A DNA stretch of 62,514 nucleotides from Arsukibacterium sp. UBA3155 (GTDB taxonomy: Bacteria; Pseudomonadota; Gammaproteobacteria; Enterobacterales; Alteromonadaceae), in assembly GCA_002364615.1 (NCBI GenBank), contig DEYP01000023.1:146739-209252 (forward strand). The letters run 5' to 3'. The notes beneath the pieces were generated by a model. That model was not told the origin of the DNA. It searched no databases and saw only the letters and a list, made by a program, of their open reading frames with translations. Of this stretch, positions 1 through 62,514 are shown piece after piece (within the stretch, counting starts at the first letter, position 1; every line of letters starts with the position of its first letter). Both the position numbers and the translations under genes were made by a program.

Positions 1-456
1 ATAGAGCGTTCGCCTGACGTTGATTTTGAACGGGAATTCCCAACCCGATTCGATTATTTAGTCTATCAAATGTTCTCATGCTGCGAGAAATGGGTGGGTT
101 CTGCTGCGCACCTAGATTACAACGGTGTAGAACAGGCAAATATACAGCATTTCCCAGAATATCAGGCAGCCAAAACCTTTGGCGGGATGCTTAGGCGGAT
201 TATTAAATCCAGCAAATTTCGTGATCATCAAAAAATTTACTTTCTTGAAATTGCACTGAGGCTCATGAGAGCTCTGGATCAAAGAAAATTGCAGTCATAT
301 TCTTGCCTTGTCTTCAATAATTGCATCAGAAGACACGAATTTACATCTGTTGACATGGAAATTATTCCAGAGCTGATTCGGATTCATCAACAGGTCGATC
401 ATGTGCTTATGTCAAAAGACTCTACGTTTGAATCAGAGTTGGCTAAACACTCCTGA
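1..456 (+). CDS. hypothetical protein, 5'-truncated by window edge (island cargo)
   Basis: The reading frame is open from the first base of the window, so the gene starts further left; an internal ATG at 70 is not a convincing start because the upstream codons continue in frame without a stop. About 151 residues are visible, ending at a TGA at 454-456. The protein is probably cytosolic: there is no signal peptide or membrane segment, and it is rich in His, Arg and aromatic residues, with a likely helical C-terminal half. I do not recognise a family. It lies inside the greB-inserted mobile island, beyond the end of the recombinase operon and on the opposite strand, where cargo is expected. GMT-type islands often carry defence or toxin genes, but nothing here identifies this one as such. 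Confidence 0.7.
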   Translation: MERSPDVDFEREFPTRFDYLVYQMFSCCEKWVGSAAHLDYNGVEQANIQHFPEYQAAKTFGGMLRRIIKSSKFRDHQKIYFLEIALRLMRALDQRKLQSYSCLVFNNCIRRHEFTSVDMEIIPELIRIHQQVDHVLMSKDSTFESELAKHS

Positions 457-668
457 TATTCGATTAGTGAGAACTGCAATCTAAACTTGAATTTAGACCA
501 ACCAAACAAGACTTTGGATACAGAATTTTTTCTTCTATTCTGAATATTTCTAGTTATTTAAGATTAACCCTATGTTACCAATTTGATAGGACTGTTGCAG
601 GCAACGGTGTTGCAAGAAACCTAAATTGAGTTAATGTCTACTACTCAAAAGGGGAACCTATTGTACTG
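457..668. other. AT-rich intergenic region between cargo gene and element greB
   Basis: This 212-base spacer separates two convergent genes. It contains a short perfect inverted repeat, GTTGC-AG-GCAAC, at 594-605. Its two-base loop makes it a poor terminator, and no T-tract follows. I see no other gene, tRNA or clear terminator here. Confidence 0.4.
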
Positions 669-1154
669 TCAAGCACCAAGCTTTTTAATATACGATATAT
701 GCAGAATAAACCATTCTTTGGGACCACTTGGAGTTTGAACTGTAAATTCATCATCCTCTTGTTTTTTTAGCAGAGCCCGAGCCATAGGTGAATCTATCGA
801 GACGTAATCATTACGTCCATAGATTTCATCAGGGCCGACAATTCGGAATTTTTTAGTTTCACCGTCGGTGTCCTCCACCTCGACCCAAGCTCCAAAATAT
901 ACACGGCCTTCCTGTTGCGGGGAGTAGTCAACAATTTTTAAAACTTCTAATCGCTTTCTAATAAAGCGGATTTTTGAATCAATCTGGCGAAGTAACCTTT
1001 TGTTTTCCTTGTAATCTGCGTTTTCTGAACGGTCACCCAGACTGGCCGCCCATGCAACCTTTTGTGTAATTTCGGGGCGATACTCGCGCCAGAGATAATT
1101 AAGTTCATTCTGCAGTTTTTCATACCCTTCGCGGGTAATGAGGTTTGTTCGCAA
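669..1154 (-). CDS. greB: transcription elongation factor GreB, element-borne copy
   Basis: GreB binds the secondary channel of RNA polymerase and stimulates cleavage of backtracked transcripts. The 161-residue protein is full length and close to E. coli GreB throughout. The N-terminal coiled coil (about 1-75) carries GDRSENADY, which holds the acidic tip residues. The C-terminal FKBP-like domain includes VYFGAWVEVED and SIDSPMARALL. The start is a TTG at 1154, chosen because it aligns exactly with the E. coli start; a weak GAGAG lies about 10 bases upstream. It begins 17 bases after the gmtX stop on the same strand, so it is probably the last gene of the recombinase operon. It is not a recent duplicate of the disrupted host greB at 7538-7885: by eye only about half of the aligned residues match. 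It presumably replaces the host function. Confidence 0.92.
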   Translation of the reverse strand: MRTNLITREGYEKLQNELNYLWREYRPEITQKVAWAASLGDRSENADYKENKRLLRQIDSKIRFIRKRLEVLKIVDYSPQQEGRVYFGAWVEVEDTDGETKKFRIVGPDEIYGRNDYVSIDSPMARALLKKQEDDEFTVQTPSGPKEWFILHISYIKKLGA

Positions 1155-1171
1155 TTTATTGACTCTCGATT

Positions 1172-1792
1172 CTATAAATTTAACATTGCTTTTTTCAAAG
1201 CATCTAAAGTGGCAACCGGAAATACCATTTTTGTTGAATTAGCAGTGACCACACTTGCATCTTTCCCTAGTTCAAAGCCGTTTTCTCGAAGGAATTCATT
1301 TGATAACAGATATTCGAGCGCTTCTCGCTCTAAGTCAGTCAGTTTGATCTTGGAAACGTGAGACGATGCACCATCGTATATTTCTATCACTTGGCTAATT
1401 GGCACTACCTTTTCAAGCAATCTCTCAGCCTCACGTTTTTGTGCATACAAATAATTTATCTGCAACTTTAATACAGGGTCAGTAATACTGTTCATCCATT
1501 CGAAATTTTTACCGGTTTGGTTGGAAGGTTTAGCTTTCGGTTTTACGACGCTATTTTCAAAAGCTCTGATTAGCGTTCGATAAGATTCTCCCGTTTTATT
1601 TCTAATGCTTTGCGCTGCTGGAACACCCCGAGTCTTGCCCAACTGAGCAATGGTTGTATAGCTGAAATCTAAACGACCACTCTGTTGTTGTTCCTTACAA
1701 ACAGCAAAAATAGCGTCAAGCGTTGATTTGCTCCGTTGGGAAGATAGCTTTTTTAACTGCTCTAATACAAGTTCTGGAGTTACTCCGTCCAT
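1172..1792 (-). CDS. gmtX: Gamma-mobile-trio protein GmtX-like (third gene of the recombinase trio)
   Basis: This 206-residue soluble protein has no obvious catalytic motif. It looks largely helical, with a basic central stretch (about 80-95) and a coiled-coil-like segment around 105-125. The N-terminal third, with GKTRGVPAAQSIRNKTG, could be a DNA-binding helical domain, but this is inference. Its ATG overlaps the gmtZ stop by one base (TGATG), so translation is probably coupled. The assignment rests mainly on position: it is the small third gene behind GmtY-like and GmtZ-like recombinases. It may be an accessory or directionality factor. TnpC-like proteins of Tn554-type trios are a looser alternative parallel. 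Confidence 0.75.
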   Translation of the reverse strand: MDGVTPELVLEQLKKLSSQRSKSTLDAIFAVCKEQQQSGRLDFSYTTIAQLGKTRGVPAAQSIRNKTGESYRTLIRAFENSVVKPKAKPSNQTGKNFEWMNSITDPVLKLQINYLYAQKREAERLLEKVVPISQVIEIYDGASSHVSKIKLTDLEREALEYLLSNEFLRENGFELGKDASVVTANSTKMVFPVATLDALKKAMLNL

Positions 1793-4700
1793 CAGACCTC
1801 CTTCAACTTAATCGTCTCTGCAGAGGCAAAAAGTCGTTTTATGTCGGCAGCTTTCAACCTCTCTTCTTCAGGCAAATCTTTAAACGAAAGCTCATTGTCC
1901 ATAAGCCGGTCAAGTTTATTCCAGCTTTTTAGTCGAGTTAGCAGCAACTGCGTGATTTGATTGCCGACTATTAGTTGTTCTTCCTCTGATAAGAACATCA
2001 TCTGTGGCTGCATATCATTAAACTGTAGTAGCCTGTCTATTGCCTGACTTCTAGGCGCCAAAGCAAGGTCATCACTACAGCTTCGAAATAACTCGGCATT
2101 TTCGCAGACTTCGGTTAGTTGGTAGAACCAACTATTATCTTCAATGCTCACGTCCATTGAAAGATCTGATGGAACAATTAGCTGATATGAGTCATTTTCA
2201 GACAATTTACCTTTCTCAATAACTAACTTACATTCTCGGATAAGACGATGTATAGCGTTCATATCAATAAGTAAAGGATCTATTTTCTTAGAGCGCGTTT
2301 CCAGTTCTGAATTGACTAACCGCCTTTTTTCTTGAAGTGAAGCCTTTTCAGCAGTTAGTTGATCGTAGTGCTCTGTAATACGTTTCTCGCTGTATTGCTT
2401 GTGTGAGATAACTTCAATCCTAGTAGTGAGCTCTTGAACCTGAGATTGCAGATTATTGAAGCGCCGGCATTGAGTGGATACATTATGGCTAATTTCATTA
2501 AATAAACTAACCAGACCAACCATGAATGCGGGCCCTGTCACGAAAAATCGACACTGGAGACAGTTCTGTTCACCTAAATATCCAGCTGGTACTGGGTGGT
2601 AAATTGATGACTTAACCGCTACCGGTTCACCACCTTCTTTACAAAAATTTCCGCCTACAGGACAAAACCCATAGTCTTTCCACTGATAAGCAGCTACAGG
2701 TCTATCGTTATTGATAAACTTCAAAAATTCTTCATTATTTGCGACGAGTTCTCCGTGACACTCTTCGATTCTTTTTTGTTCAACAAATTGTCGGAGCGTC
2801 TCTGCTGCAACAGATGCAGCCTGTTTTTCTCCCCGCTGCAGTTTTTCTCGAACATTTAGACCTCCCAAACCGCTTTTTACATAGTAAATTGTCATGACGA
2901 TAGAGGAGTGACCGACGAGTTTTAAAATAATTTCGATAGGTAAACCGAATTCATAGATGTAGGCATTTATTAAACTTACCCGCATTGAATGGGGAGTAAA
3001 ATCTGATTGAAAATTTGAAAGCGACGGTTCGATCAAGTTTAGAGATTGAAACTGCTTAAATTTCATATTGTTATATTTTGCGAGCGATAATTCTTCCCTT
3101 GTAGAAAAAAACAAACTGGCTGCTAAACGCTGTGCTAGCCGACTACCAAATATGCCTGGCTCTTCTTGGCCAAAATCTCGAAATAAGAAACAGTTACGGC
3201 CCTTTTGTTTTTTCTGAATTTCATTAAGTTTGGTTTTAGTGCATTCCATCCATGGCAAAGGCCTTTCAACTTTATTAAAGCGCTGCTGCCATTTTCTTAG
3301 CTTAATGAGCCAGTAAGCTAATTCAACAGGCATAAAGGGTATGGTATATCCCTCGCCATTAAAGCTTGTTTTATTAGTGGTATAATGAACACCAATATCA
3401 TTATCTGATGTTCTATGAATCATACTCTGAGACTTGGTCTGTCCTGCCATGTTCGATTTATTTTGGCACCAAACAACTTTACCATTTTCAAAATCTGGAA
3501 TTTCTCTATCTGCCTCTCCTGAATCGCAATAGATAATTTGTCTACCTCTCGCAGGAAGTTGCATTAATGCATATGTGTAAGTCCAGTATATTGGGAGCCA
3601 TAAATAACGTTTTCCATTGCTCTCTTTAACAACGCAGTCGGGATCTTCTCTATCAATTTCAGAAGACTCATCAAGTGCCACCCAATCTGCACTAAATTTT
3701 TGTAGATGTACAAGATCTCGATAACTAGACTGCCGCTCTATAGCATCAAGAGGAAATATCCAGTCTCGGCCTGCTAAAACGAACTGATAGGGCAGCGATG
3801 GTTTGTTTGTTTCATTGAAGACCGGAGTTGTTGCCTCTTCATTAAAGTTGATCTGCTGAAAAGGATTAATAGCGCCATTAATTTGAGAGACTTCTCCTGT
3901 TTCTTCATCCTCTACAGTTAGAGTATTTTTAATGATCCAATCTAGAAATTCATTTATAGAAAATAACCAACTCTTTTTTCTCGCGATACTGACCCCATCT
4001 AGCAAATCCAACATCGGCTGAATGTTAGTCTTGCTTCGGGTTAAAAAGAGGTGCGGATCTCGCTCAAATCCGCACTTAATTATGTATTCTCTTACGAATT
4101 CGCAAAGATTTTTTTCCTTGCTTTCGCCACCTCTGGCAATTTTTAAAAACTCGCGGATTGATTTACCCCATATCATCCATTTGGGTTCTAAGTACCTTAC
4201 TTTGAACGGTCTAACCCGACCTAAAAAGTCATAAGCATTAGTCCATCCTTTACCAGCATATACTTCTACAGGCCTAGCGGGCACTCTTGGATCAGCAAAA
4301 GCAACCCTCCATTTTTGATAATCAAGCAAAGTTTTTAGCTTAGCATCTGAAACCAGTTCTTTTAATTGAGCAAAAGGATATGGTCGAGAGATATCTAATA
4401 AGTCATAGTAATCCTTCCAACCATCTAATCTCTCAGGATGAGATGGCAGTTGTTTAAATTTTTTTCGGGTTTGTCGATATTGCTTAGAATCTTTTATCTG
4501 GAGAACTTTACAAGCTAACTCCAAAGAAATCAGCGTCTTAATTTCCTTCGGTATCAAGAAAAGCTCCCAACCTCTCCAATCCTTTTTATAATAAACGAGC
4601 GGATCCGCTGGTAAACCTGGATGATGTTTGTAGCAAGTTTTATACTCTTTAGCGGAGGTCATACACAGTTGCTGAACTAGCTGTTTCGCCTCAGCGTAAT

Positions 4701-6102
4701 TTAAATATTTTGCAGTAGATTTTTTGCCAAAAAAGACGGAACCATCTTTCTCATCCTTATATATTATATCTGGTCGTGACGGTAAGCCTGGGCATTCCTT
4801 ATAGCGAGCTTGGTATTCTTTATATGATGTAATCCCCAGTTGCTTTAGGCACAGTTTTGCCTCGGCATAGCTTAGAAAGGCTACAGGTGCCTTTCTAGCT
4901 AGAAACGTCGCCCACCCAGTCCATTCTCCTTGATAAGTTCTTTTAGGGTTAGTCGGTAAGCCGGAGAATTCTTTATAACAGGCATGGTATTCGCGAACCG
5001 AGGTAATGCCTAATTGCTGAACGCGCTTTTGAGCCTCGACGTAGCTTAGAAAAGCTTCAGGAACTTTTTTATCCAGAAATGCTGCCCATCCGGTCCACTC
5101 TCGTTGGTATATTGCGTCAGGGTTGGATGGTAAGCCTAGACACTCTTTATAACGGGCCTGGTACCTTTTTGACGAAGTAATACCTAATTGCCGCACACAT
5201 TGCTGTGCCTCGGAGTAGCTCAGAAAAACGGAAGGGGCTTTTGGTAAGAATTTTGTCCAACCAGTCCACTCACTTTTGTAAACCTTTTGAGGTGTAGCAG
5301 GTAAACCTGCGCACTCCTTATAGCGGCTACTGAATATTTTTGACGAGGTAATGCCCAATTGCTGCACACGCTGTTGGGCCTCACTATAGCTAAGAAAAGC
5401 CGAAGGGGCTTTTGGCAAGAACGCTGTCCATCCGCTCCACTCTGCTCGGTATTTTTTTTCAGGTTCATACGGTAAGCTTGGGTGCTCCCTATACCGTATG
5501 CGGTATTCTCTACTAGAGGTAATGCCTAATTGCTGAACGCGCTTTTGAGCCTCGACGTAGCTTAGAAAAGCTTCAGGAACTTTTTTATTGAAAAAAGCTG
5601 GCCATCCGGCCCATTCACCTTTATAAAATATATCAGGATGAGACGGTAAACCGGGGTAATCCCTATAGCGTCGGCGGTATTCTTTAAAAGAGGCAATGCT
5701 CAATTGCTGCAAGTGTTGCTGTGCCTCGGCATAGCTGAGGAGCGATACAGGTGCTATTCTACCTAGAAAAACGGTCCATCCAATCCACTCTTCTAGATAA
5801 ACTCTGTAAGGATTAGACGGTAAACCCGGGCACTCCTTATAGCGGGTGTTGTACATTTTGGGCGAGGTTATGTCTAACTGCTTTACGCGCTGTTGTGCCT
5901 CAGCGTAGCTTAGAAAAGCTAAAGGAGCTCGTGGTAAGAACCCCTCCCAACCAGCCCACTCGCATTTGTAAGTTCTTGGAGGATTATATGGTAATCCAGA
6001 GCCTTCCTTATAACGGGCTTTATACTCCTTTATCGAGGTAATACCCAGTGATTGAACTATGAGCTGTGCTTCGGCATACCCAATACGCTCTCTTTTTCTC
6101 AT
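1792..6102 (-). CDS. gmtZ: Gamma-mobile-trio integrase GmtZ-like, with nine PHINT repeats
   Basis: This is a 1,436-residue tyrosine recombinase. Residues 7-520 are nine tandem repeats of about 57 residues with the pattern FLSYxEAQxxVQQLGITS, then RYKE, GLPxxP, EWxGW and FL; two degenerate copies follow to about residue 630. They match the phage-integrase repeat (PHINT_rpt) type. The catalytic region is near 840-1075: a probable box-I Arg at 852 or 854, HSMR (H1038, R1041), GHSS (H1065) and TIYY (nucleophile Y1073 or Y1074). The last 350 residues contain Cys clusters (for example NCLQCRFF) and coiled coils. Its ATG overlaps the gmtY stop by four bases. It should act on the element ends with GmtY. 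The repeats could bind DNA, but their role is not shown by sequence alone. Confidence 0.88.
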   Translation of the reverse strand: MRKRERIGYAEAQLIVQSLGITSIKEYKARYKEGSGLPYNPPRTYKCEWAGWEGFLPRAPLAFLSYAEAQQRVKQLDITSPKMYNTRYKECPGLPSNPYRVYLEEWIGWTVFLGRIAPVSLLSYAEAQQHLQQLSIASFKEYRRRYRDYPGLPSHPDIFYKGEWAGWPAFFNKKVPEAFLSYVEAQKRVQQLGITSSREYRIRYREHPSLPYEPEKKYRAEWSGWTAFLPKAPSAFLSYSEAQQRVQQLGITSSKIFSSRYKECAGLPATPQKVYKSEWTGWTKFLPKAPSVFLSYSEAQQCVRQLGITSSKRYQARYKECLGLPSNPDAIYQREWTGWAAFLDKKVPEAFLSYVEAQKRVQQLGITSVREYHACYKEFSGLPTNPKRTYQGEWTGWATFLARKAPVAFLSYAEAKLCLKQLGITSYKEYQARYKECPGLPSRPDIIYKDEKDGSVFFGKKSTAKYLNYAEAKQLVQQLCMTSAKEYKTCYKHHPGLPADPLVYYKKDWRGWELFLIPKEIKTLISLELACKVLQIKDSKQYRQTRKKFKQLPSHPERLDGWKDYYDLLDISRPYPFAQLKELVSDAKLKTLLDYQKWRVAFADPRVPARPVEVYAGKGWTNAYDFLGRVRPFKVRYLEPKWMIWGKSIREFLKIARGGESKEKNLCEFVREYIIKCGFERDPHLFLTRSKTNIQPMLDLLDGVSIARKKSWLFSINEFLDWIIKNTLTVEDEETGEVSQINGAINPFQQINFNEEATTPVFNETNKPSLPYQFVLAGRDWIFPLDAIERQSSYRDLVHLQKFSADWVALDESSEIDREDPDCVVKESNGKRYLWLPIYWTYTYALMQLPARGRQIIYCDSGEADREIPDFENGKVVWCQNKSNMAGQTKSQSMIHRTSDNDIGVHYTTNKTSFNGEGYTIPFMPVELAYWLIKLRKWQQRFNKVERPLPWMECTKTKLNEIQKKQKGRNCFLFRDFGQEEPGIFGSRLAQRLAASLFFSTREELSLAKYNNMKFKQFQSLNLIEPSLSNFQSDFTPHSMRVSLINAYIYEFGLPIEIILKLVGHSSIVMTIYYVKSGLGGLNVREKLQRGEKQAASVAAETLRQFVEQKRIEECHGELVANNEEFLKFINNDRPVAAYQWKDYGFCPVGGNFCKEGGEPVAVKSSIYHPVPAGYLGEQNCLQCRFFVTGPAFMVGLVSLFNEISHNVSTQCRRFNNLQSQVQELTTRIEVISHKQYSEKRITEHYDQLTAEKASLQEKRRLVNSELETRSKKIDPLLIDMNAIHRLIRECKLVIEKGKLSENDSYQLIVPSDLSMDVSIEDNSWFYQLTEVCENAELFRSCSDDLALAPRSQAIDRLLQFNDMQPQMMFLSEEEQLIVGNQITQLLLTRLKSWNKLDRLMDNELSFKDLPEEERLKAADIKRLFASAETIKLKEV
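4543..6084 (-). repeat. nine tandem ~171-bp coding repeats (PHINT-type) in gmtZ
   Basis: Nine in-frame repeats encode about 57 residues each, with conserved SYxEAQ, LGITS, YxxRYKE, GLP and EWxGWxxFL blocks. Repeats 4 to 7 are the most alike, and the nucleotide sequence repeats visibly too: the stretch encoding the end of one repeat and start of the next near 5025-5060 recurs near 5525-5560. This suggests past expansion by unequal recombination within the gene. The repeat at about residues 409-462 has lost the EWxGW tryptophans (reads EKDGSVFF). Confidence 0.88.
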
Positions 6103-7400
6103 AGACCTAACTCACGAAGTTTAGCCCTAATTTCACTATCTCGAGGTTTTATGTAAACACGGGAACTATCGGGACTTTTGTGATGCATGGCTTTTGAAAT
6201 TTCGCTTAGATTAAAACCTGCTTCAGCCAACCGATAACCAAATGAGTGCCGATGACTGTGGGGACTTCCACCAACGTGCTTGCCAATCTCCAATCCAACG
6301 GTAGACAAAGCATTTTGATATTTTTTGATAAAGTTCTTTCTCGACTCTGGCTGACCGACGTAATTGGTAAACAAGTAGGGATGATCAGTGCTAGAACGCT
6401 GATACAAATATAGCTGTAAAAGTTTTGCAAATTCTCTTGCAGCAGATAATGGATAGAAAAACACACTAAACGAAAGATCTCGGTTGGTTAGTAGTGGACT
6501 TTTCCAACCCGAATATAGTCGGTGGGTTCGAGGATATTCATTTCTGGGTTTGAGCCCATATCTGATATTTAAGAGTTCTCTTCTCGTTGAAAATGCGGGA
6601 TCAGGGCTTTTACCTGCACTTGGATGAAAAACTTTGACCAAGGCATGTCCGGTTTTTCTATCAATACTGATATCCGATGTATAAATATGAAAGCATTCAG
6701 ATAGCCTTAGTCCGCCAAAGTGCATTAAAAATACGATCAACTGACTGGCATAGTCAGAATCGTTTATCGTTCGACGGAATCCATTTATTAAGAAATTTTT
6801 AAATTCGGATTCTGGAAATCTATATACAGACTCTACTGCCAAAAGCTCCCTGGATGGCGGTTCAATAACCCTGGTTTTAGTAAATTGGAATTTGCTATGC
6901 TTACTCAAGTGATTCAAAAAAGCGCTCGAAGCACGTTTATAGTAAGCGCACCATAAAAGCTTTTCCTCTACGTAGGTGGTTTTACGAAGGGGGCTTAGTT
7001 TTGGCAACCCAGTACCGTGCTGGCTATCTAAATAATCACAATAACGATTTATTAAACTTAATAAAAAGCTCACGTCATCGCTTGATCGTGGCCGCCAAAA
7101 AAGACCAGAAGCATCCTCATTGTTAGAGTCAAGAGTACCAAAACAAATTGCATCAACAAATGCTTGAAGTAAGGCAGTACCTGAGATGGCATCATCCGAC
7201 TTAAACAGTAGAAATCTTAAAAGCAGTTCTGCTGCGAAAACACAACGTTCCTGCCAAGACTGAGATTTTCTTCTGTTCAGATAAATAAATCTTAGAAGAG
7301 ATATCAATACACCTTGCTCTGTAAACAAGGCTTGTACAGCAATTACGTTTGAATACGAATTCGCTGAGTATCTGACTTGACGCTTTATCACATAATCCAA
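6099..7400 (-). CDS. gmtY: Gamma-mobile-trio tyrosine recombinase GmtY-like
   Basis: The protein has 433 residues and a complete tyrosine-recombinase catalytic set: box-I Arg in FGGLRLSE (R232), HSHR (H381, R384), a late His in AMHHKSP (H406/H407), and the nucleophile in RVYIKP (Y416). The N-terminal half is a divergent core-binding domain. It is the first gene of the minus-strand trio and is transcribed away from the greB junction, about 140 bases from it. The start is uncertain: TTG at 7400 gives the longest product, while GTG at 7391 has a GGA five bases upstream. It overlaps gmtZ by four bases. It should cut and join the element ends. RIT or Tn554-type trio recombinases are the nearest alternative label. 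Confidence 0.87.
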   Translation of the reverse strand: MDYVIKRQVRYSANSYSNVIAVQALFTEQGVLISLLRFIYLNRRKSQSWQERCVFAAELLLRFLLFKSDDAISGTALLQAFVDAICFGTLDSNNEDASGLFWRPRSSDDVSFLLSLINRYCDYLDSQHGTGLPKLSPLRKTTYVEEKLLWCAYYKRASSAFLNHLSKHSKFQFTKTRVIEPPSRELLAVESVYRFPESEFKNFLINGFRRTINDSDYASQLIVFLMHFGGLRLSECFHIYTSDISIDRKTGHALVKVFHPSAGKSPDPAFSTRRELLNIRYGLKPRNEYPRTHRLYSGWKSPLLTNRDLSFSVFFYPLSAAREFAKLLQLYLYQRSSTDHPYLFTNYVGQPESRKNFIKKYQNALSTVGLEIGKHVGGSPHSHRHSFGYRLAEAGFNLSEISKAMHHKSPDSSRVYIKPRDSEIRAKLRELGL

Positions 7401-7508
7401 AAGGATATCTCTGTGATTTAGTATCTATAGTATTTAGTTAATAGATCTAAGTTTGTCAATTTAATTAACTCGTCTACTGAATTTGACTCTAAAGAGGGAT
7501 TATCTGCT

Positions 7509-7539
7509 TATTAGTATGTGGAATTGGGTGGTACTAATA
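7509..7539. other. probable right end / recombination site of the greB island
   Basis: An 8-base perfect inverted repeat, TATTAGTA (7509-7516) and TACTAATA (7532-7539), is separated by 15 bases. The second arm reaches the point where the greB coding homology resumes (TAT codon at 7538). Paired arms around a short spacer are typical of tyrosine-recombinase core sites, so this is my candidate attachment site. The spacer is longer than the usual 6-8 bases, so the true core may be offset. The left-end partner is outside the window. Confidence 0.5.
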
Positions 7540-7885
7540 TATTTACGGCAAAAAACGCCTACGTGAGATTGATAGACGGGTCCGCTTTTTAACCAAGCGC
7601 CTGGAACAGCTGCAGGTGGTATACCCGTCCGCCAAGCAACAGGGCAAAGTGTATTTCGGTGCCTGGGTGCAGCTGGAAGATGAGGCTGGTCAGCTAAAGC
7701 ATTACCGCTTGGTGGGTCCGGACGAGTTTGATTTAAGGGTTAATAAGCTAAGTATTGACTCGCCTCTGGCCAGAGCGCTCCTTGGCAAAATGGCAGATGA
7801 TGAAATTCAGGTGAGCACACCTACGGGTAACCATTGGTATACAATAACTGCCGTGAGCTACCAACCCTTCGCGGAGTTAAATTAA
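7538..7885 (+). pseudogene. greB: host greB, 5'-truncated by island insertion
   Basis: An open frame of 115 codons encodes the last two-thirds of GreB, starting at YIYGKKRLREIDRR and running through VYFGAWV and SIDSPLARALL to the natural stop. The initiation codon, the N-terminal coiled coil and the acidic tip are missing. The codon just before the homology is TAA (7535-7537), where intact GreB has Asp-Tyr. The remaining codons show no frameshift or stop, which suggests a recent or reversible disruption. The missing 5' part is expected on the far left side of the island. A GTG at 7616 could in principle start a C-terminal fragment, but no good ribosome site precedes it. The gene lies upstream of ompR–envZ, the conserved chromosomal location of greB. 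Confidence 0.88.
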
Positions 7886-7946
7886 CTTATGGTCAAAATG
7901 TGAACTATAATTAAGTTGGATTTTAGCTTTATCGGAGGGCCTTAAG

Positions 7947-8159
7947 ATGAAATCCCGTTGTCAGCTATACCTGCTTATCGCAACAGCAGTTTTATTGACC
8001 GCATGTAGTACTACTCCACCTCAGTATGCGATGGAGCCAGACTACGATTATATTCAAAAAGTAGAAGCATCCAGCAAACATAGCACCCACGCCGCTAAAA
8101 TTTACTGGGTTAATCCGCCAATGAAACGAGCGCAGTCCCCGGAGAATCAGCAAGACTGA
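7947..8159 (+). CDS. small lipoprotein
   Basis: The protein has 70 residues. A lipoprotein signal peptide (MKSRCQLYLLIATAVLLTAC) ends in a clear lipobox LTAC with Cys20 as the lipidation site, leaving a mature chain of about 50 residues that is polar and rich in Tyr and Pro. The start ATG has a strong GGAGG about nine bases upstream. It sits between greB and ompR, and a terminator follows directly, so it is probably transcribed with greB or alone. Loss of the greB promoter through the island insertion could affect its expression. Family and function are not recognised. Confidence 0.85.
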   Translation: MKSRCQLYLLIATAVLLTACSTTPPQYAMEPDYDYIQKVEASSKHSTHAAKIYWVNPPMKRAQSPENQQD

Positions 8160-8179
8160 CAAATTTTGTAACACAGTTT

Positions 8180-8212
8180 AACCGCCATGGTAGTCCCAAT
8201 GGCGGTTTTTTC
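8180..8212 (+). terminator. rho-independent terminator after the small lipoprotein gene
   Basis: The stem AACCGCCAT pairs with ATGGCGGTT across a short loop and is followed by TTTTTT. It separates the greB/lipoprotein unit from ompR–envZ. Confidence 0.88.
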
Positions 8213-8247
8213 GTTTATAGTAAAAAAAAACAACGGAAGCTTGTGTG

Positions 8248-8973
8248 ATGACCAGCCAGGAAACCCTGAAAATTATTGTGGTAGATGATGATTTACGTTT
8301 GCGTGCGTTACTGGAACGCTATTTGGTTGAACAAGGCTATCAGGTCCGCAGTGTCGGTAACTATGAACAAATGCAACGGCTGATGGAGCGCGAACATTTC
8401 CATCTGGTGGTGCTGGATTTAATGCTCCCTGGTGAAGATGGCCTGTCTATTTGCCGCAAGCTACGCCAGCAGAATAATGATGTGCCGATTATTATGTTAA
8501 CCGCAAAAGGTGATGAAGTTGACCGGATTATCGGTCTTGAAATGGGCGCAGACGACTACTTACCTAAGCCTTTTAATCCGCGTGAGTTGCTGGCGCGGAT
8601 CCGCGCTGTACTGCGGCGAAAAAGCAAAGATTTACCCGGTGCACCTTCGCAGGAAGAAACCGTCATCAGTTTTGGTCCTTTTACCTTTAACTTAGCAACC
8701 CGTGAGATGCGCAAAGGTGACGAACCATTGCCTCTGACCAGTGGCGAGTATGCGGTACTGAAAGTGCTGGTTAGCCATCCACGTGAGCCATTATCACGCG
8801 ATAAACTGATGAATCAGGCCAGAGGACGCGACTATTCAGCGATGGAGCGTAGTATTGATGTTCAGGTATCCCGTCTAAGGCGCATGCTGGAAGACGATGC
8901 TGCTAACCCGCGCTATATTCAAACCGTATGGGGGCTGGGTTATGTGTTTGTGCCAGATGGCAGTATTGCCTGA
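8248..8973 (+). CDS. ompR: two-component response regulator OmpR
   Basis: OmpR receives phosphate from EnvZ and controls porin and osmotic-stress genes. The 241-residue protein matches E. coli OmpR end to end. The receiver domain (1-120) has IIVVDDD, phospho-acceptor Asp in [10 protein letters not shown], and Lys in PKPFNPREL. The winged-helix domain (about 135-238) ends in [19 protein letters not shown] 8248 is preferred over GTG 8245 because GGAAG lies eight bases upstream of it. The stop overlaps the envZ ATG by one base (TGATG). Confidence 0.97.
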
Positions 8974-10286
8974 TGCGTTTGTTACCCCGCAGCGCGTTTG
9001 GGCAAACGGTATTTTTGATCGGCTTTTTATTGCTGATTAATCAGCTGGTATCTTATGTATCAGTGGCGCTTTACTTTATTAAGCCTACCACCCAGCAAAT
9101 TAACCATCTTATTGCCAAACAAATTAAAGTGGTGTTTCTTGATGCTGGCCAGAATACTCCGGTGTTGTCTGCAGAACTGACCCGCCGCTTTAGCGAGGCC
9201 ACGGGAATTGAGGTATACACCGAAGCTGAAGCGATGCAGCAAGGGCTGGCTAACGCGCGGTATTATGGTTATTTTTCAGAGCAAATGTCAGCTGAGCTCG
9301 GAGGTGAGGCCGAAGTTCGTATCGAACAGGGTAATGCGTTTGCTTTCTGGGTGCAGCCACCACAAGCACCACAATATTGGGTCAAAGTACCTTTGTCCGG
9401 GCTGGATGAAACCGATTTTTCACCCCTGACGTTCTATTTGTTGTTAATTGGTATTTTGAGCGTGGGCGGTGCCTGGGTTTTTGCCCGTCATTTAAACCGA
9501 CCGCTTAAATCACTGCAGCAAGCCGCCCTGCAAGTGGGGCGTGGTGATATTCCACCACCATTAAATGCCGAAAAAGGGTCTACCGAAATTATTTCAGTGA
9601 TCCGCGCTTTTAACTATATGGCGGAAGGCATTAAGCGCCTTGAACAAGACCGGGCGTTATTAATGGCCGGGGTATCGCATGATTTGCGCACACCGCTTAC
9701 CCGCATTCGCCTGGCATCAGAAATGATGACGGAGCAGGATAGCTGGATCCGCGATGGTATCATCAACGATATTGATGATATGAACGCCATTATCGATCAG
9801 TTTATCGATTTTCTGCGCCACCATAAGCAGGAAAGTTTGCAAAGTGTTAATTTAAACGAATTAATAGAAGAATTGGTATTGGCAGAGCAGGTGCAGCAGC
9901 GTCATTTTATTACCGAGCTTGATCCGAAATTACCGGCAGTGCTGTTGCGTAAAATAGCCATTAAGCGGGTGCTAAATAACCTCCTGGAAAATGCGTTGCG
10001 TTATAGTGATGGCGACATTGAAATTAGCACGGGTTACGAAAAAAACCGTAAACAGCTGTATCTCGAAGTGCGTGACCATGGACCGGGTATTCCTGAGCAT
10101 AAGATGGAGGCCATGTTTGCGCCTTTTACCCAGGGCGATGAAGCCAGGGGCAGTGGGGGATCCGGTTTAGGCCTGGCCATTATCAAAAAAATTGTCGATA
10201 TGCACCAAGGCAGCGTCAGTTTGTTCAATCATGCTCATGGTGGGCTGGTAGTCAGGGTGTTTTTACCTATAAAAGCGCTGGTTTAG
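8973..10286 (+). CDS. envZ: osmosensor histidine kinase EnvZ
   Basis: This inner-membrane kinase/phosphatase acts on OmpR. It has 437 residues (E. coli EnvZ has 450). TM1 is near residues 10-35, a periplasmic sensor segment follows, TM2 is at about 150-170, and a HAMP domain at 170-225. The H-box is [20 protein letters not shown], followed by an N-box ([13 protein letters not shown]), DHGPGIP and [12 protein letters not shown]. The ATG at 8973 overlaps the ompR stop and gives the normal EnvZ N-terminus ([12 protein letters not shown]); a longer frame from 8928 lies inside ompR and is not used. No terminator is visible just downstream. Confidence 0.96.
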
Positions 10287-10576
10287 CTTATTTCCGGTTT
10301 AGCACAATTGTGGCGGTCAGAAATTTGCATTCAATCAGGTGCACTCAATCCGAATGCAGTGATTAAAATCAGATATGAATATTTCTACTTACTAAAAGTT
10401 AGCTTTGTTGAGGCCAACTTAAGTTAATTACTCGCCATTAAGCCCATATTTGCCGCGCTAACTGAACTTGCCATTTTAAGCCACCCAGTTTCACGCTAGT
10501 AAACTGTTGACTAAAAATGTTTACAGGGTGTTGCAAGTACAATCAGAACAAGCAAAAGTATTAATTTGGTTACTAT
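10287..10576. other. intergenic region after envZ
   Basis: This 290-base AT-rich gap lies between convergent genes. A loose inverted repeat, GCATTC ... GAATGC, falls near 10329-10356. I see no gene, RNA or convincing terminator. Confidence 0.35.
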
Positions 10577-11005
10577 TCAATAAGTATCCGAACCTAAATC
10601 AGGAGGGCTGACCCAATATTCAGGCTTTGTGCTTAGTCGTTCGGTTTTATGTTCGCTCAGTGCCGCTTTGTCTACATCGGGTTGAGGTTGTTTGGCAAAG
10701 GCTTCATTGAGTTTTGCTTGTAACGAAAGGGGGGGCTGCAACAACTGATTTTGTAGTAGTGAAGATTGTTGTTTTTTGCTTAACAAGGAAACGTCTTCGC
10801 TAACATTCTTTGTAACGGGATCTCCAAGACTAGCTAATTTGGCTGACTTTTTAGCCGGTGGCAGAGCTTCATTAATCTGCAATTTATACTCTAGTTGAAT
10901 ACTGAATTTATCATTAGTCAAATTATTATCGAATTGACTCTTCTGTTTGGTATTAACGCCTTCAGTTACTGAAGGTGAATTCCCGTAAATTATGTTTATT
11001 GACAT
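10577..11005 (-). CDS. hypothetical protein, low-complexity, Gln/Lys/Ser-rich
   Basis: The product has 142 residues from ATG 11005, which has GGAG about eight bases upstream; a TTG four codons earlier is less likely. It has no signal peptide or membrane segment. It appears largely disordered: the middle is rich in Leu and Gln (SLLSKKQQSSLLQNQLL), and the C-terminus is acidic with Pro (WVSPPDLGSD). I do not recognise a family. Codon use looks ordinary and the ribosome site is good, so it is probably a real gene. It is a single-gene unit between envZ and the protease. Confidence 0.6.
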   Translation of the reverse strand: MSINIIYGNSPSVTEGVNTKQKSQFDNNLTNDKFSIQLEYKLQINEALPPAKKSAKLASLGDPVTKNVSEDVSLLSKKQQSSLLQNQLLQPPLSLQAKLNEAFAKQPQPDVDKAALSEHKTERLSTKPEYWVSPPDLGSDTY

Positions 11006-11404
11006 AAGTGACTCCAATATGGCGGATAATTGCCCAATGCTAGTGTGAAATACATGAGTTATTATTCAAGTAAAATAATTAAGCAAAAAAAGTGCCAATG
11101 TTAAGATCAGTGAATTTTGACGGATAATGACTAGAGTTGTGAATTAATTTATTCCAACCATAAGTTTTGCAAACACGATTAATTTGAAAACAGGTTATTT
11201 AACTGGGCAGCTGCAAGCTAATTTAACCTGAGCCACGCTTTTAGCGAGTGTAAATTTGCTTCGCTTAATAACAGGCGAGGCAATGTGGGTGTTATTTTAA
11301 AGCTGAAATTACTAAAAATTGTGCCAGTTTGCATAAAAAATGCCGGTCAAAACATCTGACCGGCATCAACAACAAATACTCAGGATTAAGGAGTATCTAA
11401 CCTA
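11006..11404. other. intergenic region with protease terminator
   Basis: About 400 bases without a gene lie between the hypothetical protein and the protease, both on the minus strand. The left part should hold the promoter of the hypothetical gene, though no clear -10/-35 pair stands out. The right end holds the protease terminator (11334-11366). Confidence 0.4.
11334..11366 (-). terminator. rho-independent terminator of the S8 protease gene
   Basis: A perfect nine-base stem, TGCCGGTCA / TGACCGGCA, has a seven-base loop and is followed on the minus strand by TTTTTT. It sits about 40 bases beyond the protease stop. Confidence 0.9.
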
Positions 11405-14400
11405 TTAATTACGCATCTTACGACGCTTTCTCATAGCGGCTAAAGGTACTAATAATAAAGTTAACCAGCCTAGAGCGCCACCGCTACTCTTCTTATTTGT
11501 GACTGTCGCTGAGACGGTTACAGGCGAAGATGTCGCAGTGCCATCAGATACTACGACTGAGAAAGTAATAGTACTATCGTTTTCTACAGACGGCGCGTTG
11601 AACGTGGCGCTGTTTGATGTTGAGGTAACACCTACAGACGGACCAGCAGTTTGCGTCCAGGTGTAGGTTAGTGTGTCACCATCAATATCAGTACCCGTAA
11701 CGTTTAACGTCACACTTTCACCTTCTGCCACCGACTTAGCTGCACCAGCTGTTAAAGTTGGAGCATCATTCACCGGTGTCACAACAACGTTTACAACAGT
11801 TGGTGTCAGTTCAATGCCGCTTTCATCCGCAGCGCTGTAGGTAAAGCTGTCAGTGCCGTTAAAGTTTGCCGCTGGCGTATAGATAATCATGCCGGCTTCA
11901 TCAACGGCTGCTGTGCCATTGCTTGGGGCCGTTACAATAGTGACACCTGATACAACACCATCTGCGCCGACGTTGACCTTGTTAACAGCGTGCATTGACT
12001 CGCCGCCGCTCATTACCTTAACGTTAATTACTTTGGTTGCAACTGCTGCGTCGTTAGCAAGTACATCTTTTGCCTCTGACACTGCATCTTCATCTACTGT
12101 AATGGAATCAGCTGCACCAAGGTCAAGCATGCCGTCATTTTCCAACTGATAGCGCAGCTGTAAATTGCCGCCAACTACGTTGGTAAGTCCGATTGCTGTA
12201 CCAACCATCGGAGCAGTGCCAGTGCCATTATAAAAGCGAGAGATACCAGTCGAGCCTGACGCGTCTTCAGCGCCGATGGTAACATTTGCAGGCACTGAAT
12301 CTATTTTCAGATAATCAAAAAAGATATCCTGTTCGGTACCACCAAGTTTTACCCATGTCTGGAAGGTAAACCGGCCAGCTGCTGGGTTGTTCCACAATTC
12401 AACGTCGTTCCATTCAAATACTACATAGCCTGACACCAGGCCAACGTGTAATGTACCGGCGCCACCTGCACCACCGGCCAAGTCAAAGTCAGCCCACATG
12501 GCGGCTAGCACGTTATTTGGTGCAGCTGATGATGGCATTTCCTGATTCTCAAAGGAGCCTGTTGTAGCACCGCCGCCAGCAATTACGATGCCATTGTCAC
12601 CAACTGTAATGCTGTTATAAACGTTGCCATTATAGACATAGCCACCAAGACCGCCCAGGTTGTATGTTACTGAAAATTCGTCACATTCCCCTGCGCAAGC
12701 GTATGGCGCAACACCTAAATCTTTAATTGAGGTGTTCATGCCTGCAAAGTTTTCCATAGTGAAACGACCAACTTCCAGTTTACCTGTCCATGCTAACCGT
12801 TGATCTGACGCATCCAGTAAGTACTCGGTACCATTTGCAACATCAGATGATTCTGAGTCAGCAACGATCTTGGTTCCCTGTGGAGCTGAAATTTCTACGC
12901 TAATTTGGTCGGTAAATGTTTTGTTGTTATAAAACGCTGCTATATCAATTGGTTCCGCTGGTCTTAATGTGCCAGTTCCGGTTGTAGAAATGGTTGCTGC
13001 GTCAGGCGTTTCAGAAACGTACAATGCTATTGGCATAGTAGCTGTTGGTACGGAATTATCGTTTGACGTAAAGTTGATGCGGCCAAATTGCCATGTCCCG
13101 TAGGTTGAAGCAGACGCATCTACAGTTAAAGTAAAATCGGCTGAATCAGTTTCAGAGCCAAAAGCACCCAGAGTGAAAGTATCGTCACTCAGTTCTGCAT
13201 CAATTGCAACATCATCAAATGTTACTGTCGCTGTCCATGTTTCGCTTGTATCTGACATATTGCGCAGCGCTCTTGTTACATCACAAGTTGCAATACATGG
13301 ATCTTGTGCCCAAGAAGGCTTGTCAAAGGTCAAGGCAGCTGTAGTAGCACGAGTAAGATCTAAACGGCCAGCACCAATGTCAAACGGTGTTGCCGGAGTG
13401 GAGCCATCCTCTTTTTTCATACCGTCAAATACTGACGATGAAGTTAGTGCTGTTTTAATTTCAACCGCTGACCAATCTGGATGGAGTTGTTTCATAATCG
13501 CAGCTGCGCCAGCTACATGAGGTGACGCCATTGAGGTGCCGCTCTTCAGGCCAAAAGTACTACCCGCTGCATTTTCATCCGGAGATGTGGCTGACAGAAT
13601 AGAGCTACCTGGTGCAGCGATGTCTGGCTTTAAGCTACCTGAGTCACCATTTGGACCTCGAGAAGAAAAGTCACTCATGAGATCTGCAAATTCAGAATCC
13701 ACAACACGTTTAGTATCATTGTCAATAATTACTGAAATAGCGGCTTCATCTTCCAGTAGCATCTCAATATTTTCACCACTTGCTTTGGAAATCATCACCG
13801 CAGGTAGTGTGGTGGTTGGAGCTGACATAGTGATTGGCAGACCAGCAGCACTATTGTATACAACCACGCCTGCTGCACCGGCATTCATAGCATTATCAAT
13901 TTTATTTGTAAAAGCACATGCGCCACGAGAAATAAGGGCTACGCTGTCTTTAAAGGTATCTACCGGGAACGGGTTACAACCTAAAGCATTATCTGGTGCA
14001 ACCGCTTTTGCAGAAATAAAATCAGCTGTAATATCTTCTTCTAAACTGTTAAAGCCTGAACCGCTGCTAGCGATGGCTAAAATATCGTTGCCACCATTAA
14101 CCTGAATAGTGTTGGCAAAGAAGCGGCCATGGGTTGTGCTGGCAACAGATAAGCCACTTTCTATACAAGATGGGCAACCGATAGTTTGCGCACCTGGACC
14201 ATCATTTCCGGCAGCAGTAACTACCACCACACCAGCTTCTTCAGCAGCTTGGAATGCTGCTTGATACGGGCTAGTCGCTGGGTCACCGCCAGCACCGCCG
14301 CCCCATGAGTTGTTGATAACATCAGCGCCGTCTTTGACAGCCCAATCAAGTGCCTCTAGCAGCATGACGTTTGAACCACTACCCCGGTTTGCTGGCGTTT

Positions 14401-15361
14401 GGAATAGCGCTTTGTATGCCATGATGTAAGCACCTGGTGCTACACCAGATATGGTGACATCAGAAAAACCATCTTCGTTAGGATTGCCTTCGCTATCTTC
14501 AGGAACGATTTCTGTCGTGCCGTTGAATTTTATGCTTACAGGATTACCTGCCGCAGTGCCTGCAACATGAGTACCATGACCACCTAACCCCAATGGACTC
14601 ATGTATTCATCAGGATGAGTTACGAACGTAGGCGTGCTGTAACGTGCAACAATAACCTTGTCATTACAAAATGACGGATCAAAATTGTTACAGTAGTCTG
14701 TTGTAGGCAGGTCTGTTGGTTTGGTGAAGTTTTCCCCTGCGAACATCGGGTTCTCTGGTCGTATACCGCCATCAATGATAGCAATTTTTACGCCTTGGCC
14801 GGCATTAGCGCTGCCGCCCAGGCTGGCCCAAACTTGTTGAGCTTTTACAATATCTAACGAGGCGTCCATCGACTCGTAGTACATCTCTTCCTTGTACACT
14901 GCTGTGACACCAGGCATGGTGAGTAGCGAGTCATAAATGTTTGTATCTGACGCAACCACTACAGCATTCATTATTGTATCGTAATGACGGTCCATTTTTG
15001 CATTTGGAAATTTTGCACTAAGTGCTTTAGCAAAAGCCGCTCGTTCAGCTTTCAATAAAGATACTTGTGATTTTGCGGCTTCAGACGTCATATCAAGCTT
15101 ATTGCCTGGCTTAGCTTGATTTTGAGCTTGGACGCTGACTATGGAGCTTAATGGGGCTTGCTCAAGTTGTACGATGAAATAATTTGGGTAAGCTTGCTTT
15201 AGCTGGGATCCTTTGATTACTTTATCATTCTGACTGGTGTGTGTAATTTCTGGTGAGTAGTGTTTAACGTCTGTTAAATCAATGGCGAGCGACTGCCCGG
15301 AGATGGCTGCAGCAACAGATGCTGCAACAAACGACATCAAGTACATCTTTTTTGTGCTCAT
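11405..15361 (-). CDS. secreted subtilisin-like (S8) serine protease with PA domain and GlyGly-CTERM-type tail
   Basis: A large exported protease, 1,318 residues from ATG 15361, which has AGGA eight bases upstream; ATG 15367 is too close to it. Numbering here counts from 15367. It has a signal peptide (to about 29), an I9-type propeptide (about 55-165), and catalytic Asp199 (IAIIDGG), His264 (GHGTHVAG), oxyanion Asn388 (AAGND) and Ser612 (GTSMASPHVAG). A PA domain (about 460-550) is inserted before Ser. A fibronectin-like region, a beta domain, and Ig/cadherin-like units containing VNDAP follow. The tail is GGALGWLTLLLVPL then AMRKRRK: glycines, a membrane segment and basic residues, as in GlyGly-CTERM proteins processed by rhombosortase. 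The neighbouring type II secretion operon is the likely exporter. Confidence 0.93.
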   Translation of the reverse strand: MSTKKMYLMSFVAASVAAAISGQSLAIDLTDVKHYSPEITHTSQNDKVIKGSQLKQAYPNYFIVQLEQAPLSSIVSVQAQNQAKPGNKLDMTSEAAKSQVSLLKAERAAFAKALSAKFPNAKMDRHYDTIMNAVVVASDTNIYDSLLTMPGVTAVYKEEMYYESMDASLDIVKAQQVWASLGGSANAGQGVKIAIIDGGIRPENPMFAGENFTKPTDLPTTDYCNNFDPSFCNDKVIVARYSTPTFVTHPDEYMSPLGLGGHGTHVAGTAAGNPVSIKFNGTTEIVPEDSEGNPNEDGFSDVTISGVAPGAYIMAYKALFQTPANRGSGSNVMLLEALDWAVKDGADVINNSWGGGAGGDPATSPYQAAFQAAEEAGVVVVTAAGNDGPGAQTIGCPSCIESGLSVASTTHGRFFANTIQVNGGNDILAIASSGSGFNSLEEDITADFISAKAVAPDNALGCNPFPVDTFKDSVALISRGACAFTNKIDNAMNAGAAGVVVYNSAAGLPITMSAPTTTLPAVMISKASGENIEMLLEDEAAISVIIDNDTKRVVDSEFADLMSDFSSRGPNGDSGSLKPDIAAPGSSILSATSPDENAAGSTFGLKSGTSMASPHVAGAAAIMKQLHPDWSAVEIKTALTSSSVFDGMKKEDGSTPATPFDIGAGRLDLTRATTAALTFDKPSWAQDPCIATCDVTRALRNMSDTSETWTATVTFDDVAIDAELSDDTFTLGAFGSETDSADFTLTVDASASTYGTWQFGRINFTSNDNSVPTATMPIALYVSETPDAATISTTGTGTLRPAEPIDIAAFYNNKTFTDQISVEISAPQGTKIVADSESSDVANGTEYLLDASDQRLAWTGKLEVGRFTMENFAGMNTSIKDLGVAPYACAGECDEFSVTYNLGGLGGYVYNGNVYNSITVGDNGIVIAGGGATTGSFENQEMPSSAAPNNVLAAMWADFDLAGGAGGAGTLHVGLVSGYVVFEWNDVELWNNPAAGRFTFQTWVKLGGTEQDIFFDYLKIDSVPANVTIGAEDASGSTGISRFYNGTGTAPMVGTAIGLTNVVGGNLQLRYQLENDGMLDLGAADSITVDEDAVSEAKDVLANDAAVATKVINVKVMSGGESMHAVNKVNVGADGVVSGVTIVTAPSNGTAAVDEAGMIIYTPAANFNGTDSFTYSAADESGIELTPTVVNVVVTPVNDAPTLTAGAAKSVAEGESVTLNVTGTDIDGDTLTYTWTQTAGPSVGVTSTSNSATFNAPSVENDSTITFSVVVSDGTATSSPVTVSATVTNKKSSGGALGWLTLLLVPLAAMRKRRKMRN

Positions 15362-15734
15362 TAACATGTTCCTATAGATACGAAGAATTTTCTTATAATG
15401 TCCAATCGTTAAATTATTTTGGTAATTGTTGATTGGACAGTGAGGATACCGCTAAAAAAAAACAAGTTAAAGTGCTTTTGTTCATTAAGGATACATCGAG
15501 CAGACTAAACATGAGGTTAGGAATGCTTATTGAATCAGCACCACGCCTGCTACCAGAACATTTGTCCAGGTAGCTAATATTCATCGTGGGCTGGGCTGCT
15601 TGCGCACTATATCTATTTATTAATCATCTCCATTTAAACCCGCTCACAGCGTCCAATCTGACGGGTTCTTACATCCCCAAATGTAGGGTGATGATGCAGC
15701 CGGTGAACAATAATTTTGATCGCCCCAGTGCTGA
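15362..15734. other. intergenic region upstream of the protease and downstream of hslO
   Basis: This 373-base gap contains the protease promoter region, with the palindrome noted separately, and beyond it the end of the hslO unit. There is no gene or clear hslO terminator. Confidence 0.4.
15399..15439. promoter_or_regulatory. inverted repeat at the protease promoter (candidate operator)
   Basis: A perfect nine-base inverted repeat, TGTCCAATC (15399-15407) and GATTGGACA (15431-15439), has a 23-base spacer that itself contains AATTA/TAATT. It lies about 40-80 bases upstream of the protease start. On the minus strand a TATAAG box follows it immediately, so a protein bound here could control the protease promoter. 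It could also be an RNA hairpin if transcription starts further upstream. Confidence 0.5.
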
Positions 15735-16580
15735 TTACAATTGATCGCTTATTTGCTGCAAATCCTCTGCGCTGAACAAATACAGCTGATTACAGTACTC
15801 ACAGGTCATTTCCAGTTTTCCCTCGGCAACGTGCTCAGCCAGGGCTTCTTTGCCAATACTGAACAGAGCCGTTTCGCACTTCTGGCGCGAACAGCCACAG
15901 ACAAAACTGACTTGCTGCGCGGGGAACAGCTCCACTTGCTCCTGGTGAAACAGCCGGTACAGCATATCTTCAGCTGGCAATGTCAGTAGTTCGCTGCCGG
16001 TTACCGTATCGGCCAATACCACTAACTCGGCAAAATCTGCTGCTGCTTTTTCTGCTTCAACCGGTAATACCTGCAACATTAAGCCTGCGGCAGCATTTTT
16101 TGTGGTTATGTCAGTAAATATGTACAAGCGGGTGGGTAACTGTTCCGATTGCGCAAAATAACCTTCTAATGTACTGGTTAAGGTGTCGCCGGTTAATGGA
16201 ATGATGCCCTGATAGCGCTCGCCCTGGCGGGGTGTTATGGTCACAATCATAACCCCTTCACCAATTAACTGGCGAAAGCTATCGCCACTCAGTTCGGCCT
16301 GCAGCCTGACTACAGCACGAAAATTCTGATTATTATCACCATTAACTGCGGCAAACTTCACCGGGCCATCGCCTTGCAATTGCACGGCAATTTCGCCATC
16401 AAATTTTAAGGTGGCAGTAATTAAACTGGTTGCCACGACGAGTTCAGCCAGCAGTTGTTTTACCGGCAACGGATAGTGATGGTTTTGCAGCATCTTATCC
16501 AGGCTAGCTGCAACCTGGACCAATTCGCCTCTGACATTTTTTTGCTGAAACAAAAAGCGGTGTAACGTATCCTGGTTCAT
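15735..16580 (-). CDS. hslO: redox-regulated chaperone Hsp33
   Basis: Hsp33 is a cytosolic holdase activated by oxidation. The 281-residue protein (E. coli has 292) has the N-terminal substrate-binding fold and a C-terminal zinc switch with CGCSRQKC (about 228-235) and CEYC (about 260-263). The paired CxC and CxxC motifs supply the four zinc cysteines. It lies 10 bases downstream of hslR on the same strand, forming the conserved hslR–hslO operon, and near pckA, as in other Gammaproteobacteria. Confidence 0.96.
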   Translation of the reverse strand: MNQDTLHRFLFQQKNVRGELVQVAASLDKMLQNHHYPLPVKQLLAELVVATSLITATLKFDGEIAVQLQGDGPVKFAAVNGDNNQNFRAVVRLQAELSGDSFRQLIGEGVMIVTITPRQGERYQGIIPLTGDTLTSTLEGYFAQSEQLPTRLYIFTDITTKNAAAGLMLQVLPVEAEKAAADFAELVVLADTVTGSELLTLPAEDMLYRLFHQEQVELFPAQQVSFVCGCSRQKCETALFSIGKEALAEHVAEGKLEMTCEYCNQLYLFSAEDLQQISDQL

Positions 16581-16590
16581 AAAGTCTCTC

Positions 16591-17001
16591 TTACTGCTTT
16601 GATTTTAAAAGTAATAACTGGCGACGCATTTTTTTGTCTGGCTTAGTGTCCGGGTGTGGTGCAAACAAGCTGTTGGTCTTGCGCAGCTCTGCCCGGGCCA
16701 GACGTTGCTCAGTGCTGGCCTCGGTTTCCTGATACAGTGCCTGTGCCAGGGGGGCGGCAAGCCGTCTTTCTGATAGTCCCAAAACAATAACCGTTTTTTC
16801 GTCAGTGCCTTGTGCCAGCTTAATTGTGGCTCCGATCTCAACATGGCGACTTGCTTTGCAACGCTGCTCATTGTAGTGTACTTTTCCGCCTTCGATCATG
16901 CTCTTGGCCAGGGCGCGGGTTTTATAAAAACGACAAGCCCAAAGCCATTTATCCAGCCTGATACTATCGTTTTGCGGTGTCGTGGCCTTTGGTGTTGTCA
17001 T
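16591..17001 (-). CDS. hslR: ribosome-associated heat-shock protein Hsp15
   Basis: Hsp15 binds stalled 50S subunits carrying nascent chains. The 136-residue product (E. coli has 133) has an S4-type RNA-binding domain at about 13-70, opening with IRLDKWLWACRFYKTR, and a basic tail ending DKKMRRQLLLLKSKQ. ATG 17001 is the natural start. It is first in the hslR–hslO operon and divergent from gspC, with about 170 bases between them for both promoters. Confidence 0.95.
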   Translation of the reverse strand: MTTPKATTPQNDSIRLDKWLWACRFYKTRALAKSMIEGGKVHYNEQRCKASRHVEIGATIKLAQGTDEKTVIVLGLSERRLAAPLAQALYQETEASTEQRLARAELRKTNSLFAPHPDTKPDKKMRRQLLLLKSKQ

Positions 17002-17169
17002 AATTAACCTGTATGCTGAACTGAATGTGCATTATAGTGCCAAACAACATGCGAAGCGTACCCCCGGGATTATTTTCACTGTTAGTATTTTGTAAAAATA
17101 CCGACTGACCCTTGTTGGTATGCCGACAACTGAGTAAGATGAAACCGAACTTATTATAAGAAAGCCCAA

Positions 17170-18105
17170 ATGAATCTGTCTTTGTCATTGCAAGAGTTTA
17201 ACCGCATTAGCCAGCGTCTGCCGGTCAGTACTTTACGAAAACTACTGAACCTGACTCTGGTGCTGTTGCTTGCCTGGCTACTGGCCCGTTTAAGCTGGCA
17301 GTTGTTGCCAGAGCCTGAGTTTGCCAGCCCCGTATCAGTGCAGCAAGCGGGCACTGCATCAACCGGTATGGCAACCACCCCGCTTGAACAATTATTAACT
17401 TACTCCCTGTTTGGTGAGGTGACGGCTGAACCGGAACGGGCAGAGCCGGTGGTGACCGAAGCGCCAAAAACGCAACTTAATGTCAAACTGACCGGGGTTG
17501 TAGCCCAGGCTGATCCTAACAGTGGCAGTGCTATTATCGAAAGCCGGGGTAGCGAAGGTACTTATGCAATTGATGACACAATTGATGGCACTAACGCGGT
17601 ATTAAAGCAGGTATTAATTGATCGGGTGCTTCTTCAGCAGGCGGGTCGTTTTGAAACGCTGATGCTCGATGGTATTGAATATACCAAAATGGCGCAGGCG
17701 AATGCCGGACTTGGACGGGAAGACAACCCGGAACCGAGTTATGAGAACGAGTTGGTTGCCTCGCCGCAGGCCGTTGCACCGGTGCTGGATGAAGGCGACT
17801 TAGGCGTCAGCCGTGACGAACTGCTGGCAGAGCCAATGAAGTTTTTTGATTACATCCGGGTGTCACCGCAGCAACGCGACGGTGCTCTGGTGGGATATAA
17901 GTTAATGCCAGGCAAAGACCCGGCGCTGTTTACCCAGCTGGGTTTACAGCAAAATGATTTGGCAATAGAGATTAATGGCATTCCGCTGAACGATATGCAG
18001 CAGGCCATGCGGGTGATAAACGAGCTGAGAGATGCAAGTGAAGCCGCAATTAAAATAGAACGTGACGGTGAAATCAGAGATATTCTGGTTAGCCTTTCGC
18101 AATAA
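17170..18105 (+). CDS. gspC: type II secretion protein GspC
   Basis: GspC links the inner-membrane platform to the secretin and helps choose substrates. It has 311 residues: a short cytosolic N-terminus, one TM at about 24-41, a Pro/Glu-rich linker, the homology region (about 95-165, with LTGVVAQADPNSGSAIIE), and a C-terminal PDZ domain (about 215-310, with AIEINGIPLNDMQQ). It is the first gene of gspC–N and lies 30 bases before gspD. The promoter must lie in the gap shared with hslR. Confidence 0.95.
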   Translation: MNLSLSLQEFNRISQRLPVSTLRKLLNLTLVLLLAWLLARLSWQLLPEPEFASPVSVQQAGTASTGMATTPLEQLLTYSLFGEVTAEPERAEPVVTEAPKTQLNVKLTGVVAQADPNSGSAIIESRGSEGTYAIDDTIDGTNAVLKQVLIDRVLLQQAGRFETLMLDGIEYTKMAQANAGLGREDNPEPSYENELVASPQAVAPVLDEGDLGVSRDELLAEPMKFFDYIRVSPQQRDGALVGYKLMPGKDPALFTQLGLQQNDLAIEINGIPLNDMQQAMRVINELRDASEAAIKIERDGEIRDILVSLSQ

Positions 18106-18135
18106 AATAATTAGATAACAATTGGTTAAATTCTC

Positions 18136-20247
18136 ATGATATCAGGCGGTTTTTTCAGAGATTCAGGGCGCGCATTAGCTGGTTTGCTGGCAGGTGCTTT
18201 GTTAAGTTTTGCGGCACTAGCGGATACTGAACAAGTGCAGTATTCACCTAATTTTAAAGGCACGGACATCAACGAATTTATCAATATCGTGGGTATGAAC
18301 CTGAAAAAAACTATTATCGTCGACCCCCAGGTACGGGGCCGGATTAACGTCCGCAGTTATGAAATGCTGAACGAAGAACAGTATTATCAGTTCTTCCTAA
18401 ACGTACTGGAGGTATACAGTTTCGCTGTAGTGGAAATGGAAAGTGGCATTTTAAAAGTAGTACGTAATAAAGATGCCAAAACGTCCAATATTCCGGTAGT
18501 GGGCGATGACGCCCCCGGTTACGGTGATGAAATGGTGACGCGGGTGGTACAGGTACGCAACGTTTCTGTGCGTGAGCTTGCGCCATTACTGCGTCAGTTT
18601 AGTAACCAGGCCGGTGGTGGCCATGTGGTGAACTATGACCCATCGAACGTCATTATGATGACCGGGCCGGCAGCAGTAGTAAACCGGATTGTCGATATTA
18701 TACAGCGGGTAGATAAAGCCGGTGATCAGGAGTTAGAAATTCTGAAACTGGAATTTGCCTCAGCCGGTGAAATTGTCCGAATTCTGGAGAGTATTTATAA
18801 AAGCCAGGGCCGGGCTGAGCAACCTGATTTTCTGATCCCGAAAATTGTTGCTGACGAGCGTACCAACAGCGTTATTGTCAGTGGCGAGTTGCAAGCCAGA
18901 CAGCGGGTGATTGAATTGGCAAAGCGGCTGGATGCCGAGCTGAAAACCAGCGGCAACACCCGGGTATATTATTTAAAATACGCTAAGGCGGAAGAGCTGG
19001 TACCGGTATTAAAAGGGGTAAGCGAGTCTATTGTTGCCGAAGTACAGGGGGCTACCGGGGCGGCTGGCGCGCAGGGCGCCCGGCGTACGCAGGGCTCTGG
19101 TCGCGAAATCAGTATTGAAGCGCATGCCGACAGTAATTCTTTAGTGGTTACCGCGCAGCCGGATATGATGCGCTCGTTAGAGGATGTGATCCGTCAGCTG
19201 GATATTCGCCGCGCACAGGTGTTGGTCGAAGCGATTATTGTGGAAGTATTTGAAGGCGATGGTACCGATTTTGGCGTACAGTGGCTAAATAAAAATGCAG
19301 GCGGTACTAATTTTACCGGCGGCAATACCATTCCGATAATAAATGTAGCTGGTGCTGCTGCGCTGGCCTCTCAAGTAAACCAGGGGACGACCACAACCAC
19401 CATAGTTGATGGTGTGCCAGTGACGCAGACCACTCCCGATTCAAACCGTGACTACTCGGGCTTAGCCAGTGTATTGCAGGGTTTGAACGGTGCTATGTTA
19501 GGTTTTTACAATGGTGACTGGGGCGCTATTTTGCAGGCCGTGCGCACCAGCACTAACTCAAATGTGCTGGCCACACCACACATTACTACCATGGATAACC
19601 AGGAAGCCTTCTTTTTAGTCGGCCAGGAAGTCCCTGTTATTACCGGCTCTACCACCGGTGCCAACAACACTAACCCATTTCAGCAGGTGCAGCGCCAGGA
19701 AGTGGGGATTAAACTAAAGGTTACCCCGCAAATTAACGAAGGCAACGCGGTTCAACTGACGATTGAGCAAGAGGTGTCCAGCATTGGCGGCGCCACTGCG
19801 GTAGATATCACGATCAATAAACGCGAAATTAAGACCACGGTAATAACCGATGACGGTGCAACCGTAGTGCTGGGCGGGTTAATTGATGAAGATGTGCAGG
19901 AAAGCGAATCTAAAGTGCCATTACTTGGCGATATTCCGTTTTTGGGGCATTTATTTAAATCGACCAGCGTGACAAAGCAAAAGCGTAACCTGATGGTGTT
20001 TATCAAAGCGACTATAGTGCGTGAAGGATCGGCGATTTCTGGTATTTCTAAAGCGAAATACAACCATATTAGGGCCGAGCAATTATTGCGCGATGAAGAA
20101 GGTATCCGGTTAATGCCTAATACCAGACAAGTAGTATTGCCTGAATGGGATGACTCACTGGTACTGCCGCCGACGTTTGACCGTTATATGGAAGAACAGC
20201 AACAAAAACCGGCAGAGCCGCAACCTGCAACCGGAACGCGTGACTGA
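18136..20247 (+). CDS. gspD: type II secretion secretin GspD
   Basis: GspD forms the outer-membrane secretion channel. It has 703 residues: a signal peptide ending near LADTEQ, an N0 domain (about 35-115), three KH-like N1-N3 domains (about 125-345) with a Gly/Ala-rich insert near 300-315, and a secretin domain (about 345-620) with [14 protein letters not shown]. The C-terminal tail is long, ends in Gln/Pro-rich sequence, and may be the pilotin-binding region. No pilotin gene is in the window. The stop overlaps the gspE start. Confidence 0.97.
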
Positions 20248-21758
20248 TGGAAAGCCTGGTAGCAGAAGAAGAAGTTAAACCGGTTAGCAGCCGTATCCGG
20301 CTGCCGTTCAGTTTTGCCAAGCGCCATGGCGTGTTGTTACAACAGCAGCCAAGCGGCTGGCAATTGTACGTGCAACCGACCACCCGGCCGGAGTCGGTAC
20401 TGGAAGTGCGACGGCTGCTGGCGGAAGGCTTTACCGTTAAACCCCTATCGGCGGCAGAGTTTGAAACCCTGCTCGAGGCCAGCTATCAGCGCGATTCTTC
20501 TGAAGCACAGCAACTGATGGAAGATATAGGCAATGAGGTTAATCTGGCTTCTCTGGCCGATGATATTCCTGAAACGGAAGACCTGCTGGAAAACGAAGAT
20601 GACGCACCGATTATAAAACTGATTAACGCCATGCTGGGCGAAGCGATTAAGCTTGGCGCGTCTGATATCCATATTGAAACGTTTGAAAAAGCCCTGATTA
20701 TCCGCTTCAGAGTGGATGGTTTACTACGCGAGGTGTTGCGTCCTAATCGCCGGCTATCCAGCTTGCTGGTATCACGGATTAAAGTGATGTCAAAAATGGA
20801 CATTGCGGAGAAGCGAGTGCCGCAGGACGGTCGTATCAGTTTAAGGATAGCCGGGCGGGCGGTGGATGTGCGGGTGTCGACCATGCCATCAAGCCATGGT
20901 GAGCGGGTTGTATTACGTTTGCTGGATAAAAACAACTCGCACTTAAACCTGGCCGATTTAGGCATGACGCTGGCAGTGCAGCAGGCGTTTTCCAAACTTA
21001 TTTTAAAACCCCATGGCATTATTCTGGTTACCGGGCCAACGGGCTCAGGTAAAAGTACCACCCTTTACGCCGGGTTAACTGAAATTAATACCAAAGACCG
21101 CAATATTCTCACCGTCGAGGACCCGATAGAGTACGAACTTGAAGGCGTTGGGCAAACCCAGGTCAACACCAAAGTTAATATGACGTTTGCCCGTGGTTTA
21201 AGGGCGATACTACGCCAGGATCCGGATGTGGTAATGGTCGGTGAAATTCGCGATCTGGAAACGGCACAAATTGCTGTGCAGGCCAGCTTAACCGGCCATT
21301 TGGTATTGTCTACCCTGCACACCAACACGGCTGCCGGCGCCATTACCCGCTTAGAAGACATGGGCGTTGAAGCGTTTTTGTTATCTTCAAGCTTACTTGG
21401 TGTGTTGGCGCAGCGCCTGGTGCGCACACTTTGCAGCCACTGTAAAGAACTGCACGAGCCAGATAAAGAAGAACGCAATTTGCTGGGTATTGCTAAAAAA
21501 GAAGGCCAGCACATTTACCGGGCAAAAGGATGCGAGCATTGTAATTTCACCGGCTACCGTGGTCGTACTGGTATTCATGAGCTACTGCAGGTGGATGAAA
21601 CCATTCGCGAGATGATCCATAACGGCAAAGGCGAGCAGTCAATTGAAAAGTATGCCCGGGCCCATTGTCCCAGCATCCGGGTGGATGGCTTCAGCAAAGT
21701 TCTGGCTGGCGAAACCACGCTGGAAGAGGTATTGCGGGTCACCCGTGAGGATGTGTAA
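20247..21758 (+). CDS. gspE: type II secretion ATPase GspE
   Basis: This cytosolic hexameric ATPase powers pseudopilus assembly. It has 503 residues: an N-terminal GspL-binding domain, Walker [13 protein letters not shown] (about 262-273), an Asp box and Walker B ([14 protein letters not shown]), a His box ([12 protein letters not shown]), and a four-Cys zinc element CSHC ... CEHC at about 397-433. Its start overlaps the gspD stop by one base, and its stop overlaps the gspF start, so translation is coupled. Confidence 0.97.
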
Positions 21759-22978
21759 TGGCCGCATTTGAATACCAGGCGCTGGATTTACGCGGCAAAA
21801 AAAATAAAGGGGTGCTGGAAGCAGACAATGCTCGTCATGCCAGACAGCTACTGCGTGAGCAAAAGCTGCAACCGCTTAGTGTGGAACTGGCGTCACAACA
21901 GGAAAAGTTGGTGGCGTCGGGCCGTAAATGGTTAAGCCGCAAGATTTCAGCGTCTGAGCTGGCATTACTGACCCGCCAACTCGCTACTCTGGTCGAGGCA
22001 GCCTTGCCAATTGAAAGCGCATTGCTGGCAGTAGCGGAGCAATGTGAAAAGCCCCGTTTACAAAATATGATGATGGCGGTACGTTCCAAGGTGGTGGAAG
22101 GGTACACGCTGGCAGAGGGGCTGGCAGAGTTTCCGCACGTGTTTGATCATTTGTTCCGGTCGATGGTAGCAGCAGGTGAAAAATCTGGCCATTTAGAGCA
22201 GGTGCTGAACCGGTTGGCTGACTATACCGAGCAGCGTCAGCATATGCGCAGCCAGATTCTGCAGGCGTTATTGTATCCGATAATTTTAACGTTTTTTGCG
22301 GTGCTGGTAATTAGCATTCTATTGGCCGCAGTGGTACCGAAAATTGTTGGTCAGTTTGAACATATGGGCCAGTCTTTGCCCGGTACAACCTTGTTTTTAA
22401 TTGCTGCCAGTGATTTTATTCGCAACTACGGCATCTTAGTATTAGTGGCCTTAATGCTGGGTGCGGTGTTCTGGCAGCGGGCGTTGCGAAAACCTGAGCT
22501 TCAATATCGCTGGGACCGCTTTACCCTGCATCTTGGCATGTTTGGCAAGGTAAGCCGGGGACTGAATACCGCCCGTTTCGCCCGTACCTTAAGTATTCTG
22601 AATGCCAGCTCAGTACCGCTGTTAGAAGCGATGCGGATAAGTGCGGATGTACTTGGTAACAGCTACATGAAAGAAGCGGTGGCGGATGCAACCGGCCGGG
22701 TGAGGGAGGGGACGTCGCTGAGAAATGCCTTAGAGCAAACCAAAATGTTTCCGCCTATGATGTTGCATATGATTGCCAGTGGCGAAAAAAGTGGCCAGCT
22801 GGACAGTATGCTGGAACGGGCTGCCAATTCTCAGGACAAGGAGTTCGAGACATTGGTGACAGTGTCTTTAAAAGTGTTTGAACCGGTGCTGGTCTCTGTG
22901 ATGGCCGGCATGGTGCTTTTTATTGTAATGGCAATATTACAGCCAATTTTAGCGTTAAATAATATGGTAGGTGGATAA
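21758..22978 (+). CDS. gspF: type II secretion inner-membrane protein GspF
   Basis: GspF is the polytopic platform protein around which the pseudopilus assembles. It has 406 residues and two T2SSF domains (about 70-190 and 275-395), each with a conserved GExSGxL motif (GEKSGHLEQVL, GEKSGQLDSML), and three membrane segments (about 170-195, 220-240 and 375-395). It overlaps gspE by one base and is followed immediately by gspG. Confidence 0.97.
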   Translation: MAAFEYQALDLRGKKNKGVLEADNARHARQLLREQKLQPLSVELASQQEKLVASGRKWLSRKISASELALLTRQLATLVEAALPIESALLAVAEQCEKPRLQNMMMAVRSKVVEGYTLAEGLAEFPHVFDHLFRSMVAAGEKSGHLEQVLNRLADYTEQRQHMRSQILQALLYPIILTFFAVLVISILLAAVVPKIVGQFEHMGQSLPGTTLFLIAASDFIRNYGILVLVALMLGAVFWQRALRKPELQYRWDRFTLHLGMFGKVSRGLNTARFARTLSILNASSVPLLEAMRISADVLGNSYMKEAVADATGRVREGTSLRNALEQTKMFPPMMLHMIASGEKSGQLDSMLERAANSQDKEFETLVTVSLKVFEPVLVSVMAGMVLFIVMAILQPILALNNMVGG

Positions 22979-22979
22979 C

Positions 22980-23423
22980 ATGTTAAGGCAGATACAAAAA
23001 GGTTTTACCTTGCTGGAAGTGATGGTGGTTATCGTTATTCTGGGCATTATTGCCAGCATGGTGGTACCAAACTTGATGGGGAATCAGGAGCAGGCAGCCA
23101 AACAGAAAGTGGTGGTGGATATTCAGCAGCTGGAAAGTGCCCTTGACATGTATCGTTTGCGCAACGGCTTTTATCCCACCACGGAACAAGGTATAGCATC
23201 TCTGGTTACGGCTCCAACGTCGCAGCCGGCGCCACGTTCATTTCCGGAAGGTGGTTTTATTCGCCGTCTGCCAAAAGACCCCTGGGGTGAAGAGTATATT
23301 ATGGTGAGTCCGGGACAGCTTGGTAGAATCGACGTTTACAGCAAGGGCCCGGATCGGGTTGCCGGTACCGATGATGATATTGGTAACTGGAACCTGGATG
23401 AAGCCGATCGTAGTAATAACTAA
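22980..23423 (+). CDS. gspG: type II secretion major pseudopilin GspG
   Basis: GspG is the main subunit of the secretion pseudopilus. The start at ATG 22980 is set by TAGGTGG six bases upstream and gives 147 residues; a GTG at 22971 is not needed. The leader MLRQIQKG is cleaved before FTLLEVMVVIVILGI by a prepilin peptidase that is not encoded here. The C-terminal DDDIGNWNLDE region resembles the calcium-binding loop of GspG. Pseudopilin order G-H-I-J-K is preserved. Confidence 0.97.
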   Translation: MLRQIQKGFTLLEVMVVIVILGIIASMVVPNLMGNQEQAAKQKVVVDIQQLESALDMYRLRNGFYPTTEQGIASLVTAPTSQPAPRSFPEGGFIRRLPKDPWGEEYIMVSPGQLGRIDVYSKGPDRVAGTDDDIGNWNLDEADRSNN

Positions 23424-24010
23424 TGGTCGCTAAGCCACTAAATCGCTGTAAGCAAACTGGTTTTACCTTGTTAGAGGTGATGCTGGTACTGCTATTAATC
23501 GGTTTACTGGCGACCACTGTGGTGGTTAATTTCAGCGGTGACTCGCCTGAGCAACGTTTACAGAAAGAAACCGAGCGGTTTCAGCAGGTATTTCAGTTTG
23601 TTGCCGAAACGGCAATGTTAAAGCAGCAGGAGTGGGGTCTGGTGCTGCAGGAAGGTAGCTACAGCTTTGTCTACTTTGATGGCGAGAAGTGGCTGCAGGC
23701 CGATGAACCGAAAGCCGCTGAGCTTTATGAACTGGCAGAGGATATCCGGTTGCAACTGGAGCTGGAAGGGTTGCCGGGCGCAGAGTTGAGTTTATTAAGC
23801 CAGCTGAACTGGCAGGATGATGAGGAGTTTGCTGACAACGACAGTGAGCAACCTCCTGTGTTACCACAAGTGTTTATTTTATCCTCCGGTGAAATCAGTC
23901 CGTTTCGGTTAATATTTCAGTTAGGAGAGCGGCTGGAGCAGGTTAGTCAGACTGTCGGCACCGATTTTACCATTCCGCTTAGCCGGTCTGACGTTATCAC
24001 GGTGCGCTGA
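23423..24010 (+). CDS. gspH: type II secretion minor pseudopilin GspH
   Basis: The product has 195 residues. The leader MVAKPLNRCKQTG precedes FTLLEVMLVLLLIGLL, a typical class III signal, and a variable beta-rich C-terminal domain follows. It starts at ATG 23423 on the last base of the gspG stop and ends overlapping the gspI start by one base. It should join the pseudopilus shaft or tip complex. Confidence 0.93.
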   Translation: MVAKPLNRCKQTGFTLLEVMLVLLLIGLLATTVVVNFSGDSPEQRLQKETERFQQVFQFVAETAMLKQQEWGLVLQEGSYSFVYFDGEKWLQADEPKAAELYELAEDIRLQLELEGLPGAELSLLSQLNWQDDEEFADNDSEQPPVLPQVFILSSGEISPFRLIFQLGERLEQVSQTVGTDFTIPLSRSDVITVR

Positions 24011-24378
24011 TGAAGATCCGTGGTTTTACCTTGCTGGAACTGTTGGTAGCAATGGCCATATTTGCTGCCGCCGGTCTGGCAATTATGCAAGCCAGCTCAG
24101 GCCATATCCGGGCATTAAGTCAGATAGAAGAATTAACCATCGCCGGTTATGTGGCGAATAATCAGCTGCAACTTGCGATGATAGAGCCAAACTGGCCGCC
24201 GCGCGAGCTATTACAAGGTGAAGTTGACATGGCGAACCGGCAGTGGCTATGGCGCCAGCAGGCAACCACCGTGCCCGATGCCGACCTGCGCCAGGTGGTA
24301 GTGAGTGTAAGTCTGGCAGAGCAGCCAGACGATGTCTTGCTACAACTGACAACGTTTGTAGGTAAACCCAGTGGTTAA
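24010..24378 (+). CDS. gspI: type II secretion minor pseudopilin GspI
   Basis: The product has 122 residues with prepilin leader MKIRG before FTLLELLVAMAIFAAAG. The C-terminal domain is short, with the family-typical WxW-like region (RQWLWRQQ, about 77-84). It is part of the I-J-K tip complex of the pseudopilus. It overlaps gspH by one base and gspJ by eight bases. Confidence 0.93.
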   Translation: MKIRGFTLLELLVAMAIFAAAGLAIMQASSGHIRALSQIEELTIAGYVANNQLQLAMIEPNWPPRELLQGEVDMANRQWLWRQQATTVPDADLRQVVVSVSLAEQPDDVLLQLTTFVGKPSG

Positions 24379-25084
24379 ACAACAGGGCTTTACGTTTATT
24401 GAGATGCTGCTGGCGACCGCTATTTTTGCCATGGTGGGGTTGGCCTCTGTCGCTGTATTAACCAGTGTCACTAACAGTGATGAACTGTCCCAGGAAGCAA
24501 CCGGCCGTATCCAGCAACTGCAGCGCACTATGCTGATGCTGGAACGTGATTTTATGCAAATAAGTACTCGTTATGTGCGGCTGGACGGCGAAGCACCGGT
24601 AGACTACCGGTTATATGGTGAGCAATATTTATTGGAAAGCGAAGATCACGGTCTGAGCTTTACCCGTCAGGGCTGGCGTAATCCGGGGTACATTCTGCCG
24701 CGAAGCGAAGTACAACTGGTCGCGTATCGGTTGGAGCAAGGCGAACTGCAAAGGCTGTTCAGCTTGTACCCCGATGCCGTAGCAGGCAGCGAGCCGCTGG
24801 TGCAGGTGCTGCAGCAAAACCTGACGGCATTTTCCGTTAGTTACCTGCAGGGCGAGGAATGGCTGGAAAAATGGCAGAGCAGTGTTATGCCAAAAGCGGT
24901 GAGAATTACCCTTACCCATGAGTACCTTGGCGAAATAGAACGCATTTTCAGTCTGCCAGCCGGTATGGTGGTGACGCGCAGCGTGAGCACGCCGAACCCG
25001 GGTGGAACCACTCCGCAGAATAACGACCGTGACAGACCAGCAGACCCCGGGCAGCCTAATGACCAAAGACGAGAGCAGCGTTAA
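24371..25084 (+). CDS. gspJ: type II secretion minor pseudopilin GspJ
   Basis: The product has 237 residues and starts at a GTG (24371) inside the gspI coding end. Prepilin leader MVKQQG precedes FTFIEMLLATAIFAMVG. The beta-rich domain includes LMLERDFMQ and GYILPRSEVQLVAYRLEQG, typical of GspJ. The last 35 residues are Pro/Asp/Arg-rich and look disordered, an extension beyond the usual family end. It overlaps gspK by one base. Confidence 0.94.
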   Translation: MVKQQGFTFIEMLLATAIFAMVGLASVAVLTSVTNSDELSQEATGRIQQLQRTMLMLERDFMQISTRYVRLDGEAPVDYRLYGEQYLLESEDHGLSFTRQGWRNPGYILPRSEVQLVAYRLEQGELQRLFSLYPDAVAGSEPLVQVLQQNLTAFSVSYLQGEEWLEKWQSSVMPKAVRITLTHEYLGEIERIFSLPAGMVVTRSVSTPNPGGTTPQNNDRDRPADPGQPNDQRREQR

Positions 25085-26070
25085 TGGACCGCTCACAGCG
25101 CGGAGCCGCGCTTATCACCGTGTTAATGATCGTGGCGATTGTGGTTGTTATTGCAGTTAACATGACCGGACGGCTGCAGTTACAATTACAACGCCAGCAA
25201 AACTTACAACAGCAACAGCAGGCATTCTGGTATGCCATGGGTGCTGAACACTTTGCCAGGGTATTATTAAGTCGTAGTTTAAGTGGTCAGGAAACCGTCA
25301 ATCTGGAGCAAGACTGGGCCCAAAGCGGTGCCAGCTTTGTGGTCACCGATGGCAACATCGCCGGTGAGATCACGGATTTGCAAGCTTGCTTTAATTTGAA
25401 CGCATTACAGCAGCCTGGCCAGCGAGGCACCTCTGGTCGAATTGAGCAGACCGCAGCGCAGCGCAGCTTTATCCGATTGCTGGAACTTGCTGCAACAGAC
25501 CTGTCGATGCCGGCAGAATATTTGATGGCAAGAGTACACGACTGGCTGGATGAAGACAGTTTGCTCAGCACCGCTGGCAGCGCTGAGGAAGATGATTATG
25601 CTGCCTTGCAGTTTCCATATTATACCGCCAACTCATTGATGGTGTCGGTCAGTGAACTGCGTCAGATGCTGGATATAACTCCTGCCGATTTGCAAATGTT
25701 ATTACCTTATGTGTGCGTGCTACCGGAAAATACCCAGTATCAGCTCAACATTAATACGCTGACCGAAGACACCGCAATATTACTGGCGGCGCTTGTACCA
25801 CAGCTTACCGAAGCCGACGCTATAGATATGATCGCGGAGCGGCCAGAAAATGGCTTTAACAGTATTGATGAGTTGCTTGCTTTGCCGCAGCTGGCAGGGA
25901 TTGAAATGGCAGATGACGTCAAAGCCTTATTAACGGTAAAATCCAGTTACTTTCAGTTACTCGCCACTACTTCTTATCTGGAAAGTGGTTTCGTGCTAAC
26001 GTCGATATTCAGAGTTGATGATGAAAATACAGTCAGGGTATTGGCCCGGCGATTTGGAGGCCAGGGGTGA
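25084..26070 (+). CDS. gspK: type II secretion minor pseudopilin GspK
   Basis: GspK caps the pseudopilus tip. It has 328 residues: leader MDRSQRG before AALITVLMIVAIVVVIAVN, where the usual Phe and Glu5 of pseudopilins are absent, as is normal for GspK. The large SAM-like domain includes DLQACFNLNAL and a helix-hairpin-helix-like NGFNSIDELLALP. It overlaps gspL by four bases. Confidence 0.95.
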   Translation: MDRSQRGAALITVLMIVAIVVVIAVNMTGRLQLQLQRQQNLQQQQQAFWYAMGAEHFARVLLSRSLSGQETVNLEQDWAQSGASFVVTDGNIAGEITDLQACFNLNALQQPGQRGTSGRIEQTAAQRSFIRLLELAATDLSMPAEYLMARVHDWLDEDSLLSTAGSAEEDDYAALQFPYYTANSLMVSVSELRQMLDITPADLQMLLPYVCVLPENTQYQLNINTLTEDTAILLAALVPQLTEADAIDMIAERPENGFNSIDELLALPQLAGIEMADDVKALLTVKSSYFQLLATTSYLESGFVLTSIFRVDDENTVRVLARRFGGQG

Positions 26071-27257
26071 GTGAACAGTTAATTATCCGGTTAGGAAGCC
26101 GGGCAGAGCAGACGATTAGCTGGCTGGTCTTTGCCAGCCACAATAGCGAAGTGATTGCATCTGGTGAAGTGGCCAATGCCGGTCAGTTGAGCGAATTGGC
26201 TGAACGTGTAGGCAACCGGCCGGTTATTGCCTTGGTGCCCGCGTCAGATGTGGTGTTAAAGCAGGTGAATTTGCCCACCCGCCCCACCCGGCAAATTCTG
26301 CAGGCTTTACCCTATATGCTCGAAGATGAGCAGGCGGAAGATATCGATCAGCTCTGGCTGGCGCTCGGCCCTTTAGAACAGCAAGAGGGCCAGTATCAGC
26401 AACAGGTTGCCGTGGTGCAACGCGAGCGGATAGATGGCTGGTTGGGCTGGTTGCAGGACGCGGGTTTTAATGTGGTGCGGATGCTGCCAGATGCCTTGTT
26501 ATTGCCAGATAATCCTTTGCCTGCTTGTATTGAGCTGAATAACCAATGGCTGATAAAACAGGGGGCCTGGCAGGCCAGCGCCATCGATAACAGCTGGTGG
26601 CCTCAGTATCTGGCATTAGCAGCCTTGCCCAATATTGCGAGCTATAGCCCGTGGCCGCGCGATATTATGCAATCCCAGCAAAGTATGGAGCCGGAGCTAC
26701 CACTGGTGTTATTAGCCCGCCAGCTGCCACATATCAATTTTACCTTGCTGCAAGGGCCCTATGCCCCGAAACGTCAAACCAATAAACACTGGCAGCAATG
26801 GCGAAGCAGTGCCGTACTGGCCGCAATTTGTCTGGCGACTTACTTAGTAGTGCAGGGGTTTTCTATATGGCAACTGGATAGACAGCTAACCCAGGTACAA
26901 CAGCAAAGCCTGAGCGGTTACCAACAAGCGTTTCCCGGCGAAACTATTGTCAATTTATCCCGGCAGATTGAGCAAAAACTGGCAGCCGCAGGTTTAGGTG
27001 GTGAAACTGTTAATTTTTTAACCCTGTTAGATGCGCTGCAACGACAACTGGCAGAAATTGGTGATATAAAAGTGGATAGTTTACGGTTTGATGCCACCCG
27101 CACCGAACTACGATTTTCAGCAAATGCCGGCGGTTTTCAGAATTTTGAACGTTTAAAAACTGCGCTGGAAAGTGCCGGTTATGAAATTGAGCAGGGCGCC
27201 CTAAGCAATGATGGTGCCCGGGTACAAGGCACTGTAGTAATGCGGAGCAGAACATGA
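26067..27257 (+). CDS. gspL: type II secretion assembly protein GspL
   Basis: GspL anchors the GspE ATPase to the membrane platform. It has 396 residues: a cytosolic actin-like domain (about 1-235), one TM at about 250-268 (AVLAAICLATYLVVQGF), and a periplasmic ferredoxin-like domain. The start is GTG 26067, with GGAGG seven bases upstream and a four-base overlap with the gspK stop. It overlaps gspM by four bases. Confidence 0.95.
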   Translation: MSEQLIIRLGSRAEQTISWLVFASHNSEVIASGEVANAGQLSELAERVGNRPVIALVPASDVVLKQVNLPTRPTRQILQALPYMLEDEQAEDIDQLWLALGPLEQQEGQYQQQVAVVQRERIDGWLGWLQDAGFNVVRMLPDALLLPDNPLPACIELNNQWLIKQGAWQASAIDNSWWPQYLALAALPNIASYSPWPRDIMQSQQSMEPELPLVLLARQLPHINFTLLQGPYAPKRQTNKHWQQWRSSAVLAAICLATYLVVQGFSIWQLDRQLTQVQQQSLSGYQQAFPGETIVNLSRQIEQKLAAAGLGGETVNFLTLLDALQRQLAEIGDIKVDSLRFDATRTELRFSANAGGFQNFERLKTALESAGYEIEQGALSNDGARVQGTVVMRSRT

Positions 27258-27724
27258 AGCAGCAAATACAAACCTGGTGGACCGGTTTAGCGGCACGCGA
27301 GCAACAGCTGCTGAGCATCGCAGCGGTGGTGCTCAGTATCGGCGCGGTTTACTGGTTTATCTGGCAACCTCTGCAGCAAGGTTATAGCAGCAAGCAAACC
27401 GCTTTGCAGCAGGGGCAGATGCAGCTAATGCAATTTCAGCAGGCGCTGCCTCAACTACAGCAGGCCAATAACAGTCAGGGACGGGTTGGCGGCAGTCTGG
27501 CCCAGATAGTCAGTAACAGCTCACGTACCTACAATATCCGGGTAAGCCGGATGCAGCCTCAGAATGATCAATTGCAACTGGTATTAGAAGATGTGTCCTT
27601 TGAACAACTTTTACGTTGGTTGGCGCAATTACAAAATAATAATGGTGTAAAGCTGGTCAGTCTGGATATCGCCAATACCGATAGCAGCGGCATTGTGCGG
27701 GTAAGACGGATGGTAATCGAATAA
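27254..27724 (+). CDS. gspM: type II secretion protein GspM
   Basis: GspM is a bitopic inner-membrane protein that pairs with GspL. It has 156 residues: a short N-terminus with the family-typical LAAREQQLLSIAA, a TM at about 20-38, a Gln-rich coiled coil (about 45-80), and a small periplasmic domain ending VRVRRMVIE. It is four-base coupled to gspL and two bases before gspN. Confidence 0.94.
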   Translation: MKQQIQTWWTGLAAREQQLLSIAAVVLSIGAVYWFIWQPLQQGYSSKQTALQQGQMQLMQFQQALPQLQQANNSQGRVGGSLAQIVSNSSRTYNIRVSRMQPQNDQLQLVLEDVSFEQLLRWLAQLQNNNGVKLVSLDIANTDSSGIVRVRRMVIE

Positions 27725-27725
27725 T

Positions 27726-28469
27726 ATGAAGTATTGGAAATTAACGCTAGCAGCATTTCTCGCTTATCTGGTTTTTATGTTGTACTTACTGCCTGCAGCC
27801 TGGGTACTGCATTGGGTTGGGCTGCCGCCTAATGTTAACATTGGTCCGGTACAGGGCACGGTATGGCAGGGCTCGGCAACCCTAGTTCAATACCAGAATT
27901 TGCAGTTCCAGCAATTACGCTGGCGTTTTAATGGCTGGTCGTTATTTACATTGGCACCACAAGTGACGTTGACCGCCGGCAGTATTGGCGAGCGAGACCA
28001 GCCCTATGCGAAAGCCAGTCTGGCCTATAGTTTCAGTGGTCTGAAAATGCAGCAAGCGTTGCTGCGGATACCGGTTAGTCAGTTATTGCCCTTGCTGGAG
28101 CTGCCGTTGCCAGTGGCGGCAACGGGCGAGTTGATGGTTGAGGTGCAGGACTTCCAACAGGGTAAGCCCTGGTGCAACAGCCTTGCTGGTAACGCCAGCT
28201 GGCTGGATGCGCGGTTACAACCCCCTACCGGAACCTGGCTGGAGCTAAACAGTATTGTGGCTGACTTGCGTTGTGAGCAAGGCAGCCCGGTGCTGATAAC
28301 CGATGGTGAAAACAGCCTCGGACTGGCAGTCACCGCGGGCGTCGAAAACAGCAGACTAACGGTAAATGGCAGTTTAAAGCCAGACCCCAGTCTGCCCAGC
28401 GAAGTACACCAGGCGATGCAGTTTGTCGGCCGGCCGGATGCGCAGGGTCGCTACACCATACAGTTTTAA
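27726..28469 (+). CDS. gspN: type II secretion protein GspN
   Basis: The product has 247 residues: one N-terminal TM (about 5-27) and a beta-rich periplasmic domain with repeated short strands (GTVWQGSATLVQYQNLQFQQ). It is the last gene of the T2SS operon. GspN is present only in some systems and its role is unclear. Its stop faces the convergent yrfG stop 23 bases away, with no obvious terminator hairpin between them. Confidence 0.92.
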   Translation: MKYWKLTLAAFLAYLVFMLYLLPAAWVLHWVGLPPNVNIGPVQGTVWQGSATLVQYQNLQFQQLRWRFNGWSLFTLAPQVTLTAGSIGERDQPYAKASLAYSFSGLKMQQALLRIPVSQLLPLLELPLPVAATGELMVEVQDFQQGKPWCNSLAGNASWLDARLQPPTGTWLELNSIVADLRCEQGSPVLITDGENSLGLAVTAGVENSRLTVNGSLKPDPSLPSEVHQAMQFVGRPDAQGRYTIQF

Positions 28470-28492
28470 TTCAGCACAAAGGATAGTGTGCT

Positions 28493-29179
28493 CTATCTGG
28501 TGGTCTGGAGTTTTGAGTGCGCCAGAATATCTTGTAGTAGCGGCGTATAGTCAGAGATGGCCGGAAACTCATTGATGGTTCTGGTTTGTTGCTGACTGTC
28601 CGGATTAGCCACTGCCAGCAAATGTTTAATGCCGAAGTTTTGGGCGGCAGTCAGTATGGGCAGGCTGTCATCGACAAAGAGGGTGGTGTCATTATTAAAG
28701 CCAAGCCGTTGTTGCAACTTTTGCCACAGCGCCCAATTTTCTTTGGTAACACCAAATTCGTGGGTAGAAATAAGGGTGTCGATATATTTAGCTAAATCGG
28801 TACGTTCCAGTTTCAGCGATAGGCTGTCAGGGTGGGCATTGGTGACCAGCACAACCTCGCGACCGGATTGCTTCAGCGCCGTTAAAAACGCCGGTACATC
28901 GGGGCGCATCTGAATTTTATCCATCACTTCACGTTTTAGCTCAGTAATTGGCAGTTGCAACCGTTCTCCCCAATAATCCAGACAATACCACTGCAATTTG
29001 CCGTTCAGTTCAGCATATTCACTTTGAAGTTGAGTTTTCGCATCATCAAGGCTGATACCGCTAATTTGGGCCCAGCGTTTTGGCAGATGTTCCAGCCAGA
29101 AGTGGTTATCAAAATGTAAGTCTAGTAAGGTGCCATCCATATCCAGCAATACGGTATCAATTTGTGCCCAGTCCAGCAT
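28493..29179 (-). CDS. yrfG: GMP/IMP nucleotidase YrfG (HAD family)
   Basis: This cytosolic HAD hydrolase releases phosphate from purine monophosphates. It has 228 residues: motif I LLDMDGTLLDL with nucleophile Asp near 13 and acid/base two residues on, motif II VLVTNAHP, Lys in FGVTKENW, and motif IV LFVDDS. The NHFWLEHLPKRWA and NGKLQWYCLDYWGERL stretches match YrfG rather than other HAD groups. It is divergent from nudE over about 60 bases, a conserved pairing. Confidence 0.92.
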   Translation of the reverse strand: MLDWAQIDTVLLDMDGTLLDLHFDNHFWLEHLPKRWAQISGISLDDAKTQLQSEYAELNGKLQWYCLDYWGERLQLPITELKREVMDKIQMRPDVPAFLTALKQSGREVVLVTNAHPDSLSLKLERTDLAKYIDTLISTHEFGVTKENWALWQKLQQRLGFNNDTTLFVDDSLPILTAAQNFGIKHLLAVANPDSQQQTRTINEFPAISDYTPLLQDILAHSKLQTTR

Positions 29180-29238
29180 AGGTTTTTCCTGTCATTCGTT
29201 TTATAGTAGCCACAGTAGATTGTAACAGAGGCCAGGTA

Positions 29239-29826
29239 ATGACGCAGCGCCACCCTAACAAACAAGTGCCGGAAATTCTGGCGCAGGAAATCGTCGCCCA
29301 GAGCAGATTGTTTAAAATAGAGCAGTTGCAGTTACGCTTCAGTAATGGTGCAGAGCGGACTTACGAGCGGATGCGCGGCTCAGGTCGAGGTGCGGTCATG
29401 ATCGTTGCCTGCCCGGATCCTGAACATTTTTATCTGATCCGGGAATACAGCGCTGGTACCCATGATTATCAGCTCGGTTTCCCCAAAGGGTTGATTGACC
29501 CGGGGGAAGATGTGTTGGCGGCTGCCAACCGGGAACTCAAAGAAGAAATTGGCTTTGGTGCAGGCCGTTTTATCGCATTAAAGTCGCTGGCGCTCGCTCC
29601 GGGATATTTTAATGCTACAATGCATATAGTTCTGGCGTTCGATTTGTATCCTGAGCAACAGGAGGGGGACGAACCCGAACCGCTGGAATTAATCAGTTGG
29701 GCACGCGGTAACAGTGACCTGTTATTGCAACAAGTGGATTTTACCGAAGCACGGAGCGTCGCTGCCCTGTTACTGGCACAGCAATACCTGGAAGCAAACC
29801 CGGATGTTTTTAAGCAAACTGCTTGA
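29239..29826 (+). CDS. nudE: ADP compounds hydrolase NudE
   Basis: This Nudix pyrophosphatase acts on ADP-ribose, Ap3A and NADH. It has 195 residues (E. coli has 186). The Nudix box runs from GLIDPGEDVLAAANRELKEE at about 89-108 into IGFG. The N-terminus and the ending around EARSVAALLLAQQYLE match NudE. The start is ATG 29239. cysQ begins inside its last 23 bases, so the two are coupled. Both enzymes deal with adenine nucleotide by-products. Confidence 0.95.
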   Translation: MTQRHPNKQVPEILAQEIVAQSRLFKIEQLQLRFSNGAERTYERMRGSGRGAVMIVACPDPEHFYLIREYSAGTHDYQLGFPKGLIDPGEDVLAAANRELKEEIGFGAGRFIALKSLALAPGYFNATMHIVLAFDLYPEQQEGDEPEPLELISWARGNSDLLLQQVDFTEARSVAALLLAQQYLEANPDVFKQTA

Positions 29827-30634
29827 GAGTGTAAAACAGACCGCTCGTGAAGCCGGCCAGCATTTATGGCAGCTTTATCAAAGCGGTGACTTTGTTGCCG
29901 AACAAAAAGCCGACACCAGCCCGGTAACCACTGCCGACCTTGCTGCCAATGCCTTAATTATTTCCCGCTTGTCAGACTTAACGCCGGATATTCCGATAAT
30001 TTCTGAAGAAACCACCATAATTCCTCTGGCGCAGCGTCAGCATTGGCCGCGATATTGGTTAATTGACCCGATGGATGGGACGCAGGAATTTGTCGCCCGC
30101 AGTGGCGATTTTGCCGTAAGTATTGCGTTAGTTGAACACGGCTGGCCGGCCCTTGGGGTAATTTACTGGCCCAAGGAAGATATTTTATATTACGCCACCC
30201 GTGGCCACGGCTCTTTTAAACAACAGCGTAATTTAATTAACCGGATGCAAGTGCATCAGCACCAACAGGGCGAAGTGCTGCGTATCGCCGTAAGCCGGCG
30301 TCAGCCATTGCAACCTATCATCGCTTTGTTAAGTGAGCGCCAGAGTGTTGAGTACATTCCACTGGGCAGTTGTTCGCTGAAAAGTTGTCTGGTGGCAGAA
30401 GGTAAGGCCGACTGTTATTTAAGGTTAGGCCCTACCGGTGAATGGGATACTGGCGCGGTGCATATTATTGTGGAAGAAGCGGGCGGTAAAATTCTCGATA
30501 GTCAGTTTTCCCCGTTGAGTTACAACCAGCGGGAATCACTGGCAAACCCCGATTTTATGGTGATAGGCCAGGCGCAGCTGCCCTGGCGTGAACTTATTCA
30601 AGCCAAGCCAACCACCCGGCCACTTTCGTCATAA
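29804..30634 (+). CDS. cysQ: 3'(2'),5'-bisphosphate nucleotidase CysQ
   Basis: CysQ removes 3'-phosphate from PAP/PAPS, clearing a by-product of sulfate assimilation. The start is ATG 29804 inside nudE, giving 276 residues; upstream in-frame codons from 29714 belong to the nudE frame shadow. Metal-site motifs are ISEETT, LIDPMDGTQEF and GEWDTGAVHIIVEEAGG, the inositol-monophosphatase fold with the CysQ-type DGTxEF. The ribosome site is weak, as expected for a coupled overlapping gene. Confidence 0.93.
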   Translation: MFLSKLLESVKQTAREAGQHLWQLYQSGDFVAEQKADTSPVTTADLAANALIISRLSDLTPDIPIISEETTIIPLAQRQHWPRYWLIDPMDGTQEFVARSGDFAVSIALVEHGWPALGVIYWPKEDILYYATRGHGSFKQQRNLINRMQVHQHQQGEVLRIAVSRRQPLQPIIALLSERQSVEYIPLGSCSLKSCLVAEGKADCYLRLGPTGEWDTGAVHIIVEEAGGKILDSQFSPLSYNQRESLANPDFMVIGQAQLPWRELIQAKPTTRPLSS

Positions 30635-30750
30635 ACAGCCATTTATTCTGCATAACTTTGCTATAGGCCAAGCCTGGCGTGGTTTTCTACCATTAATGCC
30701 GTATTCACAACTATCTTTTTTGCCGTCGAAACGCTAAGATACCGAAGTAT

Positions 30751-30782
30751 TTTTTGCGCAAAAACCAGGCTTTTGCGCAAAA
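30751..30782. promoter_or_regulatory. tandem palindromes upstream of pckA (candidate operator pair)
   Basis: Two near-identical palindromes, TTTTTGCGCAAAAA (30751-30764) and TTTTGCGCAAAA (30771-30782), have centres 19 bases apart, close to two helical turns. They lie about 70-100 bases upstream of the pckA ATG, where a promoter would be. The regulator is unknown. The site does not resemble the Cra or CRP consensus. Confidence 0.6.
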
Positions 30783-30848
30783 AATAACATAATTAATAAG
30801 TCCGCTAGAGACTGCACCCTTACCTACAGTACCCTTAGGAGTTACATC

Positions 30849-32447
30849 ATGTCCGATCTGGATCTGGGCCAATACGGCATTACAGATGTCACGGAAATCG
30901 TTTATAACCCATCGTACGATTTACTGTTTGCAGAAGAAACCCGCAGCGATCTGCAAGGTTATGAACAAGGCAAACTGACCAAACTGGGCGCGGTTTCGGT
31001 TGATACCGGTATCTTTACCGGCCGCTCACCAAAAGACAAATATATTGTTCGTGACGATACCACCCGTAATACGGTGTGGTGGTCAGATCAAGGTAAAAAC
31101 GACAATAAGCCAATTAGTACTGAAGTATGGACTGACTTAAAGTCACTGGTAACACGTCAGTTATCAGGCAAGCGTTTATTCGTGGTTGATACCTACTGTG
31201 GTGCTAATGCTGATACCCGTTTAGCAGTGCGCTTCATTACCGAGGTAGCGTGGCAGGCACATTTTGTAAAAAACATGTTTATCCGACCCAGCGATGAAGA
31301 ACTGAAAAGCTACAAGCCAGACTTTATTGTCATGAACGGTGCTAAGTGTACCAATCCGAACTGGCAGCAACAGGGCTTAAATTCTGAAAATTTTGTGGCC
31401 TTTAACCTGACAGAGCGTATTCAGTTAATAGGCGGTACCTGGTACGGCGGCGAAATGAAAAAAGGCATGTTCTCAATGATGAACTACTTTTTACCGCTGC
31501 AGGGCATTGCTTCCATGCATTGCTCGGCCAACGTAGGTAAAGCGGGAGATGTTGCGGTATTCTTTGGTCTGTCAGGCACGGGAAAAACCACCTTATCTAC
31601 CGATCCTAAGCGGCAGCTGATTGGTGATGATGAACACGGCTGGGATGACGACGGCGTATTTAATTTTGAAGGTGGCTGTTATGCTAAAACCATCAATTTG
31701 TCACAAGAAAACGAACCAGATATTTATCAGGCTATTCGCCGCGATGCATTGCTGGAAAACGTCAGCGTAGCAAATGACGGTACTATCGATTTCGACGATG
31801 GTTCGAAAACTGAAAATACCCGGGTGTCTTACCCCATTTATCATATCGATAACATTGTTACGCCGGTATCTAAAGCGGGCCACGCAAAAAAAGTTATTTT
31901 CTTAACAGCGGATGCCTTTGGCGTGTTACCGCCGGTATCAAAACTGACTAAAGAGCAGGCCAAGTATCACTTTTTATCAGGCTTTACTGCCAAACTGGCC
32001 GGTACCGAGCGCGGCATCACTGAGCCAACGCCTACCTTTTCCAGCTGTTTTGGCGCGGCCTTCTTAAGCCTGCATCCAACGAAATATGCTGAAGTATTAG
32101 GTAAGCGAATGGCGGATTCAGGTGCTGAAGCTTATCTGGTCAATACCGGCTGGAACGGTACTGGTAAGCGTATTTCCATTAAGGCTACCCGCGCCATTAT
32201 CGATGCAATTTTAGATGGTAGCATTGAGAATGCCGAGTTTGTGCAGTTGCCTTACTTTAATCTGGCGATGCCAACACGGTTGCACGATGTAGAGGATGGA
32301 ATTCTGGACCCTCGCGCGACTTACAGTAACCCGGCAGACTGGGAAACCAAAGCAACTGACTTAGCCAAGCGTTTTGTCGATAACTTTACCAAGTTTACCG
32401 ACAACGCCGAAGGCAAGGCGTTAGTGGCTGCGGGCCCGCAGCTGTAA
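30849..32447 (+). CDS. pckA: phosphoenolpyruvate carboxykinase (ATP)
   Basis: PckA catalyses the first step of gluconeogenesis, oxaloacetate + ATP to PEP + CO2 + ADP. It has 532 residues. Seen: substrate-binding [11 protein letters not shown], kinase-1a/P-loop [14 protein letters not shown] (about 239-252), metal-binding GDDEHGWDD, and ENTRVSYP. It is a single-gene unit, with AGGAG before the ATG and a strong terminator after the stop. Lying near ompR–envZ, hslO and nudE is conserved with enteric bacteria. Confidence 0.98.
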
Positions 32448-32467
32448 TTTTATTAATTAGATAAATT

Positions 32468-32495
32468 AAAACAGGCCGCTTTTGCGGCCTGTTTT
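32468..32495 (+). terminator. rho-independent terminator of pckA
   Basis: Stem AAACAGGCCGC / GCGGCCTGTTT with a TTTT loop, ending in a T-run. It is nearly identical to the terminator at 34348-34374 on the other side of the chemoreceptor gene. It is symmetric enough to work in both directions. Confidence 0.93.
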
Positions 32496-32680
32496 ATTCT
32501 ATGTGAGTTAGTCGCAGGATCGTTTTTTCCAAAATTTTCTGTTAAATCAGGTGCAAAACAATATATATTGCCTAAAGTATAAGGCAACAGTATTGTATTT
32601 AGGCTTAGAAAGTTCAGTTTTTCGCTTGCCTGCCGTCTGCAGGTGGTAATAATGTAATTTAGCATGCACCGGGGTGACAG

Positions 32681-34300
32681 ATGTTGCGGTCTTTAACAAT
32701 TCAAAAACGATTACTGGCCGCCTTTGGGGCGTTAGCACTGCTGCTGGCCTTCACCGGTGTATTTAGTTTACAAAGTTTATCCTCGGTAAGGTCCCAGGCC
32801 AATTTTGTTGAAACTACAGTGGTTTCCGGGCTTTCCGGTATCGGCTCACTGGGCACCAATATTAACCGGAACCGGGCGCTTACCTTGCGGTTATTACTTG
32901 CCATCGATATTACTCAGGAAAGTGAAACTTTCAATATTATCAAAACGCTGCGACAAGACATCCTGAATACCGAAAAACCCTATGAAGCGACTATTTTCGA
33001 TTCGCAGGAGCGCATTATTTTTGACAAGTACGTTGTTGCCAGACAAAAATACTTCGACTTGCAGGATCAAGCATTAGCGCTGCTGCTAAAAGACGAGCTT
33101 GGAGCGGCACAGGATTTATTAGACCAGATGAACCCGGTGGCCAGCGAGATAGCATTGGCACTTGCCGAGCTGGCGGATATTAATCATCAAGCAGCGCAGG
33201 ATGCCCGTGCTTCCTCTATTGCCACCTATGACGGTGCAAAACTTGCGGTGATAATATTAATTGTGGTTGCCGTTGTTATTGCGATGGTGGTATCAGTTTT
33301 AATATCCCGCAGTATTAGCCAGCCGCTGGCACGCTCGGTTGCCTCAGCACGCTTTATCGCTGATGGCGACCTTACCCAGCACGTTTCCGTGGATGGCAGT
33401 GATGAGCTAACCGAGTTATCACAGGCATTGCAGCAAATGCAGCAAAAGCTGCGTGATGCCATTGGCCATATTGCCAGCTCTTCAAATCAACTGGCCTCTG
33501 CAGCTGAAGAGCTTAATGTGGTGACTGATGAGTCGGCCAAAGCGCTGCTGCTGCAGAACGATGAAGTGCAGCAGGCGGCAACGGCCATCACTGAAATGAG
33601 CTCGGCGGTCGATGAAGTTGCGGGCACGGCATTAAAAACCTCTGAAGCGTCATCACAGTCAGCCGGACTGGCCAGAGATGGCACCCAGAAAGTGGTGCAA
33701 ACCAGCAAAGTAATTGAAAAAATGAACGCTGAGGTTCGTCAGAGTACTCAGGTTATAAACACCCTGGCAGAAAAAGTCTCGTCTATTAATCAAGTGTTGG
33801 AAGTGATACGCAGCGTGGCTGATCAAACCAACTTACTGGCGCTAAACGCAGCCATCGAAGCAGCTCGCGCCGGTGAGGCCGGCCGCGGATTTGCAGTGGT
33901 AGCGGATGAAGTGCGCAGTCTGGCTTACCGGACGCAAACCTCTACCGGCGAAATTGAACAAATGATTCAGCAGGTGCAATCTTCCGCGAAAGAGGCCGTT
34001 GACGCGATGCAGTTAATCAGCGGCAATGCCGACAATGCACAAAGCGTAGCAAAGTCTGCTGCAGACGCACTGGAGCTGATTGCTGAGAATATTTCGGCCA
34101 TTAGCGATCAAAACCATGTCATTGCTGGTGCGGCCGAAGAGCAATCGAAAGTCGCGCGTGAAATTGACCGTAATATTGTCACCATCAGTGATTTAGCCTC
34201 ACAAACAGCAGATGGCTCCAGCCAGACCAGCGCCAGTGCCAGTGAGTTAACCCGGCTGGCAGTTGAACTGAATGAGCTGGTCAGTAAGTTTAAGGTGTAG
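32681..34300 (+). CDS. methyl-accepting chemotaxis protein
   Basis: This membrane chemoreceptor signals to CheA/CheW. It has 539 residues: TM1 about 11-30, a periplasmic four-helix-bundle sensor domain (about 31-185), TM2 about 187-209, HAMP about 210-262, and a cytoplasmic signalling domain whose hairpin tip is [20 protein letters not shown]. There is no C-terminal CheR-tethering pentapeptide. The ligand cannot be told from sequence; the sensor type (4HB_MCP) often binds small organic acids. It is a single gene between two matching terminators. Confidence 0.94.
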
Positions 34301-34347
34301 TGATTAAAAATATAGTTGCTAAAAATATCTAGTTATCACTAGTCAGT

Positions 34348-34374
34348 AAAACAGGCCGCTTTTGCGGCCTGTTT
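34348..34374 (+). terminator. rho-independent terminator of the chemoreceptor gene
   Basis: AAACAGGCCGC, a TTTT loop and GCGGCCTGTTT: the same hairpin as after pckA, followed by a shorter, interrupted T-run (GTTTCTATTC). Confidence 0.9.
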
Positions 34375-34451
34375 CTATTCAGTTTTACGTTAATCTGCTG
34401 TGCTACAGTAATTATCAGCAGTTTATCCGTTAATGCACACAGGAGGTGAAG

Positions 34452-35594
34452 ATGAGAATATTTAGAATAGCAGTCATCGTAGCTGCCAGCCTGATGTTTC
34501 TTAGCCTGATGCGGGTATTCAGCCAGCCTGAAGCTAACGGTTTAGACAGCGTTACTTCAAACACGGCAATGCGATATGAGGCTGGCTGGCAGCCGATACC
34601 CGGTACTGTGCTTACTGAACATTGCCCAGCCAATGATTTATATGATTATCCGTTTGCAGATTACTGCCACAATGTAGTGTTTGCCTGGGGCGGCGCTGAT
34701 CTGGATGAAAGTAGCGGTCAGCTGTATCTGTGGGGCGGTGGCCACAATGATTATTATGGTAATGAGGTATATCAGCTCGATGCGATAAGCGGGGCATTGC
34801 GACGGTTAACGAAGCCGGCCCAACCAGCGGATCCGGATACCCATCCAAAGCTGACAGAGCTGTTGCCGTTTGACGGCAGTCAACCCAATTCACGCCATAC
34901 TTATGATGGCATGGCCTTTATCAGCAACAAAGCCTTGCTGTGGGCGTTCTCCGGTGCGCTGGCGGGCCGGCATCCTGGGGCACCGGACCCAAATACCTGG
35001 TTATTTGACCCGGATGCTAAACGTTGGCATAAAGATGCCGTCAGCGGCGATATTCCGCGCGGCGCCTTTGGTGTAGTGGCGGCGTATGACAGCAAAACAG
35101 GGTTAGTCTATTTGCATGACCGGGCCGCGCTATACAGTTATCAGTTCAGGCCAGAGGGAGGCCTTTATACGAAATTAAACGATCGCGGCGGCCTTGGGTT
35201 AGGAGTCAATGCCGCGATAGATCCGGTTAACCGAAAAATGCTAATCATTGGCCAGAAAAAGCAGATACTTTATGATTTAACTGCAGAGTCTGGTTATCAG
35301 AGGACGTCACTACCGTTGCAGGGCGATGCGGAATTTATTAATCAGTTTCCGGCCCCGGGTTTAAGCTATAACAGTAAGGATGGTCATTTTTACGCCTGGC
35401 CTGGCGATGGCAAACTCTATCAGTTTGATCTGGCCAGCTTAAGCTGGCGAGGCATTGCCATCGAAGGCGACCCGGGATCTCAGGTACGCCATGGTACCTT
35501 TGGCCGCTTCGCTTATGTGCAGCAACTTGATGGCTTTGTATTACTGAATAACCCGCGCCAGCCAGCCTATTTTTTAAAGCTGACGGCGCAATAA
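34452..35594 (+). CDS. exported beta-propeller-like protein of unknown function
   Basis: The product has 380 residues from ATG 34452, set by AGGAGG five bases upstream; a GTG at 34446 overlaps that site. A signal peptide or anchor lies at about 2-23 (FRIAVIVAASLMFLSL). The rest shows kelch-like blades with Gly-rich turns and paired aromatics, for example LYLWGGGHNDYYGNEVYQLD and HFYAWPGDGKLYQFDL. Two Cys pairs near the N-terminus (CPANDLY, YC) may form disulfides in the periplasm. No catalytic motif was recognised. The gene converges on the CNNM gene with eight bases between stops. Confidence 0.8.
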   Translation: MRIFRIAVIVAASLMFLSLMRVFSQPEANGLDSVTSNTAMRYEAGWQPIPGTVLTEHCPANDLYDYPFADYCHNVVFAWGGADLDESSGQLYLWGGGHNDYYGNEVYQLDAISGALRRLTKPAQPADPDTHPKLTELLPFDGSQPNSRHTYDGMAFISNKALLWAFSGALAGRHPGAPDPNTWLFDPDAKRWHKDAVSGDIPRGAFGVVAAYDSKTGLVYLHDRAALYSYQFRPEGGLYTKLNDRGGLGLGVNAAIDPVNRKMLIIGQKKQILYDLTAESGYQRTSLPLQGDAEFINQFPAPGLSYNSKDGHFYAWPGDGKLYQFDLASLSWRGIAIEGDPGSQVRHGTFGRFAYVQQLDGFVLLNNPRQPAYFLKLTAQ

Positions 35595-35602
35595 TCAGAG
35601 TG

Positions 35603-36625
35603 TCAGTCATCCGACAGATTTTTTAAACGATGTTCCCAGCGACGTTTGGCAAAGCGGCGCATATTCGGAATATCATCGGTTTCGTCCATTATCGGCTGGC
35701 CAATAATGGTTTCGATGACATCTTCCATGGTGACCAGGCCCAGCCAGCTGCCGTATTCGTCGTACACCAGACACATATGCTGCCGTTCGTGCATTAGCTG
35801 GGTCATTAAGTGCTCGGCATTCATTTTATCGGAGATCACCTTAACCGGTTTCATGATATCTGCCACGACCTGCTGGTCGGTAATATTTAACAGGTCATAG
35901 CGGAACACAATACCCAGCGGCGACTCGTCATTATCCAATACCGGGTAACGTGAAAACTGTCCTACTTTTACCCGCTCGGTAAAGTCGGCTAACGGTTCGT
36001 CCGGGCTGGCACTTTCACAGACCGTACGCGGGGTCATAATGTCGCGAACCTTAAAATCATGCAGATCGAGAATATTGGCAATAACCCGTTGCTCGTCCTC
36101 GTCCAGTTTATTCATTTCGCGGCCGAGCACGGTGAGTGCTTTTATCTCCTGGCGCAAATCAGGTTCGTGGCTGGTACCACCGAATAGCTTCATTAATTGG
36201 TCCGACAGCCAGATAAAAGGCCGCAGCACAGTGATCATAATTTTCAGGGTGACGGGCAAAATAGGCGCCAGCGCCGGCCAGTAACGGGCACCAATGGTTT
36301 TTGGGATAATTTCAGATAAAACCAAAATAAGCAGGGTCATTACGGCAGAGGCGATACCCAGATAGCCATCACCAAACACCAACGTAACCTGGGCGCCTAC
36401 GCCGGTAGCCCCAACGGTGTGAGCAACGGTATTCAGCGTCAGAATAGCCGCTAAAGGCTGATCAATTTTGTCTTTTAGTACTTTAAGTTTCTGATAAAGA
36501 ATCGGGTTTTGAATTTTCTGCTGGGCAATATAGCTTGGGGTTACAGAAAGTAGGGCCGCTTCCAGAATGGAGCAAATAAAAGATACCGCGATAGATAGAA
36601 CTGCAAACGCAATTAACAGGCTCAT
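35603..36625 (-). CDS. CNNM/CorC-family membrane protein with CBS domains
   Basis: This is a hemolysin-related (HlyC/CorC, CNNM) inner-membrane protein, probably involved in Mg or other divalent cation transport. It has 340 residues: a DUF21 membrane region with three to four TMs (about 1-145, containing LVLSEIIPKTIGARYWP), then two CBS motifs (about 195-255 and 260-320, with VRDIMTPR, SRYPVLD and LVYDEYG). It lacks the C-terminal CorC_HlyC domain of longer members. The start is ATG 36625. It appears to be a single-gene unit. Confidence 0.92.
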   Translation of the reverse strand: MSLLIAFAVLSIAVSFICSILEAALLSVTPSYIAQQKIQNPILYQKLKVLKDKIDQPLAAILTLNTVAHTVGATGVGAQVTLVFGDGYLGIASAVMTLLILVLSEIIPKTIGARYWPALAPILPVTLKIMITVLRPFIWLSDQLMKLFGGTSHEPDLRQEIKALTVLGREMNKLDEDEQRVIANILDLHDFKVRDIMTPRTVCESASPDEPLADFTERVKVGQFSRYPVLDNDESPLGIVFRYDLLNITDQQVVADIMKPVKVISDKMNAEHLMTQLMHERQHMCLVYDEYGSWLGLVTMEDVIETIIGQPIMDETDDIPNMRRFAKRRWEHRLKNLSDD

Positions 36626-36684
36626 ACAGGTTGGTTACAACACTCCGCTTTGAATTCGAGCGGGCAGTATAAAATGGGTGATAC

Positions 36685-36715
36685 AAAAAAGCGAGTCAGC
36701 ATTATGCTGACTCGC
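36685..36715 (-). terminator. rho-independent terminator of the lipoprotein gene
   Basis: Perfect 11-base stem GCGAGTCAGCA / TGCTGACTCGC with a TTA loop, followed on the minus strand by TTTTTT. It lies just beyond the stop at 36734. Confidence 0.93.
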
Positions 36716-36733
36716 AGGAGCTAGGGGCTAAGG

Positions 36734-38584
36734 TTATAATTCAGTAACCTGGTAAACTGTAACACTACCACTTACTTCGTTACCGATTATCAGCAATGGG
36801 TTGCCATTCGGGCTGTCGCTTGCCGATACAAACTTAATACTCTCCGGGCCAAGGTCGCCAGAAAGCGGTACTCTAGTGCAATCCAAACCTTCTTCAGGGT
36901 CGCACGGATTGTCTAAATCGTCATCCAGTTCAAATTCAGTGCTAAAGTCACGGTTAATATAGTGGCTGACAAACGCAGCCTGAAAGGGGTTTGTCACGTC
37001 GTAGATAAACAAATCGCCGGAACGCTCCTGACTAATAAATGCATAGGTACGACCTTCAATTGTGCCAACATCGATGGCCTCGGGTTCGCCTCCTTTGTCA
37101 TCAGAGCGGTTATCACCTTTGTTTTCGGTGTGTGCACTATTAAAGTTATTACCCAGAATTGCAGCCGAGATCCGGCCAAAATCGTCACCTGAATCATAAA
37201 CCATATTAATGTTCTGGTCCCAGATCGAGAATGAGCGTCCACCATAAGCATAGAGTTTGTCGACTACGCCAGTGTTATCCGGATCAACCAGGGCTGCGGT
37301 GACCTTTAACCGGCCTAAGCCATCATCGCCGCCGGTACTGTCATATAACGCCTGCAACTCAGTACTAAACGTTTTATTCAATTCATCCGGGTCAATAATG
37401 TCGGCAGCACGAATATCTTCTGAGTAGGCATCCCAATCGCGTGAGTCACCTTCGTTGGCAGAGACAATAAAGGAGGCACCATTCCACTGATACGAGGCGA
37501 TGCTGTCGGGCTGATACATGCCATAAACGTTGGGTAGTTTGGCAAAAGATGCCACTTCATCTTCGTTGGTATAATCAATCAGGTACTGGCCCCAGTCTTT
37601 TAAACCGAGCGCTTTGACTTCAATGGTCATATCAGTCAGGTCAATAATGCCGATGGCGTTACTTTCCTGCAGTGATACCCAGGCTTTTTTGCTGTCGGCG
37701 GCAACAGTAATATATTCCGGTTCAAGCTCTTGTGCTACCGATGTGCCTGCCGGGCTGGCAAATTTAACGCCAGCCTTCATTAATAACGTTTTGCGTTTGG
37801 CATCAGTGTCATAATCACTTGCTGCAAGCAAGTCTGAGCTGAAGACCATATCGCTGCTAAGGTTAATGGTTTGGGCCAAATCTGCCGGTATGCCATCGGA
37901 AAGGTTAATCACTGAAATGCTACCTTCCGGATCAAAGGTGTAATCAGTATCAGGTTCGCCTTCATTGGCTATCAGTACCTGGCTGCCATCTGGCGTAAAA
38001 GTCAGCATGTCAGGCAGGGCACCCACACTCACCGCTTTAATAAAACTGCCGTTGCCCATCACATTCAGCGTATAAAATAATACGACACCGTTGCTGGTTT
38101 TATCTGGGGCTGCCACAGCAATCGCCAGAATATCGTTATAAATTGCTATCGAATTAGCTTCGCCCAGTAGCACATCAATATCGGCACCGGCACCATTCTT
38201 AACCATAACGGTATCAGCAAAAGTGAATGGAACTGAGCTGAGGCTATTATCGGTAATGCCATTACCTACAGCTGCTATCGGTAAATTGGTTAAGTCGATA
38301 ACTTCAATCTGGTTATCGGCGGCATTAATGGCAAAAGCCGAGTTTGACGTTTTGTGAAACTGCACGATTTCAGCAGCAGATTTACCGTAAATACCGGTGT
38401 TAAAACGACCTACTACTTCAATATTCAGGTTGCGCGGTAAATTTTTACCCGCCTGACCAGTCTGGCCAACACTCCCTGCTGGTCCCGCAGCGCCTGCGGC
38501 TCCGGTTGCTCCATCATCACCCTCAAGCGAGCAACCCGTTAAAATTGAAATAATACTTAATGTAAGCAATGAACGTTTTAACAT
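36734..38584 (-). CDS. choice-of-anchor I family lipoprotein with collagen-like spacer
   Basis: The product has 616 residues from ATG 38584, preceded by AGGGA, which gives a proper lipoprotein signal MLKRSLLTLSIISILTGC (lipobox LTGC). Right after the lipid Cys is a collagen-like stretch of Gly-x-y triplets ([16 protein letters not shown] and on), probably a spacer. The rest is a beta-propeller of the choice-of-anchor I type, with blades such as LTFTPDGSQVLIANEGEPD and FIVSANEGDSRDWD and a family-typical ending NEVSGSVTVYQV. Related proteins are often phosphatase- or esterase-associated, but no catalytic residue is evident here. It is a single gene with its own terminator. Confidence 0.88.
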   Translation of the reverse strand: MLKRSLLTLSIISILTGCSLEGDDGATGAAGAAGPAGSVGQTGQAGKNLPRNLNIEVVGRFNTGIYGKSAAEIVQFHKTSNSAFAINAADNQIEVIDLTNLPIAAVGNGITDNSLSSVPFTFADTVMVKNGAGADIDVLLGEANSIAIYNDILAIAVAAPDKTSNGVVLFYTLNVMGNGSFIKAVSVGALPDMLTFTPDGSQVLIANEGEPDTDYTFDPEGSISVINLSDGIPADLAQTINLSSDMVFSSDLLAASDYDTDAKRKTLLMKAGVKFASPAGTSVAQELEPEYITVAADSKKAWVSLQESNAIGIIDLTDMTIEVKALGLKDWGQYLIDYTNEDEVASFAKLPNVYGMYQPDSIASYQWNGASFIVSANEGDSRDWDAYSEDIRAADIIDPDELNKTFSTELQALYDSTGGDDGLGRLKVTAALVDPDNTGVVDKLYAYGGRSFSIWDQNINMVYDSGDDFGRISAAILGNNFNSAHTENKGDNRSDDKGGEPEAIDVGTIEGRTYAFISQERSGDLFIYDVTNPFQAAFVSHYINRDFSTEFELDDDLDNPCDPEEGLDCTRVPLSGDLGPESIKFVSASDSPNGNPLLIIGNEVSGSVTVYQVTEL

Positions 38585-38689
38585 ACCAATATCCCTGATT
38601 TTATTATTAAAAGTAACTACTTGTAATAAATCAGTGTCATTGGTAGGCATGACAGTTACATGAAAAAAGCATGATCTTTTTATGACGCG

Positions 38690-38926
38690 CTAAGGATTCA
38701 CAGATGGCTGCTGTAAAAATTGCTGCTTTGACATCAGGTTGACCGTTTCATGCAGCTCTGAATAAACGATGACCACTTCAGCGTTTTTCAGCTGGCGTTT
38801 TACTGCGGCTACTTTTTCTGCGAGCGAAATCTCATGCTCGCCATAGTCGGTCCCTTCGCGCAGCACATAGTACTCAATCAGGTTATTGAGGGTATCCTGG
38901 TCAATGTCGGTGTAGGGAATAATCAT
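38690..38926 (-). CDS. yheU: YheU family protein
   Basis: A 78-residue small protein of unknown function, close to E. coli YheU (72 residues): [30 protein letters not shown] and [10 protein letters not shown] are all shared. It overlaps yheT by four bases, keeping the conserved yheT–yheU pair. Confidence 0.94.
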
Positions 38927-39924
38927 AATTGCAACTGTTGTTTAATAAAGGCTGGAATGCGCTGGTTCAGCCAGAACTGCGGTTTTAGCATGCTGCCATA
39001 AACAAAGCCGACATGGCCACCGCCGCGGGTTTGCTCATAGTGAACGTATGGGCTTAACTCGTCAGGTTTAGGGATCACTTCATCACTTAGGAAAGGGTCG
39101 TCGCTGGCATGAATAATCAGGGTAGGTACCTGAATGTGGCGCAAAAACGCCATACCGCTAGCGCGCTGGTAATAGTCCTGGGCATTTTTAAAGCCATGAA
39201 TAGGCGCAGTAAAGTGCTCGTCGAATTGTTCAATACTGGCAAAACCCTGGATCTGTTCAGGCGTTAACGGCAGCGGGAAATCATTAAATTGCCGTAATTT
39301 TAACAGGGTACTGCGTTTTAACCGGCCGAGCAGATAACGCTGATACAGCTTGCTGCTGCCGGTATTAATGCGCTTGGCGCAGGCCGCCAGGGATAATGGC
39401 GGGCATACCGCAACGGCGGCTGCTAAAGGATTTTTCGCAGCCTGCTCGCCGCAATATTTAAGTAGTACATTGCCACCCAGCGAATAACCCACCGCGACTA
39501 AAGGTCGCTTTGGATAACGCAGCTTAATGTCTTCTATGACCAATGCTGCATCAGCAGTATCACCACTATGATAAGCTCGGGGTAGTTTATTCGGTTTACC
39601 ATTACAACCGCGAAAATGTAGCAATACTGCCGACCAGTTAAGCTCGCGGCACTGTGCCAGCATTGCCTGAATATAATGGCTGTTAATATCTCCGGCCAGG
39701 CCATGCAACAGAACAAGCAGGGGAGCGTCTTGTTGGCTATTGTCAGCGTGCAGCCAGTTAAGCTGCAGCTCATCACCATCGGGCAGGCAAAACATTTCTG
39801 CCTTAGTACGCAGTGCGTGTTTCGGGCTTAAATACTTGGCAAATATCGTTTGCAGGTGGGCATGCTTTAACCACCAGGCGGGCTGAAACGGTGGATGAAC
39901 AACTGGTCTGAGCTGAGCTTGCAA
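38923..39924 (-). CDS. yheT: alpha/beta hydrolase YheT
   Basis: A 333-residue alpha/beta hydrolase matching E. coli Yhe[22 protein letters not shown], nucleophile elbow GYSLGGN (Ser near 152), Asp in HASDDPF and His in GGGHVGF. Substrate unknown. The start is TTG 39924 with AGGA about ten bases upstream; there is no in-frame ATG before a stop. In E. coli yheS–yheT–yheU are adjacent; here yheS is about 8.5 kb away. Confidence 0.93.
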
Positions 39925-39976
39925 ATGTATGTATCCTGATAAACAATGGTTTAAATTTTACTATGGGTGCAGCACT

Positions 39977-40480
39977 ATGGATCGGCGACAGTTTATTTTA
40001 TCCGGTATCGCATTAGCGGCTGTAGCCAGTATCGGCGCCACGCTGGGTATCTATGGCTGGCAAAAAAGCATGGATGCTGATGAAAACAACCGCGAACTGG
40101 TGCTATCGGCCTTACTTCCAGCGCTATTGTACGGCGCTTTGCCCGAAGATGCGACTTTAGCTGCGGCTGAGCTTAACCGAACCCAAACCGCTATCGGCGA
40201 TTTTCTGCCATTTTTACCACTGCGCCAGCAGCAGGAGTTGCACCAGCTGTTTAACCTGTTAGCTAACCGGATCAGCCGGCTGGGGCTGACTGGTCATTTA
40301 ACCCAGCTGGCGGATTTGAGTATCCAACAGCGGTTGGCCTTGCTGGAAAGTTGGCGTGATAGCTATCTTGGTGTGTTGCAGCAAGCCTATCATGGCCTGC
40401 GCGAGCTACTATATGGCGCCTATTATGGCCAGCCAGAGCACTGGCAGGCTTTGGCTTATACTGCGCCAAGGTTTCGTTGA
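39977..40480 (+). CDS. Tat-signal partner subunit of the GMC dehydrogenase
   Basis: The product has 167 residues from ATG 39977. The N-terminus MDRRQFILSGIALAAVAS is a twin-arginine signal (RRQFIL) followed by a hydrophobic helix. The remainder is helical and resembles gluconate 2-dehydrogenase subunit 3-type small subunits. Its stop overlaps the GMC gene start by one base. The GMC protein has no signal of its own, so it is probably carried across the membrane by this subunit. The longer frame from 39929 lacks a good start. Confidence 0.78.
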   Translation: MDRRQFILSGIALAAVASIGATLGIYGWQKSMDADENNRELVLSALLPALLYGALPEDATLAAAELNRTQTAIGDFLPFLPLRQQQELHQLFNLLANRISRLGLTGHLTQLADLSIQQRLALLESWRDSYLGVLQQAYHGLRELLYGAYYGQPEHWQALAYTAPRFR

Positions 40481-42036
40481 TGCAAAAAAATCATATAGAT
40501 GCCAGCCAGTTTGTCAAAGATCAACAGTTTGAAACTGATGTTGTGATTATCGGTTCGGGCGCCGGCGGCGGGATTGCCGCTGAGCAACTGGCGCAGGCTG
40601 GCTTTAAGGTGCTGTTGCTCGAAGAGGGCGCTTATTACACTCGTGACGATTTTGTAATGGAAGAGCGCTGGGCTTACCCGAATTTATATCAGGAAGGCGC
40701 CGCCCGTAAAACCCGGGATCAGGCTATTGGCATTTTGCAGGGGCGTACAGTCGGTGGTTCAACCACTGTCAACTGGACTACCTCTATCCGCACGCCGCCG
40801 CCCACCCTGGATTACTGGCAAAGCGAGTTTGGTCTGAATTTTACTGCTGCTGACGACTTAACGCCTTATTTTGCCAAAGCCGAGCAACGGCTCAACATCC
40901 AGCCCTGGCAGTTGCCGCCTAATGGCAATAACAGCGTTATTAAGCGAGGCTGTGAGGCCCTGGGCTGGGAGCACACGATAATCAGCCGTAATGTTAATGG
41001 CTGCGCAAACCTGGGTTACTGCGGTATGGGTTGCCCGATCAATGGCAAGCAGTCGATGCTGGTCAGTACCATACCGGCGGCAATGGCGCTGGGAGCAACC
41101 CTGGTTTCGCGTATTTCGGTACGAAAATTGAACTGGCGGGGAGAGAGTATCACTAGCCTGGATGCGGTGCCGGTTAATCAGCATTTTCAGCCCCGAAGTG
41201 ACCTGAACATTACTATTCGCGCCAAACATTATATTCTGGCAGCCGGTGCTATAGGCTCGCCTGCCATTTTACTGCGCTCCAATGTACCGGATCCTTCCGA
41301 CCGGCTCGGCAAACATACCTATTTACATCCGTCACTGATTAGCGGTGCAGTGTTTGCCGAACAGATTAACGGCCATGCCGGTGCACCGCAGTCGGTTTAT
41401 TCTGATCAATTTGTCTGGCCAGCAGGCAATGAGATTGGCTATAAATTGGAGGCCGCACCGGTGCATCCGGTATTAATGGCTACTAAGCTCACTGGCAGCG
41501 GCGAGCAGCATGCGGCTTTAATGCAGCAGTTTAACCAATTGCAGGTAACGATAGCATTATTACGCGATGGCTTTAATCCGCAAAGTCAGGGCGGCACGGT
41601 AAGTTTAGATAACCAGCAGCAGCCGGTGCTGGATTATCCAATCACTGATTATTTATGGCAGGGTGCCCGGCGGGCTTTATTATCCATGGCCGAAATGCAA
41701 TTTGCTGCCGGTGCCAGCCAGGTATTGCCCATTCACCATGGCGCCAGGCTATATGGCAGCTGGCGCGAAGCTAAGGCAGCCATTGCTGACCTGCCAATGC
41801 AAAAGTACCGGCAAACTGTAGCATCAGCCCACGTGATGGGCGGCTGCAATATGAGTGCCGACCCAACGCAGGGCGTGGTTAACCCGCAGGGCCGCCATCA
41901 TCAGCTGCAGAACTTATCTATATTCGATGGTTCTATTCTACCCACCAGCTTAGGCGCCAACCCGCAGCTGACGATTTACGGTATGACGTGGCGCAATTGC
42001 GAAATATTAACCAAGCAGTTGAATCAGCTATTATAG
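40480..42036 (+). CDS. GMC-family FAD-dependent dehydrogenase (large subunit)
   Basis: The product has 518 residues. The FAD-binding motif is DVVIIGSGAGGGIAAEQLAQ (about 20-39), followed by the GMC signature GRTVGGSTTVNWT. The Cys-rich CANLGYCGMGCP (about 176-187) is seen in sugar/alcohol GMC dehydrogenases. The C-terminal active-site region is ASAHVMGGCNM and SLGANPQLTIYGM. The likely substrate is a sugar, polyol or alcohol, with electrons passed to a membrane acceptor; the exact substrate cannot be read. It starts on the last base of the Tat partner gene, so the two form an operon. Confidence 0.9.
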   Translation: MQKNHIDASQFVKDQQFETDVVIIGSGAGGGIAAEQLAQAGFKVLLLEEGAYYTRDDFVMEERWAYPNLYQEGAARKTRDQAIGILQGRTVGGSTTVNWTTSIRTPPPTLDYWQSEFGLNFTAADDLTPYFAKAEQRLNIQPWQLPPNGNNSVIKRGCEALGWEHTIISRNVNGCANLGYCGMGCPINGKQSMLVSTIPAAMALGATLVSRISVRKLNWRGESITSLDAVPVNQHFQPRSDLNITIRAKHYILAAGAIGSPAILLRSNVPDPSDRLGKHTYLHPSLISGAVFAEQINGHAGAPQSVYSDQFVWPAGNEIGYKLEAAPVHPVLMATKLTGSGEQHAALMQQFNQLQVTIALLRDGFNPQSQGGTVSLDNQQQPVLDYPITDYLWQGARRALLSMAEMQFAAGASQVLPIHHGARLYGSWREAKAAIADLPMQKYRQTVASAHVMGGCNMSADPTQGVVNPQGRHHQLQNLSIFDGSILPTSLGANPQLTIYGMTWRNCEILTKQLNQLL

Positions 42037-42099
42037 AGTCTTGAATGAGTTTCGTGCTATTGTCAACACAGACTACCGGGCAGTTCCCGCCCTGTTACA

Positions 42100-42113
42100 G
42101 CAATTTAAATTGC
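42100..42113. promoter_or_regulatory. 14-base palindrome upstream of the diguanylate cyclase gene
   Basis: GCAATTTAAATTGC is a perfect palindrome ending ten bases before the ATG at 42124. It covers the place of the ribosome site, so it could be an operator or an RNA hairpin that limits translation. Chance is possible in AT-rich sequence. Confidence 0.4.
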
Positions 42114-42123
42114 GAAGCTGAAT

Positions 42124-43500
42124 ATGACCGAACCCGGCTATACGGTACTGAGTAATTATATCGATTTACTACTCGACGCTATTTGTGTGGTGGATAAACA
42201 CGGTTGCTTTGAATTTGTCAGTCCAGGTGCTGAGCGTATTTTTGGTTACACTCCACAGGAAATGCTTGGCCATTCCATGCTGGAATTTGTTCATCCGGAT
42301 GACCAGGCGCTAACCCTTGCTACTGCCGAGCAAATTAATCAGGGCGCCGTTAAACTGGACTTTGAAAACCGTTATCTTCGTAAAGATGGCAGCGTTGTCC
42401 ATTTGCTGTGGTCTGCCCGTTGGTCAGAGGATAAGCAACAACGGGTTGCGGTTGCCCGCGATATTAGCAGCCTGAAGCAAGCTCAGCGGCGCCAGGACGC
42501 GCTTTACGCTATCTCAGAGGCCGCTTTTGCTGCAGATGATATCGAACAGTTGTACCAGCAAATTCATCAGATTATCGCTGGTTTGATGCCGATGCAAAAT
42601 TTTGTCATTGCCAGTTTCGATAATAACGCAGGACTTAGTTTTGACTATAACAGTGCAGCAGTAACCCACGCTGCTGCACTAAAATTTACCAGCCAACTTT
42701 GTAGTCAGGTTATTAATAGTGGCCAGAGTTTACTGCTATGTAGTGCGAAACAAGCGATTACAGCAGATAATCAGGCGTTACTGGCTGAACAGCCTGGAAT
42801 TAATGTGTTAGCCGTGCCGTTAAAGAGCCATAGCGGCGTTATCGGTGCTTTGCTGGCGCAAAATACCGCTGATGTACCCTGCTACAGTGTAGCTGAACAG
42901 GAAATACTGGAGTTTGTTGCCACTCAGGTTGCCGTTTCGATTGAGCGCAAGCAAATGTTGGCAAGGCTTCGGTTCCATGCGTTGTATGATCAACTAACCA
43001 GCCTGCCAAATCGCGAGTTATTTCAAGACCGGATGCAGTCGGCATTAGCGCGGGCAGTAAGGGAGCAGGGGATATTGGCGCTGCTTTACCTCGATTTAGA
43101 CAAGTTTAAACTGGTTAACGACAGTTTTGGCCATAATGTTGGTGACGAACTGTTGCAACAAACAGCCCGGCGCCTGCAACTGGCTATTCGAAAAACTGAT
43201 ACCGCAGCCCGTTTTGGTGGCGACGAATTTGTTATTTTGCTGGAGCATGTTAGCAGTGAGTCTGCCGCTATGCAGCTGGCTGAACATATTCATAAGGCGC
43301 TGGCTCAGCCTTATCAGTTAAATGGTCGGCAACTCACTATAAATCCCAGTATTGGCGTTGCTTTATATCCGCAGCACGGTAAAGAGCAAAAGGAATTGGT
43401 TTTAAAGGCAGATGAAGCAATGTATCGGGCAAAAAAAGCCGGTGGCAACCGGGTGATGCTCAGTGATTGCAGCGCTAAGTTAAATAGAAAGGTAAGGTAA
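42124..43500 (+). CDS. diguanylate cyclase with PAS and GAF sensor domains
   Basis: It makes the second messenger c-di-GMP. The product has 458 residues and is soluble: PAS about 8-120 (FGYTPQEMLGHSMLEFVHPD), GAF about 130-280, GGDEF domain about 285-450 with an intact active site RFGGDEFVIL and an RxxD inhibitory site (RKTD) five residues before it, so it should be active and feedback-inhibited. There is no EAL domain. It lies downstream of the GMC operon and converges on the CLCA_X gene with one base between stops. Confidence 0.94.
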   Translation: MTEPGYTVLSNYIDLLLDAICVVDKHGCFEFVSPGAERIFGYTPQEMLGHSMLEFVHPDDQALTLATAEQINQGAVKLDFENRYLRKDGSVVHLLWSARWSEDKQQRVAVARDISSLKQAQRRQDALYAISEAAFAADDIEQLYQQIHQIIAGLMPMQNFVIASFDNNAGLSFDYNSAAVTHAAALKFTSQLCSQVINSGQSLLLCSAKQAITADNQALLAEQPGINVLAVPLKSHSGVIGALLAQNTADVPCYSVAEQEILEFVATQVAVSIERKQMLARLRFHALYDQLTSLPNRELFQDRMQSALARAVREQGILALLYLDLDKFKLVNDSFGHNVGDELLQQTARRLQLAIRKTDTAARFGGDEFVILLEHVSSESAAMQLAEHIHKALAQPYQLNGRQLTINPSIGVALYPQHGKEQKELVLKADEAMYRAKKAGGNRVMLSDCSAKLNRKVR

Positions 43501-43501
43501 G

Positions 43502-44296
43502 TTACCGTGAGCCAGCGTTTAATCGCAGACTCTGTCCTAATGCCTGAAAATAGGGCAGCCATAGCTGACGTAATGCAACGCTCAGCGGTTCATCCGGATA
43601 TACCCCTAGTTTAGCCGCCTGGCTTTGCAGAGTTCCAGAGACCAGAAAGCTGTTTTTCAATGACTGGCGCTGCAGCATATTTTCAAAGGCACGCGCAGCC
43701 ATTTCTTCCGGCATAGCCAAATACAATTGCCGGCGTGAGGCGTCAAGCGAGCGACATTGTTTGAAAAAAGCGCTCTCGTCCTGGCCATTGTCAGATAAAT
43801 ACAAAGTTTGAAAAGCCTGCCGCAGCAGATCATTCAGCGGATGTGGCCGTACGACCATTCCATCGAGCCAGCAGCGGCTGGCAAAGCGGTTGGCAGGCGC
43901 TAATGTGCTGAATAACTTACTGGCAATATAGTGATCAAACGCATGAAACCATTCATGCGCCAGGCTGCCACCGCCAGCATTTTTAGCCAGCGCCAGAATA
44001 CGTCCCTGTGGTTGATAATGCGCGCAGACACCGCGCTGGCCACCAATACCATAAGTTAACGCCAGGCTGCCATTAAGCGAAATAACTTGCTCGGGCACTT
44101 GCAACAACTGCTGCAAGTCACACAGTGCATCAAAAAATAAATTGGCAGCTTGCTGTTGCTCGGCGCTTTGCACCCAGCGGCCAATATGAATGCTGTTAAA
44201 ACCGAATATTTTAACTAAATCACCAAAACTCACATCGGCGCCGGCCCGGTGGGGCGGGCCGTTGCGGTAATACTGGCGACTTAGTGCTGTAATCAC
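43502..44296 (-). CDS. CLCA_X family protein, putative zinc metallopeptidase
   Basis: The product has 264 residues. It contains HEWFHAFDHY (about 114-123), an HExxH-like zinc motif: the second residue is Glu and His recurs at +4. The N-terminal FGDLVKIFGFNSIHIGRWV matches the CLCA_X/LPD1-like group. There is no signal peptide, so it is probably cytosolic. Substrate unknown. It follows the FAD-protein gene by five bases on the same strand, suggesting co-expression. Confidence 0.75.
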   Translation of the reverse strand: MITALSRQYYRNGPPHRAGADVSFGDLVKIFGFNSIHIGRWVQSAEQQQAANLFFDALCDLQQLLQVPEQVISLNGSLALTYGIGGQRGVCAHYQPQGRILALAKNAGGGSLAHEWFHAFDHYIASKLFSTLAPANRFASRCWLDGMVVRPHPLNDLLRQAFQTLYLSDNGQDESAFFKQCRSLDASRRQLYLAMPEEMAARAFENMLQRQSLKNSFLVSGTLQSQAAKLGVYPDEPLSVALRQLWLPYFQALGQSLRLNAGSR

Positions 44297-44301
44297 GAGC
44301 T

Positions 44302-45921
44302 TTATGCTGAGGCAGTATCGGCATCCAGCATGGCGAGTGCCAGCGCTTCGGCCACTTTAATGCCGTCAATACCTGCCGATAAAATGCCGCCGGCATAACC
44401 GGCGCCCTCACCGGCCGGGTACAGGCCTTTAATATTGATACTTTGGTAATCCTTGCCGCGTTTAATACAAATAGGCGATGAAGTACGGGTTTCCACCCCG
44501 GTCAGCAAACCATCGGCTTTAGCAAAACCTTTAATTTGGCGGTCAAACGCTGGAATGGCTTCACGAATGGCGGCAATGGCAAAGTCGGGTAACACCTGGG
44601 CTAAATCGGTCAGGGTTATACCTGGCGTATATGACGGTTTTACTTCACCCAGCTCGACAGAAGAACGGCCTTTTAAAAAATCGCCAATTAATTGGGCAGG
44701 TGCATGATAGCTTTCGCCGCCCACTTTAAAGGCTTGTTCTTCCAGCTGGCGCTGCAATGCGATGCCAGCCAGCGGGTGGCCAGGGTAGTCGCGATCTGGG
44801 TCAATGCCCACGACGATGGCACTATTAGCATTGCGCTCGTGGCGTGAATACTGGCTCATGCCGTTGGTTACCACCCGGCCTGGTTCAGAGGCTGCTGCCA
44901 CCACGGTACCGCCCGGGCACATACAAAAGCTGTAAACGGTGCGGTTATTGCTGCAATGATGCACCAGTTTATAGTCGGCGGCGCCAAGGATCGGGTTACC
45001 GGCATTTGGGCCGAAGCGACATTCATCTATCATCGATTGCTCGTGCTCTATCCGAAAGCCAATTGAAAACGGCTTGGCTTCAATATACACGCCTTGTTCG
45101 TGCAGCATTTCAAAGGTGTCGCGGGCGCTGTGGCCAACCGCCAGCACGACATGCTGGCTTTGCAGTTGTTCACCACTGGCTAAAGTTAAACCTTTCAGCT
45201 GGCTGTTATCAATATGCAGTTTTTCCACTTTGCTGCTAAAGCGTATTTCACCACCGAGTTCGATGATTTTTGCCCGCATTTTCTCTACCATCGCTACCAG
45301 CTTAAAGGTACCGATATGCGGTTTACTGACGTACATAATTTCATCGGGGGCGCCGGCTGCGACAAACTCACTCATTACTTTACGACCATAATGCTTTGGA
45401 TCTTTCACCTGGCTGTATAGCTTGCCATCAGAGAAGGTACCGGCACCGCCTTCGCCATATTGCACGTTCGATTCAGGGTTAAGCGCCTTGCCGCGCCAGA
45501 AACCAAAGGTGTCTTTGGTACGCTCACGCACCTCTTTACCTCGCTCTAAAATAATCGGTTTAAAGCCCATTTGTGCCAGCAATAAGCCAGCAAATAAACC
45601 ACAGGGGCCAAGGCCAATAACAATAGGGCGCTCGGGCAGTGTTGCGGGCGCTTGTGCGACAAATTTATAGCTGGTGTCAGGCGAGGGTTTTACATGCTGA
45701 TCACTGGCAAAAGTGCTTAATAACTGAGCTTCGTTAGCAACCTCTAAATCCAGTGTATAAATTAACTGAATATCAGATTTTTTACGGGCATCAAAGCCGC
45801 GTTTAAATACGGTAAAACTGTGCAGTTGCTCAGCTGTTATCTGTAGTTTGGCAAGAATGGCAGCAGTTAGCGCATTTTCTTCGTGGTTTAGCGGAAGTTT
45901 TATTTCAGTCAGGCGCAGCAT
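44302..45921 (-). CDS. NAD(P)/FAD-dependent oxidoreductase (COG2509 type)
   Basis: A 539-residue soluble flavoprotein. A small N-terminal domain (about 1-85) is followed by a dinucleotide motif VIGLGPCGLFAGLLLAQMG (about 101-119), then LERGKEVRERTKDTFGFWRG, the family-typical YGEGGAGTFSDGKL, CMCPGGTVVAA, and a C-terminal FAD site (GLYPAGEGAGYAGGILSAG). It is conserved widely as an uncharacterised FAD dehydrogenase. It is probably transcribed with the CLCA_X gene. Confidence 0.9.
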   Translation of the reverse strand: MLRLTEIKLPLNHEENALTAAILAKLQITAEQLHSFTVFKRGFDARKKSDIQLIYTLDLEVANEAQLLSTFASDQHVKPSPDTSYKFVAQAPATLPERPIVIGLGPCGLFAGLLLAQMGFKPIILERGKEVRERTKDTFGFWRGKALNPESNVQYGEGGAGTFSDGKLYSQVKDPKHYGRKVMSEFVAAGAPDEIMYVSKPHIGTFKLVAMVEKMRAKIIELGGEIRFSSKVEKLHIDNSQLKGLTLASGEQLQSQHVVLAVGHSARDTFEMLHEQGVYIEAKPFSIGFRIEHEQSMIDECRFGPNAGNPILGAADYKLVHHCSNNRTVYSFCMCPGGTVVAAASEPGRVVTNGMSQYSRHERNANSAIVVGIDPDRDYPGHPLAGIALQRQLEEQAFKVGGESYHAPAQLIGDFLKGRSSVELGEVKPSYTPGITLTDLAQVLPDFAIAAIREAIPAFDRQIKGFAKADGLLTGVETRTSSPICIKRGKDYQSINIKGLYPAGEGAGYAGGILSAGIDGIKVAEALALAMLDADTASA

Positions 45922-46114
45922 AGCGGTTCCATATCGGTGTCATTGCGACCAGGCAACAGGCCAGGCGCTCACAAGATGGCACTATTTTACGCCAAGCTAA
46001 AGCGAATGTCCGCAACGCTTTGCGATGTCAGGATGAAAAGTGCTCAGCGTAAGAAAGTCTGGTGTGTTTTTAAATGGGGCAGCGCCAACACGTGCTGGCG
46101 ATTTATCAGCAAAG

Positions 46115-46537
46115 TTAAGGCGTTCTCTGGCTTGCTTGCAAATAAATTTGTTTTTCCATTAATCGCATTGCTGCCAGGATTTTATCGCCAGTGAAGGGTT
46201 TAGCGATGAACGTAGCCGCGCCCATTTTTATGCTATTAGTAACATTCTCCAGGGTGCTGGCGCCACTTATCATTGCAATAAAGCATGAGGGTTTTTGCTG
46301 TTTAAATTGCGCTAACAGTTCGAGCCCGGAATAGTCGGGTAGTTCAATATCTAAAAAAACAATATCCGGTTGATGTAGTGTGAACAATGCCTTTGCATCG
46401 GCTGCAGTACCGGCGTTAAAGAAGTTAAAGGTTCGGTATTTCAGCAGCTTCATTTCAGTCAATGACATAATGTTGTTGCGCAGTAGTTGACGACTATAAT
46501 CGACATCGTCTACCAGCAATAGCTTAGGTTCTTTCAT
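46115..46537 (-). CDS. single-domain response regulator
   Basis: The product has 140 residues and is one receiver domain: acidic pair in LLLVDDVD, phospho-acceptor Asp in IVFLDIELPD, Ser in MISGAS and Lys in FIAKPF. It has no output domain, so it works by phosphotransfer or protein contact. Its start lies inside the end of the upstream REC-Hpt gene (14-base overlap), so the two are coupled. Confidence 0.9.
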   Translation of the reverse strand: MKEPKLLLVDDVDYSRQLLRNNIMSLTEMKLLKYRTFNFFNAGTAADAKALFTLHQPDIVFLDIELPDYSGLELLAQFKQQKPSCFIAMISGASTLENVTNSIKMGAATFIAKPFTGDKILAAMRLMEKQIYLQASQRTP

Positions 46538-47165
46538 TGTCAGCTCCTGCTTGCTGCGTCACCAGCAGAAACTGCTGACACTCATTAAGAAGCGTTAGAT
46601 CGAGCTTTTGTAGCAGCAGGCGTTGTTGCAGGTGGTCAGCCAATTGACTTAAAGCGCCATGACCAAAGCTGGCCGCACCGCCTTTAATTTTATGGCAGAT
46701 AAGGCGCATTTGTTCCCGCTCTTCATTGTTAAGCGCCGTGGCAAAGTCCTGACTAAGCTGCGCTAAATTCTGATAGAACAGGTTGGTGAGTTGACTATTT
46801 AACTGCAACGGCAGCGGCTGCTGTGTTGGCGTGCCTGACAACAACTCTGCCAGTAGCTCAACATTTACCGGTTTTTCAAAAATGTAATCAAACCCCTCGC
46901 ACTCTAAACTATCTGCAGACATGGCAAATACAGGGCGGTCGTAACCCAGACGACGCAAAATTTGCATGGCCTCAATGCCGTCACACAGCGGCATCTGAAT
47001 GTCGGTTAATATAATATCAAAGGTATAGCTCAGTGCTTCTGCTACCAACAGTTCGCCATTGCCAACACAGCATGTCTGCATATTCAGACTGCTACATTGT
47101 AAATCGAGTAATGACAGCAGAAAGCTATCGTCTTCGGCAATCAGAATACGTTTTTTTGCTGTCAT
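46524..47165 (-). CDS. response regulator with Hpt domain (REC-Hpt)
   Basis: The product has 213 residues: a receiver domain (1-110; LIAEDDS, phospho-acceptor Asp in ILTDIQMPLCDG, Lys in FEKPV), then a histidine phosphotransfer domain (about 125-205) with the phospho-His in CHKIKGGAASFG. There is no kinase domain and no histidine kinase next door. The REC-Hpt and REC pair resembles the C-terminal modules of a hybrid kinase split into separate proteins. It probably relays signals from a distant kinase. Confidence 0.9.
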   Translation of the reverse strand: MTAKKRILIAEDDSFLLSLLDLQCSSLNMQTCCVGNGELLVAEALSYTFDIILTDIQMPLCDGIEAMQILRRLGYDRPVFAMSADSLECEGFDYIFEKPVNVELLAELLSGTPTQQPLPLQLNSQLTNLFYQNLAQLSQDFATALNNEEREQMRLICHKIKGGAASFGHGALSQLADHLQQRLLLQKLDLTLLNECQQFLLVTQQAGADNERT

Positions 47166-47246
47166 GGCTGCTCCTGAGACCTGGTAATTTTCTGCTGATT
47201 AGCCAATAAAGGCGGCAGATCAACGGTATAAGGTTCCAGCCTATTT

Positions 47247-47269
47247 AGCAAGCAAGCTGGTTGCTTGCT
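47247..47269. promoter_or_regulatory. inverted repeat between REC-Hpt and fdxA
   Basis: Perfect nine-base arms AGCAAGCAA and TTGCTTGCT with a five-base loop GCTGG, in the shared divergent region. No T-tract follows on either strand, so an operator or leader hairpin is more likely than a terminator. Confidence 0.4.
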
Positions 47270-47377
47270 GGATAATGACAAAGCGGATGCTACTGCTCTT
47301 AACAGCTTATGCACGCTTGTTTTTTCTGTTCGCTGCAGTATGATCCGAAGCCAAAACCAACAGGAACGGGTCGCGTT

Positions 47378-47701
47378 ATGGCATTTGTGGTGCTGGATAA
47401 CTGTATAAAATGCAAATATACCGATTGCGTGGCAGTATGCCCGGTTGATGCGTTTTTTGAAGGGCCAAACTTTTTGGCCATCAGCCCAACCATTTGTATT
47501 GATTGTGCGCTGTGTGAGCCAGAATGCCCCGCTAATGCCATCGTGCAGGAAGATAAGGTGCCAGCCGACCAGCAGGGTTTTATCGCACTTAATGCCGAGC
47601 TGGCTGACTTATGGCCCAACATTCGTGAAGTAAAAGCCCCGCCAACTGATGCCGATAGCTGGAATGGTGTTCCTGATAAGCTGGCCTATCTTGAAACCTA
47701 G
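47378..47701 (+). CDS. fdxA: ferredoxin FdxA (7Fe-8S type)
   Basis: The product has 107 residues from ATG 47378, the usual FdxA length; the longer frame from 47309 is not needed. Cluster ligands are in [16 protein letters not shown] and [16 protein letters not shown], matching the 3Fe-4S plus 4Fe-4S arrangement with the extended helical C-terminus of this family. It is a cytosolic electron carrier and a single gene. Confidence 0.95.
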
Positions 47702-47728
47702 TCTGTTACCCCGTGTGCAAATTAAGGC

Positions 47729-47875
47729 TCAATGCTGCTCGGGTTCTTGTGTGTCGTGGTCAATTTTATAGACAAAATACACTGCGTAAAACAAACATAA
47801 GCCGATAACAATGGCTAAGCCACTAAATGAAATAAAGATAACCGGATCATTTAAAAATTCATGCCACAGGTTCAT
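47729..47875 (-). CDS. DUF3149-type small membrane protein
   Basis: A 48-residue gene found by reading the gap between fdxA and TIGR02444. It starts MNLWHEFLNDPVIFISFSG, followed by one membrane helix (about 12-36), a Lys, and an acidic tail ending EPEQH. GAGG lies about ten bases before the ATG. The short WxEFLxDPV start and single TM match DUF3149 proteins, whose function is unknown. It converges on fdxA. Confidence 0.8.
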   Translation of the reverse strand: MNLWHEFLNDPVIFISFSGLAIVIGLCLFYAVYFVYKIDHDTQEPEQH

Positions 47876-47978
47876 AACCTTGTCCTCTTGCGTCGCCGTA
47901 AACAAAAAAATTAATACGTGAAGTTTAAGCAGGTGGCATGGCGCTTGGCATGATACAGATCAAACTGTGAAAGTGGTG

Positions 47979-48455
47979 CTAGCGCAGTTGCGTTACGGCT
48001 TGACGTAGATCAAGTATTTGGCGGGCTAATGCTGGGGTATCGGCCTGCAGTTGGCTCAGATATCGCTCAATTAACGGTTGTGCTGATTGGCTTAACGCCG
48101 GGCAGTACTCAAGCAGCAATTGCTGCTCCAGTTGCTCTAATGATAGCTCTGCTGCCAGCAAGCTTTGCTTTAGCTGTTGTTGCTGTGTGACGGAAAGATT
48201 GGCCTTGCTGCTGCTTCGGCGCAATGCGCGAAGCGGTTGGGTAAACTGCTGGCTGAAAGTATTCAAGGTAGCGGCCAGCTGCTCAAGTTGGCTGCCAGAC
48301 AAACTAAGCTGCCGCTGCTCCAGATAGCAAAGCAACAGCAACAGATTAACGTTTAGACCAAAGCTGTCCTGCCATTGTAAACATATTGGCTGCACTTTCG
48401 GATACAGTGCCAGGCTAAATTGCCAAAGTGCGTCTGTTGCTGGCGGCCTAGCCAT
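47979..48455 (-). CDS. TIGR02444 family protein
   Basis: The product has 158 residues from ATG 48455, which overlaps the yheS stop by eight bases. It opens with the family-typical DALWQFSLALYPKVQ, and QDSFGLNVNLLLLLCYLEQR follows. It is all-helical, soluble and Gln/Leu-rich. Function unknown. The pairing behind yheS is common in this group of bacteria, and coupling by overlap suggests joint expression. Confidence 0.88.
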   Translation of the reverse strand: MARPPATDALWQFSLALYPKVQPICLQWQDSFGLNVNLLLLLCYLEQRQLSLSGSQLEQLAATLNTFSQQFTQPLRALRRSSSKANLSVTQQQQLKQSLLAAELSLEQLEQQLLLEYCPALSQSAQPLIERYLSQLQADTPALARQILDLRQAVTQLR

Positions 48456-50355
48456 TCTGTTGCCAGAATTGCTCAGTTCGCTGCTCCAGCTCATCCTGTG
48501 CCATAAACCAGTCTTCCTCAGTACTGCTCAGGTTACTGCTGGCAGTAGCTTGCTTTGTTAACAGGGCAGTAAGCTCAGCTTTGCGCTCCGCGCTGTAAAT
48601 ATCGGCATCGGCCAGTTGCTGCTCAATTGTGGCCAGTTGTTCGGTTAGTTTTTGTTGCTGTTGTTCCAGCTTTTCGACTTTTTGCTTCAATGGCCTGAGC
48701 AAATTACGCAGCTCGGCCTCCAGCCGCTTTTGATCTTTACGAACAATATTGCTGCTGGCAGGGGTATCTGTCTGAATGTTGCTGTTAGCTTGTCGGGCAT
48801 CTTGCTGCAACCATTGATAATAATCCGCTAAATCGCCATCAAAAGGCGCTACCCGGCCATGTGCGACCAGGTAAAACTCGTCCGTACAGCTGCTAAGCAG
48901 ATGACGGTCGTGCGAGACAATCACAATGGCGCCTTCAAATTCCTGTAATGCCATTACGATAGCTTCGCGCATATCTAAATCAAGGTGGTTTGTCGGCTCA
49001 TCCAGCAGTAACAGATTGGGACGTTGATAAACAATTAACGCCAGTACCAGCCGGGCTTTTTCCCCGCCCGAAAACGGCGCACACGCTTCCAGTGCTTTGT
49101 CACCATGAAAGCCAAAACCGCCTAAAAAGTCACGCAGTTTCTGTTCGGGGACTAGCGGGTCTAAGCGTACCAAATGCTGCAATGGTGAGTCTTGTGGCCG
49201 TAGGGTCTCCAGCTGGTGCTGGGCGAAGTAGCCCAGACTCACCCCATTGGCATACCAGATTTCGCCGCTTTGTGGTTGCATACTGCCTGACAAAAGTTTA
49301 ATCAGGGTCGACTTACCGGCGCCATTGCGCCCTAACAAACCGATACGACTGCCCGGTAGCAGTTGAAACTTAATCTGGCTTAAGATCACGTGATCGCTAT
49401 AGCCAGCCTGCACGTTTTCCATTTTCAGTAAAGGATTGGGCAGTGATTTCGGTTCGCGAAAACTAAAGCTGAAAGGTGAATCAACGTGAGCTGGCGCCAG
49501 GATGGTCATCCGTTCCAGCGCTTTAATCCGGCTTTGTGCCTGGCGGGCTTTGGTAGCCTGGGCTTTAAAGCGGTCAATAAATTTTTGCAGGTGGGCAACC
49601 TGGCGTTGTTGTTTATCGAAATTGGCCTGATGCTGCGATAATTGCTCGGCGCGCTGGCGTTCAAACTGGCTGTAATTACCTTTGTACAGAGTCAGTGTCT
49701 GGCGTTCAATGTGGACAATGTTGTCAGTCACGGCATCCAGAAAATCGCGGTCGTGGCTTATCAGCAGCAAGGTGCCCTGATAGTTTGCCAGATACTTTTC
49801 CAGCCACAATACAGCGTCTAAATCAAGGTGGTTGGTTGGCTCATCCAGCAGCAGTAGCTCAGCTGGCTGCATTAGCGCCTTGGCCAGGTTTAGGCGCATC
49901 CGCCAGCCACCCGAGAACGATTTAACGGACTGTTGCTGTGCTTCACCACTAAAACCCAGACCATCAAGTAGTACGCCAGCTTTGGCTTCAGCCCGGTAGC
50001 CATCCAGTGCTTCTATTTGTAGATGTACTGTGGCTAAATCACTTTCACTGCATTGGCTGCGGGCTTTTAACAATAGCGGAAATAGTTTTTCATCACCCTG
50101 CAGTACATAATCCATAGCGCTGCAATCGAGAGCAGGGGTTTCCTGAGCAACGGTAGAGACCACCCAACGTTCCGGGATATTAATATTACCGGCATCGGCG
50201 TGCAGTTTGCCAAGCAACATGGCAAACAAGCTGGACTTACCGCAACCATTAGCACCAATTATTCCGACTTTTTGCCCCGGAAATACGGTAAGATCGGCAT
50301 TGCTGAATAAAGCCTGTGGGCCGCGGCGCAGTTCAACCTGCTGTAACTGAATCAT
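48448..50355 (-). CDS. yheS: ABC-F family ATPase YheS
   Basis: A 635-residue ABC-F protein with two nucleotide-binding domains and no membrane segments. Walker A motifs are GANGCGKSS (about 35) and GRNGAGKST (about 346); signatures are SFSGGWRMRLNLA and PFSGGEKARLVLA; Walker B motifs are LLLLDEPTNHLDL, twice. The linker between domains and the C-terminal coiled coil (about 535-630) match YheS (E. coli, 637 residues). ABC-F proteins act on ribosomes; the role of YheS is only partly understood. Confidence 0.96.
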   Translation of the reverse strand: MIQLQQVELRRGPQALFSNADLTVFPGQKVGIIGANGCGKSSLFAMLLGKLHADAGNINIPERWVVSTVAQETPALDCSAMDYVLQGDEKLFPLLLKARSQCSESDLATVHLQIEALDGYRAEAKAGVLLDGLGFSGEAQQQSVKSFSGGWRMRLNLAKALMQPAELLLLDEPTNHLDLDAVLWLEKYLANYQGTLLLISHDRDFLDAVTDNIVHIERQTLTLYKGNYSQFERQRAEQLSQHQANFDKQQRQVAHLQKFIDRFKAQATKARQAQSRIKALERMTILAPAHVDSPFSFSFREPKSLPNPLLKMENVQAGYSDHVILSQIKFQLLPGSRIGLLGRNGAGKSTLIKLLSGSMQPQSGEIWYANGVSLGYFAQHQLETLRPQDSPLQHLVRLDPLVPEQKLRDFLGGFGFHGDKALEACAPFSGGEKARLVLALIVYQRPNLLLLDEPTNHLDLDMREAIVMALQEFEGAIVIVSHDRHLLSSCTDEFYLVAHGRVAPFDGDLADYYQWLQQDARQANSNIQTDTPASSNIVRKDQKRLEAELRNLLRPLKQKVEKLEQQQQKLTEQLATIEQQLADADIYSAERKAELTALLTKQATASSNLSSTEEDWFMAQDELEQRTEQFWQQNG

Positions 50356-50444
50356 GCTTTTACCTGTAATACTGAACTAGAGCGCCAATTTTACGCTATA
50401 ACCAGCATAAACCAAGGCCTAACCGTTAATGAAATGAGACCTTT

Positions 50445-50651
50445 ATGACTGTTCGTAAGAAAAAACGTTTTATTGCTGGCGCAAGTTGCCCCAAATGCCA
50501 TGCTGTAGACACCATGATGCTGTTTTTAGAAAACAACGTAGAGAAAGTGGAGTGCGTTAGCTGCGGCCATCAGATGGTGCAGCCAGCACAAGAAGTATCA
50601 AAAGCCAGCCGTGCCAGCGAGCAGGTTATAGGGGTTTTTAAACCAGAATAA
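50445..50651 (+). CDS. yheV: YheV family zinc-ribbon protein
   Basis: A 68-residue protein close to E. coli YheV: KKRFIAGASCPKCHAVDTM and VECVSCGHQM form a CxxC/CxxC zinc ribbon, and the end EQVIGVFKP is shared. Function unknown. It is divergent from yheS and convergent on slyX with about 20 bases between stops. Confidence 0.95.
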   Translation: MTVRKKKRFIAGASCPKCHAVDTMMLFLENNVEKVECVSCGHQMVQPAQEVSKASRASEQVIGVFKPE

Positions 50652-50672
50652 CAGCCTGATTGCTGCCTGGCT

Positions 50673-50900
50673 TTAATAATGTGGCGGCGGTGGTTCATCT
50701 TCTGGTGAGAGGATACCTTGATCATCAGGCAGTTGCCGCAGTTTTTCGGCAAGCAGGATCACTTGCTGTTGTAACTTTTCAATCCGGATCTGGTGTTGAT
50801 GCAATTCGTTGTTCAGGTTGTGAACGGTATCTTCCTGAAACGCCAGTTTACTTTCCAGTTCAATTAACTGTTGCTGCATAGCAGCATCAAGATCAGTCAT
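50673..50900 (-). CDS. slyX: SlyX protein
   Basis: A 75-residue coiled-coil protein: regular heptads over about 8-52 (ELESKLAFQEDTVHNLNNEL) and the family-typical end with Pro-Pro-His-Tyr. Function unknown. It overlaps the upstream WD40 gene by eight bases. The slyX–fkpA neighbourhood is conserved in enteric bacteria. Confidence 0.94.
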   Translation of the reverse strand: MTDLDAAMQQQLIELESKLAFQEDTVHNLNNELHQHQIRIEKLQQQVILLAEKLRQLPDDQGILSPEDEPPPPHY

Positions 50901-51864
50901 AATTTATTTCCCATACTTCGGCATACCCACTTGAGCTTTCACTGATTATACGTGTTGGGTTTAAGAAAGCTACAGCATGCACAACGGCACCCGCCGGACG
51001 GCTGCCATCACGTGGCATAACCCGCCAGCGCTGTAACTCTTTACCATCACTTACCCGCCAAAGTACAACATTGCGGGTGGGGGCGCCGGTAAGTAAGTAT
51101 TGTCCGTCTGCACTAAAGCGCACAGCACTGAATACTTGCTGACGGGCGGTAATTTGCAAACTGCTGACCAGAGCACCACTCTGGATATCCCAAATTCTGG
51201 CCAGGCTTTGACTATCAGCAGTAAAAGCAAAGCGGCCCTGAGGGTCCAGCGCCACTTTACTTACCCTGTTTGGGTGGCTGAAAGAGTGAATAACCTGAGC
51301 GCTGTCGGTATCCCATAAGTATGCCTGGTAATCATTGCTGCCAGTGAGCGCATAACGACCATTTGGTGACATTGCCACGCTGTTCACTTTTTCACTGTGT
51401 CCCATGAATTCGAGACGGCGCCCGGAGCTTAGAGTTATATGCTGCACCACTCCGTTACTTTTTGCTATCAGTAGGTGGCGACCCTCATCAGATACCGCAA
51501 TGTCTCTGACTGTAGATTGGTCAAGTTGCCAGAAGCCGGCATTTTGACCTGTGTCAGTGCGCCACAGTGCGAAGGTATGCTGATCTGCGGTTAACACGTG
51601 TGTGTTATCCGCGCTAATGGCCAGGCTGAACACCAGGTTGTCCTGCTCAGGCGTATGTTGCCACTGGTATTTAAGGGCATTCTGTTGCAAATCCCAGAAA
51701 GCGACACCATGTTCTACCGAAGAGACCGCTGCATAGCGGCCATTAACACTTATTTCGGCTGCATAGCTGCCTTGAGCAACGTGTTGCCATTGAAGAAGAG
51801 GGGTTGTTTCTACTTTTGTGCAGGATGAGAGTAAAAAAATAGCAAAAAGCACAGGATATTTCAT
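50893..51864 (-). CDS. WD40-repeat lipoprotein
   Basis: The product has 323 residues from ATG 51864, giving a lipoprotein signal MKYPVLFAIFLLSSC (lipobox LSSC); ATG 51882 is an alternative. About seven WD40 blades follow (for example KVNSVAMSPNGRYALTGSND then YQAYLWD, and VRFSADGQYLLTGAPTRNVV), forming a periplasmic propeller. It probably serves as a protein-binding scaffold. It is coupled to slyX by overlap and divergent from fkpA. Confidence 0.88.
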   Translation of the reverse strand: MKYPVLFAIFLLSSCTKVETTPLLQWQHVAQGSYAAEISVNGRYAAVSSVEHGVAFWDLQQNALKYQWQHTPEQDNLVFSLAISADNTHVLTADQHTFALWRTDTGQNAGFWQLDQSTVRDIAVSDEGRHLLIAKSNGVVQHITLSSGRRLEFMGHSEKVNSVAMSPNGRYALTGSNDYQAYLWDTDSAQVIHSFSHPNRVSKVALDPQGRFAFTADSQSLARIWDIQSGALVSSLQITARQQVFSAVRFSADGQYLLTGAPTRNVVLWRVSDGKELQRWRVMPRDGSRPAGAVVHAVAFLNPTRIISESSSGYAEVWEINYD

Positions 51865-51968
51865 TGTGGGTGTTAACCTCATTCGCACAAACCGTTAGTA
51901 TAGGTCAGAACCTGAGAGATTATTAAAACACACTTTTGCAGCCTGGCTGCCAAAAATTGGAGAAATCA

Positions 51969-52697
51969 ATGCGCGTAACATCCAAATTATCACTGATTGC
52001 CGTGGCGATGCTGACATTAAGTGCTTGCCAGCAAGAAAAACAACCCGAAGCACCGGTTCTGGATACAGAGCAGGCTAAACAAGCATACAGCCTGGGTGTT
52101 TCTGCAGGTCGTTATCTGGAAAGCACGGTACAGGAATATGACAAAATCGCTGTTTCGTTAAACAGTGAGTTAATTCTGCAAGGTGTTAAAGATGGTTTAG
52201 CAGGTAACTCGAGCGTTAGTGATGACGAAATTCAGACATTGTTAGCAAGCCTGGACGAGCAATACCGTGCCAAACAAGCTGAAATTGCAACTGCAGAATC
52301 TGAAGCTGTTATTGCTGCCGGTAAAGCTTATCTGGAACAAAATGCCAGTAAAGAAGGCGTTACTGTTACGGATTCAGGCTTACAGTACGAAGTACTGGAA
52401 AGCGCAGATGGCCCGAAGCCAGTGGCAACCGATATCGTTAAAGTACATTATACCGGCACCTTGACCGACGGCACAAAATTTGACAGTTCCTACGATCGCG
52501 ACGCACCAGCTGAATTCCCGTTAAACCGGGTTATTCCTGGCTGGACGGAAGGTGTTCAGCTAATGAACGTAGGCTCTAAATATAAGTTTACTATTCCTTC
52601 AGAGTTGGCTTATGGCGAGCGCGATATGGGTGTGATTACGCCACATAGCGTTTTAGTGTTTGAAGTTGAACTACTGGAAATTGTTTCAGCGGAATAA
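51969..52697 (+). CDS. fkpA: FKBP-type peptidyl-prolyl isomerase FkpA (lipoprotein form)
   Basis: This periplasmic chaperone/isomerase has 242 residues from ATG 51969 (GGAG upstream). The signal ends in lipobox LSAC, so unlike E. coli FkpA it appears to be lipid-anchored. The helical dimerisation domain (about 35-125) precedes the FKBP domain (about 130-240), with VKVHYTGTLTDGTKFDSSYD and IPSELAYGERDMG. Confidence 0.94.
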   Translation: MRVTSKLSLIAVAMLTLSACQQEKQPEAPVLDTEQAKQAYSLGVSAGRYLESTVQEYDKIAVSLNSELILQGVKDGLAGNSSVSDDEIQTLLASLDEQYRAKQAEIATAESEAVIAAGKAYLEQNASKEGVTVTDSGLQYEVLESADGPKPVATDIVKVHYTGTLTDGTKFDSSYDRDAPAEFPLNRVIPGWTEGVQLMNVGSKYKFTIPSELAYGERDMGVITPHSVLVFEVELLEIVSAE

Positions 52698-52705
52698 TAT
52701 CAAAG

Positions 52706-52750
52706 ATGGCAGCGACAATCACATTGTTGCCGCTGCCGTCTTGTTTGTTT
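52706..52750 (+). terminator. probable terminator after fkpA
   Basis: An imperfect hairpin pairs GGCAGCG-ACAAT with ATTGT-TGC-CGCTGCC, followed by GTCTTGTTTGTTTT. The stem has bulges and the T-tract is interrupted, so the call is moderate. Confidence 0.5.
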
Positions 52751-52786
52751 TAGTCTCTCAGCCGGACTTACCGTATGCGGGACGAC

Positions 52787-53272
52787 TCAGGCAGATACGC
52801 TGGCATCAGTGTGTTTAGCATGCAGAGTATCGATTAACTCGTCTTCCAGCTCAAATCGCTCTTCCAATGCTTGTCCCAGCTCTGACAATTCACGGTCAAA
52901 TGCCGCGCTATCGCGGGTACTTAAATGATCAGCATAGGCATCATTAAAAGTTAACGCTAAATCAGTCGATACTGAAATTTTAGGATATAATCTATCTGCT
53001 AATTTACGGGAATCAGTGCCATTTACGGTGCATTGATCGACGATGCGTTCATATACCTCAAAGTGACCGGCTGATAAATAGTCCATCAACAATTGGCAGA
53101 ATCCGCGAATTTTATCCTGATCAGGCAGCGTGTGACGGTCCTTCTCAAAGGGAGGTAAGCCGGCCAACTTGCAATAACTCACAATGAGTTGCTGGCGTTC
53201 GTCAAGCCAGTTATCTATTGCAGTTAACGACCCTCCCCACTTTTTTTGCGCTTGTTGCACACGACGGTACAT
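52787..53272 (-). CDS. rsd: Rsd/AlgQ anti-sigma-70 factor
   Basis: Rsd binds sigma-70 and favours alternative sigma factors in slow growth. The 161-residue all-helical protein shares FCQLLMDYLSAGHFEVYERI and LGQALEERFELEDELI with E. coli Rsd (158 residues). It is divergent from nudC, a conserved neighbour (rsd–nudC–hemE in E. coli). Confidence 0.95.
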   Translation of the reverse strand: MYRRVQQAQKKWGGSLTAIDNWLDERQQLIVSYCKLAGLPPFEKDRHTLPDQDKIRGFCQLLMDYLSAGHFEVYERIVDQCTVNGTDSRKLADRLYPKISVSTDLALTFNDAYADHLSTRDSAAFDRELSELGQALEERFELEDELIDTLHAKHTDASVSA

Positions 53273-53360
53273 TGCCTTCTCCTTAAGAGCAGTAAAAGTT
53301 CTGCTACCTCAAATTAAAAGAAATTTACACTAAAGATCAACCATTTTTTTATTGGTCAGC

Positions 53361-53372
53361 CCAGTATACTGG
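53361..53372. promoter_or_regulatory. palindrome between rsd and nudC
   Basis: CCAGTATACTGG is a perfect 12-base palindrome in the divergent promoter region of rsd and nudC. It could be an operator for either gene. No known regulator consensus is recognised. Confidence 0.4.
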
Positions 53373-53436
53373 TCGTATCATAGCAATAGTGCTCAGATAT
53401 GTAACCGAATAAACAGAATCAATTAAGGACCTTAGC

Positions 53437-54237
53437 ATGATAAAGCACAGTATTTCGTTGCCAAAAGAGAGGTTAGGCTACTGGTTTATTGTAAATAAAG
53501 GCCGCTTATATCTTACAACTGATGGCCAGGTACCACACGGCACGTTAACCAGTTTAACCATTGCCACACAGCCCGAGCAAATTTGCTGGCTGGGCGACTA
53601 TCAGCAGCAACCCTGCTATCTGCTGGTAGACCATGATCAGATAAGCGATGATTCATTCTGGCATTCAGCCCGCAGTTTGCTGGCACATAGTGAGGCATTG
53701 TTTGAGTTGGCGGCGAGGGCGCTGCAGGTCGCACTATTTTTACAAACCCATCGTTTTTGTGGTCAGTGTGGCAGTGCGATGCACTTAGTTCACTGGGAAC
53801 TAGCTGCGCTTTGCAATAAATGTGGACATCGCTGTTATCCACGGATTGCGCCTTGTGTGCTAGTAGGAATAACCAGACCTGGCCAGATATTACTCGCTCG
53901 ATCTACCCGTCATAAACCGGGCTTCTATTCCATTTTGGCAGGTTTTGTTGAGTCGGCCGAAACGTTAGAGCAAGCGGCGGTACGCGAGGTTAAAGAAGAA
54001 GTGGGCGTTGATATTACAAACCTAGTTTATGTCGGGAGCCAACCCTGGCCATTCCCGCATTCTTTAATGACGGGGTTTACCGCAGAATATCAGCAGGGAG
54101 ACATTGTCTGTCAGCCGAATGAAATTGCCGAAGCGGCCTGGTTTGACTTAACAAACTTACCTGAGGTGCCCCCCAAAGAAACCCTTTCAGGCAGAATTAT
54201 CAGGCAATTACAGCAAAAACATTTAAATAACAGGTAA
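53437..54237 (+). CDS. nudC: NAD+ diphosphatase / mRNA de-NADding enzyme NudC
   Basis: The product has 266 residues. The zinc ribbon is CGQCGSAM ... CNKCG (about 108-130), and the Nudix box GFVESAETLEQAAVREVKEE (about 168-187) runs into VGV. The NADH-specific SQPWPFPHSLM follows. It removes NMN from NAD(H) and from NAD-capped RNA. The start is ATG 53437. The rsd–nudC–hemE order is as in E. coli. Confidence 0.96.
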   Translation: MIKHSISLPKERLGYWFIVNKGRLYLTTDGQVPHGTLTSLTIATQPEQICWLGDYQQQPCYLLVDHDQISDDSFWHSARSLLAHSEALFELAARALQVALFLQTHRFCGQCGSAMHLVHWELAALCNKCGHRCYPRIAPCVLVGITRPGQILLARSTRHKPGFYSILAGFVESAETLEQAAVREVKEEVGVDITNLVYVGSQPWPFPHSLMTGFTAEYQQGDIVCQPNEIAEAAWFDLTNLPEVPPKETLSGRIIRQLQQKHLNNR

Positions 54238-54528
54238 ATCAAAATCTTACGGAGAGATTTTTAACAATGCAAGGCCTTAGCCCGAAGGGTTTGCGCCAGG
54301 GATGGCGGCAAATAAAAAAGCCACATAAAGTGGCTTAACTTGGTACTGCATGGTCCTGTTAAACAGGCTTCTCGCTTATAATTCTTCACTAGCGCAAGTA
54401 TTTTATAACAGATGTTGTTAACAGATACAAGCCGTGGTCCTAAAAAAGCTGAACTGCAGATTAATGCCCTAGAGTCAGATGGTGACAGGTGATAAACTGA
54501 GCCAGTTATTTCTGAAGGCGAATAAATT
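54238..54528. other. nudC–hemE intergenic region with hairpins
   Basis: A 291-base gap. AAGCCAC/GTGGCTT (54318-54336, ATAAA loop) has a T-run on the minus side and could be a weak terminator. CCTGTT-A-AACAGG (54355-54367) is a short palindrome. The rest should contain the hemE promoter. No gene seen. Confidence 0.45.
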
Positions 54529-55605
54529 ATGCAGTTAAAAAATGACCGTTACTTACGCGCGTTGCTAAAGCAGCCTGTTGACCGCACTCCTGTTTGGATG
54601 ATGCGACAGGCTGGTCGATATTTGCCAGAGTATCGTGCGACCCGGGCGGTGGCAGGCGATTTTATGTCGTTATGCAAGAACCCGGAACTGGCGTGCGAAG
54701 TGACATTGCAGCCGTTGCGTCGCTACCCATTGGACGCTGCTATTTTATTCAGTGATATATTAACTATCCCTGACGCTATGGGTTTAGGCTTATATTTTGG
54801 CGAAGGTGAAGGCCCTAAATTTCAACGGCCAATTCGTGATTTTATGGATGTGGTTAATTTACCAGTACCAGATCCTGAGCAGGAGTTGCGTTATGTAATG
54901 GATGCTGTACGTACGATCAGACGCGAACTAAATGGTAGCGTGCCTCTGATTGGCTTCTCCGGAAGCCCCTGGACGCTGGCAACTTACATGGTTGAGGGAA
55001 GTGGTAGCAAAACGTTTAGTATCATTAAGAAAATGATGTACAGCGAGCCTGAAGTGCTGCATATGTTGTTAGATAAACTGGCGCAAAGTGTTGTGCTGTA
55101 TCTAAATGCCCAAATTGCAGCAGGGGCACAGTCCGTGATGATCTTTGATACCTGGGGCGGTATCCTTACACCACGCGATTACAAAGAATTCTCGTTAAGC
55201 TACATGCAGACTATCGTTAATGGTCTAACGCGCGAAGCCGATGGCCGCAAAGTTCCGGTTACCTTATTTACTAAAAATGGTGGTCAGTGGCTGGAAGTTA
55301 TTGCCGCTACCGGTTGTGATGCTGTAGGTCTTGACTGGACAACGGATATTGGTAATGCCCGTACCAGAATAGGTGATAAAGTTGCACTACAGGGCAATAT
55401 GGACCCTTCACTGCTGCTTGGCTCACCAGAGCGGATCCGCCAGGAAGTACAATCGATTTTAGACAGTTATGGCCAGGGCACAGGCCATGTGTTTAATCTC
55501 GGTCATGGTATTACACCAGATGTTGATCCGGAGAAAGCAGGCGTGTTTATTGATGCTGTACAGTCGTTAAGTCGCACTTACCATCTGGATACTTCAGAAG
55601 AGTAA
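54529..55605 (+). CDS. hemE: uroporphyrinogen decarboxylase
   Basis: HemE converts uroporphyrinogen III to coproporphyrinogen III in haem synthesis. It has 358 residues (E. coli has 354): [16 protein letters not shown] near the N-terminus carries the substrate-binding Arg pair, with [25 protein letters not shown] and GNMDPSLL further on, and [13 protein letters not shown] near the end. It is a single gene with a strong terminator. Confidence 0.98.
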
Positions 55606-55610
55606 ATTAT

Positions 55611-55637
55611 AAGGCCATCAAACGATGGCCTTTTTTA
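55611..55637 (+). terminator. rho-independent terminator of hemE
   Basis: Stem AAGGCCATC / GATGGCCTT with an AAAC-like loop followed by TTTTTT. The end abuts the stop of the convergent downstream gene, and it may serve both. Confidence 0.93.
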
Positions 55638-57005
55638 TTAGTTAGTTCCTGCTACGGACGTCTGATAATCAAGCAGTAAATCTTCAAAGTTTGTGGTTGT
55701 CCAGTTTCGTTTTTTCGCCTCATTAATGGCCTGTTGCAGCATTGCTTCCCCTCTGCTTTGTTGGCCAAGCTCAATAAAGGCAACACCTATAGTAGAAAGT
55801 AAATCGGGATGGTTCGGGTCGATAGCCCTGCCTTGCTCTGCCAGGCTTACTGCCTTTTTAGGATTGTAAATTTCAGGGTCATCAGACATTGCCAGCAGCG
55901 AAGCATAATCCGCGATTGCAGGCATATACTCCTGTAATGCAGCAAGTTCCAGATAACGGGCGGCTTTTCGCGGTTCAAAGTTAACGTTGTTACTATCCAG
56001 CAGCTCCTGCGCGAGCAAATAAGCGGCCTTAGGGTTGCCGCCTTCAGCTGCAACTGAAAGCCAGTTTACTGCTTTGCTTCGGTCCTTATCACAACCGTTA
56101 CCTGTTATCAGGCATTGAGCCAAACGGTACTGGGCTGTCTGATGGCCGTTGATTGCGGCTTTTTGATACCAATCAAGCGGGTTTTCGGTTTTAACAATGT
56201 TACTTTCAGCCAGAATGGCATATAAATACTGGTAGTCTGCAAACTCTGCTTTGGCCGCATCTGCTATTGCATCCAGATATTCCTGATTGTCACGGTTAAA
56301 ACGGCGGGATTGCGAGCCTTGTGAGGCTTTTACCTGAAAGCTATGCAATTGCATTTCAAGCCGCTTGGTATCACCATATAAATCGCGCGGCGGTTCAAAG
56401 CGCCAGTTATTCACTGCTTCAAGCACATATTCACTTATCCCATCTACCGGAAAAGAGGCGATTACTTTGGCATTTTCTACTTTACCATCTTCATTAATAT
56501 CGTAATGAACAACCGCCCATGCCGATACACCACCACGCTCAAAATAGCTTGGATAACTCGGTTCTTCCTGGCGAATGGCTTTTATTTTTGTGGCACTACC
56601 GACAACAAATCTGTTGGCAATAGGATACAGGTTACCAAATAAAGCATCTTTGCCGTATTTGCTATTCAAATTGCTAAAAGTATCTTTGCCGTCACGACGC
56701 GAGTCAAGTTTGCGCCTTAACTCCAAATATTGTTTTGCCGCTTCTGGGTGGTCACGGTCGCGAGCAATTAGGCTCCAGGCATAAGCTTTGTTGATATCCA
56801 CTTCTGTACCCAGACCTTCAGCATAAATTCTCGACACCAGAAACTGCGCTTCCAGATGACCCAACTCGGCTAATTTTTCCAGTCGTGGCTTTGCCAGTTG
56901 GTATTCCTGCTTTTGAAATAAAGACTTTGCAGTTGGGAAATCTGCAAGTGTATGCCAGGAGAAGCAGATTGCAATCCAAGCCAGACTAATACGAACTATT
57001 GGCAT
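55638..57005 (-). CDS. periplasmic Sel1-repeat protein with an internal TonB-like domain
   Basis: The product has 455 residues from ATG 57005, set by GGAG about eight bases upstream; a GTG at 57029 is less likely. The signal peptide ends near HTLADF. Sel1-like repeats (about 20-75, ISRIYAEGLG-type pattern) come first, then a TonB C-terminal-type domain at about 145-220 (AVVHYDINEDGKVENAKVIA, VNNWRFEPP), then more Sel1/TPR repeats (about 260-455: AQYRLAQCLITGNGCDKDRS). It lacks the N-terminal membrane anchor and Pro-rich spacer of true TonB, so energy transduction is doubtful; a scaffold role is more likely. Confidence 0.85.
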   Translation of the reverse strand: MPIVRISLAWIAICFSWHTLADFPTAKSLFQKQEYQLAKPRLEKLAELGHLEAQFLVSRIYAEGLGTEVDINKAYAWSLIARDRDHPEAAKQYLELRRKLDSRRDGKDTFSNLNSKYGKDALFGNLYPIANRFVVGSATKIKAIRQEEPSYPSYFERGGVSAWAVVHYDINEDGKVENAKVIASFPVDGISEYVLEAVNNWRFEPPRDLYGDTKRLEMQLHSFQVKASQGSQSRRFNRDNQEYLDAIADAAKAEFADYQYLYAILAESNIVKTENPLDWYQKAAINGHQTAQYRLAQCLITGNGCDKDRSKAVNWLSVAAEGGNPKAAYLLAQELLDSNNVNFEPRKAARYLELAALQEYMPAIADYASLLAMSDDPEIYNPKKAVSLAEQGRAIDPNHPDLLSTIGVAFIELGQQSRGEAMLQQAINEAKKRNWTTTNFEDLLLDYQTSVAGTN

Positions 57006-57131
57006 AACGGGTCTCCACGACAGTCCCACGAAATTTTATAATTTCATTGAGTTTACAATGATTTATCAGTCAAAACAAAAATAATTATTTTGATACTTTT
57101 CAATGACTTAAACTTAAACTTATAAAGTATG

Positions 57132-58559
57132 TTAAAAAAGTCTATTTAAGCCGTTTAAGGCGGCAACCCGATAGGCTTCTGCCATAGTGGGATAATTAAA
57201 CGTGGTATGGACAAAATAATTTAAGTTATTGCCACCGTTGGCCTGCATCATAATAGCCTGACCGATGTGAACAATTTCTGCCGCCCGTTCACCAAAACAG
57301 TGAATACCGAGAATTTCTAAAGTATCTCGATGGAATAATAACTTCAGACTACCAACATTAGTATTGGCAATTTGAGCACGAGCCAGATGTTTGAATTGAG
57401 CTCTGCCTACCTCATAAGGAATTTTAGCATTGGTGAGCTCTTGCTCCGTTTTACCGACAGAACTCATTTCCGGGATGGTGTAAATACCCACGGGAATATC
57501 AGCAATCAGGTGGCCATCAAGATTACCTTTGACTATTGCTTCTCCAGCCAGACGACCCTGGTCGTATGCTGCGCTAGCCAGGCTGGGGTAACCAATCACA
57601 TCACCTACAGCATAGATGTTATCAATGCTGGTTTGATAGCGTTCATTAACCTTTACTAAACCACGGCTGTCAGAGTCTAGGCCAATCGCAGTCAGATTTA
57701 ACATATCAGTGTTGCCAGTTCTGCCATTCGCAAATAGAAAACAATCTGCCTTCATCTTTTTTCCCGACTGCAAATGAAGTACGACACCGTCAGCCTGACC
57801 TTCAATTTGAGCGAATTCTTCACCATGGCGAATGGTCATCCCTGAGTTCCAGAAATGATAACTTAGAGAGTCCGATACTTCCGCATCCATAAAAGATAAC
57901 AGCCGGTTCCGGGTATTTACCAGATCAACTCTTACCCCAAGTCCCCGAAAAATAGAAGCATATTCACAGCCAATTACTCCAGCGCCATAGATAATTATAT
58001 GTTTAGGCTCATGTACCAGCGATAAGATGGTGTCGCTGTCGTAGATCCGAGAGTGATTAAAGTCGACTTGTGGTGGCCGATAAGGCCGCGAGCCTGAAGC
58101 AATAACAATGGTCTCTGCTGTCAGACGATAACTACTGTCATCTTCCGAAGTAATTTCCAGGGTATTTTTATCAATAAAGCGTGCTTCGCCCTGATGAATT
58201 CTGACCAGGTTACGATCATAAAAACCTGCTCGGAGCTTTACCTGTTTACGAATAACCCCGGCAGCATGCTTCAGAATCTGAGAAAAGGTTAGCCGGGTTA
58301 GCTGATCATCTAGTTGGAATAACGGGTTTTCATTGAATTCGATTAGCCGGCTGACAGAATGTCGTAATGCTTTGGATGGAATAGTACCCCAGTGTGTGCA
58401 CCCACCTCCAACTGACTTATAACGTTCAATTGCGGCTACCCGCTTTCCACTTTTAGCCAGATACATGGCTGCACCTTCACCACCCGGGCCGGTGCCAATA
58501 ACAATTGCGTCATAATCATAGGCAGGTCTTTTGGATTTACTGTTTTCGGTCACAAGCAT
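57132..58559 (-). CDS. sthA: soluble pyridine nucleotide transhydrogenase
   Basis: SthA exchanges hydride between NADPH and NAD+. It has 475 residues (E. coli has 466): FAD motif [20 protein letters not shown], SthA-typical [17 protein letters not shown] with a single Cys instead of the redox pair, NAD motif [35 protein letters not shown], and a C-terminal dimerisation domain. The sthA–fabR–trmA neighbourhood matches E. coli. Confidence 0.97.
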
Positions 58560-58612
58560 TGCCTTTTTTATTTAAAACGATAACGTGGCAGCATAACAGG
58601 TCTTTATCACAA

Positions 58613-58636
58613 AAAAAGAGGCCGCAGCCTCTTTTT
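58613..58636. terminator. bidirectional terminator between sthA and the desaturase
   Basis: AAAAAGAGGC-CGCA-GCCTCTTTTT is a perfect ten-base stem with T-runs on both strands. It lies seven bases after the desaturase stop and should end its minus-strand transcript. Confidence 0.92.
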
Positions 58637-58642
58637 AAGTGT

Positions 58643-59761
58643 TTAGTGGAGTGCGGCGGTAAGCCGCTGCCAGTGTTGATGTTGTTGTTGCATATGACGT
58701 TTAAATTCGCGATAGCGTAGTTTAAAATCAGCGGTTTGATACTGTTCAATCAAAGCTTGTTTCTTCTGCACGACAAATTGTTTCTTCAATTGATAAAAAT
58801 CCTGCATTCGGGCGACTAGCAGTTCGTATTCCCGTTCCAGCAATTGCAACAGCTGTTCTGCGTTTGGTAGCAATTGTGCTTTTTGCTGTGCACGCTGTAA
58901 CTGCATTTTTGCCTTGGCCAACGCGATGCGCTCTTCCGGAACAGTTCTGAGGTTCCGGGTAAGACCAATATAGCTCGAAGATTTAATTAACCACTTTGTT
59001 GGGTCAAACTGCCACCATTTAATGCCATTACGGTAATCATATTCAAATATGTGGTGATAGTTGTGATAGCCCTCACCGTAGGTGAGAAATGCCAGTACAC
59101 CGTTATCTCTGGCTGAGTTTTTGTCGGTATAAGGTTGCTTGCCCCAGATGTGAGCTAATGAATTAATAAAAAAAGTAAAATGATGGCTTAAAACCAAACG
59201 CAGCACACCAACGCTTAAAATCATGCCAAGCATGTTACCGCTTAACCAGCCAAGCAACACCGGGATACCTAAATTGGTGGCGATGGTTAACCCTAGATAA
59301 TGTTTATGCTGCCAAGCGACAATACGATTTTTTTGCAGATCCCGTACGTTAGAGTAGTCGTGATAGACCTCGCCCTGGTAGTCACGTAGCATCCAGCCAA
59401 TATGGCTGTACCAGAAGCCACGGCCTGCAGAATAGGGGTCTTTGTCGTCGTTATCGACATGTCGATGATGATCACGATGATCTGAAGACCAGTGGAGAGC
59501 ACTATTTTGCAGGGCGAACGCGCCGCCAATAGCAAAAGCCCATTGTAAAAATGGATGTGCATCGTAGGTTTTGTGCGCCCATAAACGATGATAACCTGCA
59601 GTAATAGACATGCCGCAGTAACCTAATGCTAATATGGTCGCGATTATTTCAAACCAGCCAAACCCGACAGCGATGGCATACCAGGGTACAGCGATTGCTG
59701 CAACAAGAAACGTCAGGCTGAATAGAATAGTGGTGGTCCAGATGATGGGGGCTTTTTTCAT
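58643..59761 (-). CDS. membrane fatty acid (acyl) desaturase
   Basis: This integral-membrane di-iron desaturase introduces a double bond into acyl chains, probably delta-9. It has 372 residues with about four TMs. Three histidine boxes are clear: HRLWAH (about 58), HRDHHRH (about 95) and HNYHH (about 237). The C-terminal 110 residues are a Gln/Leu-rich coiled coil beyond the catalytic core. It is divergent from fabR with a FabR-like operator between them, and would let the cell make unsaturated lipids aerobically. Confidence 0.93.
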   Translation of the reverse strand: MKKAPIIWTTTILFSLTFLVAAIAVPWYAIAVGFGWFEIIATILALGYCGMSITAGYHRLWAHKTYDAHPFLQWAFAIGGAFALQNSALHWSSDHRDHHRHVDNDDKDPYSAGRGFWYSHIGWMLRDYQGEVYHDYSNVRDLQKNRIVAWQHKHYLGLTIATNLGIPVLLGWLSGNMLGMILSVGVLRLVLSHHFTFFINSLAHIWGKQPYTDKNSARDNGVLAFLTYGEGYHNYHHIFEYDYRNGIKWWQFDPTKWLIKSSSYIGLTRNLRTVPEERIALAKAKMQLQRAQQKAQLLPNAEQLLQLLEREYELLVARMQDFYQLKKQFVVQKKQALIEQYQTADFKLRYREFKRHMQQQHQHWQRLTAALH

Positions 59762-59803
59762 TTAGGGCACTTAATGTTAAGAAATCTTGTGAAGCACACA
59801 TTG

Positions 59804-59821
59804 AGCTTACAGCTGTACGCC
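59804..59821. promoter_or_regulatory. predicted FabR operator between the desaturase gene and fabR
   Basis: AGCTTACA-GC-TGTACGCC: two half-sites differing in two of eight positions, resembling the E. coli FabR sites of fabA/fabB as I remember them (AGCxxACA ... TGTxxGCT). It lies about 43 bases upstream of the desaturase start and 65 bases upstream of fabR, so one bound repressor could control both. Confidence 0.7.
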
Positions 59822-59885
59822 AATTTAACTAGCCAGCAGGGTCAGGTCAAGGTATAAAATAGCTATTTTTTCGATAGGAAACATC

Positions 59886-60500
59886 GTGAGTAGAGCGCAA
59901 CAAAAAGAGAGAACTCGTAAGGCCATAATAGAAGCGGCTTTTTCTCAGCTAAGTGCTGATAAAAGTTTTGCCAGTTTAAGCCTGCGTGAAGTTGCCCGTG
60001 AGGCTGGCATAGCTCCAACTTCTTTCTATCGTCATTTTGCTGACATGGATGAATTAGGTTTGACCCTCGTTGATGAGGCGGGCTTAATGTTGCGCCAGCT
60101 TATGCGCCAGGCTCGGCAGCGAATTGAAAAAAATGGTAGTGTAATCAGTACGTCTGTTGAAACTTTTATGGAGTTCGTTACAGGCAATAGCAATGTGTTC
60201 CGGTTATTGCTACGTGAGCGCTCAGGTACGTCAGCGGCTTTTCGTGCTGCAGTGGCCCGGGAAATTCAGCATTTCTCGGCAGAATTGGCCCATTACTTAC
60301 GAAAAGAAACGGCATGCCCGGATGAGCTGGCGCAATTACAGGCCGAAGCAATGGTAACTCTGGTGTTTCACACCGGCGCCGATGCACTGGACGCGCCCCC
60401 TGATCAGTTTGCCAGTTTAACCAACCGCACCATTACGCAACTGCGTTGGATGGCGCATGGTGCGGCGAGTTATGGCCGGAGTAAAATCGTTAAGGCCTAA
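59886..60500 (+). CDS. fabR: TetR-family repressor of unsaturated fatty acid synthesis FabR
   Basis: The product has 204 residues. The N-terminal helix-turn-helix (about 8-55) includes [20 protein letters not shown], with the FabR-typical [20 protein letters not shown] following. The C-terminal ligand domain should sense acyl-ACP/CoA saturation. The start is GTG 59886 with AGGA seven bases upstream. It is divergent from the desaturase and overlaps the convergent trmA end by four bases. Confidence 0.95.
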
Positions 60501-61585
60501 CGCTTTTGCAACCACACACCCGTTTCGACATGATGGCTGTAAGGAAACTGATCAAACAGTGCAGTTTTCACTATACGGTGCGTGGTGTCCAGGCTTTCCA
60601 AATTCATGGCCAGAGTTTCTGGATTGCATGAGATATAAATAATGTCATTAAAGCGACTGACCAGATTAACGGTATCAGGATCCAAGCCTGCTCGAGGTGG
60701 GTCGACCAACACCGTATTCAATGCCATTCCGGCCAGTTCGATTTGCTTTAAAGCCGTGCCATTTTCCAGAGATTTGGACACGTCTTCGGCAGACATTTGT
60801 AACACCTGAACATTGTTGATGTTATTTAGTGCGATATTGTATTGTGCCGATTTAATTGAGGTACGCGAAATTTCAGTGGCCACAACCTGGTTAAAGTAGG
60901 GAGCCAACGCCAAAGCAAAATTACCATTACCACAATATAGCTCAAGCAAATCACCACTAAGCTGACTGCCAATGTCCGCCGCCCAGTTCAACATTTTTTG
61001 ATTAACACCGGCATTTGGCTGCGTGAAACTGCCCTCTATCTGTTGATATGCAAGCGTGTTCTTTGTAACAGTAACGTTTTCGGTAACAAAGTCATCAGTC
61101 AGAACAATCTTTTGTTTGCGGGCCCGGCCGATAATTTTAACAGACAATTCTGGCAGTAAGTCAGAGACCAACTGCTGCGCTGCATCTTGCCACATCTGAT
61201 CAAGCTGTCGTTTGTAAATCAGACTGACTAATAATTCGCCTGATAGGGTCGCCAGATAATCTACCTGGTACAGTTTATAGCGAAGTTGATGGTTATACTG
61301 AATTTTACTGAGCAACAGCGGCATAAAGTCAGCAATTAGCTCGCAAGCTACCGGAAAATAATCTATCCGTACTTTTTGTTTGGTCTCTGGATCGAACATA
61401 GCGTGATAAATATCATCGCCATCGTGCCAAATACGAAATTCTGCCCGTTGCCGGTAATGGCTTGGCGCAGAACTAAAGACTTCTATTTCAGGTGTTGAAT
61501 AGGGTGCCAGTAGTTGGGTTATGAGATTAACTTTAGTGGTTAGCTGGCTTTCATACTCGGTGGGAAACACCTGACCTATTCGCAT
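60497..61585 (-). CDS. trmA: tRNA (uracil-5-)-methyltransferase TrmA
   Basis: TrmA makes m5U54 in the T-loop of tRNA. It has 362 residues (E. coli has 366). Seen: [23 protein letters not shown]-binding [16 protein letters not shown], the DPPRAGLD motif and the catalytic Cys in [12 protein letters not shown] near 320. No iron-sulfur cysteines, as expected for TrmA. The start is ATG 61585. Next to fabR as in E. coli. Confidence 0.97.
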
Positions 61586-61686
61586 AATTGTCTCAGATTA
61601 CGGATGATGGCACTATTTTATGTTTTTTTAGCCTTGTCGCCAACCTTAGATCGCTATCGAATGATGGTGCAGACGATGACCAATAT

Positions 61687-61710
61687 AAAACGCCGGCTAT
61701 ATGCCGGCGT
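61687..61710 (-). terminator. rho-independent terminator of the RRM protein gene
   Basis: CGCCGGC-TATAT-GCCGGCG is a perfect seven-base GC-rich stem, followed on the minus strand by TTTTATA. It lies about 30 bases beyond the stop at 61739. Confidence 0.88.
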
Positions 61711-61738
61711 GATATTGAGCACTGTAAAACAAAGGCAA

Positions 61739-62212
61739 CTACTCGGCGTTGTCGTCTTCCTGGCGCTCCTTTGCTTCACGAACTTTTAATGTCCTTTCCT
61801 GAAATTCGAAATCGTTAAGTTTATTAATCATTTTATTAGCGTCTTTTGCTGAGACTTCAACGAAACCAAAACCACGACGTCGGCCCGTTTGGCGATCTTT
61901 CATTAATCTGACATTCTTAACTGCGCCGTAAGATGCAAATAATTCTTTAACGGCTTCCTCATTTGCCCGGTAAGGCAGATTGCCAACATATAAAGTAGCA
62001 GTATCGCCGCTAAAATCCTGTGACGGCTGCTCGGGACTGGTTGCTGCACCTTTAACATCAACCAATATCGGCACTAATACACCAGCAAGAACAACACCAA
62101 TAACAACAAACCAGGCTTGGTTTATTTCAAGAGTAAAGAATGCAAAAGCAAAATAGGCCAGCACTGCCAGGGCCAGGGTATAAGGTAACGAAGCACGTAA
62201 AGTTGGTAACAT
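61739..62212 (-). CDS. membrane-anchored RRM-type RNA-binding protein
   Basis: The product has 157 residues from ATG 62212 (AGGA about eight bases upstream). Two hydrophobic segments (about 8-27 and 32-51) precede one RNA-recognition motif (about 72-145) with RNP2 LYVGNLPY and RNP1 RGFGFVEV. An acidic tail follows. The RRM would face the cytoplasm and could bind RNA at the membrane; its targets are unknown. Similar proteins occur in other Alteromonadales and vibrios. Confidence 0.9.
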   Translation of the reverse strand: MLPTLRASLPYTLALAVLAYFAFAFFTLEINQAWFVVIGVVLAGVLVPILVDVKGAATSPEQPSQDFSGDTATLYVGNLPYRANEEAVKELFASYGAVKNVRLMKDRQTGRRRGFGFVEVSAKDANKMINKLNDFEFQERTLKVREAKERQEDDNAE

Positions 62213-62402
62213 AATCAATTCCTAAAAACAGAGAATAAAAAAAAGCGCTTATTTACGTTAAGCCAAACTATCTTAACGGTTAGATCTTGAGCAGCCAATA
62301 GAAAAAATATCTTATTTAAATTTGTATCGCTATAAAATTAAACAAAAAGTGTTATTTATAAGCAGTTAGTAATTATATTACCCTATTAGAAAGAAAAAGG
62401 TC

Positions 62403-62437
62403 TTGCTTGGTTTGTTTGGATGTCTATAATGCGCGCC
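62403..62437 (+). promoter_or_regulatory. rRNA/tRNA-type promoter with GC-rich discriminator
   Basis: TTGCTT (62403-62408), a 16-base spacer, then a consensus TATAAT (62425-62430) followed at once by GCGCGCC, the discriminator typical of stringently controlled stable-RNA promoters. The AT-rich tract before it (about 62330-62400) would suit an UP element. No 16S start is reached before the window ends. The position next to trmA, as with E. coli rrnB, supports an rRNA operon beyond the edge. The rest of 62213-62514 holds no gene. Confidence 0.75.
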
Positions 62438-62514
62438 ATGTCACGCGGGGCGCGTAGCCGGGAGCTGCGTAAAGCAGGCTTAGGGTGAGATAAGCCGGGT
62501 TGCAAAAATCTTTC

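Follow-up and report, generated by a model that had tools for sequence, protein, structure and literature searches.

Islands built around a gamma-mobile-trio (GMT) of recombinase genes were reportedly described by Mahata et al. in 2024 (Nat Microbiol 9:3268; summarized in PMC12715929). The island analyzed here, whose right end lies in a stretch of 62,514 nucleotides from Arsukibacterium sp. UBA3155 (the window), resembles them in that GmtY, GmtZ and GmtX lie side by side with scores over their NCBIfam cut-offs, in being inserted at a site that is empty in a related genome (G126), and in its large size and load of CBASS, type I restriction and a nuclease/immunity-like pair. It differs in belonging to a lineage, hereafter greB-type, in which greB joins the trio as a fourth gene and the insertion site is fixed within the coding sequence of greB.

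Other integrating elements share single traits with this lineage. SXT/R391 ICEs likewise insert site-specifically into a conserved expression-machinery gene and, according to the available portions of the reports, SXT enters prfC at its 5' end (PMC4344509) and integration restores a functional prfC (PMC12210918). SXT rebuilds its target and function is kept, whereas the greB-type island leaves the host gene broken mid-way and carries a whole, divergent gene. Tn916, as stated in the accessible excerpt of PMC12084037, integrates at many sites and has a variable, donor-derived 6-bp coupling sequence at one end. The greB-type junctions also show, at one end, a 6-nt spacer that mostly bears no relation to the target, but the lineage uses one codon junction; the likeness is one of sequence pattern only and concerns the mode of action, kinship not being claimed. 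Finally, GInt islands (ginABCD), for which staggered cuts of 6–7 nt have been proposed, also have multiple recombinase genes at one island end and variable cargo, but they possess four gin genes and flanking imperfect direct repeats of 10–17 nt, and target-gene carriage is absent from the available passages of the source (PMC5385486). No direct repeats of 10–17 nt were seen by eye at greB-type junctions. Judged by titles and the beginnings of abstracts, no literature linking greB with islands, integrases, recombinases or GMT was apparent, and the word greB was absent from the accessible text of the papers citing GMT that were checked; the original GMT description was not covered by this search, so prior publication is possible.

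Organization of the island end and of the split greB

The features of the locus, in window coordinates, are as follows:

669..1154, minus strand: cargo greB, complete, 161 aa, TTG start; TIGR01461, 247 bits vs. a cut-off of 171; final gene of the gmtY-gmtZ-gmtX-greB run
1172..1792, minus strand: gmtX, gamma-mobile-trio protein; NF040692, 196 bits vs. a cut-off of 40
1792..6102, minus strand: gmtZ, gamma-mobile-trio integrase with N-terminal repeat units; NF047926, 696 bits vs. a cut-off of 600; Pfam Integrase_2 and INT_rpt
6099..7400, minus strand: gmtY, gamma-mobile-trio tyrosine recombinase; NF040693, 436 bits vs. a cut-off of 340; Pfam Phage_integrase
7511..7537: right terminus of the island, bearing an imperfect inverted repeat TTAGTATG...GGTACTAA, from a comparison by eye of the right ends of greB-type islands
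7538..7885, plus strand: 3' part of host greB, running from codon 48 through the stop; GreB profile positions 48–155 and empty-site alignment
8245..8973, plus strand: host ompR, right chromosomal flank of greB; 98.7% identity to the OmpR adjoining intact greB in the sister G126
8928..10286, plus strand: host envZ, right chromosomal flank; 88.5% identity over the stretch visible in the sister G126

The three gmt genes overlap or abut, and the cargo greB begins 17 bases past gmtX, in line with the open reading frames of a preliminary description based on the letters of the window, which had recognized a minus-strand trio followed by a complete greB. The plus-strand greB fragment without a start that it had placed at 7538 indeed scores under the NCBIfam GreB cut-off and matches profile positions 48–155 only. 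By using tblastn, the 5' part of host greB was located outside the window, at G000:C1:119965-120108 on the plus strand, i.e., 34 kb upstream and on the same contig; the piece up to codon 47 covers about C1:119960-120102. The host gene is split between codons 47 and 48 (cargo GreB numbering), directly behind the conserved GDRSENAD motif. The island spans approximately C1:120103-154275 and extends well past the left edge of the window; hence, the interval 669-7885, initially given as its extent, does contain the trio, the cargo greB and the fragment, but represents only the right end.

In the same-genus sister G126, greB is uninterrupted between tex and ompR, and alignment to it as the empty site revealed a clean insertion with zero host bases lost or repeated. 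An intact greB was present in 22 of 24 same-genus genomes. Within the genome carrying the island (G000), no second full-length GreB was found; besides the cargo copy and the host pieces, the sole match was GreA, on another contig. The proposal that the island breaks host greB and brings a copy of it was corroborated, and it also withstood the search for an intact host greB elsewhere. Cargo and host fragment share 51.9% identity over residues 48–155, which agrees with the former estimate of a difference at about half of the residues and rules out an origin of the cargo greB by duplication at the time of insertion. The island also encodes a CBASS cyclase with a 2TM-SAVED effector, a capP-like peptidase, a type I restriction set, and an AHH nuclease whose gene precedes that of an Imm11-like protein with a score slightly below the cut-off.

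Recurrence of the split gene across Gammaproteobacteria

The combination of greB and this trio was found in 41 distinct loci from Vibrio, Shewanella, Acinetobacter, Marinobacter, Rheinheimera, Pseudoalteromonas and others, after removal of L100, L096 and L098, which duplicate the genomes of L132, L157 and L160, respectively. In 37 of these loci, greB lies no more than 34 nt past gmtX on the same strand, and the host greB 3' fragment was located in 38. As anticipated in the preliminary description, the loci share the codon of insertion: the break follows codon 47 in 35 of 36 left junctions, the exception (L162) being decayed and without a readable junction. Two further loci (L156 and L164) have the trio and no greB.

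At the left junction, a variable spacer of approximately 6 nt adjoins the imperfect inverted ends, and 34 different spacer sequences were counted among 35; in L138 it can be read as 6 or 7 nt. The spacer equals the target hexamer in L143, L144 and L161, while L137 has a foreign hexamer at the right end instead, patterns that, judged from the junction sequences, would be as a coupling mechanism predicts.

We also compared GMT genomes with and without greB behind gmtX in a family sample, where 26 genomes scored over the cut-off. All five genomes with greB behind gmtX have a split host greB, while 20 of the 21 without it have one full-length GreB and the remaining one (G080, 800 contigs) has none; if genomes are treated as independent, the probability of this 5-versus-20 contrast is 1 in 53,130. 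The scan for greB near gmtX covered 1.5 kb and reached some contig ends, and is complemented by the genome-wide GreB search. Trios elsewhere lacking greB do not unsettle the earlier interpretation, since greB-linked gmtX relatives sit in greB and, in this sample, greB-less GMTs leave it intact. In a class sample, GMT was detected in 4 of 369 genomes, three of them with greB behind gmtX; these carriers are G000 itself, G471 (apparently the genome that harbors L161) and G674. A plasmid search yielded 47 records with GmtX relatives, all below 60% identity.

Role and descent of the carried greB

These islands very probably constitute a greB-specific GMT lineage with greB as a fourth core gene of its own, so that insertion would cost little; compensation by the carried gene is inferred from the association of the two in sequence. 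GmtY and GmtZ would make cuts in the two strands at an offset of 6 nt, and DNA would be exchanged without a homology requirement, as in Tn916, a 6-nt coupling sequence travelling with the element. Insertion would abolish host GreB, which might then be supplied from the trio transcript or from a promoter inside gmtX, and the carried GreB would lower the cost of occupying a highly conserved gene. A promoter-like match at 1198-1169, at the end of gmtX and before greB, is no evidence of such a promoter, as the scan gave 8 matches vs. 16.8 in shuffles. Since E. coli is viable without greB in the laboratory, the cost that needs compensation is assumed. Many integrating elements spare their target by using gene ends or RNA genes; the greB-type lineage combines mid-gene insertion in a conserved gene with a whole, divergent replacement fixed in the recombinase run, over a wide gammaproteobacterial range.

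A bolder formulation, which we advance tentatively, regards greB as an obligate core gene, the fourth, of an old GMT lineage. Such a self-compensating element would cut immediately past the catalytic-tip motif of a conserved transcription factor and replace the whole gene from its recombinase run; it would thereby hold the only GreB of the host hostage and would have made GreB in many gammaproteobacteria element-borne and horizontally replaced. The wide occurrence of the lineage already implies that GreB in many hosts comes from a mobile island, and annotation and GreB phylogenies in these genera should allow for island copies.

It is conceivable, though we consider it rather less than probable, that an island holding the only greB copy, after breaking that of the host, is protected by selection against its deletion or decay, an effect that may act alongside compensation. 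In 37 of the 39 genomes that were searched in full, the cargo copy is the sole full-length GreB, a proportion that is not a frequency, as the genomes were picked using greB-type GmtX, and that does not include L129 and L165, which lie outside the genome-wide search. Moreover, the cargo greB is kept under purifying selection, with median pN/pS values of 0.09–0.10 in three genera (L165, which has an internal stop, was excluded here as well as from the tree and the Mantel test; on the host side, 30 fragments were used and that of L138 excluded). However, two whole codons are exchanged, so that precise excision is expected to leave an in-frame host greB and would itself go unpunished. Further, G303, where the cargo greB is frameshifted and gmtY interrupted, has been left with no full-length GreB in its genome, an observation that counts against compensation as well.

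Alternatively, the cargo GreB might have a job of its own, such as shifting host or phage transcription, an option also raised in the preliminary description, or aiding transcription of the long gmtZ, with the match to the target being secondary. The position of greB within the recombinase run, rather than among the loose cargo, and the richness of the window island in phage-defence genes (CBASS, type I restriction) would fit this idea. Nevertheless, we find it unlikely, as additional GreB copies were encountered only together with a broken greB, none of the 21 over-cut-off GMT genomes without greB behind gmtX having more than one full-length GreB, and as GreB is still present in L157 and L158, where the cargo greB is unusual in position or kind.

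Compensation by a long-standing core gene also has to be weighed against recombination of cargo greB from host greB at or after insertion, without a lasting tie to the element. In L127, L140, L146 and L154, the broken fragment is 82–93% identical to the cargo, which is unexpected under simple old co-inheritance; in P. distincta, a second gmtX tail and a greB nearer the type of the window were observed behind a trio of the other subclade; and the cargo copies do not form one clade in the tree (12 label changes). However, cargo GreB distances follow those of GmtX (Mantel r 0.81 over 30 loci, with 0 of 2000 permutations as high), and the correlation is 0.75 with the host fragment held constant, whereas that between GmtX and the host fragment with cargo held constant is -0.11. 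For this analysis, 38 of the 41 loci were used, 30 of them with both copies, and short or stop-containing GmtX matches were excluded. In addition, the identity between a locus's own cargo and own host copy is 45–76% in 25 of 30 loci. Such recombination is thus a decidedly improbable origin of the cargo gene. The expected separation of cargo and chromosomal GreB in a tree was recovered in part: labels were clustered far beyond shuffles, but a few hosts mix, and the tree, built on 110 columns, is poorly resolved.

That the split is an assembly error, or that two greB pieces were paired by chance, is scarcely credible, since all pieces lie on one contig here, roughly 38 other records show this split too, with an identical junction in several complete or one- to two-contig genomes (G208, G303, L126, L130 and L149), and no support for an error was found.

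Two further ideas were rejected. Firstly, recoding of the target site does not shield the cargo copy, given that the window copy retains GDRSENADY and all 41 cargo copies keep GDRS[ED]NADY, with Asp invariably at residue 41 and, at residue 44, Glu in 39 and Asp in two. The codon for Ser43 is TCN in all 41 cargo copies vs. AGY in 26 of 50 intact chromosomal copies, and split host copies use both. Secondly, the idea that the four cargo-like fragments arose when a second island entered an older cargo greB was discarded, as gmtX was absent from the 1.8–3.4 kb upstream of the broken 5' piece in L140, L154, G343 and G326.

GMT islands at other target genes

The generalization that every GMT carries its target was rejected on radC, radical-SAM, ATPase and qmcA cases. 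Only one radC match was present in G259 and in G263 (where the frame is possibly unbroken), and a single match to the radical-SAM piece in G224. G162 and G359, which look like one genome twice, contained just the two halves of the interrupted ATPase gene. In G033, a second close copy of qmcA was not found, the search giving five weak matches of 22–35%. As GMTs occupy these genes without a replacement, GMT insertion does not in general require that the target be carried. Limits on the target choice of the element become testable, with the GMTs in radC-, qmcA- and radical-SAM-like genes, which bring nothing, as the comparison set. Among the other-target GMTs examined, a copy of the target was present only in G264, which suggests a second GMT lineage doing likewise with an AAA+ ATPase/VWA-like gene pair.

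Host greB and the copy carried by the island

The preliminary description of the window had reported a minus-strand recombinase trio, followed 17 bases behind gmtX by a complete greB, and a plus-strand greB piece without its start. Both observations were borne out by the coordinates and the NCBIfam matches listed below, in which greB codons are numbered as in the island's own (cargo) GreB.

6099-7400, minus strand: gmtY, over the NCBIfam cut-off for GmtY
1792-6102, minus strand: gmtZ, over the cut-off for GmtZ
1172-1792, minus strand: gmtX, over the cut-off for GmtX
669-1154, minus strand: cargo greB, over the cut-off for GreB, 17 bases from gmtX
7538-7885, plus strand: 3' piece of host greB, matching GreB profile positions 48-155 only

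The G000 assembly (Arsukibacterium sp. UBA3155; 3.89 Mb, 30 contigs) was searched with the cargo GreB. Four matches were obtained, namely the cargo copy, the 3' piece, a 5' piece (contig DEYP01000023.1, positions 119965-120108, plus strand) and, on a different contig, GreA. With tex ahead of the 5' piece, which continues into the island, and ompR-envZ after the 3' piece in the window, the two parts of host greB are separated by 34 kb (about 120103-154275 of the same contig). The cargo copy was the sole intact greB found in this genome, in line with the proposal that the island both destroys and replaces the same gene. Sister strains with an intact greB, suggested earlier as a check, were also found: the gene was full-length in 22 of 24 same-genus genomes, split as in G000 in one (G303) and not found in another (G306, 200 contigs). 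In the sister genome G126, which provides the uninterrupted site, greB is flanked by tex (92.5% identical) and ompR (98.7% identical), and the host flanks align with it end to end, with neither loss nor repeat and with one ambiguous base at the break.

Gamma-mobile-trio (GMT) islands have reportedly been described by Mahata et al. 2024 as bearing offensive and defensive tools. The following genes lie between the two host greB pieces in G000:

CBASS-type cyclase and 2TM-SAVED effector
capP-like peptidase
type I restriction R, S and M set
AHH nuclease, then an Imm11-like protein just below its cut-off
Xre/MbcA/ParS-type antitoxin

This defence and nuclease cargo fits the description by Mahata et al. 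2024, as summarised in PMC12715929. Just left of the window, a stretch of the island sequence is given as N. Island size ranged from 11.7 to 48.2 kb (median 16.3 kb) in the 22 genomes with both host pieces on one contig.

Distribution and junctions of the greB lineage

A GmtX profile search of the family placed 26 of 295 genomes over the cut-off. In five of them (G000, G083, G167, G206 and G208) greB lies behind gmtX, and in all five host greB is split at residue 47/48 and no further full-length GreB was found. Among the remaining 21 genomes, 20 had one full-length GreB, and none was found in G080 (800 contigs). A contig scan with the greB-type GmtX as query gave 39 loci, 37 of them with greB; together with G000, G303, G208 and one viral-collection contig, 41 distinct loci were obtained. 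These occur in records named Vibrio, Photobacterium, Enterovibrio, Shewanella, Acinetobacter and Marinobacter, among others, and also Pseudoalteromonas, Salinimonas, Rheinheimera, Ignatzschineria, Wohlfahrtiimonas and Methyloprofundus. One locus, L165, is filed among viral contigs (IMG/VR) and is probably a bacterial island rather than a virus.

In 37 of the 41 loci no more than 34 nt separate the GmtX match from a GreB match on the same strand; the exceptions are L157 (447 nt, within which a second gmtX tail lies), L158 (greB on the opposite strand, at a distance of about 2.3 kb), L163 (349 nt, the GmtX match itself being partial) and L162 (74 nt). Of the 41 loci, 31 include the host 3' fragment themselves, and for seven more it is on a different contig; none turned up for L142 (a MAG) or the decayed L162, and the L165 locus is cut off. 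In whole-genome GreB searches, which covered 39 of the 41 loci, the cargo copy was the only full-length GreB in 37 genomes, and its position agreed with the whole-genome match in 33/33. An additional 41% match in G339 may be GreA-like. In G303, where the island is decayed and gmtY interrupted, a frameshift near residue 130 of the cargo copy leaves no full-length GreB.

The preliminary description had proposed to test whether such loci sit in greB at the same codon. Of 36 left junctions read, 35 have the break in host greB directly after codon 47 (GAY or GAR), with no break-spacer-repeat junction visible in the decayed L162. In the 35, codon 47 is followed by about 6 nt of variable sequence (6 or 7 nt in L138) and an imperfect inverted repeat, like TTATAACCCC in one subclade and TTAGTACCAC in the other, with an inner ATACT in both. 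At the right ends (30 distinct junctions, six more and G083) the mirrored repeat lies directly against host codon 48, usually TAY, except that a foreign hexamer comes first in L137 and the repeat differs in G329. The left spacer took 34 different sequences among the 35; it equals the target hexamer in L143, L144 and L161, and in L137 the left hexamer is target-like and the right one foreign. Such a pattern is what the coupling-sequence mechanism yields, as outlined for Tn916 in PMC12084037, and we infer from the junctions that greB-lineage GMTs may recombine in a Tn916-like manner.

Age and constraint of the cargo GreB

Codon 47 comes after residues 41 and 44, the acidic tip residues of the Gre coiled coil; all 41 cargo copies have Asp at residue 41, and at residue 44 there is Glu in 39 copies and Asp in the other two. 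The Ser43 codon is TCN in all 41 cargo copies vs. AGY in 26 of 50 intact chromosomal copies. Median pN/pS of the cargo over residues 48-155 was 0.10 in Acinetobacter (36 pairs), 0.09 in Vibrio and relatives (28 pairs) and 0.09 in Shewanella (21 pairs). Host fragments had no internal stop (0/30 examined) and also low values (0.09, 0.15 and 0.23), so that pN/pS alone cannot tell cargo from fragment; the data suggest that most greB breaks are recent relative to the age of the cargo lineage. GmtX and cargo GreB distances were correlated (Mantel r 0.79, 38 loci; 0.81 for the 30 loci with both copies), and remained so after controlling for the host fragment (0.75); no correlation was left between GmtX and host fragment after controlling for the cargo (-0.11).

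The expectation that a tree would separate cargo from host copies held in part. In a weakly resolved GreB tree (residues 48-155, 121 rows, 110 columns) the cargo label changed 12 times, vs. 33.7 for shuffled labels, so cargo copies are clustered, yet they do not form one clade. Sets with an SH-aLRT of 100 comprised 16 rows (14 cargo copies from Acinetobacter and Ignatzschineriaceae plus two host fragments) and nine Acinetobacter host fragments; the window's host fragment grouped with G126 (SH-aLRT 89). Counting against a simple history, the broken host copy is 82-93% identical to the cargo in L127, L140, L146 and L154; a search for signs that these insertions hit an older cargo copy gave no support for it. 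The P. distincta element (L157, L096 and G167), in which an other-subclade trio precedes a partial second gmtX and a window-like greB, appears chimeric and would likewise complicate such a history. Cargo and host copies have probably been exchanged occasionally, or copies recruited from relatives.

In many genera, insertion at this site goes closely together with the greB cargo and the loss of the host gene; the cargo diverges in step with GmtX and is under purifying selection. The initial observation was right, and its interpretation, that the carried greB would offset the cost of insertion, is retained as the best reading of these sequences. A similar arrangement is that of SXT in prfC, whose integration is said to restore its target (PMC4344509, PMC12210918); unlike SXT, greB-lineage GMTs carry a whole divergent gene and leave host greB broken mid-gene. 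A search of literature other than the original GMT paper (Mahata et al. 2024) found no paper on greB-carrying GMTs in greB.

Insertion sites of other GMT lineages

The sequence upstream of gmtY was also read in 20 further GMT loci (L120 and L164 look like the same genome; L121 and L125 were not included). Judged by eye, they lie at sites other than the greB one, which were assigned for all but L116 and L118, the target genes being named by us from translations. Some lie between genes (for example L106-L112), L115 and L117 adjoin SRP-RNA-like sequence, and others lie in genes resembling radC, qmcA, a radical-SAM gene, a MoxR-type ATPase or, in L156, a mechanosensitive channel. No second close copy turned up for the radC, radical-SAM and qmcA targets or for the ATPase gene of G162/G359, so GMTs do not carry their target as a rule; nearly all members of the greB lineage do, and G264 is one further case. 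There, an other-clade GMT (L123) splits a MoxR-type AAA+ ATPase gene, and the island has a full copy of it and of the VWA-like gene after it; no NCBIfam family was over cut-off for the ATPase or the VWA-like protein.

G000 itself has a second GMT trio (contig C15, 54884-55528; L008, L106), of a different clade and apparently between genes, with no greB in the 4.9 kb read behind its gmtX. In L114 (G224), where no second copy was found, the GMT sits in the radical-SAM-like gene exactly at the CxxxCxxC motif, and there may be GMTs with a preference for conserved-motif codons. Finally, in L045 (G299), where tex was not found at its usual place, an extra greB C-terminal piece (contig C42, 79149-79238) lies 2 kb behind an intact greB, perhaps reflecting another element that uses the greB 3' end.
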